From Ruminococcus sp. (GTDB lineage Bacteria; Bacillota; Clostridia; Oscillospirales; Acutalibacteraceae): DNA of 43,805 bases. The position numbers and the translations under genes were made by a program. Position 1 is the stretch's first letter. Each line of letters starts with the position of its first letter. The notes under the pieces were generated by a model that saw only the letters and a program-made list of their open reading frames with translations, made no database searches and was not told the DNA's origin. Positions 1 through 43,805 of this stretch are shown in pieces. The DNA is taken from assembly GCA_017416065.1 (NCBI GenBank), contig JAFQDM010000013.1:1-43805 (forward strand). The letters are read 5' to 3'.

Positions 1-1
1 C

Positions 2-325
2 GACACCACAACCGTTGAGGGCAAGAACGTGTTCACCTACAGCTGGTACTGCCCTGAGGAGTACACCTTTGTTAAGGCAGGTCTTGTGGCAGTTAACAAG
101 GATAACTACAACGAAGCCACCTTCGTTGCAGGCTCAACAGATACAAACGTTTACGACAGAAGCCCCTCAGGCGACAACCTGAAGCCTGTGAACACCTACA
201 CCTGGTCTAAGTCAAACGTTGCATCTGGCCAGACCTGGATGGCTCGTGCTTACGTTCAGTACAGGGATGCAAGCGGTCAGGTAATCACCGTTTATTCCGA
301 CGTAGTTGAGGCTACAAAGGACTAA
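2..325 (+). CDS. C-terminal part of a secreted protein with the shared C-terminal module (5' end outside window)
   Basis: The reading frame is open from the window edge and ends at TAA 323-325. The visible 107 residues match, almost residue for residue, the last ~110 residues of the three complete secreted proteins downstream (motifs NVFTYSWYCP, VYDRSPSG, YTWSKSNVASGQTW, ending EATKD). It is therefore the tail of a fourth member of this family. Its N-terminal domains and function cannot be known from this window. The conserved tail is rich in aromatic and beta-strand-forming residues, consistent with an Ig- or FN3-like fold (inference). It carries no LPXTG motif, dockerin or hydrophobic tail. 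Confidence 0.85.
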   Translation, partial: DTTTVEGKNVFTYSWYCPEEYTFVKAGLVAVNKDNYNEATFVAGSTDTNVYDRSPSGDNLKPVNTYTWSKSNVASGQTWMARAYVQYRDASGQVITVYSDVVEATKD

Positions 326-348
326 ATCTGTTATAAAGAAATACAACA

Positions 349-388
349 CTTCCCCCGGTACAAGATAAGTACCGGGGGAAGCTTTTTG
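349..388 (+). terminator. Intrinsic terminator after the partial secreted-protein gene
   Basis: A 12-bp perfect stem (349-360 with 370-381, CTTCCCCCGGTA) closes a 9-nt loop and is followed by a run of five T. It lies 24 nt after the stop codon. Confidence 0.9.
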
Positions 389-437
389 TCTGTGGATTTG
401 CATAAACTGCAAGGGGACTTTTCGTTAATTACATTAA

Positions 438-466
438 TTGAATTTGATGCAGGATTATGGTATTAT
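438..466 (+). promoter_or_regulatory. Sigma-A-type promoter of the alpha-amylase gene
   Basis: TTGAAT (438-443) and TATTAT (461-466) are separated by 17 bp. The ribosome site AAGGAG lies just before the ATG at 510. The transcript would have a leader of about 35 nt. No operator or catabolite-response palindrome was recognised. Confidence 0.65.
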
Positions 467-509
467 TAAAATGTATAAAATTGTTTAAATACAAAAAGGA
501 GTTGTTAAA

Positions 510-3500
510 ATGAAAAAGGTTAGGTTCATAGGCTTATTTCTTGTGATTTGCCTGCTTTTGTCATCTTTTTCTACAGGCTTTGTCGGCGCTTCACAGGTTG
601 TTGTGGACGAGGTCGGCGCAGAGATTGAGACGGCAGAAACAAGTGCAAACCTTTACGGCCTTGCAGACAATATTCAGCAGGGTCAGATCCTCCAATGCTG
701 GAACTGGTCATACAGAAATATTGAGGCAAACCTGCAGAAGATAGCCGAGCAGGGCTTTTCTGCAATTCAGACCTCTCCAATTCAGCCCATTAAGGAGCAG
801 ACCACGGAATACTGGAACACGGTCATGAACTCTTCCTGGGTCATTTACCAGCCCGTTGCCTTTAACATAGAGGACAATTACAGAAACGTTCAGGGCACAA
901 AGACTGAGTTTAAGTCTATGTGTGCGGCTGCCCATAAATATGGAATCAAGGTTATCTGTGACGTGGTATTCAACCATATGGCTAACGATATGTCAAACAA
1001 TACCATCCACCCCTGGGTTCCTTCCGATATTAAGGATAATCCCGATTGTTGGCACGATATCTCCAAGAATATCAGTAATTTTGATAACAGATACGACGTA
1101 ACTCAGTATTGCCTTACGGGTCTTCCTGATCTTAACACAGCCCATCCCACCGTTCAGTGGCATTGCACAAACCTGCTGAAAGAGGCAATAGAAGCAGGTG
1201 CAGACGGCTTCCGTTTTGATGCTGCAAAGCATATTGAAACTCCCAGCGACAGCTCCAGCTACAGGAGCGACTTCTGGCCCAACGTTCTGGGTGCGGCTAC
1301 AGAGTATGCTCAGAGCACAAGAGGCTTCACTCCCTATTATTACGGCGAGGTGCTGGGCTCTCCCGGCGGCAGCCTTTCAATTAGTGCGTACACCAAATAT
1401 ATGTGCGTTACAGACCCCGGCTCTTCAGACAGTATCAGAGACGGTGTGTGCAACGGTGATGCTTCCAAGGCGGCAACGGGCAATGTAAGCTGCGGTGCCG
1501 CAAAGGACAGAGCCGTTCAGTGGACAGAATCCCACGACAACCACAAGGACAACGGCACAAGATTTTTAAGCGATGAGCAGATCAACAAGACCTGGGCTAT
1601 GGTTGGCGCAAAGTCTCAGATCTGCGGTGTGTACCTTGCAAGACCTGAGAATATGGATACCACAATGATGGGAGATGCAGACCAGACCTCCTGGACGTCT
1701 TCTTCTGTTAAGGCTGTAAACCGCTTCAACAATGCCTTTGTCGGTCAGTCTGAGTATCTTTCTTCTTATAACAGCCTGGCCTGCATTGAACGCGGCAACT
1801 CAGGTATGATCATCGTCAACACAGGCGGCTCTTATTACAACGGAATCAGCGTGCCCGTTCACACAATGTCTTCCGGCACCTACAAGGATGCTATCACCGG
1901 CAACACGTTTACTGTTTCCGGCGGCAGGATTTCCGGCGATATTGGCGATAAGGGTATTGCCGTTGTTTACAACGTAGATGCAAACGGTCCCTTCTCTTAC
2001 GGAAATCTGACAGATTTCGCAGTAACAGGCTCCTTTAACGATTGGGACACAGGCGCTAACAAGATGGTTGCAACCTCTGCAAACAAGGCTACAACCTCTA
2101 TGTACCTTTCTGCGGGCACATACGCCTTCAAGGTAACTGCAAACGGCCTTTGGTATGGTAACTCCGGCACCATAGAGAACACAACGGGTGAGAGTGGCTG
2201 GACAATGAAGACCTCCAAGGACGACAACTGCACACTTGTTGCCACAGGCGGAAAATATAACTTTACATTTGATATCACCACAGGCAAGCTTGTTGTAGAG
2301 CACGTAAGCACAACAAGCAGAGATTCAGATTATTATCTTAAAGGCTCCTTCAACAGCTGGGAAGGAGTACCCATGACCTTTGACGAGGGCACCAATACGG
2401 TATCTGCAAACGTTCAGCTTTCTGCAGGTACGCATACCTTCAAGATCAACAATACCAGAGTTGGCTCTTGGTACAGCAACGCAGGCACCATCAGCAACGA
2501 AACAGGCGAGGGCGGTTGGACGATGTCTGTCTCCGTAGACAATAACTGCGCCCTTACAGCCGAAGGCGGCACATACAGATTTACATTTAATCCCTCCACA
2601 ATGAGGCTGGTTGTAGAGCAGACTGCAGACCTTTCGGGTAAGGTAAGATACACGGTTACCTTCGTAAACTACGATGGCTCCATCCTTTCCGTACAGCAAG
2701 TAGAAGAGGGCACGTCTGCCACAGCTCCCACAGCTCCCACAAGACCCACAACCGCAAAGCATACATACACATTCTCAGGCTGGGACACAGACTTTACAAA
2801 AGTAACCTCAGACATAACGGTAACCGCAACCTATACCCAGACCGTGAATAAGTATACTGTTACCTTCCTTGACTGGGATGGCTCGGTCATCAGTACCCAG
2901 CAGGTAGAGTACGGCTCAGCGGCTACGGTACCTCCCGTAGTGCCTGAGAGAGAGGGATACATCTTCACAGGCTGGGATCAGGAGTTCTCAAGCGTTACAC
3001 AGAATCTTACAGTTACAGCTCAGTATACAAATTCAGCTACCTACCTTAAGGGCTCCTTTAACGGATGGACAGAGGATAACCCCATGGTGTTCTCAGGAAC
3101 CTCAAACGTAGTTACCGCAACCCTTACGCTTGATCCCGGCACCTATACCTTCAAGATCCACAGCCAGGACAAGTGGTACGGCAATAACGGTACAATTGAG
3201 GATACCACAACAGCAACCTCCTCTATCGGCTGGAAGTTCAAAACAGGTACCGAAAACTGTACCCTTGTGGCAACAGGCGGCACCTACGAGTTCAACTTTA
3301 ACCTTTCAACAAACTATGTGGAGATCCTGAGGGTTACAAAGGAGTACACCGTAACCTTCGAAGACTACGACGGCACGGTGCTCAGCACTCAGAAGGTAGA
3401 GGCGGGCAAAGCCGCCACAGCTCCTGCTACCCCCACAAGAGAAGCCACTGACCAGTACACCTATACTTTCAAGGAGTGGGACAAAGACTTTTCAAAGATC

Positions 3501-5015
3501 ACTGCAGACATAACGGTTACTGCCGTATACACAGAAACAATCAACAAATACACGGTAACCTTTAAGAATTGGGATAACACGGTGCTCAGCACTCAGCAAG
3601 TTGAGTACGGCAAGGGAGCTACAGCTCCTGAAAAACCCACAAGAGCTGCAGATGCACAGTATACATATACCTTTGCACGCTGGAACACCTCTTTCTCTAC
3701 AGTCAGAAGAGATATGACGGTAATTGCAGTTTATACCCAGACACTCAACAAGTATTCCGTAACCTTTAATGACTTTGACGGCACGCAGCTCAGCACTCAG
3801 CAGGTTGAGTACGGCACAGCCGCCACAGCTCCCGAAGCTCCCACCAGAGAGGGTTACACCTTCAAGGAGTGGGACAAGGACTTCTCCAATATTACAGGAG
3901 ATACAGTCATCACCGCAGTATATACAAAGAATCCGGTGGTTTCAGAGCCCACAGGCACACTCAGGATCAGAGTGGCAGGCGGCACAGGCTTCACCATTTC
4001 AATTGACGGCGGTGCGGCCCGTCCTCAGGGTGCAACCTACCTGAATTCAAAGATCCCCGTTGGTGCAGAGGTTACTGTTTCTGCACTCTCAAGCTCAAAT
4101 GCAAGGTTTATAGGTTGGGTCAATCCCATCACGGGCAGTATGCTCTCTGACGAGGTTTCCTGCACGTTCACCGCTTCGGGTAACGATTTCCTCAATGCGG
4201 TCTACAGCACGCAGGTTGAGGGAGTTCAGCTGCTCACATTCCTCAACGACAAGGCAGGAACCTACGGCAGAATTCTTGATTCTCAGTATTATTCAGCCTC
4301 TGAGCAGTTGGCGTTCCCTGCAGATCCCACCCAGATAGGCTTTGACTTTGCAGGCTGGTCTATGACAGAGGAAGAGATAAAGTCCGCCATTGCAAACGGC
4401 GAGGACGTAACGGTAGTGGCCACATGGACAAAGGCTATTGTGCCCGTAGAGGTTACAGTAATCGGCGGCACGGGCTCAGGCACCTACAACGCAAACAATG
4501 CAGTAACAGTCACTGCAAATGCGGCAGAAGCAGGTGAGAAGTTTGCATACTGGACAGACACGCAGGGCAACATCAGAAGCTACAACCCGGAGTACACCTT
4601 CTTCCCCTCTGCAGATACAACGGTTACAGCCGTGTTTGTAGATGAAGATACAGAGATCGACTACCAGATCCTGGTAAGCCTTGATTCCATTGATACTACA
4701 TCAATTGCAGACAAGAACGTATTCACCTACAGCTGGTACTGCCCCGATAGCTACTCTTTTGTAAAGGCAGGAATCGTAGCTGTTAACAAGGATAACTACA
4801 ACGAAGCAACCTTCGTTGCAGGCTCCTCTGACAGCAATGTTTACGACAGAAGCCCCTCAGGCACAAATCTGATTCCCGTGAACACCTACACCTGGTCCAA
4901 GTCAAACGTTGCCTCAGGTCAGACCTGGATGGCAAAGGCTTACGTTCAGTACAGAGATGCAAGCGGTCAGATAGTAACAGTTTACTCTGACACAGCAGAG
5001 GCCACTAAGGATTAA
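510..5015 (+). CDS. Secreted multidomain alpha-amylase (GH13) with starch-binding modules and InlB-type repeats
   Basis: A 1501-residue extracellular amylase that should hydrolyse alpha-1,4 glucan bonds in starch. A signal peptide occupies about residues 1-28. The GH13 catalytic domain (about 50-490) shows all four family regions: DVVFNH (151-156), GFRFDAAKH with nucleophile D237, GEV with acid/base E280, and ESHDNH with D343. Starch-binding modules resembling CBM26 (YLKGSFN.W, WYGN.GTI, GGTYEFNF) lie at about 498-600, 607-705 and 842-942. Five InlB/Listeria-Bacteroides-type repeats (YTVTF.D.DG, W...F..VT..ITVTA.Y) occupy about 711-840 and 943-1141. The last ~354 residues form the C-terminal module shared with its neighbours. 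Sortase motif, dockerin and S-layer domains are absent. The domain order is seen in the sequence; the CBM family number is from memory of the family. Confidence 0.93.
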   Translation: MKKVRFIGLFLVICLLLSSFSTGFVGASQVVVDEVGAEIETAETSANLYGLADNIQQGQILQCWNWSYRNIEANLQKIAEQGFSAIQTSPIQPIKEQTTEYWNTVMNSSWVIYQPVAFNIEDNYRNVQGTKTEFKSMCAAAHKYGIKVICDVVFNHMANDMSNNTIHPWVPSDIKDNPDCWHDISKNISNFDNRYDVTQYCLTGLPDLNTAHPTVQWHCTNLLKEAIEAGADGFRFDAAKHIETPSDSSSYRSDFWPNVLGAATEYAQSTRGFTPYYYGEVLGSPGGSLSISAYTKYMCVTDPGSSDSIRDGVCNGDASKAATGNVSCGAAKDRAVQWTESHDNHKDNGTRFLSDEQINKTWAMVGAKSQICGVYLARPENMDTTMMGDADQTSWTSSSVKAVNRFNNAFVGQSEYLSSYNSLACIERGNSGMIIVNTGGSYYNGISVPVHTMSSGTYKDAITGNTFTVSGGRISGDIGDKGIAVVYNVDANGPFSYGNLTDFAVTGSFNDWDTGANKMVATSANKATTSMYLSAGTYAFKVTANGLWYGNSGTIENTTGESGWTMKTSKDDNCTLVATGGKYNFTFDITTGKLVVEHVSTTSRDSDYYLKGSFNSWEGVPMTFDEGTNTVSANVQLSAGTHTFKINNTRVGSWYSNAGTISNETGEGGWTMSVSVDNNCALTAEGGTYRFTFNPSTMRLVVEQTADLSGKVRYTVTFVNYDGSILSVQQVEEGTSATAPTAPTRPTTAKHTYTFSGWDTDFTKVTSDITVTATYTQTVNKYTVTFLDWDGSVISTQQVEYGSAATVPPVVPEREGYIFTGWDQEFSSVTQNLTVTAQYTNSATYLKGSFNGWTEDNPMVFSGTSNVVTATLTLDPGTYTFKIHSQDKWYGNNGTIEDTTTATSSIGWKFKTGTENCTLVATGGTYEFNFNLSTNYVEILRVTKEYTVTFEDYDGTVLSTQKVEAGKAATAPATPTREATDQYTYTFKEWDKDFSKITADITVTAVYTETINKYTVTFKNWDNTVLSTQQVEYGKGATAPEKPTRAADAQYTYTFARWNTSFSTVRRDMTVIAVYTQTLNKYSVTFNDFDGTQLSTQQVEYGTAATAPEAPTREGYTFKEWDKDFSNITGDTVITAVYTKNPVVSEPTGTLRIRVAGGTGFTISIDGGAARPQGATYLNSKIPVGAEVTVSALSSSNARFIGWVNPITGSMLSDEVSCTFTASGNDFLNAVYSTQVEGVQLLTFLNDKAGTYGRILDSQYYSASEQLAFPADPTQIGFDFAGWSMTEEEIKSAIANGEDVTVVATWTKAIVPVEVTVIGGTGSGTYNANNAVTVTANAAEAGEKFAYWTDTQGNIRSYNPEYTFFPSADTTVTAVFVDEDTEIDYQILVSLDSIDTTSIADKNVFTYSWYCPDSYSFVKAGIVAVNKDNYNEATFVAGSSDSNVYDRSPSGTNLIPVNTYTWSKSNVASGQTWMAKAYVQYRDASGQIVTVYSDTAEATKD

Positions 5016-5038
5016 ACAAAAGTATATAAACAGCAGAT

Positions 5039-5070
5039 ACCCTGCCGACCTCAAATCGGCAGGGTGTTTT
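5039..5070 (+). terminator. Intrinsic terminator after the alpha-amylase gene
   Basis: A 10-bp stem ACCCTGCCGA/TCGGCAGGGT (5039-5048 with 5056-5065) is followed by GTTTT. The same stem recurs after the next two genes. Confidence 0.88.
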
Positions 5071-5109
5071 GCGATATATGGATCTCTTGTGCAAAATGGT
5101 GCAGTTTTA

Positions 5110-5138
5110 TTGACGAAACCTTGGTAAAGGTGTAATAT
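5110..5138 (+). promoter_or_regulatory. Promoter of the cohesin-like protein gene
   Basis: TTGACG (5110-5115), a 17-bp spacer and TAATAT (5133-5138). The 5075-5165 segment is closely similar to the segment before the next gene (7082-7178), including the upstream TCTTGTGCAAAATG block, so the two genes are probably co-regulated. Confidence 0.82.
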
Positions 5139-5169
5139 TAAATCATAAAAAAATGAGGAGGAATTTTCT

Positions 5170-7023
5170 ATGAAAAAACGGATCTTCTCACGGATGATCT
5201 CATTCGCTATGATGCTTGTTATGCTTGTGGGCATGGTGCCTGTGATAGGTGCTTCTGCTTTGTCCGAGCAGGGCGTTGGTATGGGCTCAGAGGTGCTCAC
5301 CGATGCAAAGGTCGGGGATAAGATCAGATACACAGCAACGTTCTCTGCACAGAGGCTCTTTGAGAACTTCCAGGCAACCCTTACATATGATGCCGATTGC
5401 CTTGAACTTGTGCCCCTGTACGGCGATGATGGGGAAGAGCTTACGGATATGTACGATATAGGCTCAGCTATGTGCCCGAATCTTTACAGTCCCTTTGTGA
5501 ATGCCACCGGGGAGGGAGTTGTCAGATTGTTTGACATAAACCTGGACGGCAATGATTTTTCAGAAGAAAAGGTGCTCCTCACAATGGAATTTATTGTTAA
5601 GGACACAGCCTACTCAGAGATCAACCTGACCATTGACGAGATGACCATCTTAGGCGGTGAGGAGGATTACTTCACAGGCGGTGAGGCAGTTATCACAGAG
5701 GGTGTAGGTCTTGCAGAAAGCCTTGAGGTTACCGAGAGAGCACCTGAACAGACAAAGGTCTACACGGTGGTGTTCCTTGATTATGACGGCAAGTTTATTG
5801 AGGTTCAGATGGTGAACGAGGGCAAGTCTGCGGTGGCTCCTGAGGCACCTTCCAGAAGCGGATACGACTTCTCAGGCTGGGACACGGAGTTTGAAAACGT
5901 AACCTCAAATATCATAGTCAAAGCTACGTATACAAAGCTTCCCAAGCCTCCTGTGCAGACCCCAACAACAGGCTCTCTGAAGATAGAGGTTGCAGGTGGC
6001 AAGGGCTTCTCTATCTCCATTGACGGCGGAGCCTTCAAAGCACAGGGTGCTTCTTATGCAAACTCTCAGGCTCCCATAGGAGCCACCGTCTGCGTAAAAG
6101 CAAAGGAAGTGGCAGACGCAACCTTTATGGGCTGGATAAATCCCATCACAGGCATTGTAGCCTCTTCAGACCTTGACTACACATTCACAGCCTCAGGCAA
6201 CGATTTCCTGAAGGCGATGTATGCTGTTAAGGTTGAGAATGTGCAGATGGTAACCTTCAAGAATGACAAGGCAAACAGAATTCTTGATTCTCAGTATTAC
6301 GCATCTGCAGATGTAGTAACCTTCCCCAATGCACCTACTCAGGTAGGCTACGACTTTGCAGGCTGGAGTATGACCGAGGCAGAGATCAAGTCCGCTATTG
6401 CAAACGGTGAGGATGTAACAGTAGTGGCAAAGTGGACTAAAGCTCTGGTACCTGTAGAGGTAACTGTTGTGGGCGGCACAGGCTCAGGCACCTACTATGC
6501 AAACAATCAAGTGACGGTCAATGCAGACTATGCTCCCCAGGGCAAAAAGTTTGCATACTGGACAGACGCACAGGGTAACATCAGAAGCTACAGCGCAGAA
6601 TATACCTTCTTTCCTGCAAAGGACACAACGGTTACGGCTGTGTTTGTGGATGCAGATGCAGAGATAGATTATCAGATTCTGGTAAGCCTTGATTCCATCG
6701 ACACCACAACCGTTGAGGGTAAGAATGTATTTACCTACAGCTGGTACTGCCCTGATAGCTATTCTTTTGTAAAGGCAGGAATCGTAGCAGTTAACAAGGA
6801 TAACTACAACGAGGCAACATTTGTTGCAGGCTCCTCTGACAGTAATGTTTACGACAGAAGCCCCAACTCTGCAAATAACGTCCCCGTGAACACCTACACC
6901 TGGTCAAAGTCAGGCGTCACCTCAGGCCAGACCTGGCGGGCTCGCGCTTACGTTCAGTACAGAGATGCAAACGGTGATCTGCAGACGGTTTATTCCGACA
7001 TAGCAGAGGCTACCAAAGATTAA
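5170..7023 (+). CDS. Secreted protein with cohesin-like domain, InlB-type repeat and shared C-terminal module
   Basis: A 617-residue exported protein; the ribosome site GAGGAG precedes ATG 5170. A signal peptide (about 1-30) is followed by a domain at about 35-175 with the hallmarks of a cohesin fold: VGDKIRYTATF, the strand FQATLTYDADCLELV, then LLTMEFIVKDT and a final beta segment before TGG. Cohesins bind dockerins in cellulosomes and amylosomes; here no dockerin is visible in the window, so partner binding is only inferred. One InlB-type repeat (about 195-255) follows, and then the ~350-residue C-terminal module (from about residue 267) common to the neighbouring proteins. No catalytic domain is recognised, so a scaffold or surface role in starch use is plausible. 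Alternative: a generic carbohydrate-binding-like beta sandwich. Confidence 0.82.
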   Translation: MKKRIFSRMISFAMMLVMLVGMVPVIGASALSEQGVGMGSEVLTDAKVGDKIRYTATFSAQRLFENFQATLTYDADCLELVPLYGDDGEELTDMYDIGSAMCPNLYSPFVNATGEGVVRLFDINLDGNDFSEEKVLLTMEFIVKDTAYSEINLTIDEMTILGGEEDYFTGGEAVITEGVGLAESLEVTERAPEQTKVYTVVFLDYDGKFIEVQMVNEGKSAVAPEAPSRSGYDFSGWDTEFENVTSNIIVKATYTKLPKPPVQTPTTGSLKIEVAGGKGFSISIDGGAFKAQGASYANSQAPIGATVCVKAKEVADATFMGWINPITGIVASSDLDYTFTASGNDFLKAMYAVKVENVQMVTFKNDKANRILDSQYYASADVVTFPNAPTQVGYDFAGWSMTEAEIKSAIANGEDVTVVAKWTKALVPVEVTVVGGTGSGTYYANNQVTVNADYAPQGKKFAYWTDAQGNIRSYSAEYTFFPAKDTTVTAVFVDADAEIDYQILVSLDSIDTTTVEGKNVFTYSWYCPDSYSFVKAGIVAVNKDNYNEATFVAGSSDSNVYDRSPNSANNVPVNTYTWSKSGVTSGQTWRARAYVQYRDANGDLQTVYSDIAEATKD

Positions 7024-7075
7024 TTGAAAACAGACTAATTGCAGACACCCTGCCGATTTTTCAGTCGGCAGGGTG
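6601..7075. repeat. Near-identical 3' end duplicated at 10859-11335
   Basis: The last ~420 bp of the cohesin-like gene, its stop codon and the start of its terminator align without gaps to 10859-11281 and continue into the following terminator, with only a 2-nt loop indel. The identity runs through synonymous sites and past the stop, which indicates recent duplication or gene conversion rather than protein-level constraint alone. Confidence 0.85.
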
Positions 7076-7080
7076 TTTTT
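7046..7080 (+). terminator. Intrinsic terminator after the cohesin-like gene
   Basis: An 11-bp stem CACCCTGCCGA (7046-7056) pairs with 7065-7075 and is followed by TTTTT. The stem sequence is the same as in the terminators on either side. Confidence 0.9.
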
Positions 7081-7122
7081 CGGTATATGAAGAATCTCTT
7101 GTGCAAAATGATGCGGTTTTTG

Positions 7123-7151
7123 TTGACGAAAACCCGTTAAGGGTGTAATAT
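7123..7151 (+). promoter_or_regulatory. Promoter of the leucine-rich-repeat protein gene
   Basis: TTGACG (7123-7128), a 17-bp spacer and TAATAT (7146-7151), nearly identical in sequence and spacing to the promoter at 5110-5138. Confidence 0.82.
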
Positions 7152-7180
7152 TAAATCATAAAAATTAAGGAGGATTCTCT

Positions 7181-10100
7181 ATGAAACAAAGACTTGCAAA
7201 AAGAGCTTTATCTCTGCTTCTGACACTTGTGATGCTTATAGGGTTAGTACCTATGGCAGGTGCCGCAGCGGTAACTGCAGAGGAAACAGTCCAGCTTGCA
7301 GAATCTGCTCCCGCTACGCAAAGCGATGAGCCCTTGCTCTCAGAGTATGAGCTGTGGGGAAGTTTCAATGCGTATGCTGAACCTATCTCTATGTATCTTA
7401 ACGAAGATGGGACGGTTGCATCTTGTTGTGCAAGAGTTTCTGAGGGGTCATACACTGCAATATACAGAAACGGCAACTCTGAATCCGAAAAACATCAATT
7501 TACTATTTCAGAGGGAAATACGGGAGTAGTAACGTTTAATCTGAATCTTTATAAAAATACTCCCGGTGAATTAAGTTGTGAATTAGCAATAACTAAGCCT
7601 TCTGCCGGGGAAGAAGTACCCGACAGTTACATCGGAGCAGAGCCTACGGCTGATGGATTCGAGTACGTAATCTTTCAGGGAGAAGCCTTTATCAGCAAAT
7701 ATATTGGCACAGATGTTGATGTAGTAGTTCCTGAAAGAATTGACGGCTTTCAGGTTGTGGGTATTGGCAGAGAAGCCTTCAAAATAGAGAGTATTAATGG
7801 GTCTTCTACCGTAGAGAGTATAACCCTGCCCTCCACACTACGCGCTATCGGTATGTCTGCCTTTGATAATGTATCTTTCCTTAAGGAAGTTGTTGTGCCA
7901 TCAGGTGCACAGATTATTGACAGCTATGCATTTCGCAATTGTTCTTCTCTGAACAGCGTTTCTTTTCCTGATACCATCATAAGAGCCGGTGCAGATATTC
8001 TGGATGGTACAGCTTACTATGCTGATGAGGATAACTGGACAGACGGAAAGATTCTGTATGTTGGCACTACCTTGATATGTGCTGCACATATGCAGGTGTA
8101 CAGCGAAAAAGAAGACGATTACTTTGCTCCCTACGGGGATGTGTTTGTCAAACCGGGCACAAAGGTAATTGCCGACTATGCTTTTTGCAACATTGACTAC
8201 AGAGGCGGAGCTATTCTGGAGCAACGTCGCGGCAGAGCGATTATTGGTCAATTGGTAATTCCCGAGGGTGTTGTATATATCGGCAACAATGCTTTTGAAC
8301 AATGTTTTTCCATAGGTTCCGTTACTCTGCCAAGCACCATTACGGCTATTAACGAAGGTACGTTTAAACTTAGCAATATAGGTTCCTTCGTAGAAATTCC
8401 CGAAGGTGTTGAAAGAATTTGCGCACATGCATTTGATGGGTGCAAAGCTGATTTTGAAGGGGTTTATGCAGGCGGTACGCTTGTGTTCCCAAGTACCCTT
8501 AAGAGCATTGGAAGTTATGCTTATTCCGGGTCTGATCTGTTTAATGAGGTGATATTCCCAATAGGCTTTAAGTATTTAGGAGAGTATGCATTTTTTTCGA
8601 ATCTTTACTTGGCGAGTGTAGTGTTTAACGACGTTGTAAGGATAGATAGGTGCGCTTTTGATACTTGTGAGATGCTCACAAATGTTGTGCTTCCCTCTTC
8701 CTTAAGAGTTATCGGAGAATCTGCTTTTGCAAGTGGCCACAAAATTGTGGACGTAGCCGGTGGTCAAACAAGCGTTCTCGTTTATAATAAAATAACAGAA
8801 ATAAAATTACCCCAAGGTATAGAGTATATTGGAGCACATACGTTTAGTGGGTGCACGTCCTTGGTAACAATAAATTTGCCGGAAGGGCTTGAGTATATTG
8901 GCAGCTACTGTTTTAATAAGTGTTATTCGCTGAAAACAGTCACCTTCCCTGATTCACTTACATACTTAGGCTCCTATGTGTTGAAAGATTGCACATCTCT
9001 TGGAGGTGTAAACTTCCCGGAGAAGGCGTTGTTCCCGAATGTAGATGGTATAGTAAACGGAACTAACATTGTGCAACTTAATATACCGGACGGAGTTGAA
9101 TGCGTAAGTAATTTTTATGATAGTACGCTGCGGAGTATAGAGATCCCCAAGACTGTGAAGAAGATAACAAATATGCACAATGCTCCTATTTATGCAGTGC
9201 GGTATAAAGGAACAGAAAGTCAGTGGGGAGATATATATTTTTACAATCCAAGTAATGTAACCATAGCCCCGAGTGGTACATTTCCAAATGCTACAATCTA
9301 TTTCCTCGGTAACGAAGTTACCTGGAGTGAGGGTGAGCACTATGAACTCATCCCTTATGATGATACTGAGGTTGAGGACGGCAACAGCTTCAGCTTCTCT
9401 GTTGACGTTGAGGAGGGTTATAACCTAATATCCGTAGTAAGCAGGATGCAGGTGCTTACACCTGATGCGCAGGGTGTATATACTATTGAGAACATCACAG
9501 AGGATACAAGCATTATCGTTATTGTTGAGGGAGATTCCTTTGTGTATGATGTTAAATTCATTGCAAAGGACGGAAGCGTTCTGAGTGAACAGAAGGTGCA
9601 CCACGGCATGGCTGCAGAGGCTCCCGAAGCCCCTGTGTATTTCAATTACACATTCACAGGTTGGAGTGAGGATTTCTCCAAAGTCACGGAAGATATGACC
9701 GTCAAAGCACAGTATGAATATACCCCTGCTGTCTATCTTAAAGGTGCATTTAACAATTGGAGTACAGATTCCCCAATGAATGTCGTAAAAGGCACTACGG
9801 ATTACTCTTACATTATCAATCTGGAAAAGGGTAACTACGATTTCAAGATAGTTATTGTAAACGACAACGGTTCGGACATTTGGTATGGCAACGATGGTAA
9901 TATTAATGATGTTACAACTACAGGCTGGGTATTTGAAACGCGTTTGGGCAACTGTACACTTGTAGCTCGGGGAGGTACCTATGAATTTAAGTTTAACATA
10001 GATTCAAAGAAGCTTGAGGTTTCTCGTGTGCCTGACGTAACGGTTACCTTCACAGACAAAGACGGCGAGGTTATCTCTACTCAGACCATCCCCTACGGCA

Positions 10101-11281
10101 CAGCGGCTGTGTCTCCCGAGGCACCCAAAGTTGAGGGTTACGAGTTCAAGGGCTGGAGCGCAGAGTTTGACTGTGTTACAGAGGATATGACTGTAAAGGC
10201 TAAATACAGCAAGCTTCCTCCCACCACGGGTAACCTCAGGGTTGAGGTTACAGGCGGCAGAGGCTTTACAATTTCCGTTGACGGCGGAGTGTCAAGACCT
10301 CAGGGTGTTACTTATCACAACTCAAAGCTTTCCATAGGCTCAACAGTAACCCTGACAGCAAATACTGCTGATAATGCCAACTTCTTTGGTTGGGTCAACC
10401 CCATCACAGGTATCATCCTCAGCGCAGACCCTGTGTATACCTTCACCGCTTCGGGCAACGATAGCCTGAAGGCTCTTTATGCTGTAGCAGTTGAGGGAGT
10501 AAATGTTGTAACCTTCAAGAATGACAAGTCAAACAGAATTCTGGATTCTCAGTATTACGCATCTGCAGATGTAGTAACCTTCCCCGATGCACCTACTCAG
10601 GTAGGCTACGACTTTGCAGGCTGGAGTATGACAGAGGCAGAGATTAAGTCCGCTATTGCAAAGGGTGAGGATGTAACTGTAGTGGCAAAGTGGACTAAGT
10701 CACTTGTGCCTGTAGAGATTACAGTAAACGGCGGCACAGGCTCAGGAACTTACTATGCAAACAATGCGGTAACAGTTACCGCAAACGAGGCAGAGATGGG
10801 TCAGAAGTTTGCCTACTGGACAGACGCACAGGGTAACATCAGAAGCTACAATGCAGAATATACCTTCTTCCCTGCAAAGGACACAACGGTTACTGCTGTG
10901 TTTGTGGATGCAGATGCAGAGATAGATTATCAGATTTTGGTAAGCCTTGATTCTATTGACACCACAACCGTTGAGGGTAAGAATGTATTTACCTACAGCT
11001 GGTACTGCCCTGATAGCTACTCTTTTGTAAAGGCAGGAATCGTGGCAGTTAACAAGGATAACTACAACGAAGCAACCTTTGTTGCAGGCTCCTCAGATGC
11101 AAACGTTTACGACAGAAGCCCCAACTCTGCAAATAACGTCCCCGTGAACACCTACACCTGGTCTAAGTCAAACGTCACCTCAGGTCAGACCTGGATGGCT
11201 CGCGCTTACGTTCAGTACAGAGATGCAAACGGTGATCTGCAGACGGTTTATTCCGACATAGCAGAGGCTACTAAAGATTAA
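7181..11281 (+). CDS. Secreted BspA-type leucine-rich-repeat protein with starch-binding module and shared C-terminal module
   Basis: A 1366-residue exported protein; AAGGAGG precedes ATG 7181. It has a signal peptide (about 1-28) and a degenerate starch-binding-like segment near 55-135 (YELWGSFNAYAEP). A long BspA/LRR_5 array at about 155-700 repeats the pattern I...AF.GC..L..V.LP..L..IG. An InlB-type repeat (about 780-845), a CBM26-like module (about 850-950, YLKGAFNNW, IWYGNDG, GGTYEFKF) and another InlB-type repeat (about 953-1010) follow. The last ~351 residues are the shared C-terminal module. BspA LRRs usually mediate adhesion or protein binding. Coupling them to a starch-binding module suggests attachment to starch or to partner proteins (inference). 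No catalytic domain is seen. Base composition is more AT-rich in the LRR part than in the flanking modules, hinting at domain shuffling. Confidence 0.87.
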   Translation: MKQRLAKRALSLLLTLVMLIGLVPMAGAAAVTAEETVQLAESAPATQSDEPLLSEYELWGSFNAYAEPISMYLNEDGTVASCCARVSEGSYTAIYRNGNSESEKHQFTISEGNTGVVTFNLNLYKNTPGELSCELAITKPSAGEEVPDSYIGAEPTADGFEYVIFQGEAFISKYIGTDVDVVVPERIDGFQVVGIGREAFKIESINGSSTVESITLPSTLRAIGMSAFDNVSFLKEVVVPSGAQIIDSYAFRNCSSLNSVSFPDTIIRAGADILDGTAYYADEDNWTDGKILYVGTTLICAAHMQVYSEKEDDYFAPYGDVFVKPGTKVIADYAFCNIDYRGGAILEQRRGRAIIGQLVIPEGVVYIGNNAFEQCFSIGSVTLPSTITAINEGTFKLSNIGSFVEIPEGVERICAHAFDGCKADFEGVYAGGTLVFPSTLKSIGSYAYSGSDLFNEVIFPIGFKYLGEYAFFSNLYLASVVFNDVVRIDRCAFDTCEMLTNVVLPSSLRVIGESAFASGHKIVDVAGGQTSVLVYNKITEIKLPQGIEYIGAHTFSGCTSLVTINLPEGLEYIGSYCFNKCYSLKTVTFPDSLTYLGSYVLKDCTSLGGVNFPEKALFPNVDGIVNGTNIVQLNIPDGVECVSNFYDSTLRSIEIPKTVKKITNMHNAPIYAVRYKGTESQWGDIYFYNPSNVTIAPSGTFPNATIYFLGNEVTWSEGEHYELIPYDDTEVEDGNSFSFSVDVEEGYNLISVVSRMQVLTPDAQGVYTIENITEDTSIIVIVEGDSFVYDVKFIAKDGSVLSEQKVHHGMAAEAPEAPVYFNYTFTGWSEDFSKVTEDMTVKAQYEYTPAVYLKGAFNNWSTDSPMNVVKGTTDYSYIINLEKGNYDFKIVIVNDNGSDIWYGNDGNINDVTTTGWVFETRLGNCTLVARGGTYEFKFNIDSKKLEVSRVPDVTVTFTDKDGEVISTQTIPYGTAAVSPEAPKVEGYEFKGWSAEFDCVTEDMTVKAKYSKLPPTTGNLRVEVTGGRGFTISVDGGVSRPQGVTYHNSKLSIGSTVTLTANTADNANFFGWVNPITGIILSADPVYTFTASGNDSLKALYAVAVEGVNVVTFKNDKSNRILDSQYYASADVVTFPDAPTQVGYDFAGWSMTEAEIKSAIAKGEDVTVVAKWTKSLVPVEITVNGGTGSGTYYANNAVTVTANEAEMGQKFAYWTDAQGNIRSYNAEYTFFPAKDTTVTAVFVDADAEIDYQILVSLDSIDTTTVEGKNVFTYSWYCPDSYSFVKAGIVAVNKDNYNEATFVAGSSDANVYDRSPNSANNVPVNTYTWSKSNVTSGQTWMARAYVQYRDANGDLQTVYSDIAEATKD

Positions 11282-11303
11282 TTAAATACAGACTAATTGC
11301 AGA

Positions 11304-11345
11304 CACCCTGCCGATTTTTTTCAGTCGGCAGGGTGTGTTTTTCTT
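11304..11345 (+). terminator. Intrinsic terminator after the LRR protein gene
   Basis: An 11-bp stem CACCCTGCCGA (11304-11314) pairs with 11325-11335 and is followed by TGTTTTTCTTT. It is the third copy of the same terminator stem in the array. Confidence 0.88.
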
Positions 11346-11395
11346 TATGATTTTATGCGACAGTATGCCTTGTGCTGATAACAAATAATTTGTTG

Positions 11396-11424
11396 TTGAA
11401 ATCCTTTGTTAATTGTGGTAAAAT
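11396..11424 (+). promoter_or_regulatory. Promoter of the S24/S26 peptidase-like gene
   Basis: TTGAAA (11396-11401) and TAAAAT (11419-11424) with a 17-bp spacer, about 40 nt before the GTG start. Confidence 0.7.
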
Positions 11425-11464
11425 ATCAAAGTTGAATTTATGTTTTTTGAAAGGAGTGCTTGCT

Positions 11465-11962
11465 GTGACTAATTACTCAACCATTGAAGAAGCTGTAAGC
11501 AAAGGGAATTTTATCATTCATTCCCACGGAGTGAGTATGTGGCCTATGATAAGAAACGGCAAGGATTCCGTGCGCATAGAGCCTGTTGAGGGCAGACTCA
11601 ATAAGTTTGATCTGCCTTTGTACAAAGATAATCGCGGAAGGTACGTTATCCACAGAATAATTGAGGTTACGGATGAGGGTTACGTTATCTGCGGTGACGG
11701 CTTGTACGAGAGAGAATACGACATTACGGACAAAAACATCCTGGGCAGGGTGGAGGGCTTTTTCAGAAAAGAGAAGTACGTCTCCTGTCAGTCAAAGGGC
11801 TATCTTTTGTATGTTCGCCTGTGGGCAGGCACATTTATGTTTATGCGCAAACCCCTTATCAGCATTGTCCGCGTGTGCAGACACACAAAAAACAGAATCA
11901 AGAATACGTTTCTGCGAATCTTTGGCAAAAAGAACGGCAAAAATCAGACAAAGACTCCTTAA
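11465..11962 (+). CDS. S24/S26 (signal-peptidase-like) family protein
   Basis: A 165-residue protein starting at GTG 11465, chosen because AAGGAG (11451-11456) lies 8 nt upstream. A frame start at 11372 would lie before the predicted promoter. The motif HGVSMWPMI places the likely catalytic Ser at S24. The second motif, RYVIHRIIEV, has His (H63) where bacterial type I signal peptidases have Lys, as in SipW/ER-type enzymes. VICGDG further matches the S24/S26 fold. There is no N-terminal membrane anchor. A hydrophobic, basic C-terminal stretch (about 110-165) could contact the membrane. The substrate is unknown. It follows the secreted-protein array but has its own promoter and terminator. Confidence 0.75.
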   Translation: MTNYSTIEEAVSKGNFIIHSHGVSMWPMIRNGKDSVRIEPVEGRLNKFDLPLYKDNRGRYVIHRIIEVTDEGYVICGDGLYEREYDITDKNILGRVEGFFRKEKYVSCQSKGYLLYVRLWAGTFMFMRKPLISIVRVCRHTKNRIKNTFLRIFGKKNGKNQTKTP

Positions 11963-11967
11963 ACTCC

Positions 11968-12003
11968 AACCCGACACGTGATGAATGTCGGGTTTTGATT
12001 TTT
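11968..12003 (+). terminator. Intrinsic terminator after the S24/S26 gene
   Basis: A 9-bp stem AACCCGACA/TGTCGGGTT (11968-11976 with 11986-11994), then TTGATTTTT. A TATAAT at 12020-12025 just downstream may be the -10 of the next gene, but its -35 spacing (TTGATT, 19 bp) is poor. Confidence 0.82.
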
Positions 12004-12055
12004 ATGAAGGCTGATGGGGTATAATAACACAGAATAAAAGACAAGAGATGATTTT

Positions 12056-12940
12056 ATGTTTGAGCTTATAAACCTTAAGGGGAATACCTACTGCTACACA
12101 ATGCCCACCAACGTAGGGGTGTATTTGAATGATGACGATTCCGTGTACCTTATAGACACGGGAGTGAACGAGCGCTCTGCGCAGAAGATACTGGCGGCTT
12201 TGGAGGAAAAGGGCTGGAGCGTGAAGGCTGTGCTTCTGACCCATGCCCACACAGACCACGCAGGAGGCTGCAGATATATAGTTGAAGCCACAGGCTGCAA
12301 GGCGTATGCCACACAGGCAGAGAGAGTCTTTGTAGAATACCCCGACCTGGAGCCTGCTATGGTTTACGGAACCTTCCCCTGCAAGGATTTCAGAGGTAAG
12401 GTGATGAACACCCCTGCCTGCTCTGTGCACGATATAAGTGAATTTGAATTCCCCCAAGGCTTTGAGATGTTTCATCTTCCCGGGCATTTTGCAGATATGG
12501 TAGGCTTCAGAACTCCCGATGAGGTGTATTTTGTTGCAGATGCGGCGATTGCAGAGGAGACCCTCCAAAGATCACCCATGAGCTATATATTTGACGTTGA
12601 ACGTCACTATGAGACCCTTGAGAAGATAAAGGCTTTCCAAGGGGAATTGTGCGTGCCCTCCCACGCACAGCCCACAAGGGATATTGCTTCCCTTGCAGAT
12701 AAGAACGCAAGAGCCCTTGACAGGGTGGGGGAAGATATTCTTGAGTTCTTAAGCTCTCCCAAAACTGCGGAGGAGCTGGCGGAGTGCTTTGCCCGCAGGT
12801 GGCAGCTGCCGGAGGATTTTGTGCATTATGTGATGACCTGCTCGGGAGTGCGTGCATACCTTACCTATCTGCGGCACAGAGGAGTGGCGGAGTATTTCTT
12901 TGAGGATAACAGAATGCTTTGGAAAAAGACAACCTCCTGA
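12056..12940 (+). CDS. Metallo-beta-lactamase-fold hydrolase
   Basis: A 294-residue cytoplasmic protein with the MBL signature THAHTDHAGG. Predicted metal ligands are H63, H65, D67, H68, H144 (LPGHF), D162 (VADAA) and H203 (PSHAQP), so a dinuclear zinc site is complete. The C-terminal ~90 residues look like the small helical, winged-helix-like domain common in MBL hydrolases of the LACTB2/glyoxalase II-like type. The substrate cannot be assigned. It stands alone between the S24/S26 gene and tRNA-Val. The ribosome site is weak (AAGAGATG region). Confidence 0.85.
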   Translation: MFELINLKGNTYCYTMPTNVGVYLNDDDSVYLIDTGVNERSAQKILAALEEKGWSVKAVLLTHAHTDHAGGCRYIVEATGCKAYATQAERVFVEYPDLEPAMVYGTFPCKDFRGKVMNTPACSVHDISEFEFPQGFEMFHLPGHFADMVGFRTPDEVYFVADAAIAEETLQRSPMSYIFDVERHYETLEKIKAFQGELCVPSHAQPTRDIASLADKNARALDRVGEDILEFLSSPKTAEELAECFARRWQLPEDFVHYVMTCSGVRAYLTYLRHRGVAEYFFEDNRMLWKKTTS

Positions 12941-12950
12941 CAGAAAAAGC

Positions 12951-12979
12951 TGGACAAACCCTTTGTACTGTGCTATAAT
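12951..12979 (+). promoter_or_regulatory. Promoter of tRNA-Val
   Basis: TGGACA (12951-12956), a 17-bp spacer and a perfect TATAAT (12974-12979), 18 nt before the mature tRNA 5' end. Confidence 0.8.
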
Positions 12980-12997
12980 TGTGGAGCTTTGTAAAAT

Positions 12998-13074
12998 GTG
13001 GGTGTAGCTCAGCTGGTTAGAGTACTTGCTTGACATGCAAGGGGTCGATGGTTCAAGTCCATTCATCCACACCA
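12998..13074 (+). tRNA. tRNA-Val (anticodon GAC)
   Basis: A 77-nt cloverleaf with encoded CCA. The acceptor stem is GTGGGTG (12998-13004) with CATCCAC (13064-13070). The anticodon stem is CTTGC/GCAAG, and anticodon GAC sits at 13032-13034. The T-loop is TTCAAGT. All arms pair, with one G-U in the acceptor. Confidence 0.95.
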
Positions 13075-13076
13075 TT

Positions 13077-13110
13077 ATCCTCGTTCAAAAGAACGGGGAT
13101 TTTGCTTTTT
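13077..13110 (+). terminator. Terminator of tRNA-Val
   Basis: A 10-bp stem ATCCTCGTTC/GAACGGGGAT (13077-13086 with 13091-13100) with loop AAAA, followed by TTTGCTTTTT. Between it and the next promoter (13111-13232) nothing recognisable is seen. Confidence 0.82.
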
Positions 13111-13232
13111 CACGGAGGTTATTGGGCACGGTGGGATCATGCTGTTTAAGCAGTTGGGATTCTCTTGTGATTTTCAACAAAACCTTACACAAAGATTTAT
13201 AAATAATCTACATAGACAAATTCCGCCTTTTA

Positions 13233-13261
13233 TTGACTTAAAGCAGGGTTGATGCTATAAT
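13233..13261 (+). promoter_or_regulatory. Promoter of the purine biosynthesis operon
   Basis: TTGACT (13233-13238), a 17-bp spacer and perfect TATAAT (13256-13261). Transcription should start near 13268, just before the riboswitch. Confidence 0.88.
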
Positions 13262-13280
13262 TATAAGGCAATAATGTTTT

Positions 13281-13350
13281 CTGTAACTGGCGGATTGGTG
13301 GAGTACCACATGGGAGCAGAAAACTCTCTTTATGTCGACCGCCTGGGCAG
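13281..13350 (+). promoter_or_regulatory. ZTP riboswitch (pfl motif) controlling the purine operon
   Basis: The sequence carries the conserved pfl elements in order. CTGGCGG (13287-13293) is followed by a GGTGG/CCAC hairpin with the GGAGTACCAC core (13297-13309), GGGAG, a variable hairpin, and CGACCGCCTGGGCA (13336-13349). GGCGG can form the pseudoknot with CCGCC (13339-13343). ZTP riboswitches sense ZTP/ZMP, which accumulates when 10-formyl-THF is short, and usually turn genes on. The two formyl-THF-dependent steps are both in this operon. Confidence 0.9.
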
Positions 13351-13391
13351 ATCTGCAGCATTAGTGCGCAGGTCTGTCCGGTTTTGTTTTT
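13345..13391 (+). terminator. ZTP-controlled intrinsic terminator
   Basis: A 12-bp stem GGGCAGATCTGC/GCAGGTCTGTCC (13345-13356 with 13368-13379, two G-U pairs) is followed by TTTTGTTTTT. Its 5' strand begins inside the conserved CTGGGCA of the aptamer. Aptamer folding and termination are therefore mutually exclusive, which predicts a ligand-on switch. Confidence 0.87.
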
Positions 13392-13428
13392 ATCAATAAT
13401 TTCCCTTTTGGAAACGGAGGATTTTACT

Positions 13429-13923
13429 ATGAAAAAAGTTGCAGTGGTTATGGGTAGCGACAGCGACCTTCCCGTTGTCAGAAAAGCAACGGATATCCTT
13501 GCACAGTTCGGAGTGCCCTTTGAGGTAAGGGTCCTCTCTGCTCACAGAACCCCCCTTGAGGCAGCAGAGTTTGCAAAGAGCGCAAGAGAGTCAGGCTTCG
13601 GCGTTATCATCTGCGCCGCAGGTATGGCTGCGCACCTTGCAGGTGCTTTTGCGGCAAATTGCTCCCTGCCCATCATCGGAATTCCTGTTAAATCAAAGTA
13701 TCTTGACGGTGTTGACGCACTTCTCTCAACTGTTCAGATGCCTACCGGCATGCCTGTTGCAACGGTTGCTATTGACGGAGCTGCCAACGCCGCCTTGTTG
13801 TCTATTCAGATGCTTGCGATCTCTGACGAGGAGCTGAGAATCAAGTACGACGCATACCGTGCCGAGGCTACAGCCAAGGTGCTGGAGAAGGACAAAGCAG
13901 TAAGCGCTGAGTTTGCTCAGTGA
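13429..13923 (+). CDS. purE: N5-carboxyaminoimidazole ribonucleotide mutase (PurE)
   Basis: A 164-residue PurE starting at ATG 13429 behind GGAGG (13416-13420). A frame start at 13384 would fall in the terminator. It converts N5-CAIR to CAIR in purine synthesis. MGSDSDLP at the N-terminus and SAHRTP (H39) are the class I signatures, and QMPTGMPVATVAID continues the active site. No purK is found in this operon; it may lie elsewhere. First gene after the ZTP switch. Confidence 0.95.
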   Translation: MKKVAVVMGSDSDLPVVRKATDILAQFGVPFEVRVLSAHRTPLEAAEFAKSARESGFGVIICAAGMAAHLAGAFAANCSLPIIGIPVKSKYLDGVDALLSTVQMPTGMPVATVAIDGAANAALLSIQMLAISDEELRIKYDAYRAEATAKVLEKDKAVSAEFAQ

Positions 13924-13972
13924 TCAAATATTATTAATTTTGTGAATTTTATTTTTAAAGGAGATATTTATT

Positions 13973-14653
13973 ATGAAAGAGCTTGTTTACAGAGGTAAGA
14001 CCAAGGACGTATTTGCACTTGAGAACGGTAACTATGAGTTACTTTTCAAGGACGATTGCACAGGCAAAGACGGCGTGTTTGATCCCGGCGAGAACTCAGT
14101 AGGTCTCACCATCGAGGGCGTTGGCGCAGTTAACCTGAAGATGTCCGTTTATTTCTTTGAGCTTTGCAAGGCTGCAGGCATTAAGACTCACTACGTATCA
14201 GCTGATATGGACACAACAACTATGGAGGTTCTTCCTGCAAAGCCCTTTGGCAAGGGTCTTGAGGTTATCTGCCGCAAAAAGGCAGTAGGCTCTTTCCTCC
14301 GCCGCTACAGTGACTATTGCGAGGAGGGCGCAGACCTTCCCAACTATGTAGAGATGACCTTCAAGAACGATGCAAAGGGCGATCCCCTTGTAACTCAGGA
14401 CGGCCTTGAGGTTCTGGGAGTTATGAACGCTGCTCAGTATAAGGCTATCAAGGAAATGACCCAGAAGATCACAGACATTGTTGACGACGAGATGCAAAAG
14501 CGCGGTATGGCTCTTTATGACATCAAGTTTGAGTTTGGCTACGTTGGCGACGAAGTATTCCTCATTGATGAGATCGCATCCGGTAATATGAGAGTTTACA
14601 AGAACGGCGAGTACATTGATCCCATGACTCTCTCAAAGCTTTTCTTTGAATAA
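13973..14653 (+). CDS. purC: Phosphoribosylaminoimidazole-succinocarboxamide synthase (PurC)
   Basis: A 226-residue SAICAR synthetase that joins CAIR and aspartate with ATP. It begins at ATG 13973 after AAAGGAG. The N-terminal YRGKTKDVF and [10 protein letters not shown] match the PurC nucleotide-binding start (EGKAK..., FKDD.TA), and [16 protein letters not shown] matches the central segment. The C-terminal region ([15 protein letters not shown]) aligns with the DEI.PD.R motif but is divergent. Length is normal for bacterial PurC (~235). It lies 49 nt after purE in the same operon. Confidence 0.9.
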
Positions 14654-14703
14654 TTTCTGCAATAATCTGCAAATATCATTGACTAAACCCGGAGGTGCTC
14701 ACA

Positions 14704-16128
14704 TTGGGCGGCTTTTTTGGAGTAGTCTCTGAGAGAGACTGCATTACTGACGTTTTCTTTGGTGTGGATTATCATTCCCATCTGGGTACGGCCCGCGCAG
14801 GTATGGCAACATACAGCGAACAGGGCGGCTTTCAGCGCCACATCCACAACATTGAGAACACACCCTTCAGAACAAAGTTCGAGGGAGATTTAGAGAAAAT
14901 GGAGGGCAGGGTCTGCATCGGCTGTATCAGCGACAAAGACCCCCAGCCACTCCTCATATATTCCCACAACGGCATTTACGCCATCACCATCGTGGGTGTT
15001 ATCAATAACTCAGACGAGCTTGCAAAGGAGCTCCTTGACAGCGGCAAGGTGCACTTTGGTGCTATGGGCGGCGGCAGGGTCAACTCCACGGAGCTTGTTG
15101 CAACCCTCATAGACCAGAAGCAAAGCTTTGAAGAGGGTATTGCTTATGCTCAGAGCAAGATCAAGGGCTCTTTGTCCATCCTTATTATGACAGATAAGCA
15201 CGAGCTTATTGTTGCCCGTGATGCAATGGGCAGGCTCCCTGTGGTGCTGGGTAAGGACGAGGAGGGCCACTGCGTAAGCTTTGAGTCCTTTGCCTTCCGC
15301 AAGCTGGGCTATTCCACGCTCAGGGAGTTAGGTCCCGGAGAAATAGTAAGGCTTACGGCAACAGAGGAGACTGTGCTGAAGGCTCCCACAAAGCAGATGA
15401 AGATATGCTCCTTCCTGTGGACATATTACGGCTATCCCAACTCTACCTACGAGGGTGTGAACGTTGAGGTCTTCCGTAACAAAAACGGCGAGATCATGGC
15501 TCGTGACGAAATTGCAAACGGCACCTATGAGGACGTGGACTTTGTGTGCGGTGTTCCTGATTCGGGAATTCCACACGCAATGGGTTACGCAAACTTCTCA
15601 AAGAAGACCTTTGCACGTCCCTTCATCAAGTACACTCCCACCTGGCCCCGCAGTTTTATGCCCAAGAATCAGAAGATCCGCAACCAGGTGGCAAAGATGA
15701 AGATGATTCCCGTTGAGGAGCTTATTAAGGATAAAAAGCTGCTCTTTGTTGACGACAGCATAGTTCGCGGTACACAGCTTAGAAGTACCGTTGATTTTCT
15801 TTATGATAACGGCGCTAAAGAGGTTCATATGCGTTCTGCTTGTCCTCCCATTATGTACGGCTGTAAATACCTGAACTTCTCCACAAGCAAATCAGAAATG
15901 GACCTTTTGGCCCGCAAGATCATTGTAGAGCTTGAGGGTGAGGAAGGTTTAAACTATATTGACGAGTATGCTTCAGCAACCACAGAGCGCGGCAGGAATA
16001 TGCGCCGCAGCATCTGCGAAAAATTAGGCTTTAAGTCTCTGGAGTTCCAATCTCTGGAGGGAATGATCGAGGCAATCGGCTTGCCCGCAGACTGTGTCTG
16101 CACATATTGTTGGAACGGAAAGGAATAA
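14704..16128 (+). CDS. purF: Amidophosphoribosyltransferase-like protein lacking the glutaminase nucleophile (PurF)
   Basis: A 474-residue protein. TTG 14704 is chosen as start because GGAGG (14691-14695) lies 8 nt upstream; a GTG at 14695 overlaps the ribosome site. The phosphoribosyltransferase half is intact, with PRPP loop DDSIVRGT (350-357). Cysteines C235 (KICSF), C380/C387 and C466-x2-C469 match the Fe-S ligand pattern of B. subtilis PurF. The N-terminal class II amidotransferase domain is degenerate: the usual CGVFGI start is GGFFGV, the HVRY Arg segment is CISDK, the NGN oxyanion motif is VGVINN and SSDTE is VNSTE. Glutamine hydrolysis is therefore unlikely. It may use free ammonia or a partner. 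From memory, similar Cys-less proteins are annotated as PurF in Bacteroides and Clostridia. Confidence 0.88.
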   Translation: MGGFFGVVSERDCITDVFFGVDYHSHLGTARAGMATYSEQGGFQRHIHNIENTPFRTKFEGDLEKMEGRVCIGCISDKDPQPLLIYSHNGIYAITIVGVINNSDELAKELLDSGKVHFGAMGGGRVNSTELVATLIDQKQSFEEGIAYAQSKIKGSLSILIMTDKHELIVARDAMGRLPVVLGKDEEGHCVSFESFAFRKLGYSTLRELGPGEIVRLTATEETVLKAPTKQMKICSFLWTYYGYPNSTYEGVNVEVFRNKNGEIMARDEIANGTYEDVDFVCGVPDSGIPHAMGYANFSKKTFARPFIKYTPTWPRSFMPKNQKIRNQVAKMKMIPVEELIKDKKLLFVDDSIVRGTQLRSTVDFLYDNGAKEVHMRSACPPIMYGCKYLNFSTSKSEMDLLARKIIVELEGEEGLNYIDEYASATTERGRNMRRSICEKLGFKSLEFQSLEGMIEAIGLPADCVCTYCWNGKE

Positions 16129-16131
16129 ATT

Positions 16132-17172
16132 ATGAGTAATAATTCAAGATCTGAATCCTACGCAGCAGCAGGCGTTGATATTACCGCAGGCTACAAAGCG
16201 GTAGAACTTATGAAAGCACACATCAAGCGCACCCGCAACGAAGGCTGCCTTGATGATGTTGGCGGCTTTGGAGGTTGCTTCGGTCTTCCTACAGGTATGG
16301 AGGAGCCTGTGCTGGTTTCCGGCACGGATGGTTGCGGCACAAAGGTAAAGCTTGCTATCCTTATGGACAAGCACGACACCATCGGCATTGACGCAGTTGC
16401 AATGTGTGTAAACGATATCATCTGCTGTGGTGCAAAGCCCCTCTTTTTCCTTGACTACATTGCCTGCGGCAAAAACTTCCCCGAGAAGATCGCTTCTATC
16501 GTGGGCGGTGTTGCAGAGGGCTGCGTGCAGTCAGGTGCGGCACTGATCGGCGGAGAGACCGCAGAGCATCCCGGACTTATGCCTGTAGAGGACTACGACC
16601 TTGCAGGCTTTGCAGTAGGTATCGTTGACAAAAAGAAAATGATCGACAACACTCAGGTCAAGGCAGGGGATGCAATAATCGCTCTTAAGTCCAGCGGTGT
16701 TCACTCCAACGGCTTCTCTCTTGTAAGAAAGGTGTTTGACGTTGACAACGCAGACCTGCACAAGACCTACGATGAGCTAGGCGGCAAGTCTTTGGGCGAG
16801 ACCCTGCTCACCCCCACAAAGATCTACGTTAAATCCGTGCTCGCTCTTATGGAGGAGGTCAAGGTCAAGGCTATCTCCCATATTACAGGCGGCGGCTTCT
16901 ATGAGAACATTCCCAGAAGTCTTCCTCAGGGCTTCTCTGCAAAGATCAAAACAGAGGATGTGCAGATCCTGCCTATCTTCAAGCTTCTGCAGGCAACGGG
17001 CAATATTCCCGAGAGAGATATGTTCAACACCTTCAATATGGGTGTTGGTATGAGCATCGTCGTAGGCAAAGAGGATGCAGAAAAAGCACTTGAGATCCTC
17101 AAAGCAAATGGCGAAGATGCTTACCTCCTGGGCGAGATCGTTGAGTCAGAAGAGGGAGTTATCTTATGTTAA
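16132..17172 (+). CDS. purM: Phosphoribosylformylglycinamidine cyclo-ligase (PurM)
   Basis: A 346-residue AIR synthetase that closes FGAM to AIR with ATP. The start at ATG 16132 is 3 nt after the purF stop, with AAAGGA inside the purF end. Family motifs include YAAAGVDI at the N-terminus, SGTDGCGTK, GIDAVAMCVNDI, GAALIGGETAEHPG and ITGGGFYENIPR. Length is typical (~345). It overlaps purN by 7 nt, indicating translational coupling. Confidence 0.96.
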   Translation: MSNNSRSESYAAAGVDITAGYKAVELMKAHIKRTRNEGCLDDVGGFGGCFGLPTGMEEPVLVSGTDGCGTKVKLAILMDKHDTIGIDAVAMCVNDIICCGAKPLFFLDYIACGKNFPEKIASIVGGVAEGCVQSGAALIGGETAEHPGLMPVEDYDLAGFAVGIVDKKKMIDNTQVKAGDAIIALKSSGVHSNGFSLVRKVFDVDNADLHKTYDELGGKSLGETLLTPTKIYVKSVLALMEEVKVKAISHITGGGFYENIPRSLPQGFSAKIKTEDVQILPIFKLLQATGNIPERDMFNTFNMGVGMSIVVGKEDAEKALEILKANGEDAYLLGEIVESEEGVILC

Positions 17173-17780
17173 CAGATAAGAAGCTTCGCATTGCCGTTAT
17201 GGTATCCGGCGGCGGCACCAACCTGCAGGCTCTCATCGACAGTATGAAAAGCGGGGTTATACACAGCGGAGAGATCACTCTGGTCATTTCCAACAAGGCA
17301 GATGCCTACGCCCTTACCCGTGCAGAAAATGCAGGCATTAAGGCAGTTGCCGTGACCCGCAAGGAGCAGGGCGACAACTTTGAGAAAAAGATAATTGAAA
17401 CTCTGGAGGAAAATAACATAGACCTTGTTGTTCTTGCAGGCTTTATGTGTATTCTTTCTCAGGATTTTACAGACAGATTCAAAAACAGAATTATAAATAT
17501 CCACCCATCCCTTATCCCATCCTTTTGCGGAGAGGGCTTCTACGGACTCAGAGTGCACAAAGCGGCACTTGAGAAAGGAGTCAAGGTTACGGGTGCAACG
17601 GTTCACTTTGTGAATGAGATCCCCGACGGCGGAGAGATCATTATGCAGAAGGCCGTTGAGGTTATGGAGGGGGATACCCCCGAGACACTCAGCACAAGAG
17701 TGCTTCAGAACGCAGAGTGGATAATCTTGCCCAGAGCTACTCAGCTTGTGTGCGAGAAGATCCTCAGAAACGAAATTTAA
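17166..17780 (+). CDS. purN: Phosphoribosylglycinamide formyltransferase (PurN)
   Basis: A 204-residue folate-dependent GAR transformylase that transfers formyl from 10-formyl-THF to GAR. MVSGGGTNLQALID is the N-terminal phosphate loop. INIHPSLIPSF supplies N111 and H113, and GATVHFV...DGGEI supplies D154; these three match the catalytic Asn-His-Asp of E. coli PurN. ATG 17166 lies within the last codons of purM. One of two formyl-THF consumers under the ZTP switch. Confidence 0.95.
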   Translation: MLTDKKLRIAVMVSGGGTNLQALIDSMKSGVIHSGEITLVISNKADAYALTRAENAGIKAVAVTRKEQGDNFEKKIIETLEENNIDLVVLAGFMCILSQDFTDRFKNRIINIHPSLIPSFCGEGFYGLRVHKAALEKGVKVTGATVHFVNEIPDGGEIIMQKAVEVMEGDTPETLSTRVLQNAEWIILPRATQLVCEKILRNEI

Positions 17781-17814
17781 TTTTCAGATTACTTATCAGA
17801 GAAGGAGAATCAAC

Positions 17815-18534
17815 ATGGACGTGTACAAGAATTTTTGCATCAAGGAACTGCTTGAGAATAACACCTACCCCGGCAGAGGTATCATCATCGGAAAAACAGA
17901 AGATGGCACAAAGGCTGTAACTGCTTATTTCATTATGGGCAGAAGCGACAACAGCCGCAACAGAGTATTCATTGAGCAGGGCGACGAGGTTATCATCCAT
18001 CCCTTTGATGCTTCCAAGGTTGAGGATCCCTCTCTGATCATCTACTCTCCTCTGAGAGTGTATGAGAACAACCTCATCGTTACAAACGGTGACCAGACAG
18101 ACACGGTATACGACGGTCTGGCTGCAGGTATGAGCTTTGAGCAGGCTCTCACCCAGCGTGAGTTTGAGCCTGATGCTCCCAACTTCACTCCCAGAATCAG
18201 CGGTATGATCACCTTTGACGAGGGTGACTTCACCTACAAGATGAACATCCTCAAGAGTGCAGACGCCCAGGGCTCTGCATGCAACCGCTACAACTTTGCA
18301 TACAATTCACTCTCAGGCGTTGGCCACTTTATCCACACCTACGTGTGTGACGGTAACCCCATCCCCACCTTTATGGGTGAGCCTGAGCGTATCAGCATAA
18401 ACGGCGACATTGACGAGTTCACAAACACTATCTGGAACTCACTCAATGAGCAGAACAAGATCTCTCTCTACGTTCGCTTTGTTGACCTTAAAACAGGCGA
18501 GGCTGAGAACAGAATGATCAACAAGAACGCTTGA
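17815..18534 (+). CDS. purO: IMP cyclohydrolase, archaeal PurO type
   Basis: A 239-residue protein starting at ATG 17815 behind GAAGGAG; a frame start at 17746 would overlap purN. It resembles archaeal PurO rather than the PurH N-terminal domain. YPGRGIIIG, AYFIMGRSDNSRNR, YSPLRV...NGDQTDT and NFTPRISG correspond to PurO blocks (Y.GR.L.VG, RS.PNR, VSNGSHTDT, L.TPRI). It would close FAICAR to IMP, the last step of the pathway. A stand-alone AICAR formyltransferase follows 35 nt downstream, so the two replace bifunctional PurH. The family call rests on remembered motif similarity. Confidence 0.86.
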   Translation: MDVYKNFCIKELLENNTYPGRGIIIGKTEDGTKAVTAYFIMGRSDNSRNRVFIEQGDEVIIHPFDASKVEDPSLIIYSPLRVYENNLIVTNGDQTDTVYDGLAAGMSFEQALTQREFEPDAPNFTPRISGMITFDEGDFTYKMNILKSADAQGSACNRYNFAYNSLSGVGHFIHTYVCDGNPIPTFMGEPERISINGDIDEFTNTIWNSLNEQNKISLYVRFVDLKTGEAENRMINKNA

Positions 18535-18569
18535 TTTCAGCAAACTACTTCTAATAAGGAGCTTTTATT

Positions 18570-19754
18570 ATGAAAGAATTTGAACTAAAATACGGTTGTA
18601 ACCCCAATCAGAAGCCTGCAAAGATCTATATGAAGGACAATTCCGAGCTGCCCATAGAGATCCTCTGCGGCAGACCCGGCTACATCAACTTCCTTGATGC
18701 ATTCAACTCCTGGCAGCTTGTAAAGGAGATCAAAGAGGCAACAGGTATGGTTTGTGCTACCTCCTTCAAGCACGTAAGCCCCACCTCTGCAGCAGTGGGA
18801 CTTCCCCTGTCTGATGCTCTCAAGAAGGCTTGCTTTGTAGACGATATTGAGGACCTTGATTCCTCACCTCTTGCCTGCGCATATGCAAGAGCAAGAGGCA
18901 CCGACAGAATGTCTTCCTTTGGCGATTGGATAGCTCTCTCTGACGTTTGCGACCTGAAGACCGCGGAGCTTATCAAGCGCGAGGTTTCCGATGGTGTGAT
19001 CGCTCCCGGTTATGACGAGGATGCCCTTGAGCTCCTTAAGTCCAAGAGAAACGGCAACTACAACATCGTAAAGATCGACCCCGATTACGTACCTGCGGCT
19101 GTTGAGACAAAGGAAGTATTCGGCATTACCTTTGAGCAGGGAAGAAACAACTTTGAGATCAACGAAGCTCTTCTTGAGAATGTAGTAACCGCAAATAAAG
19201 AGATTCCCGAGGATGCAAAGCGCGACCTTATCATCGCACTTATCACCCTCAAATATACACAGTCCAACTCCGTATGCTTTGCAAAGGACGGTCAGGCTAT
19301 CGGCGTAGGCGCAGGTCAGCAGTCCAGAATCCACTGCACACGCCTTGCAGGTAACAAAGCAGATATCTGGCATCTCAGACAGCATCCCAAGGTGCTCTCC
19401 CTGCCCTTTAAGGATAACGTAGGCAGACCCGACAGAGACAACGCCATCGACGTTTATATCTCAGACCAGAGCGAGGATGTGCTGGCAGACGGCAACTGGG
19501 AGAGAATCTTCACAGAAAAGCCCCAGGAGCTTACAGCACAGGAGAAGAGAGAATATCTTGATTCCGTAACAGGTGTTGCTCTGGGCTCAGACGCATTCTT
19601 CCCCTTTGGCGACAACATCGAGCGTGCAAGACGCTCCGGTGTATCTTACATTGCAGAGCCCGGCGGCTCCATCCGTGACGAGAACGTGATCGAGACCTGC
19701 GACAAGTACGGCATCGCAATGGCATTCACAGGAATGCGACTCTTCCATCACTAA
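18570..19754 (+). CDS. Stand-alone AICAR formyltransferase (PurH C-terminal domain type)
   Basis: A 394-residue protein equivalent to the AICARFT half of bifunctional PurH, without the MGS-like IMP cyclohydrolase half. It transfers formyl from 10-formyl-THF to AICAR, and the product goes to PurO encoded just upstream. SFKHVSPTSAAVG carries the Lys-His pair known to be catalytic in PurH, and QSNSVCFAKDGQAIGVGAGQQSR is the core substrate-binding block. PFGDNIERARRSGVSYIAEPGGSIRD completes the signature near the C-terminus. TAAGGAG precedes ATG 18570. Stand-alone versions are sometimes called PurV. The gene is followed by the DUF559 element before purD. Confidence 0.92.
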   Translation: MKEFELKYGCNPNQKPAKIYMKDNSELPIEILCGRPGYINFLDAFNSWQLVKEIKEATGMVCATSFKHVSPTSAAVGLPLSDALKKACFVDDIEDLDSSPLACAYARARGTDRMSSFGDWIALSDVCDLKTAELIKREVSDGVIAPGYDEDALELLKSKRNGNYNIVKIDPDYVPAAVETKEVFGITFEQGRNNFEINEALLENVVTANKEIPEDAKRDLIIALITLKYTQSNSVCFAKDGQAIGVGAGQQSRIHCTRLAGNKADIWHLRQHPKVLSLPFKDNVGRPDRDNAIDVYISDQSEDVLADGNWERIFTEKPQELTAQEKREYLDSVTGVALGSDAFFPFGDNIERARRSGVSYIAEPGGSIRDENVIETCDKYGIAMAFTGMRLFHH

Positions 19755-19761
19755 TAGGCAA

Positions 19762-19809
19762 GGCTCCCTTGTGTAAAGGGAGCTGGCACCGAAGGTGACT
19801 GAGGGATTG
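19762..19809 (+). repeat. Left terminal inverted repeat of the DUF559 element
   Basis: The constant hairpin CTCCCTT-GTGTA-AAGGGAG (19764-19782) is followed by the variable hairpin CACC-GAA-GGTG and then GAGGGATTG (19801-19809). Confidence 0.8.
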
Positions 19810-19840
19810 TCTTTGAAAGTCTTTTTACAGAGGAAATGTG

Positions 19841-20212
19841 ATGGAATATAAACATAATAAAGATATAGTTTTTGTTGCAAGAACACTTCGTAAAAATATG
19901 ACAAAGGAAGAACGCCATTTGTGGTATGACTTTCTTAGAGAATACCCTGTTAAATTTTTAAGACAAAAACCAATAGGAAATTATGTAGTTGATTTCTATT
20001 GTGCACAGGCTAACTTGGTTATAGAACTTGATGGCTCACAGCACTATGATGCTGAGGGGTTAAGAAAGGACAAGGAAAGAACCGACTTTCTCGAGTCTTA
20101 TGGGATTAAAGTTCTTAGAATAACTAATTTGGAAATGCACAAAAATTTCAGAGGTGTTTGCGAATATATTGATAATTTAGTTCAGCAATCCCTCCGTCAG
20201 CCAATCGGCTGA
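19841..20212 (+). CDS. DUF559 / Vsr-like endonuclease-fold protein
   Basis: A 123-residue protein. ATG 19841 is chosen because AGAGG (19829-19833) lies 7 nt upstream; GTG 19838 is the alternative. The start EYKHNKDIVFVARTLRKNM and KEERHLWYDFLREYP are typical of DUF559 proteins. The nuclease-fold residues are D51 (VVDFYC), E62 and D64 (IELDGSQHY), followed by the strand IKVLRI. This is the Vsr/restriction-endonuclease-like core. The last eight residues and the TGA stop are encoded by the right inverted repeat, so gene and repeat are physically coupled. It is AT-richer than the purine genes around it, a sign of separate origin. A role in mobilising the flanking palindromes is inference. Confidence 0.87.
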   Translation: MEYKHNKDIVFVARTLRKNMTKEERHLWYDFLREYPVKFLRQKPIGNYVVDFYCAQANLVIELDGSQHYDAEGLRKDKERTDFLESYGIKVLRITNLEMHKNFRGVCEYIDNLVQQSLRQPIG

Positions 20213-20236
20213 CACCTCCCTTTACACAAGGGAGGC
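20186..20236 (-). repeat. Right terminal inverted repeat of the DUF559 element
   Basis: This is the inverse of the left end: CAATCCCTC, the variable hairpin GTCAGCC-AATC-GGCTGAC, then the constant hairpin CTCCCTT-TACAC-AAGGGAG (20216-20234). The variable stem differs from the left copy but is still paired. A further small hairpin CGACC-AAT-GGTCG lies just outside at about 20245-20257. Confidence 0.8.
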
Positions 20237-20291
20237 ACTTCGGGCGACCAATGGTCGTCCTACGGATTATAAATATTAACGAGGTGACCCC

Positions 20292-21563
20292 ATGAGGATA
20301 ATGGTAGTGGGTGGCGGCGGCAGAGAGCACGCCATCATCAAGAAGCTTCGCGAAAGCAGTAAGGTAACAGAGATCTTTGCTCTGCCCGGTAACGGTGCCA
20401 TTGCACAGGATGCAACCTGTGTAAGCATTGGTGCCAAGGATATTGAGGGTATTGTGAACTTTGCAAAGGAAAATAAGATCGAGTTTGCAGTTGTAGCACC
20501 CGACGACCCCCTGGTGCTGGGTGCTGTTGATGCTCTGCACAAGGAGGGAATCCCCTGCTTCGGCCCCGAGAGCAAGGCGGCTATTATTGAGGGAAGCAAG
20601 ATATTCTCCAAGAATATGATGAAAGAGGCAGGCATCCCCACTGCTCAGTACGAGACCTTTGACAATATGGACAAGGCTCTTGAGTACCTTGAGGACTGTG
20701 CAGTTCCCGTTGTTATCAAGGCAGACGGTCTGGCTCTGGGTAAGGGCGTTGTAATTGCAATGACTCGTGACGAAGCAAAGACTGCAGTCCGCGAGATGAT
20801 GGAGGATAAGGTCTTCGGCGACTCAGGCAGCAACATTGTCATAGAGGAGTTCCTCACAGGTCCCGAGGTTTCCGTGCTTTCCTTTACAGACGGTAAGGTG
20901 GTTGTTCCCATGGTTTCATCTATGGACCACAAGCGTGCAGGAGATAACGACACGGGCCTCAACACAGGCGGTATGGGCACCATTGCTCCCAACCCCTATT
21001 ACACAAAAGAAGTTGCCGACAGATGTATGAAGGAGATCTTCCTTCCCACCATTGAGGCTATGAATAAAATGGACAGAACCTTTAAGGGTTGCCTTTACTT
21101 CGGACTTATGATAACTAAGGACGGTCCCAAGGTTATAGAGTACAACTGCAGATTCGGCGACCCCGAGACTCAGGTGGTGCTCCCTCTGCTTAAAACCGAC
21201 CTGTTTGAGATTATGCAGGCTGTGGAAGAGGGCAGACTCTCAGAGGTAAACGTTGAGTTTAAGGACGAGTGTGCCTGCTGTGTTGTTATGGCATCCGAGG
21301 GCTATCCCAAGAAGTATCAGTCCGGCTTTGAGATAACCTACGATATGGACTTAGAGGCAGAGATCTTCGTTGCGGGTGCAAAGGCAGAGAACGGCAGACT
21401 TTATACTGCAGGCGGCAGAGTGCTGGGTGTTGTTTGCACGGCTCCAAAGCTTTCTCTTGCAGTTGAAAAGGCATACCGTGAGGTAGGCAAGGTTCACTTT
21501 GAGAACGCCTACTACCGCACGGACATCGGCAAAAAGGCACTTAAGGTTTTGGAGGAAAACTGA
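20292..21563 (+). CDS. purD: Phosphoribosylamine-glycine ligase (PurD)
   Basis: A 423-residue GAR synthetase that joins phosphoribosylamine and glycine with ATP, using the direct product of PurF. IMVVGGGGREHAI at the N-terminus is the family signature. The ATP-grasp fold is shown by PVVIKADGLALGKGV, VIEEFLTGPEVSVLSF and YNCRFGDPETQ. Length is standard (~425). The ATG at 20292 follows GAGGTG. It is separated from the upstream pur genes only by the DUF559 element. Confidence 0.96.
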   Translation: MRIMVVGGGGREHAIIKKLRESSKVTEIFALPGNGAIAQDATCVSIGAKDIEGIVNFAKENKIEFAVVAPDDPLVLGAVDALHKEGIPCFGPESKAAIIEGSKIFSKNMMKEAGIPTAQYETFDNMDKALEYLEDCAVPVVIKADGLALGKGVVIAMTRDEAKTAVREMMEDKVFGDSGSNIVIEEFLTGPEVSVLSFTDGKVVVPMVSSMDHKRAGDNDTGLNTGGMGTIAPNPYYTKEVADRCMKEIFLPTIEAMNKMDRTFKGCLYFGLMITKDGPKVIEYNCRFGDPETQVVLPLLKTDLFEIMQAVEEGRLSEVNVEFKDECACCVVMASEGYPKKYQSGFEITYDMDLEAEIFVAGAKAENGRLYTAGGRVLGVVCTAPKLSLAVEKAYREVGKVHFENAYYRTDIGKKALKVLEEN

Positions 21564-21565
21564 TT

Positions 21566-24500
21566 ATGGTATACAGAGTTTATGTAGAAAAAAAGCAGGG
21601 ACTTACCGCAGAGGCACAGTCCCTGAAGAACGAGATAAATAATCTGCTGATGATCAGATCCCTTGAGGATCTGCGTGTTATCAACAGATACGACGTGGAG
21701 AATATTGACAAGGACCTCTTTGATTATGCAAAGACCACCGTATTCTCTGAGCCTCAGCTTGACAACGTAACGGACGAGCTTCCCGATACGTCAGACTGCA
21801 TCGTGTTTGCAACAGAGTATCTGCCCGGTCAGTTTGACCAGAGAGCAGATTCTGCCGCACAGTGCATCCAGCTTATTGCTCAGTGTGAGCGTCCTACGGT
21901 ACGCTCTGCAAAGGTATTCCTGCTTTACGGCAACGTGAGCGAAGAGGAGCTCTCAGTCATCAAAAACTTCATCATCAACCCTGTTGAGAGCCGTGAGGCA
22001 CAGCTGGGTACATACGAGTCACTTGCTTTTGAGTGCGAGATTCCCGAGGGTGTTGAGACACTCACAGGCTTCCTTGAGCTTGATGCTCAGGGTCTGACAG
22101 ACTTTGTGGAGAAGTACGGCCTTGCTATGGATGCAGACGATATTGCATTCTGTCAGGCTTACTTTAAGACTGAGGACAGAGATCCCACTATCACTGAGAT
22201 CAGAATGATCGATACATACTGGTCTGACCATTGCCGTCACACCACCTTCCTTACAAATATTGACAACGTAACCTTCTGCGATGAGCTTTTGGAGAAGGCA
22301 TACGCAAGATATCTTGAGATCCGCAAGTCTATGGGCAGGGAAGAGAAGCCTAAGTCCTTGATGGACATTGCAACCCTTGCCGCAAAGTTCCTGCGTGCAC
22401 AGGGCAAGCTCCCGAACCTTGACGAATCCGAGGAGATCAACGCTTGTACTGTCAAGATCAAGGTTGAGGTTGAGGGCAAAGAGGAGGACTGGCTCCTGCT
22501 CTTTAAGAACGAGACCCACAACCACCCCACGGAGATCGAGCCCTTTGGCGGTGCGGCTACCTGCATCGGCGGAGCTATCCGCGATCCCCTCTCAGGCAGA
22601 AGCTATGTTTATGCCGCAATGCGCGTAACAGGTGCGGCTGACCCCACAGTGCCCGTTGCAGATACTATAGAGGGCAAGCTTTCTCAGAGAAAGATAGTCA
22701 CAACTGCTGCTGCAGGCTACAGCTCCTACGGCAACCAGATCGGCCTTGCAACAGGTATTGTTGACGAGCTCTACCACAAGGGATATATGGCAAAGCGTAT
22801 GGAGATAGGTGCGGTTATTGCTGCTGCTCCTGCAGAGAACGTTCGCCGTGAAGTGCCCCAGGCAGGTGACGTAGTCATCCTCCTCGGCGGCAAAACAGGC
22901 CGCGACGGCTGCGGCGGTGCAACAGGCTCCTCCAAGTCCCACACACTTTCCTCCATCGAGACCTGCTCTGCTGAGGTTCAGAAGGGTAACGCTCCCGAGG
23001 AGAGAAAGCTCCAGAGACTTTTCAGAAACAAAGAGGCATCTCTGCTTATCAAGCGCTGTAACGACTTTGGTGCAGGCGGTGTTTCTGTTGCTATCGGCGA
23101 GCTTGCAGACGGACTTAAGATCAATCTGAACGCAGTTCCCAAGAAGTACGAAGGACTTGACGGCACAGAGCTTGCAATCAGCGAATCTCAGGAGAGAATG
23201 GCTGTTGTGGTTGAGAAGGGCGACGTTGAGCGCTTCAAAGAGCTGGCAGCTCAGGAGAACCTGGAGGCAACACTTGTTGCTGAGGTTACTGCAGAGCCCA
23301 GACTTGTTATGACATATAACGGAAAGGCAATTGTTGACCTTTCCAGAGAATTCCTGAACAGTAACGGTGCCGAGAAGCACATCGACATTGCTCCCGCAGC
23401 TCCCGAGCTTTACAAAAAGGAAGTAAAGGACAGCTTTAAGGAGAATATGGAGGCTCTGGTTTCAGACCTGAACGTTTGCTCCAAGCGCGGACTTTCAGAG
23501 AGATTTGACTCCACCATCGGCGCAGGCACAGTGCTGATGCCCTTTGGCGGCAAGTACCAGCGCACACCCATCCAGGCAATGGTCAACAAGGTTTCTGTTG
23601 AGCAGAAGCACACGGATACCTGCTCCTTTATGTCCTGGGGCTTCAATCCCTATGTAAGCGAGAAGAGCCCCTACCACGGAGCTTACCTTGCAGTGGTTGA
23701 ATCCCTTGCAAAGCTTGTTGCAACAGGCGGCTCTATGGATGGCGCATACCTGACCTTCCAGGAGTACTTTGAGAGCCCCAGAACAGACGCTCAGCGTTGG
23801 GGCAAGCCTCTCTCAGCTCTGCTGGGTGCTTTTGATGCACAGCTGGATTTTGAGATCGCTTCCATCGGCGGCAAGGACTCCATGAGTGGCAGTTTTGAGG
23901 ATATTGACGTTCCTCCCACCCTTGTTTCCTTTGCAGTTACAACCGGTAAGGTACAGAACGTTGTTTCTCCCGAGTTTAAGAAGGCGGGCAGCAAGGTAGT
24001 TCTTGTTACCCCCGAATATAATAAATACGGTCTGCCTCAAAAAGACAGCCAGAAGGCAGTATTTGCACAGATCGAAGGCCTCATTAAGGAAGGCAAGGTG
24101 CTTTCTGCATATACCTTAGGCTTTGGCGGTATTGCAGAGGCAGTTTACAAAATGGCGATCGGTAACGGCATAGGCTTTAAGTTTGCAGAGGGTACCGATG
24201 CCAAGGCGGTATTTGACTGCTCCTACGGCTCATTTATCCTTGAGCTTGCAGGTGATGACAGCGTAGGCACGGTTCTGGGCTATACAACAGAAGAAGCTGA
24301 GATCACATTGGGTGCAGAGTCTGTATCTGTCAATAACCTCTCAACCCTTTACGAGGGCAAGCTTGAGGATGTGTTCAGCTGTAACATTGACCAGGGTAAC
24401 CGTGAGATCCCCACCCTGAGCTTTGACGGCAAGGGCGCTGTGGCTCCCGCAATCAAGGTTGCAAAGCCTAAGGTGCTCATTCCCGTATTCCCCGGCACAA

Positions 24501-25261
24501 ACTGCGAGTTTGACTCCGCCAAGGTTATGCGCGATGCAGGCGCTGAGGCAGAGATCATCGTTATCAAGAACCTGACTCCTTCTGCAGTTACAGAGTCTGT
24601 TGAGTACTTTGCACAGCAGCTTAAAACTGCTCAGATGGTATTCATCCCCGGCGGCTTCTCCGGCGGTGACGAGCCCGACGGCTCAGGTAAGTTCATCACA
24701 GCCTTCTTCAGAAACAAGGCAGTAACCGAGCAGGTACACGAGTTGCTGAAGAAACGCGACGGACTTATGTGCGGTATCTGCAACGGCTTCCAGGCACTCA
24801 TCAAGCTGGGTCTTGTGCCCTTTGGCGAGATCGTGGACACAGACGAGAACTGTCCCACTCTGACCTACAACACCATAGGTCGCCACCAGTCAAAGCTTGT
24901 AAACGTAAGGGTTGCCTCCAACCTTTCTCCCTGGCTCAGGTATTCTCCCGTAGGCGAGACATATCTTACCGCTATCTCTCACGGTGAGGGTCGCTTCCTT
25001 GCAAGTGAGGAGGTAATCAAGAAGCTTATTGAGAACGGTCAGGTTGCAACGCAGTACGTTGACCTTGACGGCAACGCTACTGCAGACGTGCAGTTTAACC
25101 CCAACAACTCCGCTTACGCTATTGAGGGTATCACCTCTCCCGACGGACGAGTATTCGGTAAGATGGGTCACTGCGAGCGTGTGGGCAACGGACTTTACAA
25201 GAACGTTCCCGGCAACTCTGATATGGGAATCTTCCGTGCTGCAGTTGATTATTTTAAATAA
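21566..25261 (+). CDS. purL: Phosphoribosylformylglycinamidine synthase, long single-chain form (PurL)
   Basis: A 1231-residue FGAM synthetase that converts FGAR, glutamine and ATP to FGAM. It begins 3 nt after purD behind GGAGG. It is the long type with PurS-like N-terminus, two AIRS-type halves (ETHNHPTEIEPFGGAATCIGG, GGKTGRDGCGGATGSS, FNPYVSEKSPYHGA) and a fused class I glutaminase from about residue 969. The glutaminase triad is complete: C1072 in GICNGFQ, H1139 and E1141 in SHGEGRF. Separate purS and purQ are therefore not needed. In contrast to PurF of the same operon, glutamine use is intact here. Confidence 0.96.
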   Translation: MVYRVYVEKKQGLTAEAQSLKNEINNLLMIRSLEDLRVINRYDVENIDKDLFDYAKTTVFSEPQLDNVTDELPDTSDCIVFATEYLPGQFDQRADSAAQCIQLIAQCERPTVRSAKVFLLYGNVSEEELSVIKNFIINPVESREAQLGTYESLAFECEIPEGVETLTGFLELDAQGLTDFVEKYGLAMDADDIAFCQAYFKTEDRDPTITEIRMIDTYWSDHCRHTTFLTNIDNVTFCDELLEKAYARYLEIRKSMGREEKPKSLMDIATLAAKFLRAQGKLPNLDESEEINACTVKIKVEVEGKEEDWLLLFKNETHNHPTEIEPFGGAATCIGGAIRDPLSGRSYVYAAMRVTGAADPTVPVADTIEGKLSQRKIVTTAAAGYSSYGNQIGLATGIVDELYHKGYMAKRMEIGAVIAAAPAENVRREVPQAGDVVILLGGKTGRDGCGGATGSSKSHTLSSIETCSAEVQKGNAPEERKLQRLFRNKEASLLIKRCNDFGAGGVSVAIGELADGLKINLNAVPKKYEGLDGTELAISESQERMAVVVEKGDVERFKELAAQENLEATLVAEVTAEPRLVMTYNGKAIVDLSREFLNSNGAEKHIDIAPAAPELYKKEVKDSFKENMEALVSDLNVCSKRGLSERFDSTIGAGTVLMPFGGKYQRTPIQAMVNKVSVEQKHTDTCSFMSWGFNPYVSEKSPYHGAYLAVVESLAKLVATGGSMDGAYLTFQEYFESPRTDAQRWGKPLSALLGAFDAQLDFEIASIGGKDSMSGSFEDIDVPPTLVSFAVTTGKVQNVVSPEFKKAGSKVVLVTPEYNKYGLPQKDSQKAVFAQIEGLIKEGKVLSAYTLGFGGIAEAVYKMAIGNGIGFKFAEGTDAKAVFDCSYGSFILELAGDDSVGTVLGYTTEEAEITLGAESVSVNNLSTLYEGKLEDVFSCNIDQGNREIPTLSFDGKGAVAPAIKVAKPKVLIPVFPGTNCEFDSAKVMRDAGAEAEIIVIKNLTPSAVTESVEYFAQQLKTAQMVFIPGGFSGGDEPDGSGKFITAFFRNKAVTEQVHELLKKRDGLMCGICNGFQALIKLGLVPFGEIVDTDENCPTLTYNTIGRHQSKLVNVRVASNLSPWLRYSPVGETYLTAISHGEGRFLASEEVIKKLIENGQVATQYVDLDGNATADVQFNPNNSAYAIEGITSPDGRVFGKMGHCERVGNGLYKNVPGNSDMGIFRAAVDYFK

Positions 25262-25286
25262 TTGATAAAATCCCATAAATTACTTT

Positions 25287-25348
25287 GCAGAAGGTCTCTT
25301 AAAATCAGCAAAAAAATCCTTGACTTTTGAGACCTTTTGCAGTAACAT
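25287..25348 (+). promoter_or_regulatory. Promoter of guaB overlapped by an inverted repeat
   Basis: TTGACT (25320-25325), a 17-bp spacer and TAACAT (25343-25348) form a plausible promoter. The inverted repeat GCAGAAGGTCTC (25287-25298) / GAGACCTTTTGC (25329-25340) has its right arm in the spacer. It could be an operator or an end-of-operon hairpin after purL; no T-run follows it. The regulator is unknown. Confidence 0.5.
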
Positions 25349-25401
25349 AGTAAAAATATTTATTTACCTATATAAAATGTGTTAAATGAGGAGGACTAAT
25401 T

Positions 25402-26901
25402 ATGGCATACTATTTCAAAGAGCCTTCAAGAACGTTCAGCGAGTACCTGCTTGTACCCGGATACACATCCGAGGAGTGCATTCCCGCTAACGTTAACCTG
25501 AGCACACCTCTCACCAAGTTCAAAAAAGGTGAGGAGCCTGCAATCAAGCTGAACATCCCCATGGTATCTGCAATTATGCAGTCTGTTTCTAACGATACAA
25601 TGGCTATTGCTCTTGCAAAAGAGGGCGGAGTTTCCTTTATCTACGGATCTCAGTCCATTGAGGACGAGGCTGCAATGGTAGCAAGAGTCAAGAACTACAA
25701 GGCCGGCTTTGTTGTAAGTGATTCAAACCTTTCTCCTGAGGCAACTCTGGCAGATGTGCTGGATCTTTACGAGCAGACAGGCCACAGCACAATGGCAGTT
25801 ACAACAGACGGTACCGCAAGCGGCAAGCTTCTGGGTATTGTTACCGGCAGAGATTACAGAGTAAGCCGTATGTCTGCAGAGGAAAAGGTTGCAGACTTTA
25901 TGACTCCTCTTGAGAAGCTCATCACAGCTCCCGAGTCCACCACACTCAAGGAAGCTAACGACATCATCTGGGAGCACAAGCTTAACTCCCTGCCCATCGT
26001 AAACGATCAGGGTCAGCTTCTTTACTTTGTATTCCGCAAGGACTACTCCTCACACAAAGAAAACCCCAACGAGGTTCTGGACCAGCACAAGAGATTTGTG
26101 GTAGGTGCAGGTATCAACACTCTCGACTATGAGAAGAGAGTTCCTGCTCTTGTAGAGGCAGGCGCAGACGTGCTGTGCATCGACTCCTCAGAGGGCTACA
26201 CCTGCTGGCAGAAGAAGACCCTTGAGTTTATCCGTGCAAAATACGGCGACACAGTCAAGGTTGGCGCAGGTAACGTTGTAGACAGAGACGGCTTTATGTT
26301 CCTTGCAGAGGCAGGCGCAGACTTTATCAAGGTTGGTATCGGCGGCGGCTCCATCTGCATCACCCGTGAAACAAAGGGTATCGGCAGAGGCCAGGCAACT
26401 GCACTTATCGAGGTTGCAGCTGCAAGAGACGAGTACTTTGAGAAGACAGGCATCTACATTCCCATCTGCTCCGACGGCGGTATCGTTCACGATTACCATA
26501 TGACTCTGGCACTTGCAATGGGCGCAGACTTTATGATGCTGGGCAGATATTTTGCAAGATTTGACGAGTCTCCCACAAACAAGCTCATCATCAACGGCAC
26601 CTACGTTAAGGAGTATTGGGGCGAAGGCTCCAACCGTGCACGTAACTGGCAGAGATACGACCTGGGCGGCAAGACCAAGCTTTCCTTTGAGGAGGGCGTT
26701 GACTCTTACGTAACCTACGCAGGTCCCCTTAAGGACAACGTAGCAAAGAGCCTCTACAAGGTTAAGTCCACTATGTGCAACTGTGGTGTTACCAATATCC
26801 CCGACCTGCAGAAGAATGCAAAGCTCACCGTTGTTTCCGCTACCTCCATTGTTGAGGGCGGCTACCACGACGTAATGCTCAAATCAGGTCAGTCTAACTG
26901 A
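25402..26901 (+). CDS. guaB: IMP dehydrogenase, divergent subtype (GuaB)
   Basis: A 499-residue TIM-barrel enzyme with an internal pair of CBS domains (about 100-215), which should oxidise IMP to XMP with NAD, the first committed step to GMP. GAGGAGG precedes ATG 25402. The catalytic loop is [12 protein letters not shown] with C319, where classical IMPDH has GPGSICTTR. The following [10 protein letters not shown] replaces the usual [36 protein letters not shown] and the C-terminal flap region are recognisable. GMP reductase shares the fold, but the CBS insertion and position after the pur operon favour IMPDH. Confidence 0.88.
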
Positions 26902-26946
26902 TTGTGTAGTAACGCTACACATTGATAAAAAATGATGTTTTGCTAT

Positions 26947-26985
26947 AAAAAAGCTCCCGTGATTTCTCACGGGAGCTTTTTGTTG
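26947..26985. terminator. Bidirectional terminator between guaB and glnN
   Basis: A ~15-bp stem AAAAAGCTCCCGTGA / TCACGGGAGCTTTTT (26947-26962 with 26967-26981) has T-runs on both strands. It can therefore end transcription of guaB and of the convergent glnN. Confidence 0.88.
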
Positions 26986-27024
26986 CATTATAGGTTTATG
27001 TTACTGTAAGGTTTATTGCACAAA

Positions 27025-29118
27025 TTACATTGTGAACATAAGTCTGCCGTAGGAGGGATAGGGCCAGTACTCGGCAGAGGTGAGCTGCTCCATTTCGTCG
27101 GAAACCTTGCGCAGCTTGTTCATAACCGTGAGCACCTCGTTGCAGTACATCTTGGAGATGGTCAGGGCGTCTGCCTTGTGGCTTCTTACCTTGTCTTCTG
27201 CACTCTGCAGCTCTTCAACGTACTCGTCAAACTTCTCAAGAAGCTCAGAGAGCTTTTTGATGAGCTTCATTTCTGCGTTCACGGGAATATCTGCGCAGAG
27301 CTTCTTTTTGTTGAGAACGGAATTTGAAAGGTCCCCCACAAACCCGGAAACAGCAGGGAAGATGTCCTTTCTTGCCATATCAAGCATTGTAAGTGCCTCA
27401 ATGTTGATGGTTTTGGAGTAGCTCTCAAGCTGGATTTCGCAACGGGCGCGGATCTCGTCTGCATTGAAAATTTTATTTTTCTCAAAAAGAATTACGTTTT
27501 TCTCGTCAGAATAGTGCTGCATTGCCTCAGGCATGGTCCTCAGATTCATAAGGCCTCGGGCCTCTGCCTCGTGGAGCCATTCCTCGGCGTAGTTGTTGCC
27601 GTTAAAGATAATGCGGTGGTGGTTTTTGTATACGTCACCGATTATTTTGTTTATGTCAGCCTCAAGGTCAGAGGAATTCTCCAGAATCTCTGCAAACTCA
27701 GAAAGCTGCTGAGCAACGATGGTGTTTATCATAATGTTTGGGCAGGCGATGTTTACAGAGGAGCCCAGGCTTCTGAATTCAAATTTGTTACCTGTAAAGG
27801 CAATGGGCGAGGTACGGTTGCGGTCTGTTGTGTCTCTCTTGAACTCAGGCAGAACGTCAACTCCCATGGTCATTTTCTTTCTCTTGCCTGCCTCGTACTC
27901 CGTGCCCTCGGAAACTGCGTGGAGTATATCCTCCAGCTCTTCTCCCAGGAAGATGGACATAATGGCGGGGGGAGCCTCGTGGGCGCCCAGGCGGTGGTCG
28001 TTGCCGGCTGTTGCAACGGAGATCCTCAGCAGATCCTGGTACTCGTCAACTGCCTTGATAACAGCACTCAGGAAAAGCAGGAACTGCTTATTTTCAAAGG
28101 GCTTCTTGCCGGGCTTGAAGAGGTTTTCTCCCGTATTTGTGGAGAGTGCCCAGTTGTTGTGCTTACCTGAGCCGTTAACGCCCTCAAAGGGCTTCTCGTG
28201 CAGAAGGCACACAAAGCCGTGGCGCTGAGCAACGGTCTTCATAATCTCCATTGTAAGCTGATTGTGGTCTGTTGCAAGGTTGCAGGTTGTGAACACGGGA
28301 GCAAGCTCGTGCTGACAGGGAGCAACCTCGTTGTGCTCTGTTTTTGCAAGCACACCCAGCTTCCAAAGCTCCAGGTCCAGCTCCTCCATAAAGGCGGCAA
28401 CCCTGGGCTTGATGGCGCCAAAGTAGTGGTCGTCCATCTCCTGTCCCTTGGGAGGGCGTGCGCCAAACAGGGTCCTGCCTGTGTACATCAGGTCGCGGCG
28501 CTGTGTGTACATATCCTTGTCTATAAGGAAGTATTCCTGCTCTGCGCCAACCGTTGCGTAAACGTGGCTCACGTCCTCTCTGCCCAAGGCTTTCAGAAGC
28601 CTCAGAGATTCTGTGGAGATACGCTCCATTGAACGGAGCAGGGGAGTTTTTTTATCAAGTACTGCACCGGTAAAGGAGCAGAAAACCGTGGGGATATAGA
28701 GAGTGTTGCCCATAACGAAGGCATAGGATGTGGGGTCCCACGCTGTGTAGCCTCTTGCCTCAAAGGTAGCTCGGATACCGCCTGAGGGGAAGCTGGAGGC
28801 ATCAGGCTCGCCCTTGATGAGCTCCTTGCCTGAGAATTCCATCAGCACCTTGCCGTTCTCGGCGGGAGTAATAAAGCTGTCGTGCTTTTCGGCGGTGATG
28901 CCCGTCATAGGTTGGAACCAGTGGGTAAAGTGTGTGCAGCCAAGGCTCATGGCCCAGTCCTTCATAGCCTCTGCAACCTCGTTTGCCACAGAGCTGTCAA
29001 GGTGCTCACCGTTTTCAATGGTGCTTTTCAGAGCCATATAAACTTCCATGGAAAGGAACTTTTTCATAGCTTCATCGTTGAACACCATACAGCCGAAAAA
29101 CTCAGGAATCTTTTTCAT
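27025..29118 (-). CDS. glnN: Glutamine synthetase type III (GSIII)
   Basis: A 697-residue enzyme that makes glutamine from glutamate and ammonia with ATP. The length (~700) and motifs identify type III rather than GSI/GSII: FGCMVFND at the N-terminus, THWFQPMTG, FPSGGIRATFEARGYTAWDP, the GSIII metal/glutamate block VGAEQEYF, and NKHNNW-like GSGKHNNWALST. LGAHEAPPAI and RNRTSPIAFTGNKFEFR are also typical. GSIII is common in Bacteroidetes and gut Clostridia. It is transcribed alone, convergent with guaB. Confidence 0.96.
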   Translation of the reverse strand: MKKIPEFFGCMVFNDEAMKKFLSMEVYMALKSTIENGEHLDSSVANEVAEAMKDWAMSLGCTHFTHWFQPMTGITAEKHDSFITPAENGKVLMEFSGKELIKGEPDASSFPSGGIRATFEARGYTAWDPTSYAFVMGNTLYIPTVFCSFTGAVLDKKTPLLRSMERISTESLRLLKALGREDVSHVYATVGAEQEYFLIDKDMYTQRRDLMYTGRTLFGARPPKGQEMDDHYFGAIKPRVAAFMEELDLELWKLGVLAKTEHNEVAPCQHELAPVFTTCNLATDHNQLTMEIMKTVAQRHGFVCLLHEKPFEGVNGSGKHNNWALSTNTGENLFKPGKKPFENKQFLLFLSAVIKAVDEYQDLLRISVATAGNDHRLGAHEAPPAIMSIFLGEELEDILHAVSEGTEYEAGKRKKMTMGVDVLPEFKRDTTDRNRTSPIAFTGNKFEFRSLGSSVNIACPNIMINTIVAQQLSEFAEILENSSDLEADINKIIGDVYKNHHRIIFNGNNYAEEWLHEAEARGLMNLRTMPEAMQHYSDEKNVILFEKNKIFNADEIRARCEIQLESYSKTINIEALTMLDMARKDIFPAVSGFVGDLSNSVLNKKKLCADIPVNAEMKLIKKLSELLEKFDEYVEELQSAEDKVRSHKADALTISKMYCNEVLTVMNKLRKVSDEMEQLTSAEYWPYPSYGRLMFTM

Positions 29119-29151
29119 AATATCTCTCCATATAAATAAGAATACAAAATA

Positions 29152-29179
29152 AATATATCACTTTATTGCCGTTTGTCAA
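29152..29179 (-). promoter_or_regulatory. Promoter of glnN
   Basis: On the minus strand TTGACA (29179-29174) and TATATT (29157-29152) are separated by 16 bp. The leader is about 30 nt. No riboswitch or glnR-like box was recognised. Confidence 0.65.
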
Positions 29180-29231
29180 TAATATGCGCCGCCCCTGCTT
29201 GCAAATTCAGAATTTTTCTTATTTTCCTGTA

Positions 29232-29260
29232 TTGTAATGAGAAATTTTTTGTGATATTAT
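29232..29260 (+). promoter_or_regulatory. Promoter of the small membrane-protein gene
   Basis: TTGTAA (29232-29237), a 17-bp spacer and TATTAT (29255-29260). Confidence 0.6.
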
Positions 29261-29314
29261 ATAAGAAAGTCAAGGGATTGTATGTTCATATTACAATTTA
29301 AGGAGGTAAGCTCC

Positions 29315-29653
29315 GTGTTTATAGTTTTTGCAGTGCTTATGGTGCTGTTTATCGTTTTATCCGTGCTGGCTTTTATGGGCAAGCTCACGGCTTTCATAAC
29401 AGGCAGCAAAACAAAGGAGAACACAGAGACCGTCTACAACGAAAAAGGTGTCGGCAATTTCATCGGACTCATAATGAGTATGCTTGTGGTGGCAACGGCA
29501 GTGGGTATGCTGGGATTCCTCCTATCTTCTGCAAGGTGGCTCATTATTGCGGCTCCCATGTTCTTTACCGTGGTGCTTATCTTTGCCATAATCTACATCA
29601 ATACCAGGGACAGATTTGTGGATGACGTTAAGGATATAAGCGACGAAGAATGA
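29315..29653 (+). CDS. Small three-helix membrane protein, DUF3784-like
   Basis: A 112-residue protein starting at GTG 29315, chosen because AAGGAGG (29300-29306) lies 8 nt upstream; an ATG at 29282 lies before that site. Three hydrophobic segments are visible: residues ~1-20, ~48-68 and ~75-95. The pattern of a first helix followed by G..TAFITGSKTKE and a GVGNFIG start of the second helix resembles DUF3784 proteins of Firmicutes. The tail is acidic (DDVKDISDEE). Function unknown. It stands alone, divergent from glnN and convergent with glyQS. Confidence 0.75.
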   Translation: MFIVFAVLMVLFIVLSVLAFMGKLTAFITGSKTKENTETVYNEKGVGNFIGLIMSMLVVATAVGMLGFLLSSARWLIIAAPMFFTVVLIFAIIYINTRDRFVDDVKDISDEE

Positions 29654-29686
29654 TTATCGTGTAAAATAAAATGAAGATATACAAAA

Positions 29687-29723
29687 ACGGACTCTCATTT
29701 GCGTGAGAGTCCGTTGCTGTTTT
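29687..29723. terminator. Bidirectional terminator between the membrane-protein gene and glyQS
   Basis: An 11-bp stem ACGGACTCTCA/TGAGAGTCCGT (29687-29697 with 29704-29714) is followed by TGCTGTTTT on the plus strand and preceded by AAAAA, which serves the minus strand. Confidence 0.85.
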
Positions 29724-29734
29724 ATATGGGATTA

Positions 29735-31111
29735 TCAGAATGCACACTTTTCCGTAAGGTAAGCGGCAAGGTCTGCAATAGGCATTCTTACCTGCTCCAT
29801 TGTGTCACGGTCGCGTACTGTAACGCAATTGTCCTCCAGAGAATCGAAGTCGTAGCAGATAGAGAAGGGAGTGCCGATCTCGTCCTGACGGCGGTAACGC
29901 TTGCCGATGGAGCCTGCGTCGTCAAACTCAACAGGGAAGAATTTAGAGAGCATATCTGCAACCTCTTCTGCCTTCTCAGAAAGCTTCTTGGAAAGGGGAA
30001 GCACAGCAGCCTTAAAGGGAGCAAGGGCAGGGTGGAGTCTCAGCACAACTCTTGTGTCGCCCTCAGAGACCTCCTCTTCGTCGTAAGCCTCGGTCATAAT
30101 TGTGAGGAAGAGTCTCTCTACACCCAGAGAAGGCTCAATAACGTAGGGAATGTAGCGGGAGTTGTCTGTGGGGTCAAAGTACTCCATAGATTTACCGCTT
30201 GTGTTCTGGTGCTGAGTCAGGTCGTAGTCTGTTCTGTCAGCAATGCCCCACAGCTCGCCCCAGCCAAAGGGGAAGAGGTACTCAAAGTCGGTAGTTGCCT
30301 TTGAGTAGAAGCAAAGCTCCTCTGCAGAGTGGTCGCGAAGTCTGAGGTTTTCTTCCTTAATGCCCAGAGAGTAGAGGAAGTCGCGGCAGAAGCTGCGCCA
30401 GTAGTCAAACCACTCCAGGTCTGTGCCGGGCTTGCAGAAGAACTCAAGCTCCATCTGCTCAAACTCACGCACGCGGAAGATAAAGTTGCCGGGAGTGATC
30501 TCATTTCTGAAGGATTTACCAACCTGAGCAACGCCGAAGGGAACCTTCTTGCGGCTTGTGCGCTGGATGTTCTGGAAGTTTACAAAGATGCCCTGAGCTG
30601 TTTCGGGACGGAGATAGATCTCACTCTTTGAGTCCTCGGTAACGCCCTGGAAGGTCTTGAACATCAGGTTGAACTGACGGATATCGGTAAAGTTGTGCTT
30701 GCCGCAATCGGGGCAGGGGATGGAGTGCTCCTTGATGTAGTTCATCATATCCTCATTGGACCAGCCTGCAACGTTTGTGCCGTCAAAGTCCTCAATGAGG
30801 TTGTCTGCTCTGTGACGTGTCTTACACTCCTTGCAGTCCATCAGAGGGTCGGAGAAGCCGCCCAGGTGACCTGATGCAACCCATGTCTGGGGATTCATAA
30901 GGATAGCGGAGTCAAGAGCTACGTTGTACTTGTTCTCCTGAACAAACTTCTTAAGCCAAGCAGCCTTGATGTTTGCCTTGAGCACAGCACCCAAAGGGCC
31001 GTAGTCCCATGTGTTTGCAAGTCCGCCGTAGATTTCGGAGCCGGGATAAACGAAGCCTCTGCCTTTGCAAAGAGCAACGATTTTGTCCATGGTTTTTTCG
31101 GTGTTTTTCAT
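29735..31111 (-). CDS. glyQS: Glycyl-tRNA synthetase, single-chain alpha2 type
   Basis: A 458-residue class II synthetase that charges tRNA-Gly. [26 protein letters not shown] is the family N-terminus. Class II motif 2 appears as [27 protein letters not shown], and motif 3 as [24 protein letters not shown] and a CPDCGKH pair may bind zinc. The C-terminal anticodon-binding domain (about 355-458) is present. This is the eukaryote/Gram-positive-type GlyRS rather than the two-subunit GlyQ/GlyS. No T-box is seen in the short leader. Confidence 0.96.
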
Positions 31112-31152
31112 ATGTAACTACCTCCAAATTTTGCAAATTCAAATACTTTAAT

Positions 31153-31181
31153 ATAGTAATACAAAAGCGGTCTATTGTCAA
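31153..31181 (-). promoter_or_regulatory. Promoter of glyQS
   Basis: On the minus strand TTGACA (31181-31176), a 17-bp spacer and TACTAT (31158-31153). The stretch 31182-31352 up to the next gene holds a small inverted repeat AACCCTC/GAGGGTT (31180-31206) and an ATCCCC/GGGGAAT hairpin near 31229-31247, neither with a T-run. Confidence 0.72.
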
Positions 31182-31352
31182 CCCTCAAGGCTTTGCTTAG
31201 AGGGTTCAAAAGGCTTCTCTTTGAGAATATCCCCATAGTAGGGGAATGTCACGAATTGACGGTTATCTTTTGATATGTGTAACATTTTCGGGATGTTTGT
31301 GAATCCACTCTTACATAGGGTTCCGTTTTAAGTATAAGGAAAAGGGAATGTT

Positions 31353-31571
31353 TTATTTAACTCTGGGGTAGGGTTTCTTTTCGTCTGTGAGCCCTGCCAA
31401 GTAATCCATACTTGTTTCAAGAGCTTTGGCAATCTTTATGCATTGTTCAAAGGTGTAGTAACGCTTTCCTGTTTCGATTTTTGAGTAATCACTTTGATCA
31501 ATTCCCGTGAGCATTTGCATTTTAATCTGTGTAAATCCACGTTCTTTCCTGAGATCTCTAAGTCTGTTCAC
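31353..31571 (-). CDS. XRE-family helix-turn-helix regulator
   Basis: A 72-residue DNA-binding protein starting at GTG 31571, with GAGGTGAT just upstream. The N-terminal 60 residues form a Cro/C1-type HTH (LRDLRKERGFTQIKMQMLTG, SDYSKIETGKRYYTFEQCIKIAKAL). A short basic tail follows, and there is no sensor domain. It is divergent from the small-protein pair at 31670-32149, and the intergenic region holds repeats likely to be its operator. Confidence 0.88.
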   Translation of the reverse strand: MNRLRDLRKERGFTQIKMQMLTGIDQSDYSKIETGKRYYTFEQCIKIAKALETSMDYLAGLTDEKKPYPRVK

Positions 31572-31593
31572 AATATCACCTCAATAAATATTA

Positions 31594-31637
31594 TGTCAAA
31601 TTGACCTATTGACATTAGGGTGGAATTGACCTATAAT
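31594..31637 (+). promoter_or_regulatory. Consensus promoter with operator-like repeats between the XRE gene and the divergent pair
   Basis: Perfect TTGACA (31609-31614), a 17-bp spacer and TATAAT (31632-31637) drive the rightward genes. The 11-bp direct repeat AATTGACCTAT occurs at 31599-31609 and 31624-31634, abutting the -35 and overlapping the -10. TGTCAA (31594-31599) with TTGACA adds an inverted element. A repressor bound here would block RNA polymerase; the XRE protein is the obvious candidate (inference). Confidence 0.75.
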
Positions 31638-31669
31638 TGTGTTAAAACCATTTTGGAGGTTAGTTTGCT

Positions 31670-31933
31670 ATGGACGAATTAGTTAAAAAATATATTTATG
31701 AAAAGGAACGCTCAATAAGATTGAGGGAAGAAAAAATAAAACGAAATTTCCTTATTAATCATGGGTTGTGCAGAAAAGTTTATGTGGATGTTTCCAATGG
31801 CGAGGACACTTCCGATTATGATATGGACTCTGTTGATGGGGTAGATAAATATTATAAGATGGAACCGGTAACTGTAACTGATGAAGAATATAGAAAACTT
31901 AGGGATATAGCCAAAAAGGAAGCAAAAATTTAG
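31670..31933 (+). CDS. Small soluble protein, apparent N-terminal half of a TAG-interrupted membrane protein
   Basis: An 87-residue highly charged protein with an N-terminal basic helix (DELVKKYIYEKERSIRLREEKIKR) and a segment YYKMEPVTVTDEEYRKL. TTGGAGG precedes ATG 31670. The frame ends at TAG 31931-31933, but the same frame stays open through NSVAFSL into the two-helix segment at 31955-32149. Related proteins I recall from Clostridia carry both halves in one chain. Either a nonsense mutation or a real two-gene arrangement is possible. Function unknown; control by the divergent XRE regulator is likely. Confidence 0.7.
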   Translation: MDELVKKYIYEKERSIRLREEKIKRNFLINHGLCRKVYVDVSNGEDTSDYDMDSVDGVDKYYKMEPVTVTDEEYRKLRDIAKKEAKI

Positions 31934-31954
31934 AATTCTGTTGCATTCTCTCTT

Positions 31955-32149
31955 ATGATTATCGGATACACCATAGTTGTACTTGGATTTTGTCTGGGAC
32001 TTCTTGGGGGAATTTTAACGGCAATGTACGATTCTGATTTTAATTGGGGTACAGCGCTTATTTACTGGGTATGTACGTTTGTGATATCAACAATGTTTTT
32101 CGGTTTTGCAGAAATAATCAAATTACTTCAAGAAATAAAGGATAAATGA
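31955..32149 (+). CDS. Two-helix membrane protein, apparent C-terminal half of the TAG-interrupted gene
   Basis: A 64-residue hydrophobic protein with two transmembrane segments (about 3-25 and 34-52) and a short charged tail. It is in the same frame as the preceding gene, with only the TAG at 31931 between them. There is no ribosome site before ATG 31955 (the upstream bases are TTCTCTCTT). This argues that it is normally translated as the C-terminus of a fused protein. Independent translation cannot be excluded. Confidence 0.5.
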   Translation: MIIGYTIVVLGFCLGLLGGILTAMYDSDFNWGTALIYWVCTFVISTMFFGFAEIIKLLQEIKDK

Positions 32150-32169
32150 AAACAAGTGTTTAAGTGTAG

Positions 32170-32204
32170 AACAGGACGCCGGAATTGTATGGTGTCCTGT
32201 TTTT
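32170..32204 (+). terminator. Intrinsic terminator after the split membrane-protein gene
   Basis: An 11-bp stem AACAGGACGCC/GGTGTCCTGTT (32170-32180 with 32191-32201, one G-U pair) followed by TTTTT. Confidence 0.88.
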
Positions 32205-32247
32205 ATTATTGCGTATTAGGTGGAAATATATAGGAGAAACATAAGCA

Positions 32248-32276
32248 TTGACTATGAGCTTTTACTGTGATAAAAT
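32248..32276 (+). promoter_or_regulatory. Promoter of pyrR
   Basis: TTGACT (32248-32253), a 17-bp spacer and TAAAAT (32271-32276). It gives a leader of roughly 125 nt before the ATG. Confidence 0.75.
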
Positions 32277-32311
32277 TATATTACTGAACAATCTTTAATT
32301 CGGTACATTGA

Positions 32312-32947
<636 letters not shown>

Positions 32948-32971
32948 TTTTGTGCGTATACAAAATTCCCC

Positions 32972-33000
32972 TTGACAACTATGGGTCAAGGGGTTACAAT
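32972..33000 (+). promoter_or_regulatory. Promoter of thiT
   Basis: TTGACA (32972-32977), a 17-bp spacer and TACAAT (32995-33000). The transcript starts just before the TPP aptamer. Confidence 0.85.
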
Positions 33001-33011
33001 TAGATAAACAA

Positions 33012-33108
33012 AACAGGGGTGCTGACGGCAAGTCGGCTGAGATTGAGAATTTGAGTGCTTCTCTGACCCTATAACCTGATACGGATAATGCCGGCGTAGG
33101 GAGTAGAT
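33012..33108 (+). promoter_or_regulatory. TPP riboswitch (THI element)
   Basis: The conserved parts appear in order: GGGGTGC (33016-33022), GGCTGAGA (33035-33042), then ACCCTATAACCTGATACGGA (33067-33086) and TGCCGGCGTAGGGA. These are the pyrimidine- and pyrophosphate-sensing arms of the thiamin pyrophosphate aptamer. Together with the terminator that follows it should shut off thiT when TPP is plentiful. Confidence 0.96.
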
Positions 33109-33121
33109 TCACTGATATTAT

Positions 33122-33158
33122 CAGCACTGCAGACCGGTATGCAGTGCTGTTTTTTTTA
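33122..33158 (+). terminator. Terminator of the TPP riboswitch expression platform
   Basis: A 10-bp stem CAGCACTGCA/TGCAGTGCTG (33122-33131 with 33140-33149) followed by an unbroken run of eight or more T, located 38 nt before the thiT start. Confidence 0.92.
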
Positions 33159-33195
33159 TCTTCTGTTTTGTTTAGTATTATAACGAGGTGGTTAG

Positions 33196-34020
33196 ATGAA
33201 AAGTAATCAAAAAAACAAAATTCTGATGCTGACGGAAAGCGCCGTGATGATTGCATTTGCAACGGTACTGAGCATAGTCAAGATCGTTGATATGCCCTAC
33301 GGCGGAAGCGTTACCGCTTGCAGTATGCTTCCTTTGCTTATAATCGCATACAGATACGGCACAAAGTGGGGACTTCTCACATCCTTTACATACGGTGTGA
33401 TCCAGATGTTCCTGGGTATGGATAACCTTTCCTATGCAACTTCATTCCTGGCGGCAGTATCCATCATTCTGCTTGACTATCTGCTTGCATTCGTGGTGCT
33501 GGGTCTGGGCGGACTCTTCAGAAAATGCACCAAAACTCAGGGTCAGGCTCTGTGTTTAGCGGCTGTTGTTACGGGTTTGCTTCGTTACGTTTTCCACACG
33601 ATCGCAGGCTGTACCGTATGGGCAGGAATGGCTCTGCCTACAAAAGAGGCTCTTATCTATTCCGTTTCTTACAACTTTGCCTATATGCTGCCCGAGATAA
33701 TAGTTCTTGCAGTCGGAGCATCCCTTATCTCCAGACTTCTGGACTTTTCTCAGACAGACATCAGAAGGATCGTTGTGCGCAAGAGCACATCCACCGTATC
33801 AGTTATCTTTACGGCAATTGCCGATGTAGCTCTTGTTGCATCCGTAATTGTTGCAATTGTGTTCATTGCACCCTACCTTCAGGCAGAGGACGGCACCTTC
33901 CTCCTCAGCGGTATACTCCTTGTGGATTGGGTGCCCGTGCTGATTGCTCTGGGCTGCGGAGTTGCCGCCTTTGCGGTGTTTGCCGTGATCTCAAAGGTGC
34001 TCAGAAAAAAGCACAACTGA
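33196..34020 (+). CDS. thiT: Thiamine ECF transporter substrate-binding protein (ThiT)
   Basis: A 274-residue membrane protein that captures thiamine for an energy-coupling-factor transporter. The TPP riboswitch directly upstream supports the substrate. The first ~185 residues match ThiT: MTESAVMIAFATVLS, PYGGSVTACSMLPLLIIAYRYG, a helix pair, TIAGCTVWA and SVSYNFAYMLPE. The remaining ~85 residues add a linker and two further hydrophobic helices (about 200-222 and 236-262) not present in the short (~180-residue) ThiT proteins. The shared EcfA/EcfT subunits are not in this window. GAGGTGG precedes ATG 33196. Confidence 0.93.
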   Translation: MKSNQKNKILMLTESAVMIAFATVLSIVKIVDMPYGGSVTACSMLPLLIIAYRYGTKWGLLTSFTYGVIQMFLGMDNLSYATSFLAAVSIILLDYLLAFVVLGLGGLFRKCTKTQGQALCLAAVVTGLLRYVFHTIAGCTVWAGMALPTKEALIYSVSYNFAYMLPEIIVLAVGASLISRLLDFSQTDIRRIVVRKSTSTVSVIFTAIADVALVASVIVAIVFIAPYLQAEDGTFLLSGILLVDWVPVLIALGCGVAAFAVFAVISKVLRKKHN

Positions 34021-34042
34021 TTTTAACTGAATAATGAATGAA

Positions 34043-34079
34043 AAAACAGGCAACGCAAGTGCACAGCGTTGCCTGTTTT
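34043..34079 (+). terminator. Intrinsic terminator after thiT
   Basis: A 14-bp perfect stem AAAACAGGCAACGC/GCGTTGCCTGTTTT (34043-34056 with 34066-34079) with T-rich 3' side. Confidence 0.88.
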
Positions 34080-34086
34080 GTTGTTT

Positions 34087-34255
34087 GTGAAGTTTCAAGC
34101 CGACGGCTTGAAGTGAAGTTGTAATGAATTACAGTGAAGTTTTTTGTTGCAGCAAAAGAGAAGTTAAGTTTGTTGCATATTCACTTGCGAAGCAAACTTC
34201 ACTATCGAAGATAACTTCACTGCGAACAGGCAACTTCACTTGCCAAAAGGCAAAC
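34087..34255. repeat. Array of short variable hairpins separated by GTGAAGTT / AACTTCAC
   Basis: GTGAAGTT occurs at 34087, 34113 and 34134, and its complement AACTTCAC at 34195, 34213 and 34232, with degenerate copies between. The intervening pieces are small unrelated palindromes: CAAGCC-GAC-GGCTTG, GTAAT-GA-ATTAC, TTGCGAAGCAA, TATC-GAA-GATA and TTGCC-AAAA-GGCAA. The motif thus runs forward in the left half and reversed in the right half, ending at the DUF1015 stop codon. Confidence 0.78.
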
Positions 34256-35539
34256 TTAGTCCAGTTTGTTCATCACCATACCCGTGATCATCTTGGGGTA
34301 GAAATAGGTGGATTTCTGGGGCATTTTTTCGCCTGCGGAGGCTACGTCGCGAATCTCCGTAACCTTTGTGGGATTGAGCACAAAGGAGCACTGAGCAGAG
34401 CCTTTGTCAACAGAGGAGAGGGCTTCCTCGAAGAATTTTGTGTAGGTCAGGTTGATCTGAGCCGCCATATTCTCCTTGTCTATGCCGAATATCTGCTCAA
34501 GGATAAGTGTGTGCAGAACCGTAACGTCAAGCTGACGGGATGCTTCTGACAGCTCAGGCAGAAGCGCATCCATAACTGCAATATCCTTGAGGGTGAGCAG
34601 ATACCACTCGCCGCCGCCTGTGTAGAAGCCGAATGCCTTTTTGCCCTCGGCATCCTTCTTAGCAAGGAGCTGCTCCATATTGTCAGCAGAGTCAAAGCGC
34701 TCAACCTCAAAGTATTCCCCGCATTTGGCGAGTACTGCGGCTTTATCAAAGCTCTCAAGGTCGCGCACAAGCCTGTGGGTGGGGAATACCACAAGTCCGG
34801 GATGCCCCATATCGCACAGGAAGATCATCTGGTAGTCCTGTGCATCTCCCTCTTTGGAAATGCCCTGCTCTCGGCAGTAGTTGCGGTAGTTGAGGGCTGT
34901 TTCGTAGCGGTGATGTCCGTCTGCAATGTATATCTTTCTTTCAGAGAAATCGTTTGTAAGCTTCTCGATTGCCTTTTCGTCAGTTACGATCCACATACGG
35001 TGAGTGATTGAGTCCTCGTCTGTAAACTCCATATGTGCAGCACCCTTTGAGAGTGCGTCGATTGTAGAAAGGGAGGTATGCTCCTCGTCCATATAAAGTC
35101 CGTAGATCTGGCTGAAGTTGCAGTTTGTGGCTTTCATCAGGTTCAGTCTGTCTTCCTTTGCCTTGGACAGGGTGAACTCGTGGGGGAGTACCACTCCCTT
35201 GGAGAATTCCTCCACCTTTAAGCGGCAGATAAGACCCTTGATGGAGTTTCGCTTGCCGTAAGCGGTGAACTCCTCCTCGTAAATGTACAGAGCAGGCTTA
35301 TCCTCGCGGATGAGTACACCCTTATCCTCCCAGAGCCTGAGCACGTCTGCGGCGGTTTTGTAGGGATCTTCGCCCTCCTTGGGAAGCTCAAGACGGATAA
35401 TGTTGTTTTCGTTTGCCTTAAGGAATGCGAGCCTCTGCTCTTCGCTGATGATATCGTAAGGGGGACAGCACAGGGACCGGATGTCTCCTGCGGTTGTGGT
35501 GTTGAAGCGCAAGCCCTTGAAGGCTTTGATCTGTGCCAT
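34256..35539 (-). CDS. DUF1015 family protein
   Basis: A 427-residue cytoplasmic protein starting at ATG 35539, chosen because GGAGG lies 8 nt upstream; a longer frame to 35644 has no ribosome site. Motifs typical of DUF1015 are IKAFKGLRFN, CCPPYDIIS, RLELP, GLICRLKVEEFSKGVVLPHEFTL and the strongly conserved IADGHHRYETALNYR. Distant relatives include serine-kinase-like proteins (SerK/SbnI), so a role in phosphoserine chemistry is possible but not shown here. It is monocistronic, bounded by the hairpin array and its own promoter. Confidence 0.9.
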   Translation of the reverse strand: MAQIKAFKGLRFNTTTAGDIRSLCCPPYDIISEEQRLAFLKANENNIIRLELPKEGEDPYKTAADVLRLWEDKGVLIREDKPALYIYEEEFTAYGKRNSIKGLICRLKVEEFSKGVVLPHEFTLSKAKEDRLNLMKATNCNFSQIYGLYMDEEHTSLSTIDALSKGAAHMEFTDEDSITHRMWIVTDEKAIEKLTNDFSERKIYIADGHHRYETALNYRNYCREQGISKEGDAQDYQMIFLCDMGHPGLVVFPTHRLVRDLESFDKAAVLAKCGEYFEVERFDSADNMEQLLAKKDAEGKKAFGFYTGGGEWYLLTLKDIAVMDALLPELSEASRQLDVTVLHTLILEQIFGIDKENMAAQINLTYTKFFEEALSSVDKGSAQCSFVLNPTKVTEIRDVASAGEKMPQKSTYFYPKMITGMVMNKLD

Positions 35540-35576
35540 GGTTGTTTCCTCCGTTTTATTAAAATAATACATTACC

Positions 35577-35605
35577 AGTATATCAGCAAAGGGGCCTGAT
35601 TGCAA
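35577..35605 (-). promoter_or_regulatory. Promoter of the DUF1015 gene
   Basis: On the minus strand TTGCAA (35605-35600), a 17-bp spacer and TATACT (35582-35577). Confidence 0.7.
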
Positions 35606-35702
35606 CAGAAACAGGGAAAATATTGGAGCATGATTGATCCGCAAGATAAAAAAGCACCAAATTTGTAAAGCCTTGGGACTATTAATTGATAATTATTACA
35701 GA

Positions 35703-35732
35703 TTGACTTTGCAGGGTGTGTTGTGGTATATT
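35703..35732 (+). promoter_or_regulatory. Promoter of the Dlt-like acylation operon
   Basis: TTGACT (35703-35708), an 18-bp spacer and TATATT (35727-35732). A second -10-like TATAAT (35735-35740) lies just downstream without a well-placed -35. Confidence 0.62.
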
Positions 35733-35811
35733 ACTATAATGTAGAGAAGTGTCGATTTGTCGCCATTTCCGCAGAAAAATAAAATTTTATTTTAAGAAAG
35801 AGGAAAAGATT

Positions 35812-36042
35812 ATGGACAGAATTTTAGAGATCTTATCATCAATCCGCGCAGATATTGACTTTGAAAAAGAAGAGAAGCTTATTGATGACGGCATCCTTGA
35901 CAGCTTTGACATTGTTTCCATCGTTGCTGAGCTTTGCGCTGAGTACGACGTTACCATCACGGTAGATATGCTGGAGCCTGAGAACTTCAACAGCGCTGCA
36001 GCTATGCTTGCTCTTGTTGAGAGCATTCTTGACGAGGACTGA
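35812..36042 (+). CDS. Acyl carrier protein of a Dlt-like cassette
   Basis: A 76-residue carrier protein starting at ATG 35812 after AGAGGAAAAG. DDGILDSFDIV holds the 4'-phosphopantetheine attachment serine, S31. The acidic composition and length match DltC and ACPs. It should carry an acyl or aminoacyl group activated by the ligase encoded at 38932-40410 and hand it to the membrane acyltransferase encoded next. No fatty-acid synthesis genes are near, favouring a dedicated carrier. Confidence 0.92.
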   Translation: MDRILEILSSIRADIDFEKEEKLIDDGILDSFDIVSIVAELCAEYDVTITVDMLEPENFNSAAAMLALVESILDED

Positions 36043-36107
36043 TCCTTGCCTTTGGCATATACACATATACAAAAGTAAATGAAGTAAATGACGGGGTAAG
36101 ATAAGTT

Positions 36108-37715
36108 ATGGCATTAAATTCGCTATCCTTTCTGGCTTTTCTGGCGGTTGTAGTACTTGTCTACTACATAGTCCCCAAAAAGATCCAGTGGGCTGTACTT
36201 CTGGTGGCAAGCTACGGCTTTTATTTAAGCAGTGGCTTTGACCACGTGGTTTATATTATTGCAACAACATTGTTTACCTACGGTGCAGGTCGCCTGATGC
36301 AGCACTTCCGCGATAAGCAGAAGCTGGAGATCGCGCAGATGGGCGAGGTTACCAAGGAGCAAAAGCGTGAGCTGAAAAAGGTTGTTGCCAAGAAGGTCAG
36401 GACTGTTCAGGTGGTCACCGTACTGGTAAACCTTTTGGTTCTGGCGGTTGTGAAGAAATACGTGAATTTCTTTATCGGCGGTGTGAACGATGTGTTCTCC
36501 CTTTTCCATTGGGACGCATCTCTTCCCATGATAAACCTGATAGTTCCTCTGGGACTTTCTTACTATACCTTCAACACCATCGGTTATATTATTGACGTGG
36601 GCAGAGGCAAGCACCCTGCAGAGAAGCACATAGGCAAGTATGCTCTGTTTGTTTCTTTCTTCCCCTCCATTGTTCAGGGACCGTTGTTCCGCTTTGGAGA
36701 TGTGGGAATGCAGCTTCAGCAGCCTCACAAGTTTGATTTTAAGAACCTGACCTTTGGCGCACAGCTTATTATGTGGGGCTTCTTTAAGAAGCTTGTTATT
36801 GCAGACAGAGTGGCACCCATTGTTCAGCATGTGTTTTCACCGGGCTTTACGGATTATAACGGCTCACAGATCTTCTTCGGTGTGCTGGCCTATTCCTTCC
36901 AGATCTACGGAGATTTTTCCGGAGGTACGGATATCACACGCGGTGCGGCTCAGATCCTGGGCATAGAACTGCCCGTAAACTTTGAGCGTCCCTTCTTTGC
37001 AAACTCAATGGCGGATTTCTGGCACAGATGGCATGCATCTCTGGGTGCATGGATGAGGGAGTTTGTTTTCTTCCCCGTAATGCTCTGCAAGCCCGTTACT
37101 GCCCTGAGCAAGAAGGTCCGTATGAAGTTCGGTCCTCACGCAGGTAAGATAGTTCCCTCCGTTGCGGCGCCCTTTGTGGTGTTCTTCCTGATCGGAATCT
37201 GGCACGGACTTACCTGGCAGTACATTACCAACGGACTTTATAATGCAATTCTGATCTCATCCAGCGTTGCCTTTGCTCCTTTGTTTGAGAAGATGACAAA
37301 GAAGCTTCATATTAACACAGAGACATTCAGCTGGAGATTGTTCCAGATACTGAGAACCTTCGGACTTCTTTGTATTTCCCGTACTATCGTTAAGGCTCCC
37401 GGCATCAAAGAGGCCTTCAGAATGATAAAGGCTATGTTTACCTCCTTTGATCCCGATTTCCTTTTGGGCTTTGACGGTGAGATCTACACCTACGGTGTGG
37501 ATGAAAAGAGCCTTTGGGTCGTATTCTTTGCGATTATGCTGCTGCTCGTAGTAGGCGTTCTGCAGGAGAACGGCATGAAGATCCGCGAGACCTTGTCCAA
37601 GCAGAATCTTATATTCCGCTGGTCTTTGCTTTTGGGACTTCTGGCAGTTATCCTTGTGTTTGGTGCATATGGTCCTGCTTACGACGCAAGCGCATTCATC
37701 TACGGCAGATTCTAA
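36108..37715 (+). CDS. MBOAT-family O-acyltransferase (DltB/AlgI-like)
   Basis: A 535-residue polytopic membrane protein with about ten hydrophobic segments. The N-terminal half has the AlgI/DltB-like LIVPLGLSYYTFNTIGYIID-type core. The hallmark WHRWHASLGAWMREFVFFP (H306, H309) and the catalytic-type histidine H366 in IGIWHGLTW identify MBOAT. It should move an acyl group from the carrier protein across the membrane onto a surface acceptor. It lies between the carrier and the SGNH protein, the usual functional set. The acceptor (teichoic acid or another glycopolymer) is not known. Confidence 0.93.
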   Translation: MALNSLSFLAFLAVVVLVYYIVPKKIQWAVLLVASYGFYLSSGFDHVVYIIATTLFTYGAGRLMQHFRDKQKLEIAQMGEVTKEQKRELKKVVAKKVRTVQVVTVLVNLLVLAVVKKYVNFFIGGVNDVFSLFHWDASLPMINLIVPLGLSYYTFNTIGYIIDVGRGKHPAEKHIGKYALFVSFFPSIVQGPLFRFGDVGMQLQQPHKFDFKNLTFGAQLIMWGFFKKLVIADRVAPIVQHVFSPGFTDYNGSQIFFGVLAYSFQIYGDFSGGTDITRGAAQILGIELPVNFERPFFANSMADFWHRWHASLGAWMREFVFFPVMLCKPVTALSKKVRMKFGPHAGKIVPSVAAPFVVFFLIGIWHGLTWQYITNGLYNAILISSSVAFAPLFEKMTKKLHINTETFSWRLFQILRTFGLLCISRTIVKAPGIKEAFRMIKAMFTSFDPDFLLGFDGEIYTYGVDEKSLWVVFFAIMLLLVVGVLQENGMKIRETLSKQNLIFRWSLLLGLLAVILVFGAYGPAYDASAFIYGRF

Positions 37716-37732
37716 GATAAGGAGAGAGCACT

Positions 37733-38824
37733 ATGAAACTGAAAAGAATTTTAGGCTGTGTTGCTTTTATCCTTATTGCCTGCGTTATGATGACCGTGCT
37801 GTGCGACCTGCTGGAACTCAGCAACACCAGTAACTTTGATAAACGATACGAAACCTTCAGAAATCTGGAGAAGGATACGGTAGACGCTGTATTTCTCGGC
37901 ACCAGCGGAGTTGACCGCTATTGGATCGCTCCCAAGGCCTACGAAGAATACGGAATGACCGTGTATCCCCTTGCCATTGAGTCTATGCCTACCTGGCTGA
38001 TGACCAACGTGCTCAAGGATGTGTTCAGATATCAGGATCCCAAGCTCATTATGATAGATGCACGCTCTTTCGGTCAAAGCAACGTTAAGAAAGAGAATAT
38101 GGAGATCTTTGCCCGCCGTGTTCTGGATTCTATGGAGATGTTCTCCCTGAACAGAATCGAGGCAGGATTCAAGACCATGCGTGTGATCCACGAGACCTTT
38201 GAGGATGCTCCTGCGTTTGATATTTCTTATCTTCTTTCATTTGTGAAATATCACGACAGTTGGAAGGACGACGACTACAAGATCACAAACAACCTTGGAA
38301 GCAAGGAGCACGAGTACGGCGGATTTTATATTACCGGCAACAGCACAAAGATCCAGCCCCAGGAGGTCAGACCCTACGATTTTGACCTTTACACACCCCT
38401 TGACCCCGTAACCGAGGAATCCCTCTATGAGATACTGGATTTCCTTGAGGATAAGGACGTTGAGGTTCTGTTTGTAGATACTCCTCAGCTTAAGGATGAC
38501 CAGGAGGTTGGCAGAGGCAACACTCTTTACAAGATCCTTGAGGAAAGAGGAGTTGACTACATCCACTTCCTTTCAGAGGACCAGTCTGAGTCCCTCCACG
38601 TTATAGACCTTGATTATAACCGTGATTTCTACGATGCACCCCATGTTAACTACTACGGCGCAGAGAAATTTACGGATTACTTTGCAGAGTATCTTGATGA
38701 AAACTACGACCTTCCCGACAGACGTGCAGACGACTCTGTCAAAAAGGATTGGGACGGAAGATACGACGCTATCCTTGACAAGATCAAGGCTGACGAAAAA
38801 AAGAAAAATTCAGCGAATAAATAA
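37733..38824 (+). CDS. Membrane-anchored SGNH/DltD-like protein
   Basis: A 363-residue protein with one N-terminal membrane anchor (about 4-27) and an extracytoplasmic domain. FLGTSGVDRYW gives the predicted nucleophile S58, and DAPHVNYYG gives D301 and H304, the Asp-x2-His of SGNH hydrolases. KAYEEYGMTVYPLA also resembles the AlgJ/DltD group. It starts 17 nt after the MBOAT gene behind AAGGAGAG. It probably completes transfer of the acyl group to the acceptor outside the membrane. The C-terminus is lysine-rich (DEKKKNSANK). Confidence 0.87.
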   Translation: MKLKRILGCVAFILIACVMMTVLCDLLELSNTSNFDKRYETFRNLEKDTVDAVFLGTSGVDRYWIAPKAYEEYGMTVYPLAIESMPTWLMTNVLKDVFRYQDPKLIMIDARSFGQSNVKKENMEIFARRVLDSMEMFSLNRIEAGFKTMRVIHETFEDAPAFDISYLLSFVKYHDSWKDDDYKITNNLGSKEHEYGGFYITGNSTKIQPQEVRPYDFDLYTPLDPVTEESLYEILDFLEDKDVEVLFVDTPQLKDDQEVGRGNTLYKILEERGVDYIHFLSEDQSESLHVIDLDYNRDFYDAPHVNYYGAEKFTDYFAEYLDENYDLPDRRADDSVKKDWDGRYDAILDKIKADEKKKNSANK

Positions 38825-38833
38825 TTGATTCAG

Positions 38834-38890
38834 ATCAGGGGATATCAGGAGGGCCTTGCAGATACCTCACTTGTTATCCCCGTGATTTTT
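38834..38890 (+). promoter_or_regulatory. Hairpin with T-run between the SGNH gene and the ligase gene
   Basis: ATCAGGGGATA (38834-38844) pairs with TATCCCCGTGAT (38875-38886, one bulge) and is followed by TTTTT. It could be a partial terminator that lowers ligase expression relative to the first three genes, or a processing site. Confidence 0.5.
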
Positions 38891-38931
38891 ATGTATTTAC
38901 CGCATATGTTCTGCGGTGAAAGGAGATTATT

Positions 38932-40410
38932 ATGCTTAATTCTGTTGCTCTGATGATTCAGAAATTTGCAAAAGAAACACCCTCAAAGCCTGCCGTGATT
39001 GTAAACGACCAGGTGTGCAGCTACGAGTTGCTTGCACTTAATAACCGCAAGGCGGCTCAGTTTCTGCAGGCTCGCGGCATAAAGGAAGGCGACAGGGTGA
39101 TCGTTGAGTCTGACCACATCCTGCCTTATATTTACGTTTGGTACGGAATCCAGCTTCTGGGTGCAACCTTTGTACCCTTAGAGAAGAACACTCCCAGCCT
39201 GCGTATAGAGGAGATCGCCAAGGAGCTTGAGGCCACGACCATAATCACACTCACCTCCCGTGAGGATCTGCCTGCGTCTTTGGCACTTTGCGACATTATG
39301 CAGGAGATAGAGGCACTCAGCGGAGATTTCACTCCTGTGGAGTCTCAGGACAGCAGCCTTGCAGAGATCTTGTTTACAACAGGCACAACCGGCAAGTCCA
39401 AGGGCGTTATGGTATCTTACTCCAATCAGATCAACATTGCCCTTGCAGGCATAGAAACAACGAATATTCAGCAGGATAACGTATGGCTTATCCCCACTCC
39501 CATGAACCATGCCGCAGGACTGAGAAAGGCTCATATTGCCCTTGCAGTAGGCAGTACGGTATGCCTTTTGGAGGGATTTAGAAACTTTAAGCAGTATTTT
39601 GAGACCATCCGCAAGCATAACGTAACCTCTCTCTATCTGCCTCCCTCAGCGATCCATATGCTCCTGGCTATGGCATCCAAAGAGCTTGAGGCCCTCAAGG
39701 GTCAGCTCAGATTCATCTATTCCAGCTCTACGGCTTATCCCGAAACAGATAAGGAGAAAATGCGTGCTCTGCTGCCTGATGTGTATATGTATAACTGCTT
39801 CGGTTGTTCAGAGGTAGGTGTTGTGTGCACAGATGAGTTCTGCGTTTCAGGCGGCTCCAAGTACACAGGCAGTGTAGGCAAGCCCAACTCCCTGAGTGAG
39901 ATAGTTATCCTTGACGAGGACGGAAATGAGATAAAGGATTCCTCCCCTGAGAAAACAGGTCTTTGCGCTATCCGCAGTAAGTCCGTAATGCAGGGCTATT
40001 GGAACGAGCCCGAGCAGACCGCAAAGGCACTCAAGAACGGTATGCTGGTTATGAGTGATATCTGCTACTTTGCTCCCAACGGTGAGCTTATTCTTGTGGG
40101 CAGAAGCAACGATACCATCAACCTGGGCGGCTTTAAGGTAGCACCTTTAGAGGTTGAAGAGGTAGTATTGCGTGTGCCCTGTGTTGACGAATGTCTGCTC
40201 ATTCCCATGACTGTTGGCGGCAATATGGCGCTGAAGCTCCTTGTTGTGCTCAAAGAGGGTATGGAGCTTGACGAGAAGGCTATCCGTGAGACCATCACCA
40301 AGAATCTTGAGCCTTACAAGCTTCCCAAGAGAATTATGGTTGTGGACGAGATACTCAAGACCTTCAACGGTAAGATAGACCGCAAGCAGATGATTGCAAA
40401 ATATTCCTGA
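38932..40410 (+). CDS. AMP-forming acyl/aminoacyl ligase of the Dlt-like cassette
   Basis: A 492-residue adenylating enzyme. LFTTGTTGKSKGVMVSYSNQ is the P-loop (from about residue 149). Further motifs are SSSTAYPE, NCFGCSEVGVV, GRSNDTINLGGFKVAPLEVEEV and the C-terminal catalytic lysine K481 in TFNGKIDRKQ. It should activate a carboxylic acid with ATP and load it on the carrier protein S31. In place it corresponds to DltA, but the sequence looks more like general acyl-CoA-synthetase-type ligases, so D-alanine is not assured. AAAGGAG precedes ATG 38932. It is last in the order C-B-D-A, unlike dltABCD. Confidence 0.9.
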   Translation: MLNSVALMIQKFAKETPSKPAVIVNDQVCSYELLALNNRKAAQFLQARGIKEGDRVIVESDHILPYIYVWYGIQLLGATFVPLEKNTPSLRIEEIAKELEATTIITLTSREDLPASLALCDIMQEIEALSGDFTPVESQDSSLAEILFTTGTTGKSKGVMVSYSNQINIALAGIETTNIQQDNVWLIPTPMNHAAGLRKAHIALAVGSTVCLLEGFRNFKQYFETIRKHNVTSLYLPPSAIHMLLAMASKELEALKGQLRFIYSSSTAYPETDKEKMRALLPDVYMYNCFGCSEVGVVCTDEFCVSGGSKYTGSVGKPNSLSEIVILDEDGNEIKDSSPEKTGLCAIRSKSVMQGYWNEPEQTAKALKNGMLVMSDICYFAPNGELILVGRSNDTINLGGFKVAPLEVEEVVLRVPCVDECLLIPMTVGGNMALKLLVVLKEGMELDEKAIRETITKNLEPYKLPKRIMVVDEILKTFNGKIDRKQMIAKYS

Positions 40411-40419
40411 TAAAGCATT

Positions 40420-40453
40420 TGCCGCACATGCAAAACGTGTGCGGCATTTTTTT
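40420..40453 (+). terminator. Intrinsic terminator of the Dlt-like operon
   Basis: A 9-bp stem TGCCGCACA/TGTGCGGCA (40420-40428 with 40438-40446) followed by seven T. Confidence 0.92.
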
Positions 40454-40487
40454 GCAGGTTTCCTGCATATATAATAGAAAATAAATA

Positions 40488-40516
40488 TTGACAAAGCGCC
40501 ATCTAATTGTTATAAT
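40488..40516 (+). promoter_or_regulatory. Promoter of the CAT-anticodon tRNA
   Basis: Perfect consensus TTGACA (40488-40493), a 17-bp spacer and TATAAT (40511-40516). Confidence 0.92.
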
Positions 40517-40535
40517 TACTTTTGCTATCAATTGA

Positions 40536-40612
40536 GGGCCATTAGCTCAGTTGGTTAGAGCAACCGGCTCATAACCGGTTGGTCCGGGGTTCGAGTCCCT
40601 GATGGCCCACCA
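40536..40612 (+). tRNA. tRNA with CAT anticodon (elongator Met or TilS-modified Ile2)
   Basis: A 77-nt cloverleaf with encoded CCA. The acceptor is GGGCCAT/ATGGCCC (40536-40542 with 40602-40608). The anticodon stem is ACCGG/CCGGT and the anticodon CAT is at 40570-40572. The T-arm is CGGGG/CCCTG with loop TTCGAGT. A full first acceptor pair (G-C) excludes initiator tRNA-Met. The ACCGGCTCATAACCGGT arm resembles Gram-positive tRNA-Ile2 as well as Met, so identity is left open. Confidence 0.93.
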
Positions 40613-40613
40613 T

Positions 40614-40655
40614 ATCAAACGGCAGTAATACCAAATGGTATTACTGCCGTTTGAT
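40614..40655 (+). terminator. 19-bp perfect hairpin directly after the tRNA
   Basis: ATCAAACGGCAGTAATACC (40614-40632) pairs perfectly with 40637-40655 around AAAT, one nucleotide after the CCA. It likely ends the tRNA transcript although only a weak TTTAT tail follows. Its length is unusual. Confidence 0.6.
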
Positions 40656-40701
40656 TTATCCGTGCAGTGGAGGCATCAGGGACTCGAGGCGACTGTGCCA
40701 A

Positions 40702-40758
40702 GGAAGAAATGCCACTGCATTTCTTCCGCAGGTAAAAATGATTCGGTGAATCATTTTT
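40702..40758. repeat. Two perfect hairpins in the tRNA-downstream segment
   Basis: GGAAGAAATGC-CACT-GCATTTCTTCC (40702-40727) and AAAAATGATTC-GGT-GAATCATTTTT (40734-40758) stand side by side. From here to 41007 (apart from the repeat at 40837) no gene or site is recognised, so this long gap after the tRNA holds only structured, non-coding sequence. Confidence 0.75.
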
Positions 40759-41007
40759 AAGGAGAGCGCTGATGATGCCTTCATTTTATTCACGCCCCAT
40801 CAAACGAGGTAGCTGACACCCTCTATAAAACTCATACTGATGGCCCACCATATCAACACTAGTTGTGTTTGTTGCCTTTTGTTTTTGCTTGCAGTGTCAG
40901 CAGAGGGCTCGGTGCAGGATTAGATGATGGTGTTTTTTACCCACGGTTTGCACTCTCATTCCTGCCCTTTAAGGATGCAGTTAAAATATTTAGGAGTTTT
41001 GTATATT

Positions 41008-41556
41008 ATGAAAGTTATCATCGGAGCAGGTAATACAGCTTATGATGGTTGGAAATCAACTCAAGAGAATGAATTGAATATATGCAGAAGAGGGGATTTT
41101 GAAAAACTCTTTTCTGAAAACAAAGCAGAGGCTTTTCTTGCTGAACACGTCTGGGAGCATCTTACCTTGGAAGAGGGAATTTCTGCAGCCAAAAACTGTT
41201 ATGAATATCTTGTAGACGGTGGATACATAAGAGTTGCCGTACCTGATAAGAATTTTCGGAACAAATGGTATCAGAATTTGGTGAAGGTTGGAGGAAACGG
41301 AGATCCTGATCACCCCGCTTTTACGCATAAGATCCTTTACGACTATAAAACACTTGTGAGCGTATTTGAGCAAGCGGGTTTTGACGTAGAGCTTTTGGAG
41401 TGGTGTGACGAGGATGGAGAGTTTCACTACAAATACTGGAACGAGGCGGACGGAAGAATAGGACGTTCACTTCGTTTTGATACCAGAAACAACGGTACAC
41501 AGCTCGGGATGGTATCAACAATCATTGATGCAAAGAAGACCGGGTTAATGAAGTAA
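41008..41556 (+). CDS. SAM-dependent methyltransferase-like protein
   Basis: A 182-residue protein starting at ATG 41008; AGGAG at 40992-40996 is 11 nt away, a slightly long spacing. The N-terminal IIGAGNTAYDGW resembles the motif I turn (LHLGCG...GW) of small predicted methyltransferases. AEHVWEHLTLEEG and YLVDGGYIRVAVPD match the post-motif segments (EHVLEHL, LKPGGRLRIAVPD). Middle and C-terminal parts are less familiar. The cofactor-binding glycines are reduced, so activity is uncertain. The gene is AT-rich and follows the att-like footprint, which hints at acquisition. Confidence 0.72.
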   Translation: MKVIIGAGNTAYDGWKSTQENELNICRRGDFEKLFSENKAEAFLAEHVWEHLTLEEGISAAKNCYEYLVDGGYIRVAVPDKNFRNKWYQNLVKVGGNGDPDHPAFTHKILYDYKTLVSVFEQAGFDVELLEWCDEDGEFHYKYWNEADGRIGRSLRFDTRNNGTQLGMVSTIIDAKKTGLMK

Positions 41557-41572
41557 AATAAAATATTAAATA

Positions 41573-41601
41573 TTGCTCATAAAAATATATTGTGATATAC
41601 T
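41573..41601 (+). promoter_or_regulatory. Promoter of the PAP2 phosphatase gene
   Basis: TTGCTC (41573-41578), a 17-bp spacer and TATACT (41596-41601). Confidence 0.6.
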
Positions 41602-41631
41602 AAGCATATATAGGTATTTTTAAAAGGAGCT

Positions 41632-42207
41632 ATGAATTTGCTTGATCTTATAACTCGATGGGATTTTTCCATCCTGTATTTTATTCGGGAGCATCTGCAG
41701 CTTCCCTTTTTGGATTCGGTGTCCGTATTTCTCAGCGAGGCCTTTGACGGAGGACTTCTCTGGCTCATATTGTGTGCGGTGTTGCTTGTGTTTCGCAAGA
41801 CCCGGGGTGTGGGAATAATGATGCTTTGTGCCATGGGCTTTGCTCTTGTCATTGGTGAATGGGGAATGAAGAACCTGTTTTGCCGTTTGCGCCCTTGCGT
41901 AGTGGATCCTTCCGTTTCGTTGGCTGTGGATGTGCCAAAATCCTACAGTTTCCCCTCCGGGCACACGGGCTCTTCCTTTGCGGCGGCTTTTGCTCTGTTT
42001 CTTTGTAGCAAAAAATGGGGGATACCCGCCCTTGTTCTGGCCGGTATTATAGGACTTTCACGAATGTATCTGTTCGTGCATTTTCCCACGGACGTGCTTG
42101 CAGGTGCCGTGCTTGGAATCCTATGTGCGCTTTTTGCGTGCTATTTGTTCAGGAAATTTAACCTGGAGAATAAAATTCAGAAAATCGGAATCAACAATAT
42201 ATTTTAG
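41632..42207 (+). CDS. PAP2-family membrane phosphatase
   Basis: A 191-residue integral membrane protein with about five hydrophobic helices. All three PAP2 signature motifs are present: KNLFCRLRP (KX6RP type), SFPSGHTGSS (PSGH) and SRMYLFVHFPTDV (SRX5HX3D). It should dephosphorylate a lipid phosphate such as phosphatidylglycerol phosphate or undecaprenyl pyrophosphate at the outer membrane face; the exact substrate is open. GGAG is only 2 nt from ATG 41632, so TTG 41638 (8 nt spacing) may be the true start. It lies 11 nt before the next gene. Confidence 0.92.
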   Translation: MNLLDLITRWDFSILYFIREHLQLPFLDSVSVFLSEAFDGGLLWLILCAVLLVFRKTRGVGIMMLCAMGFALVIGEWGMKNLFCRLRPCVVDPSVSLAVDVPKSYSFPSGHTGSSFAAAFALFLCSKKWGIPALVLAGIIGLSRMYLFVHFPTDVLAGAVLGILCALFACYLFRKFNLENKIQKIGINNIF

Positions 42208-42218
42208 GAGGCATTATT

Positions 42219-42884
42219 ATGAATGAGCTGAAATCTGTAAATCTCTTTGATTTTGAGAGAACAATTGCAAAGGATCTCTTTGAATCCAAGGAGTATCCTT
42301 GGGAGCTTTTACCTCTTATATCAGATTACATAAAGAAGCTGGGCCCCACTCTTCCTGCTGATAAATTCGACAACATCGGGGAGAACATCTGGGTTGCAAA
42401 GAGTGCAAAGATCGCACCCTCTGCATACCTTTGCGGTCCGCTTATTATAGACGAAGAGGCAGAGGTGCGCCATTGTGCCTTCATCCGCGGCAATGCAATC
42501 GTTGGCAAGGGTGCTGTGGTGGGTAATTCCACGGAGCTTAAGAACTGTATCCTCTTTGACTGCGTGCAGGCTCCTCACTATAACTACGTAGGCGACAGCA
42601 TCTACGGCTACAAGGCTCATACGGGTGCAGGCGTTATAGCTTCAAACCTTAAGGCGGACAAGTCCCTTGTAACGGTGAATTTCCGCGGGGAAAAGGTGCA
42701 GACAGGGGTCAAGAAGTTCGGCGCTATGGTCGGCGATTTCGGCGATATAGGCTGCAACACGGTTATGAACCCCGGTTCCGTTATCGGCAGAGGCACCAAC
42801 GTTTATCCCCTCTCCTTTGTAAGAGGCTACGTAGAGGCAAACTCCATCTACAAAAAGCAGGGAGAAGTTGTAGAGAAGCGCTGA
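42219..42884 (+). CDS. Left-handed beta-helix (hexapeptide-repeat) protein, nucleotidyltransferase/acyltransferase-like
   Basis: A 221-residue protein beginning at ATG 42219 behind TAGGAGG. Residues ~50-205 show hexapeptide repeats of the left-handed beta helix (IWVAKSAKIAPSAYLCGPL, IGRGTNVYPLSFVRG). Features such as FIRGNAIVGKGAVVGNSTELKN and VGDSIYGYKAHTGAGVIASN resemble the acetyltransferase domain of GlmU-like UDP-sugar pyrophosphorylases. The N-terminal ~45 residues are helical, and no nucleotidyltransferase domain is present. A sugar-nucleotide acetyltransferase role is plausible but the substrate is unknown. It is probably co-transcribed with the PAP2 gene. Confidence 0.82.
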   Translation: MNELKSVNLFDFERTIAKDLFESKEYPWELLPLISDYIKKLGPTLPADKFDNIGENIWVAKSAKIAPSAYLCGPLIIDEEAEVRHCAFIRGNAIVGKGAVVGNSTELKNCILFDCVQAPHYNYVGDSIYGYKAHTGAGVIASNLKADKSLVTVNFRGEKVQTGVKKFGAMVGDFGDIGCNTVMNPGSVIGRGTNVYPLSFVRGYVEANSIYKKQGEVVEKR

Positions 42885-42946
42885 GAACCGCTGAGAGCTC
42901 TGGCTTTTGGCTGTTTCCAAAGGCAAAAAACAGAATTATAATCACA

Positions 42947-42985
42947 AAAGGGATGGTTTTTCAGAAAATCATCCCTTTGCTTTTT
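42947..42985 (+). terminator. Intrinsic terminator after the beta-helix protein gene
   Basis: A 14-bp stem AAAGGGATGGTTTT/AAAATCATCCCTTT (42947-42960 with 42965-42978, one G-U pair) followed by GCTTTTT. The stretch 42986-43162 is AT-rich and holds nothing recognisable. Confidence 0.85.
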
Positions 42986-43162
42986 GTTTATTGCAGTAAA
43001 GTGAAATGGCACAATTGTGTTTTATCGAACATAAAACCACAATATATAGGTCTGTTACAAAGAAAAACACAAAATTTTGTATTGTGCAACTTTAACAAAA
43101 ATTTGCTCAAAAATTTTCTTAAATTCTACAAGGAAAACGGGCGGAAAAATTGCCGAAAACCC

Positions 43163-43191
43163 TTGATTTTGCCCTATATATATATTATAAT
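43163..43191 (+). promoter_or_regulatory. Promoter of the S10 ribosomal operon
   Basis: TTGATT (43163-43168), a 17-bp spacer and perfect TATAAT (43186-43191). It implies a leader of about 290 nt before rpsJ. Confidence 0.82.
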
Positions 43192-43197
43192 TGACCC

Positions 43198-43489
43198 TGC
43201 GTGACTGCAATAAATGATATGCGATGAAGCGGGAGGTTGCGGCGAACAGCCGGTTTTTCCGTGGAGTATGTCCGATTTCAAACCGGGCGAAAGTAAAATT
43301 TCACAGCACAAACGGACATTGGGGTTGCTATGCCCGAAGTGTGCACTTTTGCTTTTCAGGACTTCCCGGTTAACAAAGTTAATCGGCTTTTTTAATGCAG
43401 GGTGATGAAACACCCGGCCGTGTGTAAGAAAGACCGAAGTCCCGGAGGGCACTAAGCCCGCCAACTAAAATTTTTAAGGAGGCGTTTTT
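43198..43489 (+). promoter_or_regulatory. Long structured leader of rpsJ with internal terminator
   Basis: A ~290-nt leader. ATGTCCG (43268-43274) can pair with CGGACAT (43313-43319). CCGGTTAAC-AAA-GTTAATCGG (43366-43386) followed by CTTTTTT forms an intrinsic terminator in mid-leader. S10 operons are classically regulated by a ribosomal protein (L4 in E. coli) acting on the leader. A comparable attenuation here is inferred from the structure. Confidence 0.7.
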
Positions 43490-43801
43490 ATGGCAGTCAA
43501 GGAAAAAATCAGAATCAGACTTAAGGGCTATGATCACCAGCTGGTTGATCAGTCAGCAGAGAGAATCGTGCAGACAGCTAAGCGTACAGGTGCAAGGGTT
43601 TCCGGTCCTGTTCCGCTTCCCACAGAGAAGCAGGTTGTTACCATTCTTCGTGCGGTTCACAAGTATAAGGACAGCCGCGAGCAGTTCGAGATGAGAACTC
43701 ACAAGCGTCTGATCGATATACTCAGACCCTCAAACAAAACTGTTGACGCTCTTACAAATCTGGAGCTCCCTGCCGGCGTTGAGATCGAGATCAAGTTCTA
43801 A
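43490..43801 (+). CDS. rpsJ: 30S ribosomal protein S10
   Basis: A complete 103-residue S10 that binds the 3' domain of 16S rRNA and also serves as NusE in antitermination. [37 protein letters not shown] and the C-terminal [10 protein letters not shown] are invariant family blocks. AAGGAGG precedes ATG 43490. It is normally the first gene of the S10 operon; the rest would continue beyond the window. Confidence 0.98.
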
Positions 43802-43805
43802 TTTC

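Follow-up and report, generated by a model that had tools for sequence, protein, structure and literature searches.

What kind of unit occupies the gap between the purH-like and purD genes of this Ruminococcus sp. genome, where a small gene lies between two inverted, structured ends, is the question raised by this locus. The window, by which is meant the whole stretch of DNA analyzed (43,805 nucleotides), is contig C10 of a 1.86-Mb genome that is divided into 36 contigs and is 85% complete. The element spans 19763–20236, with ends at 19763–19808 and 20186–20235, and its parts and neighbors are as follows.

18570..19754, plus strand: purH-like gene (AICARFT/IMPCHase), upstream neighbor (Pfam PF01808, E 8.3e-58)
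19763..19783, plus strand: left end, outer hairpin GCTCCCTT-GTGTA-AAGGGAGC (direct reading, inverted repeat, fold)
19784..19799, plus strand: left end, inner hairpin TGGCACCGAAGGTGAC (direct reading, fold, family covariation)
19800..19808, plus strand: left end, proposed third strand TGAGGGATT (mirror rule, tested on relatives)
19841..20212, plus strand: DUF559 nuclease gene, 123 aa from ATG (Pfam PF04480, alignment, solved relatives 3hrl and 3r3p)
20186..20195, minus strand: right end, proposed third strand GGAGGGATTG, read on the minus strand (mirror of AAGGGAGG)
20196..20213, minus strand: right end, inner hairpin GTCAGCCGATTGGCTGAC, containing the last codons and stop of the gene (direct reading, fold)
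20215..20235, minus strand: right end, outer hairpin CCTCCCTT-GTGTA-AAGGGAGG (inverted repeat, fold)
20292..21563, plus strand: purD gene, downstream neighbor (Pfam GARS domains)

Each end is made up of three parts, namely an outer hairpin, an inner hairpin and a short purine-rich tract, and the tract of the left end, TGAGGGATT, mirrors AAGGGAGC with T opposite C and A or T opposite A. The two ends are related through inverted arms of 25 nt (19764–19788/20210–20234, 92% identity) and 14 nt (19796–19809/20186–20199, 93%), and the stop codon of the gene (20210–20212; a GTG at 19838 is a possible alternative start) falls within the inner hairpin of the right end. The first-pass annotation, made from the sequence, had described a DUF559/Vsr-fold gene between inverted two-hairpin ends, with its last codons and stop in the right end, and both descriptions are upheld. 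The 19-mer shared by the ends has two copies in the window, whereas two matches were seen in 0 of 100 shuffles, even with up to three mismatches, and the DNA folding z-scores of the left and right ends were −4.0 and −7.0. Chance repeats were excluded by shuffles and permutations, and known Rfam RNA families gave 0 matches at gathering scores. An ordinary intrinsic terminator was also rejected, as a simple scan of 19700–20320 found only one terminator-like site, on the minus strand at 20279–20293, which agrees with the earlier statement that the insertion lacks a polar terminator. An additional short palindrome, GGGCGACCAATGGTCGTCC, lies at 20242–20262 between the element and purD, and a similar one occurs in the same gap of one related locus (L098).

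By family membership, the gene is predicted to encode a DUF559 (Vsr-like PD-(D/E)XK) nuclease, its protein matching the PF04480 profile at E 6.2e-30 (103.7 bits, against a Pfam cut-off of 20.6). Residues R13, E20, W24, Q38, D47, E58, D60 and H64 (numbered by the aligned segment) are invariant in 36 aligned DUF559 proteins, and these include the candidate catalytic residues D, ExDG and H. Sequence matches to solved structures were found with 3hrl, an "Endonuclease-Like Protein" (E 2.6e-26), and with 3r3p, a "Mobile intron protein" (E 1.5e-6), while homing endonuclease models of PADLOC and PHROG also match DUF559. The E. coli family member YcjD has been assigned to the PD-(D/E)XK superfamily, with a profile that finds Vsr, in the part of the source available (PMC1189080), and a Caulobacter DUF559 protein is described, again in the available part of the report, as setting off the SOS response when a methyltransferase is mutated (PMC12907096).

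The structure of the ends was assessed across related loci. The inner hairpin varies freely in sequence while its pairing is kept. Across 71 distinct inner strings, Watson-Crick pairs account for 96.5% at the two variable positions lying furthest out, and permutation lowers this to 30% (at most 43% in 1000 permutations). The structure is thus under selection, as the first-pass annotation had proposed. That annotation had also regarded the outer hairpin as conserved in sequence, which is true within one "flavor" of end and does not extend across relatives, where the stem differs between loci (CTCCCTT, CTCTCCC, CTTCTCC, CCCCCTT, CTCCTTT and others). A mirror-symmetric third segment, the triplex rule that it follows and the link to published intrastrand-triplex repeats had no place in the earlier description. 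The tract 3′ of the inner hairpin is the mirror of the purine arm of the outer hairpin, except that A may become T, as in the tract and arm pairs GAGGGATT with AAAGGGAG, GAGAGGG with GGGAGAG, GATGAGG with GGAGAAG, and GGGGTGG with GGAGGGG. An A in the arm faces A in 182 of 320 cases and T in 119 of 320, and a G faces G in 472 of 561.

This mirror rule is followed perfectly in 64 of 125 distinct ends, compared with a mean of 4.9 and a maximum of 13 in 500 permutations. The 125 ends are what remained of 284 once 66 had been dropped by a spacer filter and duplicates among the other 218 had been merged, and they include some of the family loci on which the rule was first noticed; loci L164–L242, the other phyla and E. 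coli were examined after it had been noticed. Covariation was also seen between the outermost pair of the stem and the base that opens the tract, in 81 of 82 cores (T accompanies a G-C stem base and G a C-G one). A direct repeat of the outer purine arm was considered as its relation to the trailing tract and rejected for its poor fit (z of 3.6, compared with 16.6 for the mirror rule). In the two-hairpin scan, a reversed-sequence control gave 705 against 728, which is uninformative because reversal preserves hairpins, and it was replaced by permutations. Mirror pairing of A with A, T with A and G with G is the third-strand table of the purine-motif triplex. The window ends satisfy this rule, the third strand mirroring the purine arm with G.G, A.A or T.A, and they are probably built to form an intramolecular purine-motif triplex when single-stranded.

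The extent to which such ends accompany DUF559 genes was examined using 92 loci of the family Acutalibacteraceae (the genes of the window's own genome and top-scoring matches, hand-picked among the matches listed) and a further 79 loci with named records, one of which overlaps the 92, taken from the best 80 of 584 candidates. Without reference to any motif, inverted repeats across the gene (local score of at least 15) were found at 60 of the 89 family loci with long enough flanks, the corresponding figures being 2 of 356 for random placements and 14% for the 534 mismatched left-right combinations. At 29 of the 89 loci, similarity on the same strand reached the threshold as well, which is expected where self-complementary hairpins are shared. 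Left and right ends match better within a locus than between loci (median scores of 18.0 and 9.5). Of the 92 family loci, 69 have a perfect triplex motif of 8 nt no more than 280 bp away; among 173 windows taken from the far ends of these loci, only 2 contain one. Among the 73 named loci with enough flank, inward ends were present on both sides at 35, downstream only at 18, upstream only at 7 and on neither side at 13. The downstream ends of 54 named loci start at a median of 6 nt before the match end, which is approximate for many named loci, as it also is in the end-density counts. Over all 171 loci, this density is 2.3 per kb in the bin formed by the gene with 100 bp of either flank and declines to around 0.1 per kb beyond 700 bp; at 69 loci, the gene is flanked by inward ends on both sides at a distance of up to 150 bp.

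A survey of 300 genomes from 135 genera of the family gave a similar association. Of the 80 genomes with a strong DUF559 match (E < 1e-10, a threshold of our own), 52 contain the strict end pattern, as do 22 of the remaining 220 (odds ratio 16.7, Fisher p 1e-20, relatedness being ignored). The ends and the gene thus share their distribution, contrary to one of the outcomes that would have counted against the first-pass annotation. Mean copy numbers were 3.95 and 0.23, respectively, with at least five copies in 20 of 80 and 2 of 220 genomes, and the pattern read backwards had 0 occurrences among the matches listed. Two genomes without a strong DUF559 match hold 9 and 11 end copies. The strict pattern is absent from 28 of the 80 strong-DUF559 genomes, some of which have ends of another flavor that the pattern cannot match. 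It was also considered that every DUF559 protein might have such ends, and this was dropped since divergent proteins lack the motif, which occurred at 0 of 11 phylum loci with divergent proteins (1 of 2 with close ones); on viral contigs, ends were found at 0 of 56 DUF559 loci with E values of 1e-15 or above and at 10 of 24 below. That compact DUF559 genes and triplex-rule ends belong together in this family can be regarded as almost certain.

The window's genome contains a second DUF559 gene, on contig C19, with related ends. The gene-less copies of the ends that the first-pass annotation had proposed to look for are also present, as exact 19-mers on contigs C6, C21, C23 and C33 and with a single mismatch on C13, the copy on C23 being half of a gene-less inward pair of ∼155 bp. 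On C6 and C21 (L003, L006), a solo end of variant form retains the outer hairpin and the third strand, but GGAAAG...CAGGAGGGATTG replaces the TGKCA/TGAC inner hairpin. Adjoining the second DUF559 gene (L002, C19:80062–83361), five C-type ends stand in tandem at about 1250–1500 of the locus with a period of ∼46 nt, as if ends can amplify in tandem. Across the relatives, gene-less inward pairs in which both types were resolved combine opposite types in 23 of 25 cases, and outward pairs do so in only 13 of 25, which follows no rule.

One genome of the family (G016) holds 27 near-identical ends, against none in two congeners, and one of these lies 34 bp upstream of a DUF559 match, the one match in that genome among the matches listed. 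It also has two copies of one internally deleted DUF559 unit, 306 bp apart, which are identical from GCCTCCC to GGGAGCCTTT, that is, between the outer hairpins, and different outside. A GGGCTGTTGCA-type terminus lies outside the triplex end in 17 of the 27 copies, including one of the two deletion derivatives, and outside the end pair in 15 of 16 aligned copies, the 16 having been chosen from the 27 for their similar flanks. Another transposase may therefore have amplified them, and the burst was dropped as proof of DUF559 mobility once these outer termini were found. Repeats of ∼250 nt with GGGCTGTTGCA and TGCGACAGCTC termini enclose a triplex-end pair in many copies in this genome (L061, L353–L378), and this nested repeat is possibly moved by another transposase. 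In a further genome (G198, L410–L435), the paired ends of several copies stand back to back around an unchanging AAAATAAA-type spacer, an arrangement opposite to that of the gene-bearing unit.

At the purH-purD site itself, 39 other genomes of the genus were matched, the loci of 29 were read, and the whole gap was spanned in 28. DUF559 was not found at any of the 29 loci using hmmsearch, and in 15 of the 28 the spacing between the two genes is only 11–29 bp. The insertion is thus neither fixed in the genus nor, given the other copies in the same genome, single. The empty sites sought in relatives were obtained insofar as the gene is missing from them, but the three nearest relatives (∼82% identity in purH) carry different intergenic DNA, and for this reason the exact junction cannot be read. 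No clean insertion junction was found at purH-purD or at ycjD, no target-site duplication was seen, and no intact homing target was recognized at the 28 related gaps, the element being intergenic. Taken together, the gene-less copies, the one pair of deletion derivatives and the sites of presence and absence suggest mobility.

Beyond the family, nine DUF559 loci were hand-picked from 44 matching plasmid records, from Deinococcus (two), Pseudanabaena (two), Synechocystis, Picosynechococcus, Azospirillum, Neisseria and Photobacterium. The 8-nt motif, with at most one mismatch, lies within 250 bp at seven of the nine, compared with 0 of 180 shuffles, 0 of 81 windows of 580 bp from E. coli and 0 of 72 from the window; the exceptions are Picosynechococcus and one Pseudanabaena, the latter having shorter motifs only. 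At the two Deinococcus loci, a single motif flanks the gene on either side, and 3.3 kb contain no others. The third strand is directed away from the gene in Deinococcus and Synechocystis, and towards it in the Firmicutes elements and E. coli. The motifs of Neisseria and Photobacterium stand in arrays, and background copies may therefore explain these two matches. In Neisseria gonorrhoeae (L345, 1983–2678), triplex motifs recur around every 281 nt downstream of the DUF559 match.

These observations are best read as a REPIN/RAYT-like element that has triplex ends and a nuclease of the Vsr type, the nuclease probably acting on the ends. On the basis of distribution and anatomy, the evidence leans moderately towards a minimal autonomous mobile unit, consisting of one such nuclease and its triplex ends, in which the nuclease moves the units. 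Counting against it are the missing target-site duplication and clean junction, the outer termini in G016, the genomes that have a strong DUF559 or the strict end pattern but not both, the absence of the motif beside divergent DUF559 genes, the opposite orientation of the ends in Deinococcus and Synechocystis, the lack of a type rule in outward pairs and, in E. coli, the incomplete motif of most aligned strains and the alternation of ycjD with the eef operon. The candidate new mobile element named in the first-pass annotation is accordingly retained as a compact unit with its own ends and gene-less copies, while movement by its own nuclease is not established. In the single-stranded state, whether during replication or otherwise, each end would form an outer hairpin, an inner hairpin serving as linker and a third strand of purines, which would fold back onto the outer hairpin to give a purine-motif triplex. 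The DUF559 protein would recognize this triplex-hairpin and nick or cut beside it, after which the released unit might be copied or joined into other intergenic sites by host replication and repair. The same protein could mobilize gene-less pairs of ends, similar to REPINs or MITEs, in trans. The folding, the recognition and cutting, and the copying step are all proposed here from the arrangement of the sequences.

Alternatively, the triplex repeats may spread by other means, with free-standing DUF559 homing genes inserting into or between the repeats as their recognition sites. The relationship to mobile-intron protein 3r3p and the homing models of PADLOC and PHROG are in keeping with this, as is the abundance of gene-less ends in G016 and in the two genomes without a strong DUF559 match, but the overlap of the last codons with the right end in the window, at many named loci and in E. 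coli strain Q65 fits an integral end better than a target. As the two ends also match each other better within a locus than between loci, and as internally deleted DUF559 units keep both, a homing-type parasite is considered unlikely. More doubtful than this is a structure-specific repair nuclease that removes or repairs triplex or hairpin DNA, with its proximity to the ends due to co-selection and their spread to replication slippage or recombination. Triplex repeats have been tied to instability, in the available part of Holder et al. (2015; PMC4666352), and the candidate catalytic residues are invariant in the 36 aligned proteins. A host gene, however, need not sit between its own substrates at different genomic places and has no need of deletion derivatives or of up to six copies per genome (among the matches listed), and the ends are commoner, not rarer, where the gene is present.

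It is also conceivable that the ends are structural cargo in MITEs moved by an ordinary transposase, with DUF559 as incidental cargo, and the outer termini in G016 would be expected from this. Yet 10 of the 27 copies have no such terminus, the deletion derivatives are identical only between the outer hairpins, and the pairing of DUF559 with ends recurs in Deinococcus, cyanobacteria and E. coli (outer termini were looked for in G016 only), which makes this explanation improbable, and slightly more so than the repair nuclease.

The preferred reading, that of a REPIN/RAYT-like unit, can be compared with several known systems. RAYT/REPIN systems have an HUH tyrosine transposase, a single-gene unit and paired inverted REPs. 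The present element is like them in being a small, intergenic single-gene unit with inverted structured repeats, two end types that are paired, and gene-less paired copies that are commoner in gene-holding genomes, and unlike them in its PD-(D/E)XK Vsr-like nuclease. A RAYT, IS605 (TnpA/TnpB) or DDE gene in the unit was excluded, as only DUF559 and nuclease-type or unnamed profiles match its sole gene. The IS200/IS605 elements have subterminal hairpins and are recognized as single strands. Hairpins at both ends and the proposed single-stranded recognition are shared with this element, whose sole gene is neither TnpA nor TnpB. The Vsr-like homing endonucleases (3r3p) and Vsr or VsrA are sequence-related and likewise small stand-alone nucleases, but no intron or intein is present here, the neighbors being purH and purD, and the element has its own structured ends and non-autonomous copies. 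REP sequences, in turn, carry GTAG or CGTC tags according to the available part of the source (PMC3733652), in contrast to the mirror-symmetric third strand found here. If the reading is true, the element would represent a type whose enzyme belongs to neither the HUH nor the DDE class, and DNA triplexes would gain a biological role.

The known intrastrand triplex repeat TM_ECO, which we take to be Box C-like, has so far had no enzyme or route of spread. It was described from 262 proteobacterial genomes as a purine motif triplex that formed in vitro, none being seen in vivo by DMS footprinting, and the available part of that report states that no mobility functions adjoin it in its E. coli gene contexts (Holder et al., 2015; PMC4666352). 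Its pyrimidine arm, purine arm and third purine arm follow the same order and rule as the ends described here; it is also intergenic and strain-variable, and some copies form inverted pairs of two types, the five A-plus-B pairs given there being resembled by the heterotypic gene-less inward pairs here. The window ends do not match the TM_ECO sequence, CCCTCNCCCN3-6GGGNGAGGGN3GGGNGAGGG, differing in sequence and loop length, and their second loop is a hairpin of 16–19 nt, beyond the 1–6 nt allowed in the triplex search of that report, which would therefore have missed ends with an inner hairpin. Furthermore, the two types differ in the second loop in TM_ECO and in the outermost stem pair here, and the available text names no associated nuclease. 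Neither DUF559 nor ycjD is mentioned in the available parts of Holder et al. (2015; PMC4666352) or of the TRIP1 paper (PMC10888264), and an earlier link of either to repeats was not found in the open-license literature, searched largely by title, so that prior work elsewhere is possible.

Of 5426 complete E. coli genomes, 3365 have the DUF559 gene ycjD. In strain Q65, the gene overlaps at its 3′ end with a complete motif that fits the TM_ECO pattern, a form found at ≥99% in only 173 of 5393 matching records, and a second TM_ECO lies downstream. In seven of eight aligned strains (K-12 and six others), the motif at the 3′ end is incomplete and without 12 bases; K-12 thus retains a TM_ECO remnant at ycjD. 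The longer form is termed an insertion in the available part of PMC12817139. Places matching a query of ycjD plus repeat average 23.8 in strains with ycjD (n = 37) and 8.5 in those without (n = 22; p 1e-9), a comparison confounded by phylogroup and made on 59 of 60 rows spread over the ranking, one 0.79-Mb partial record having been left out; some ycjD-negative strains reach 20 places. A nuclease family without an agreed function is thus tied to triplex repeats at the level of both locus and genome, from gut Firmicutes to E. coli, and the question is therefore testable in the latter. The broader proposal, of a new class of mobile element in several phyla whose Vsr-type nuclease mobilizes units through ends recognized as intramolecular triplexes, with YcjD as the missing TM_ECO enzyme, is evenly balanced between being right and wrong.

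Between mrcB and hrpB, a TM_ECO-like pair has a coverage of at least 80% in 3521 of 5426 genomes; strain SE15 lacks the pair, with unclean edges at the site. At the place of ycjD, the three strains read without this gene have the efflux operon eef (eefRABCD), not an empty site, as is also described in the available part of PMC12817139, and the exchange of ycjD and eef may itself perhaps be an element-linked event. In the sapF-fabI interval (L323:11041–11835, L324–L326), one of two contents is therefore present, ycjD together with TM_ECO repeats or the eef operon.
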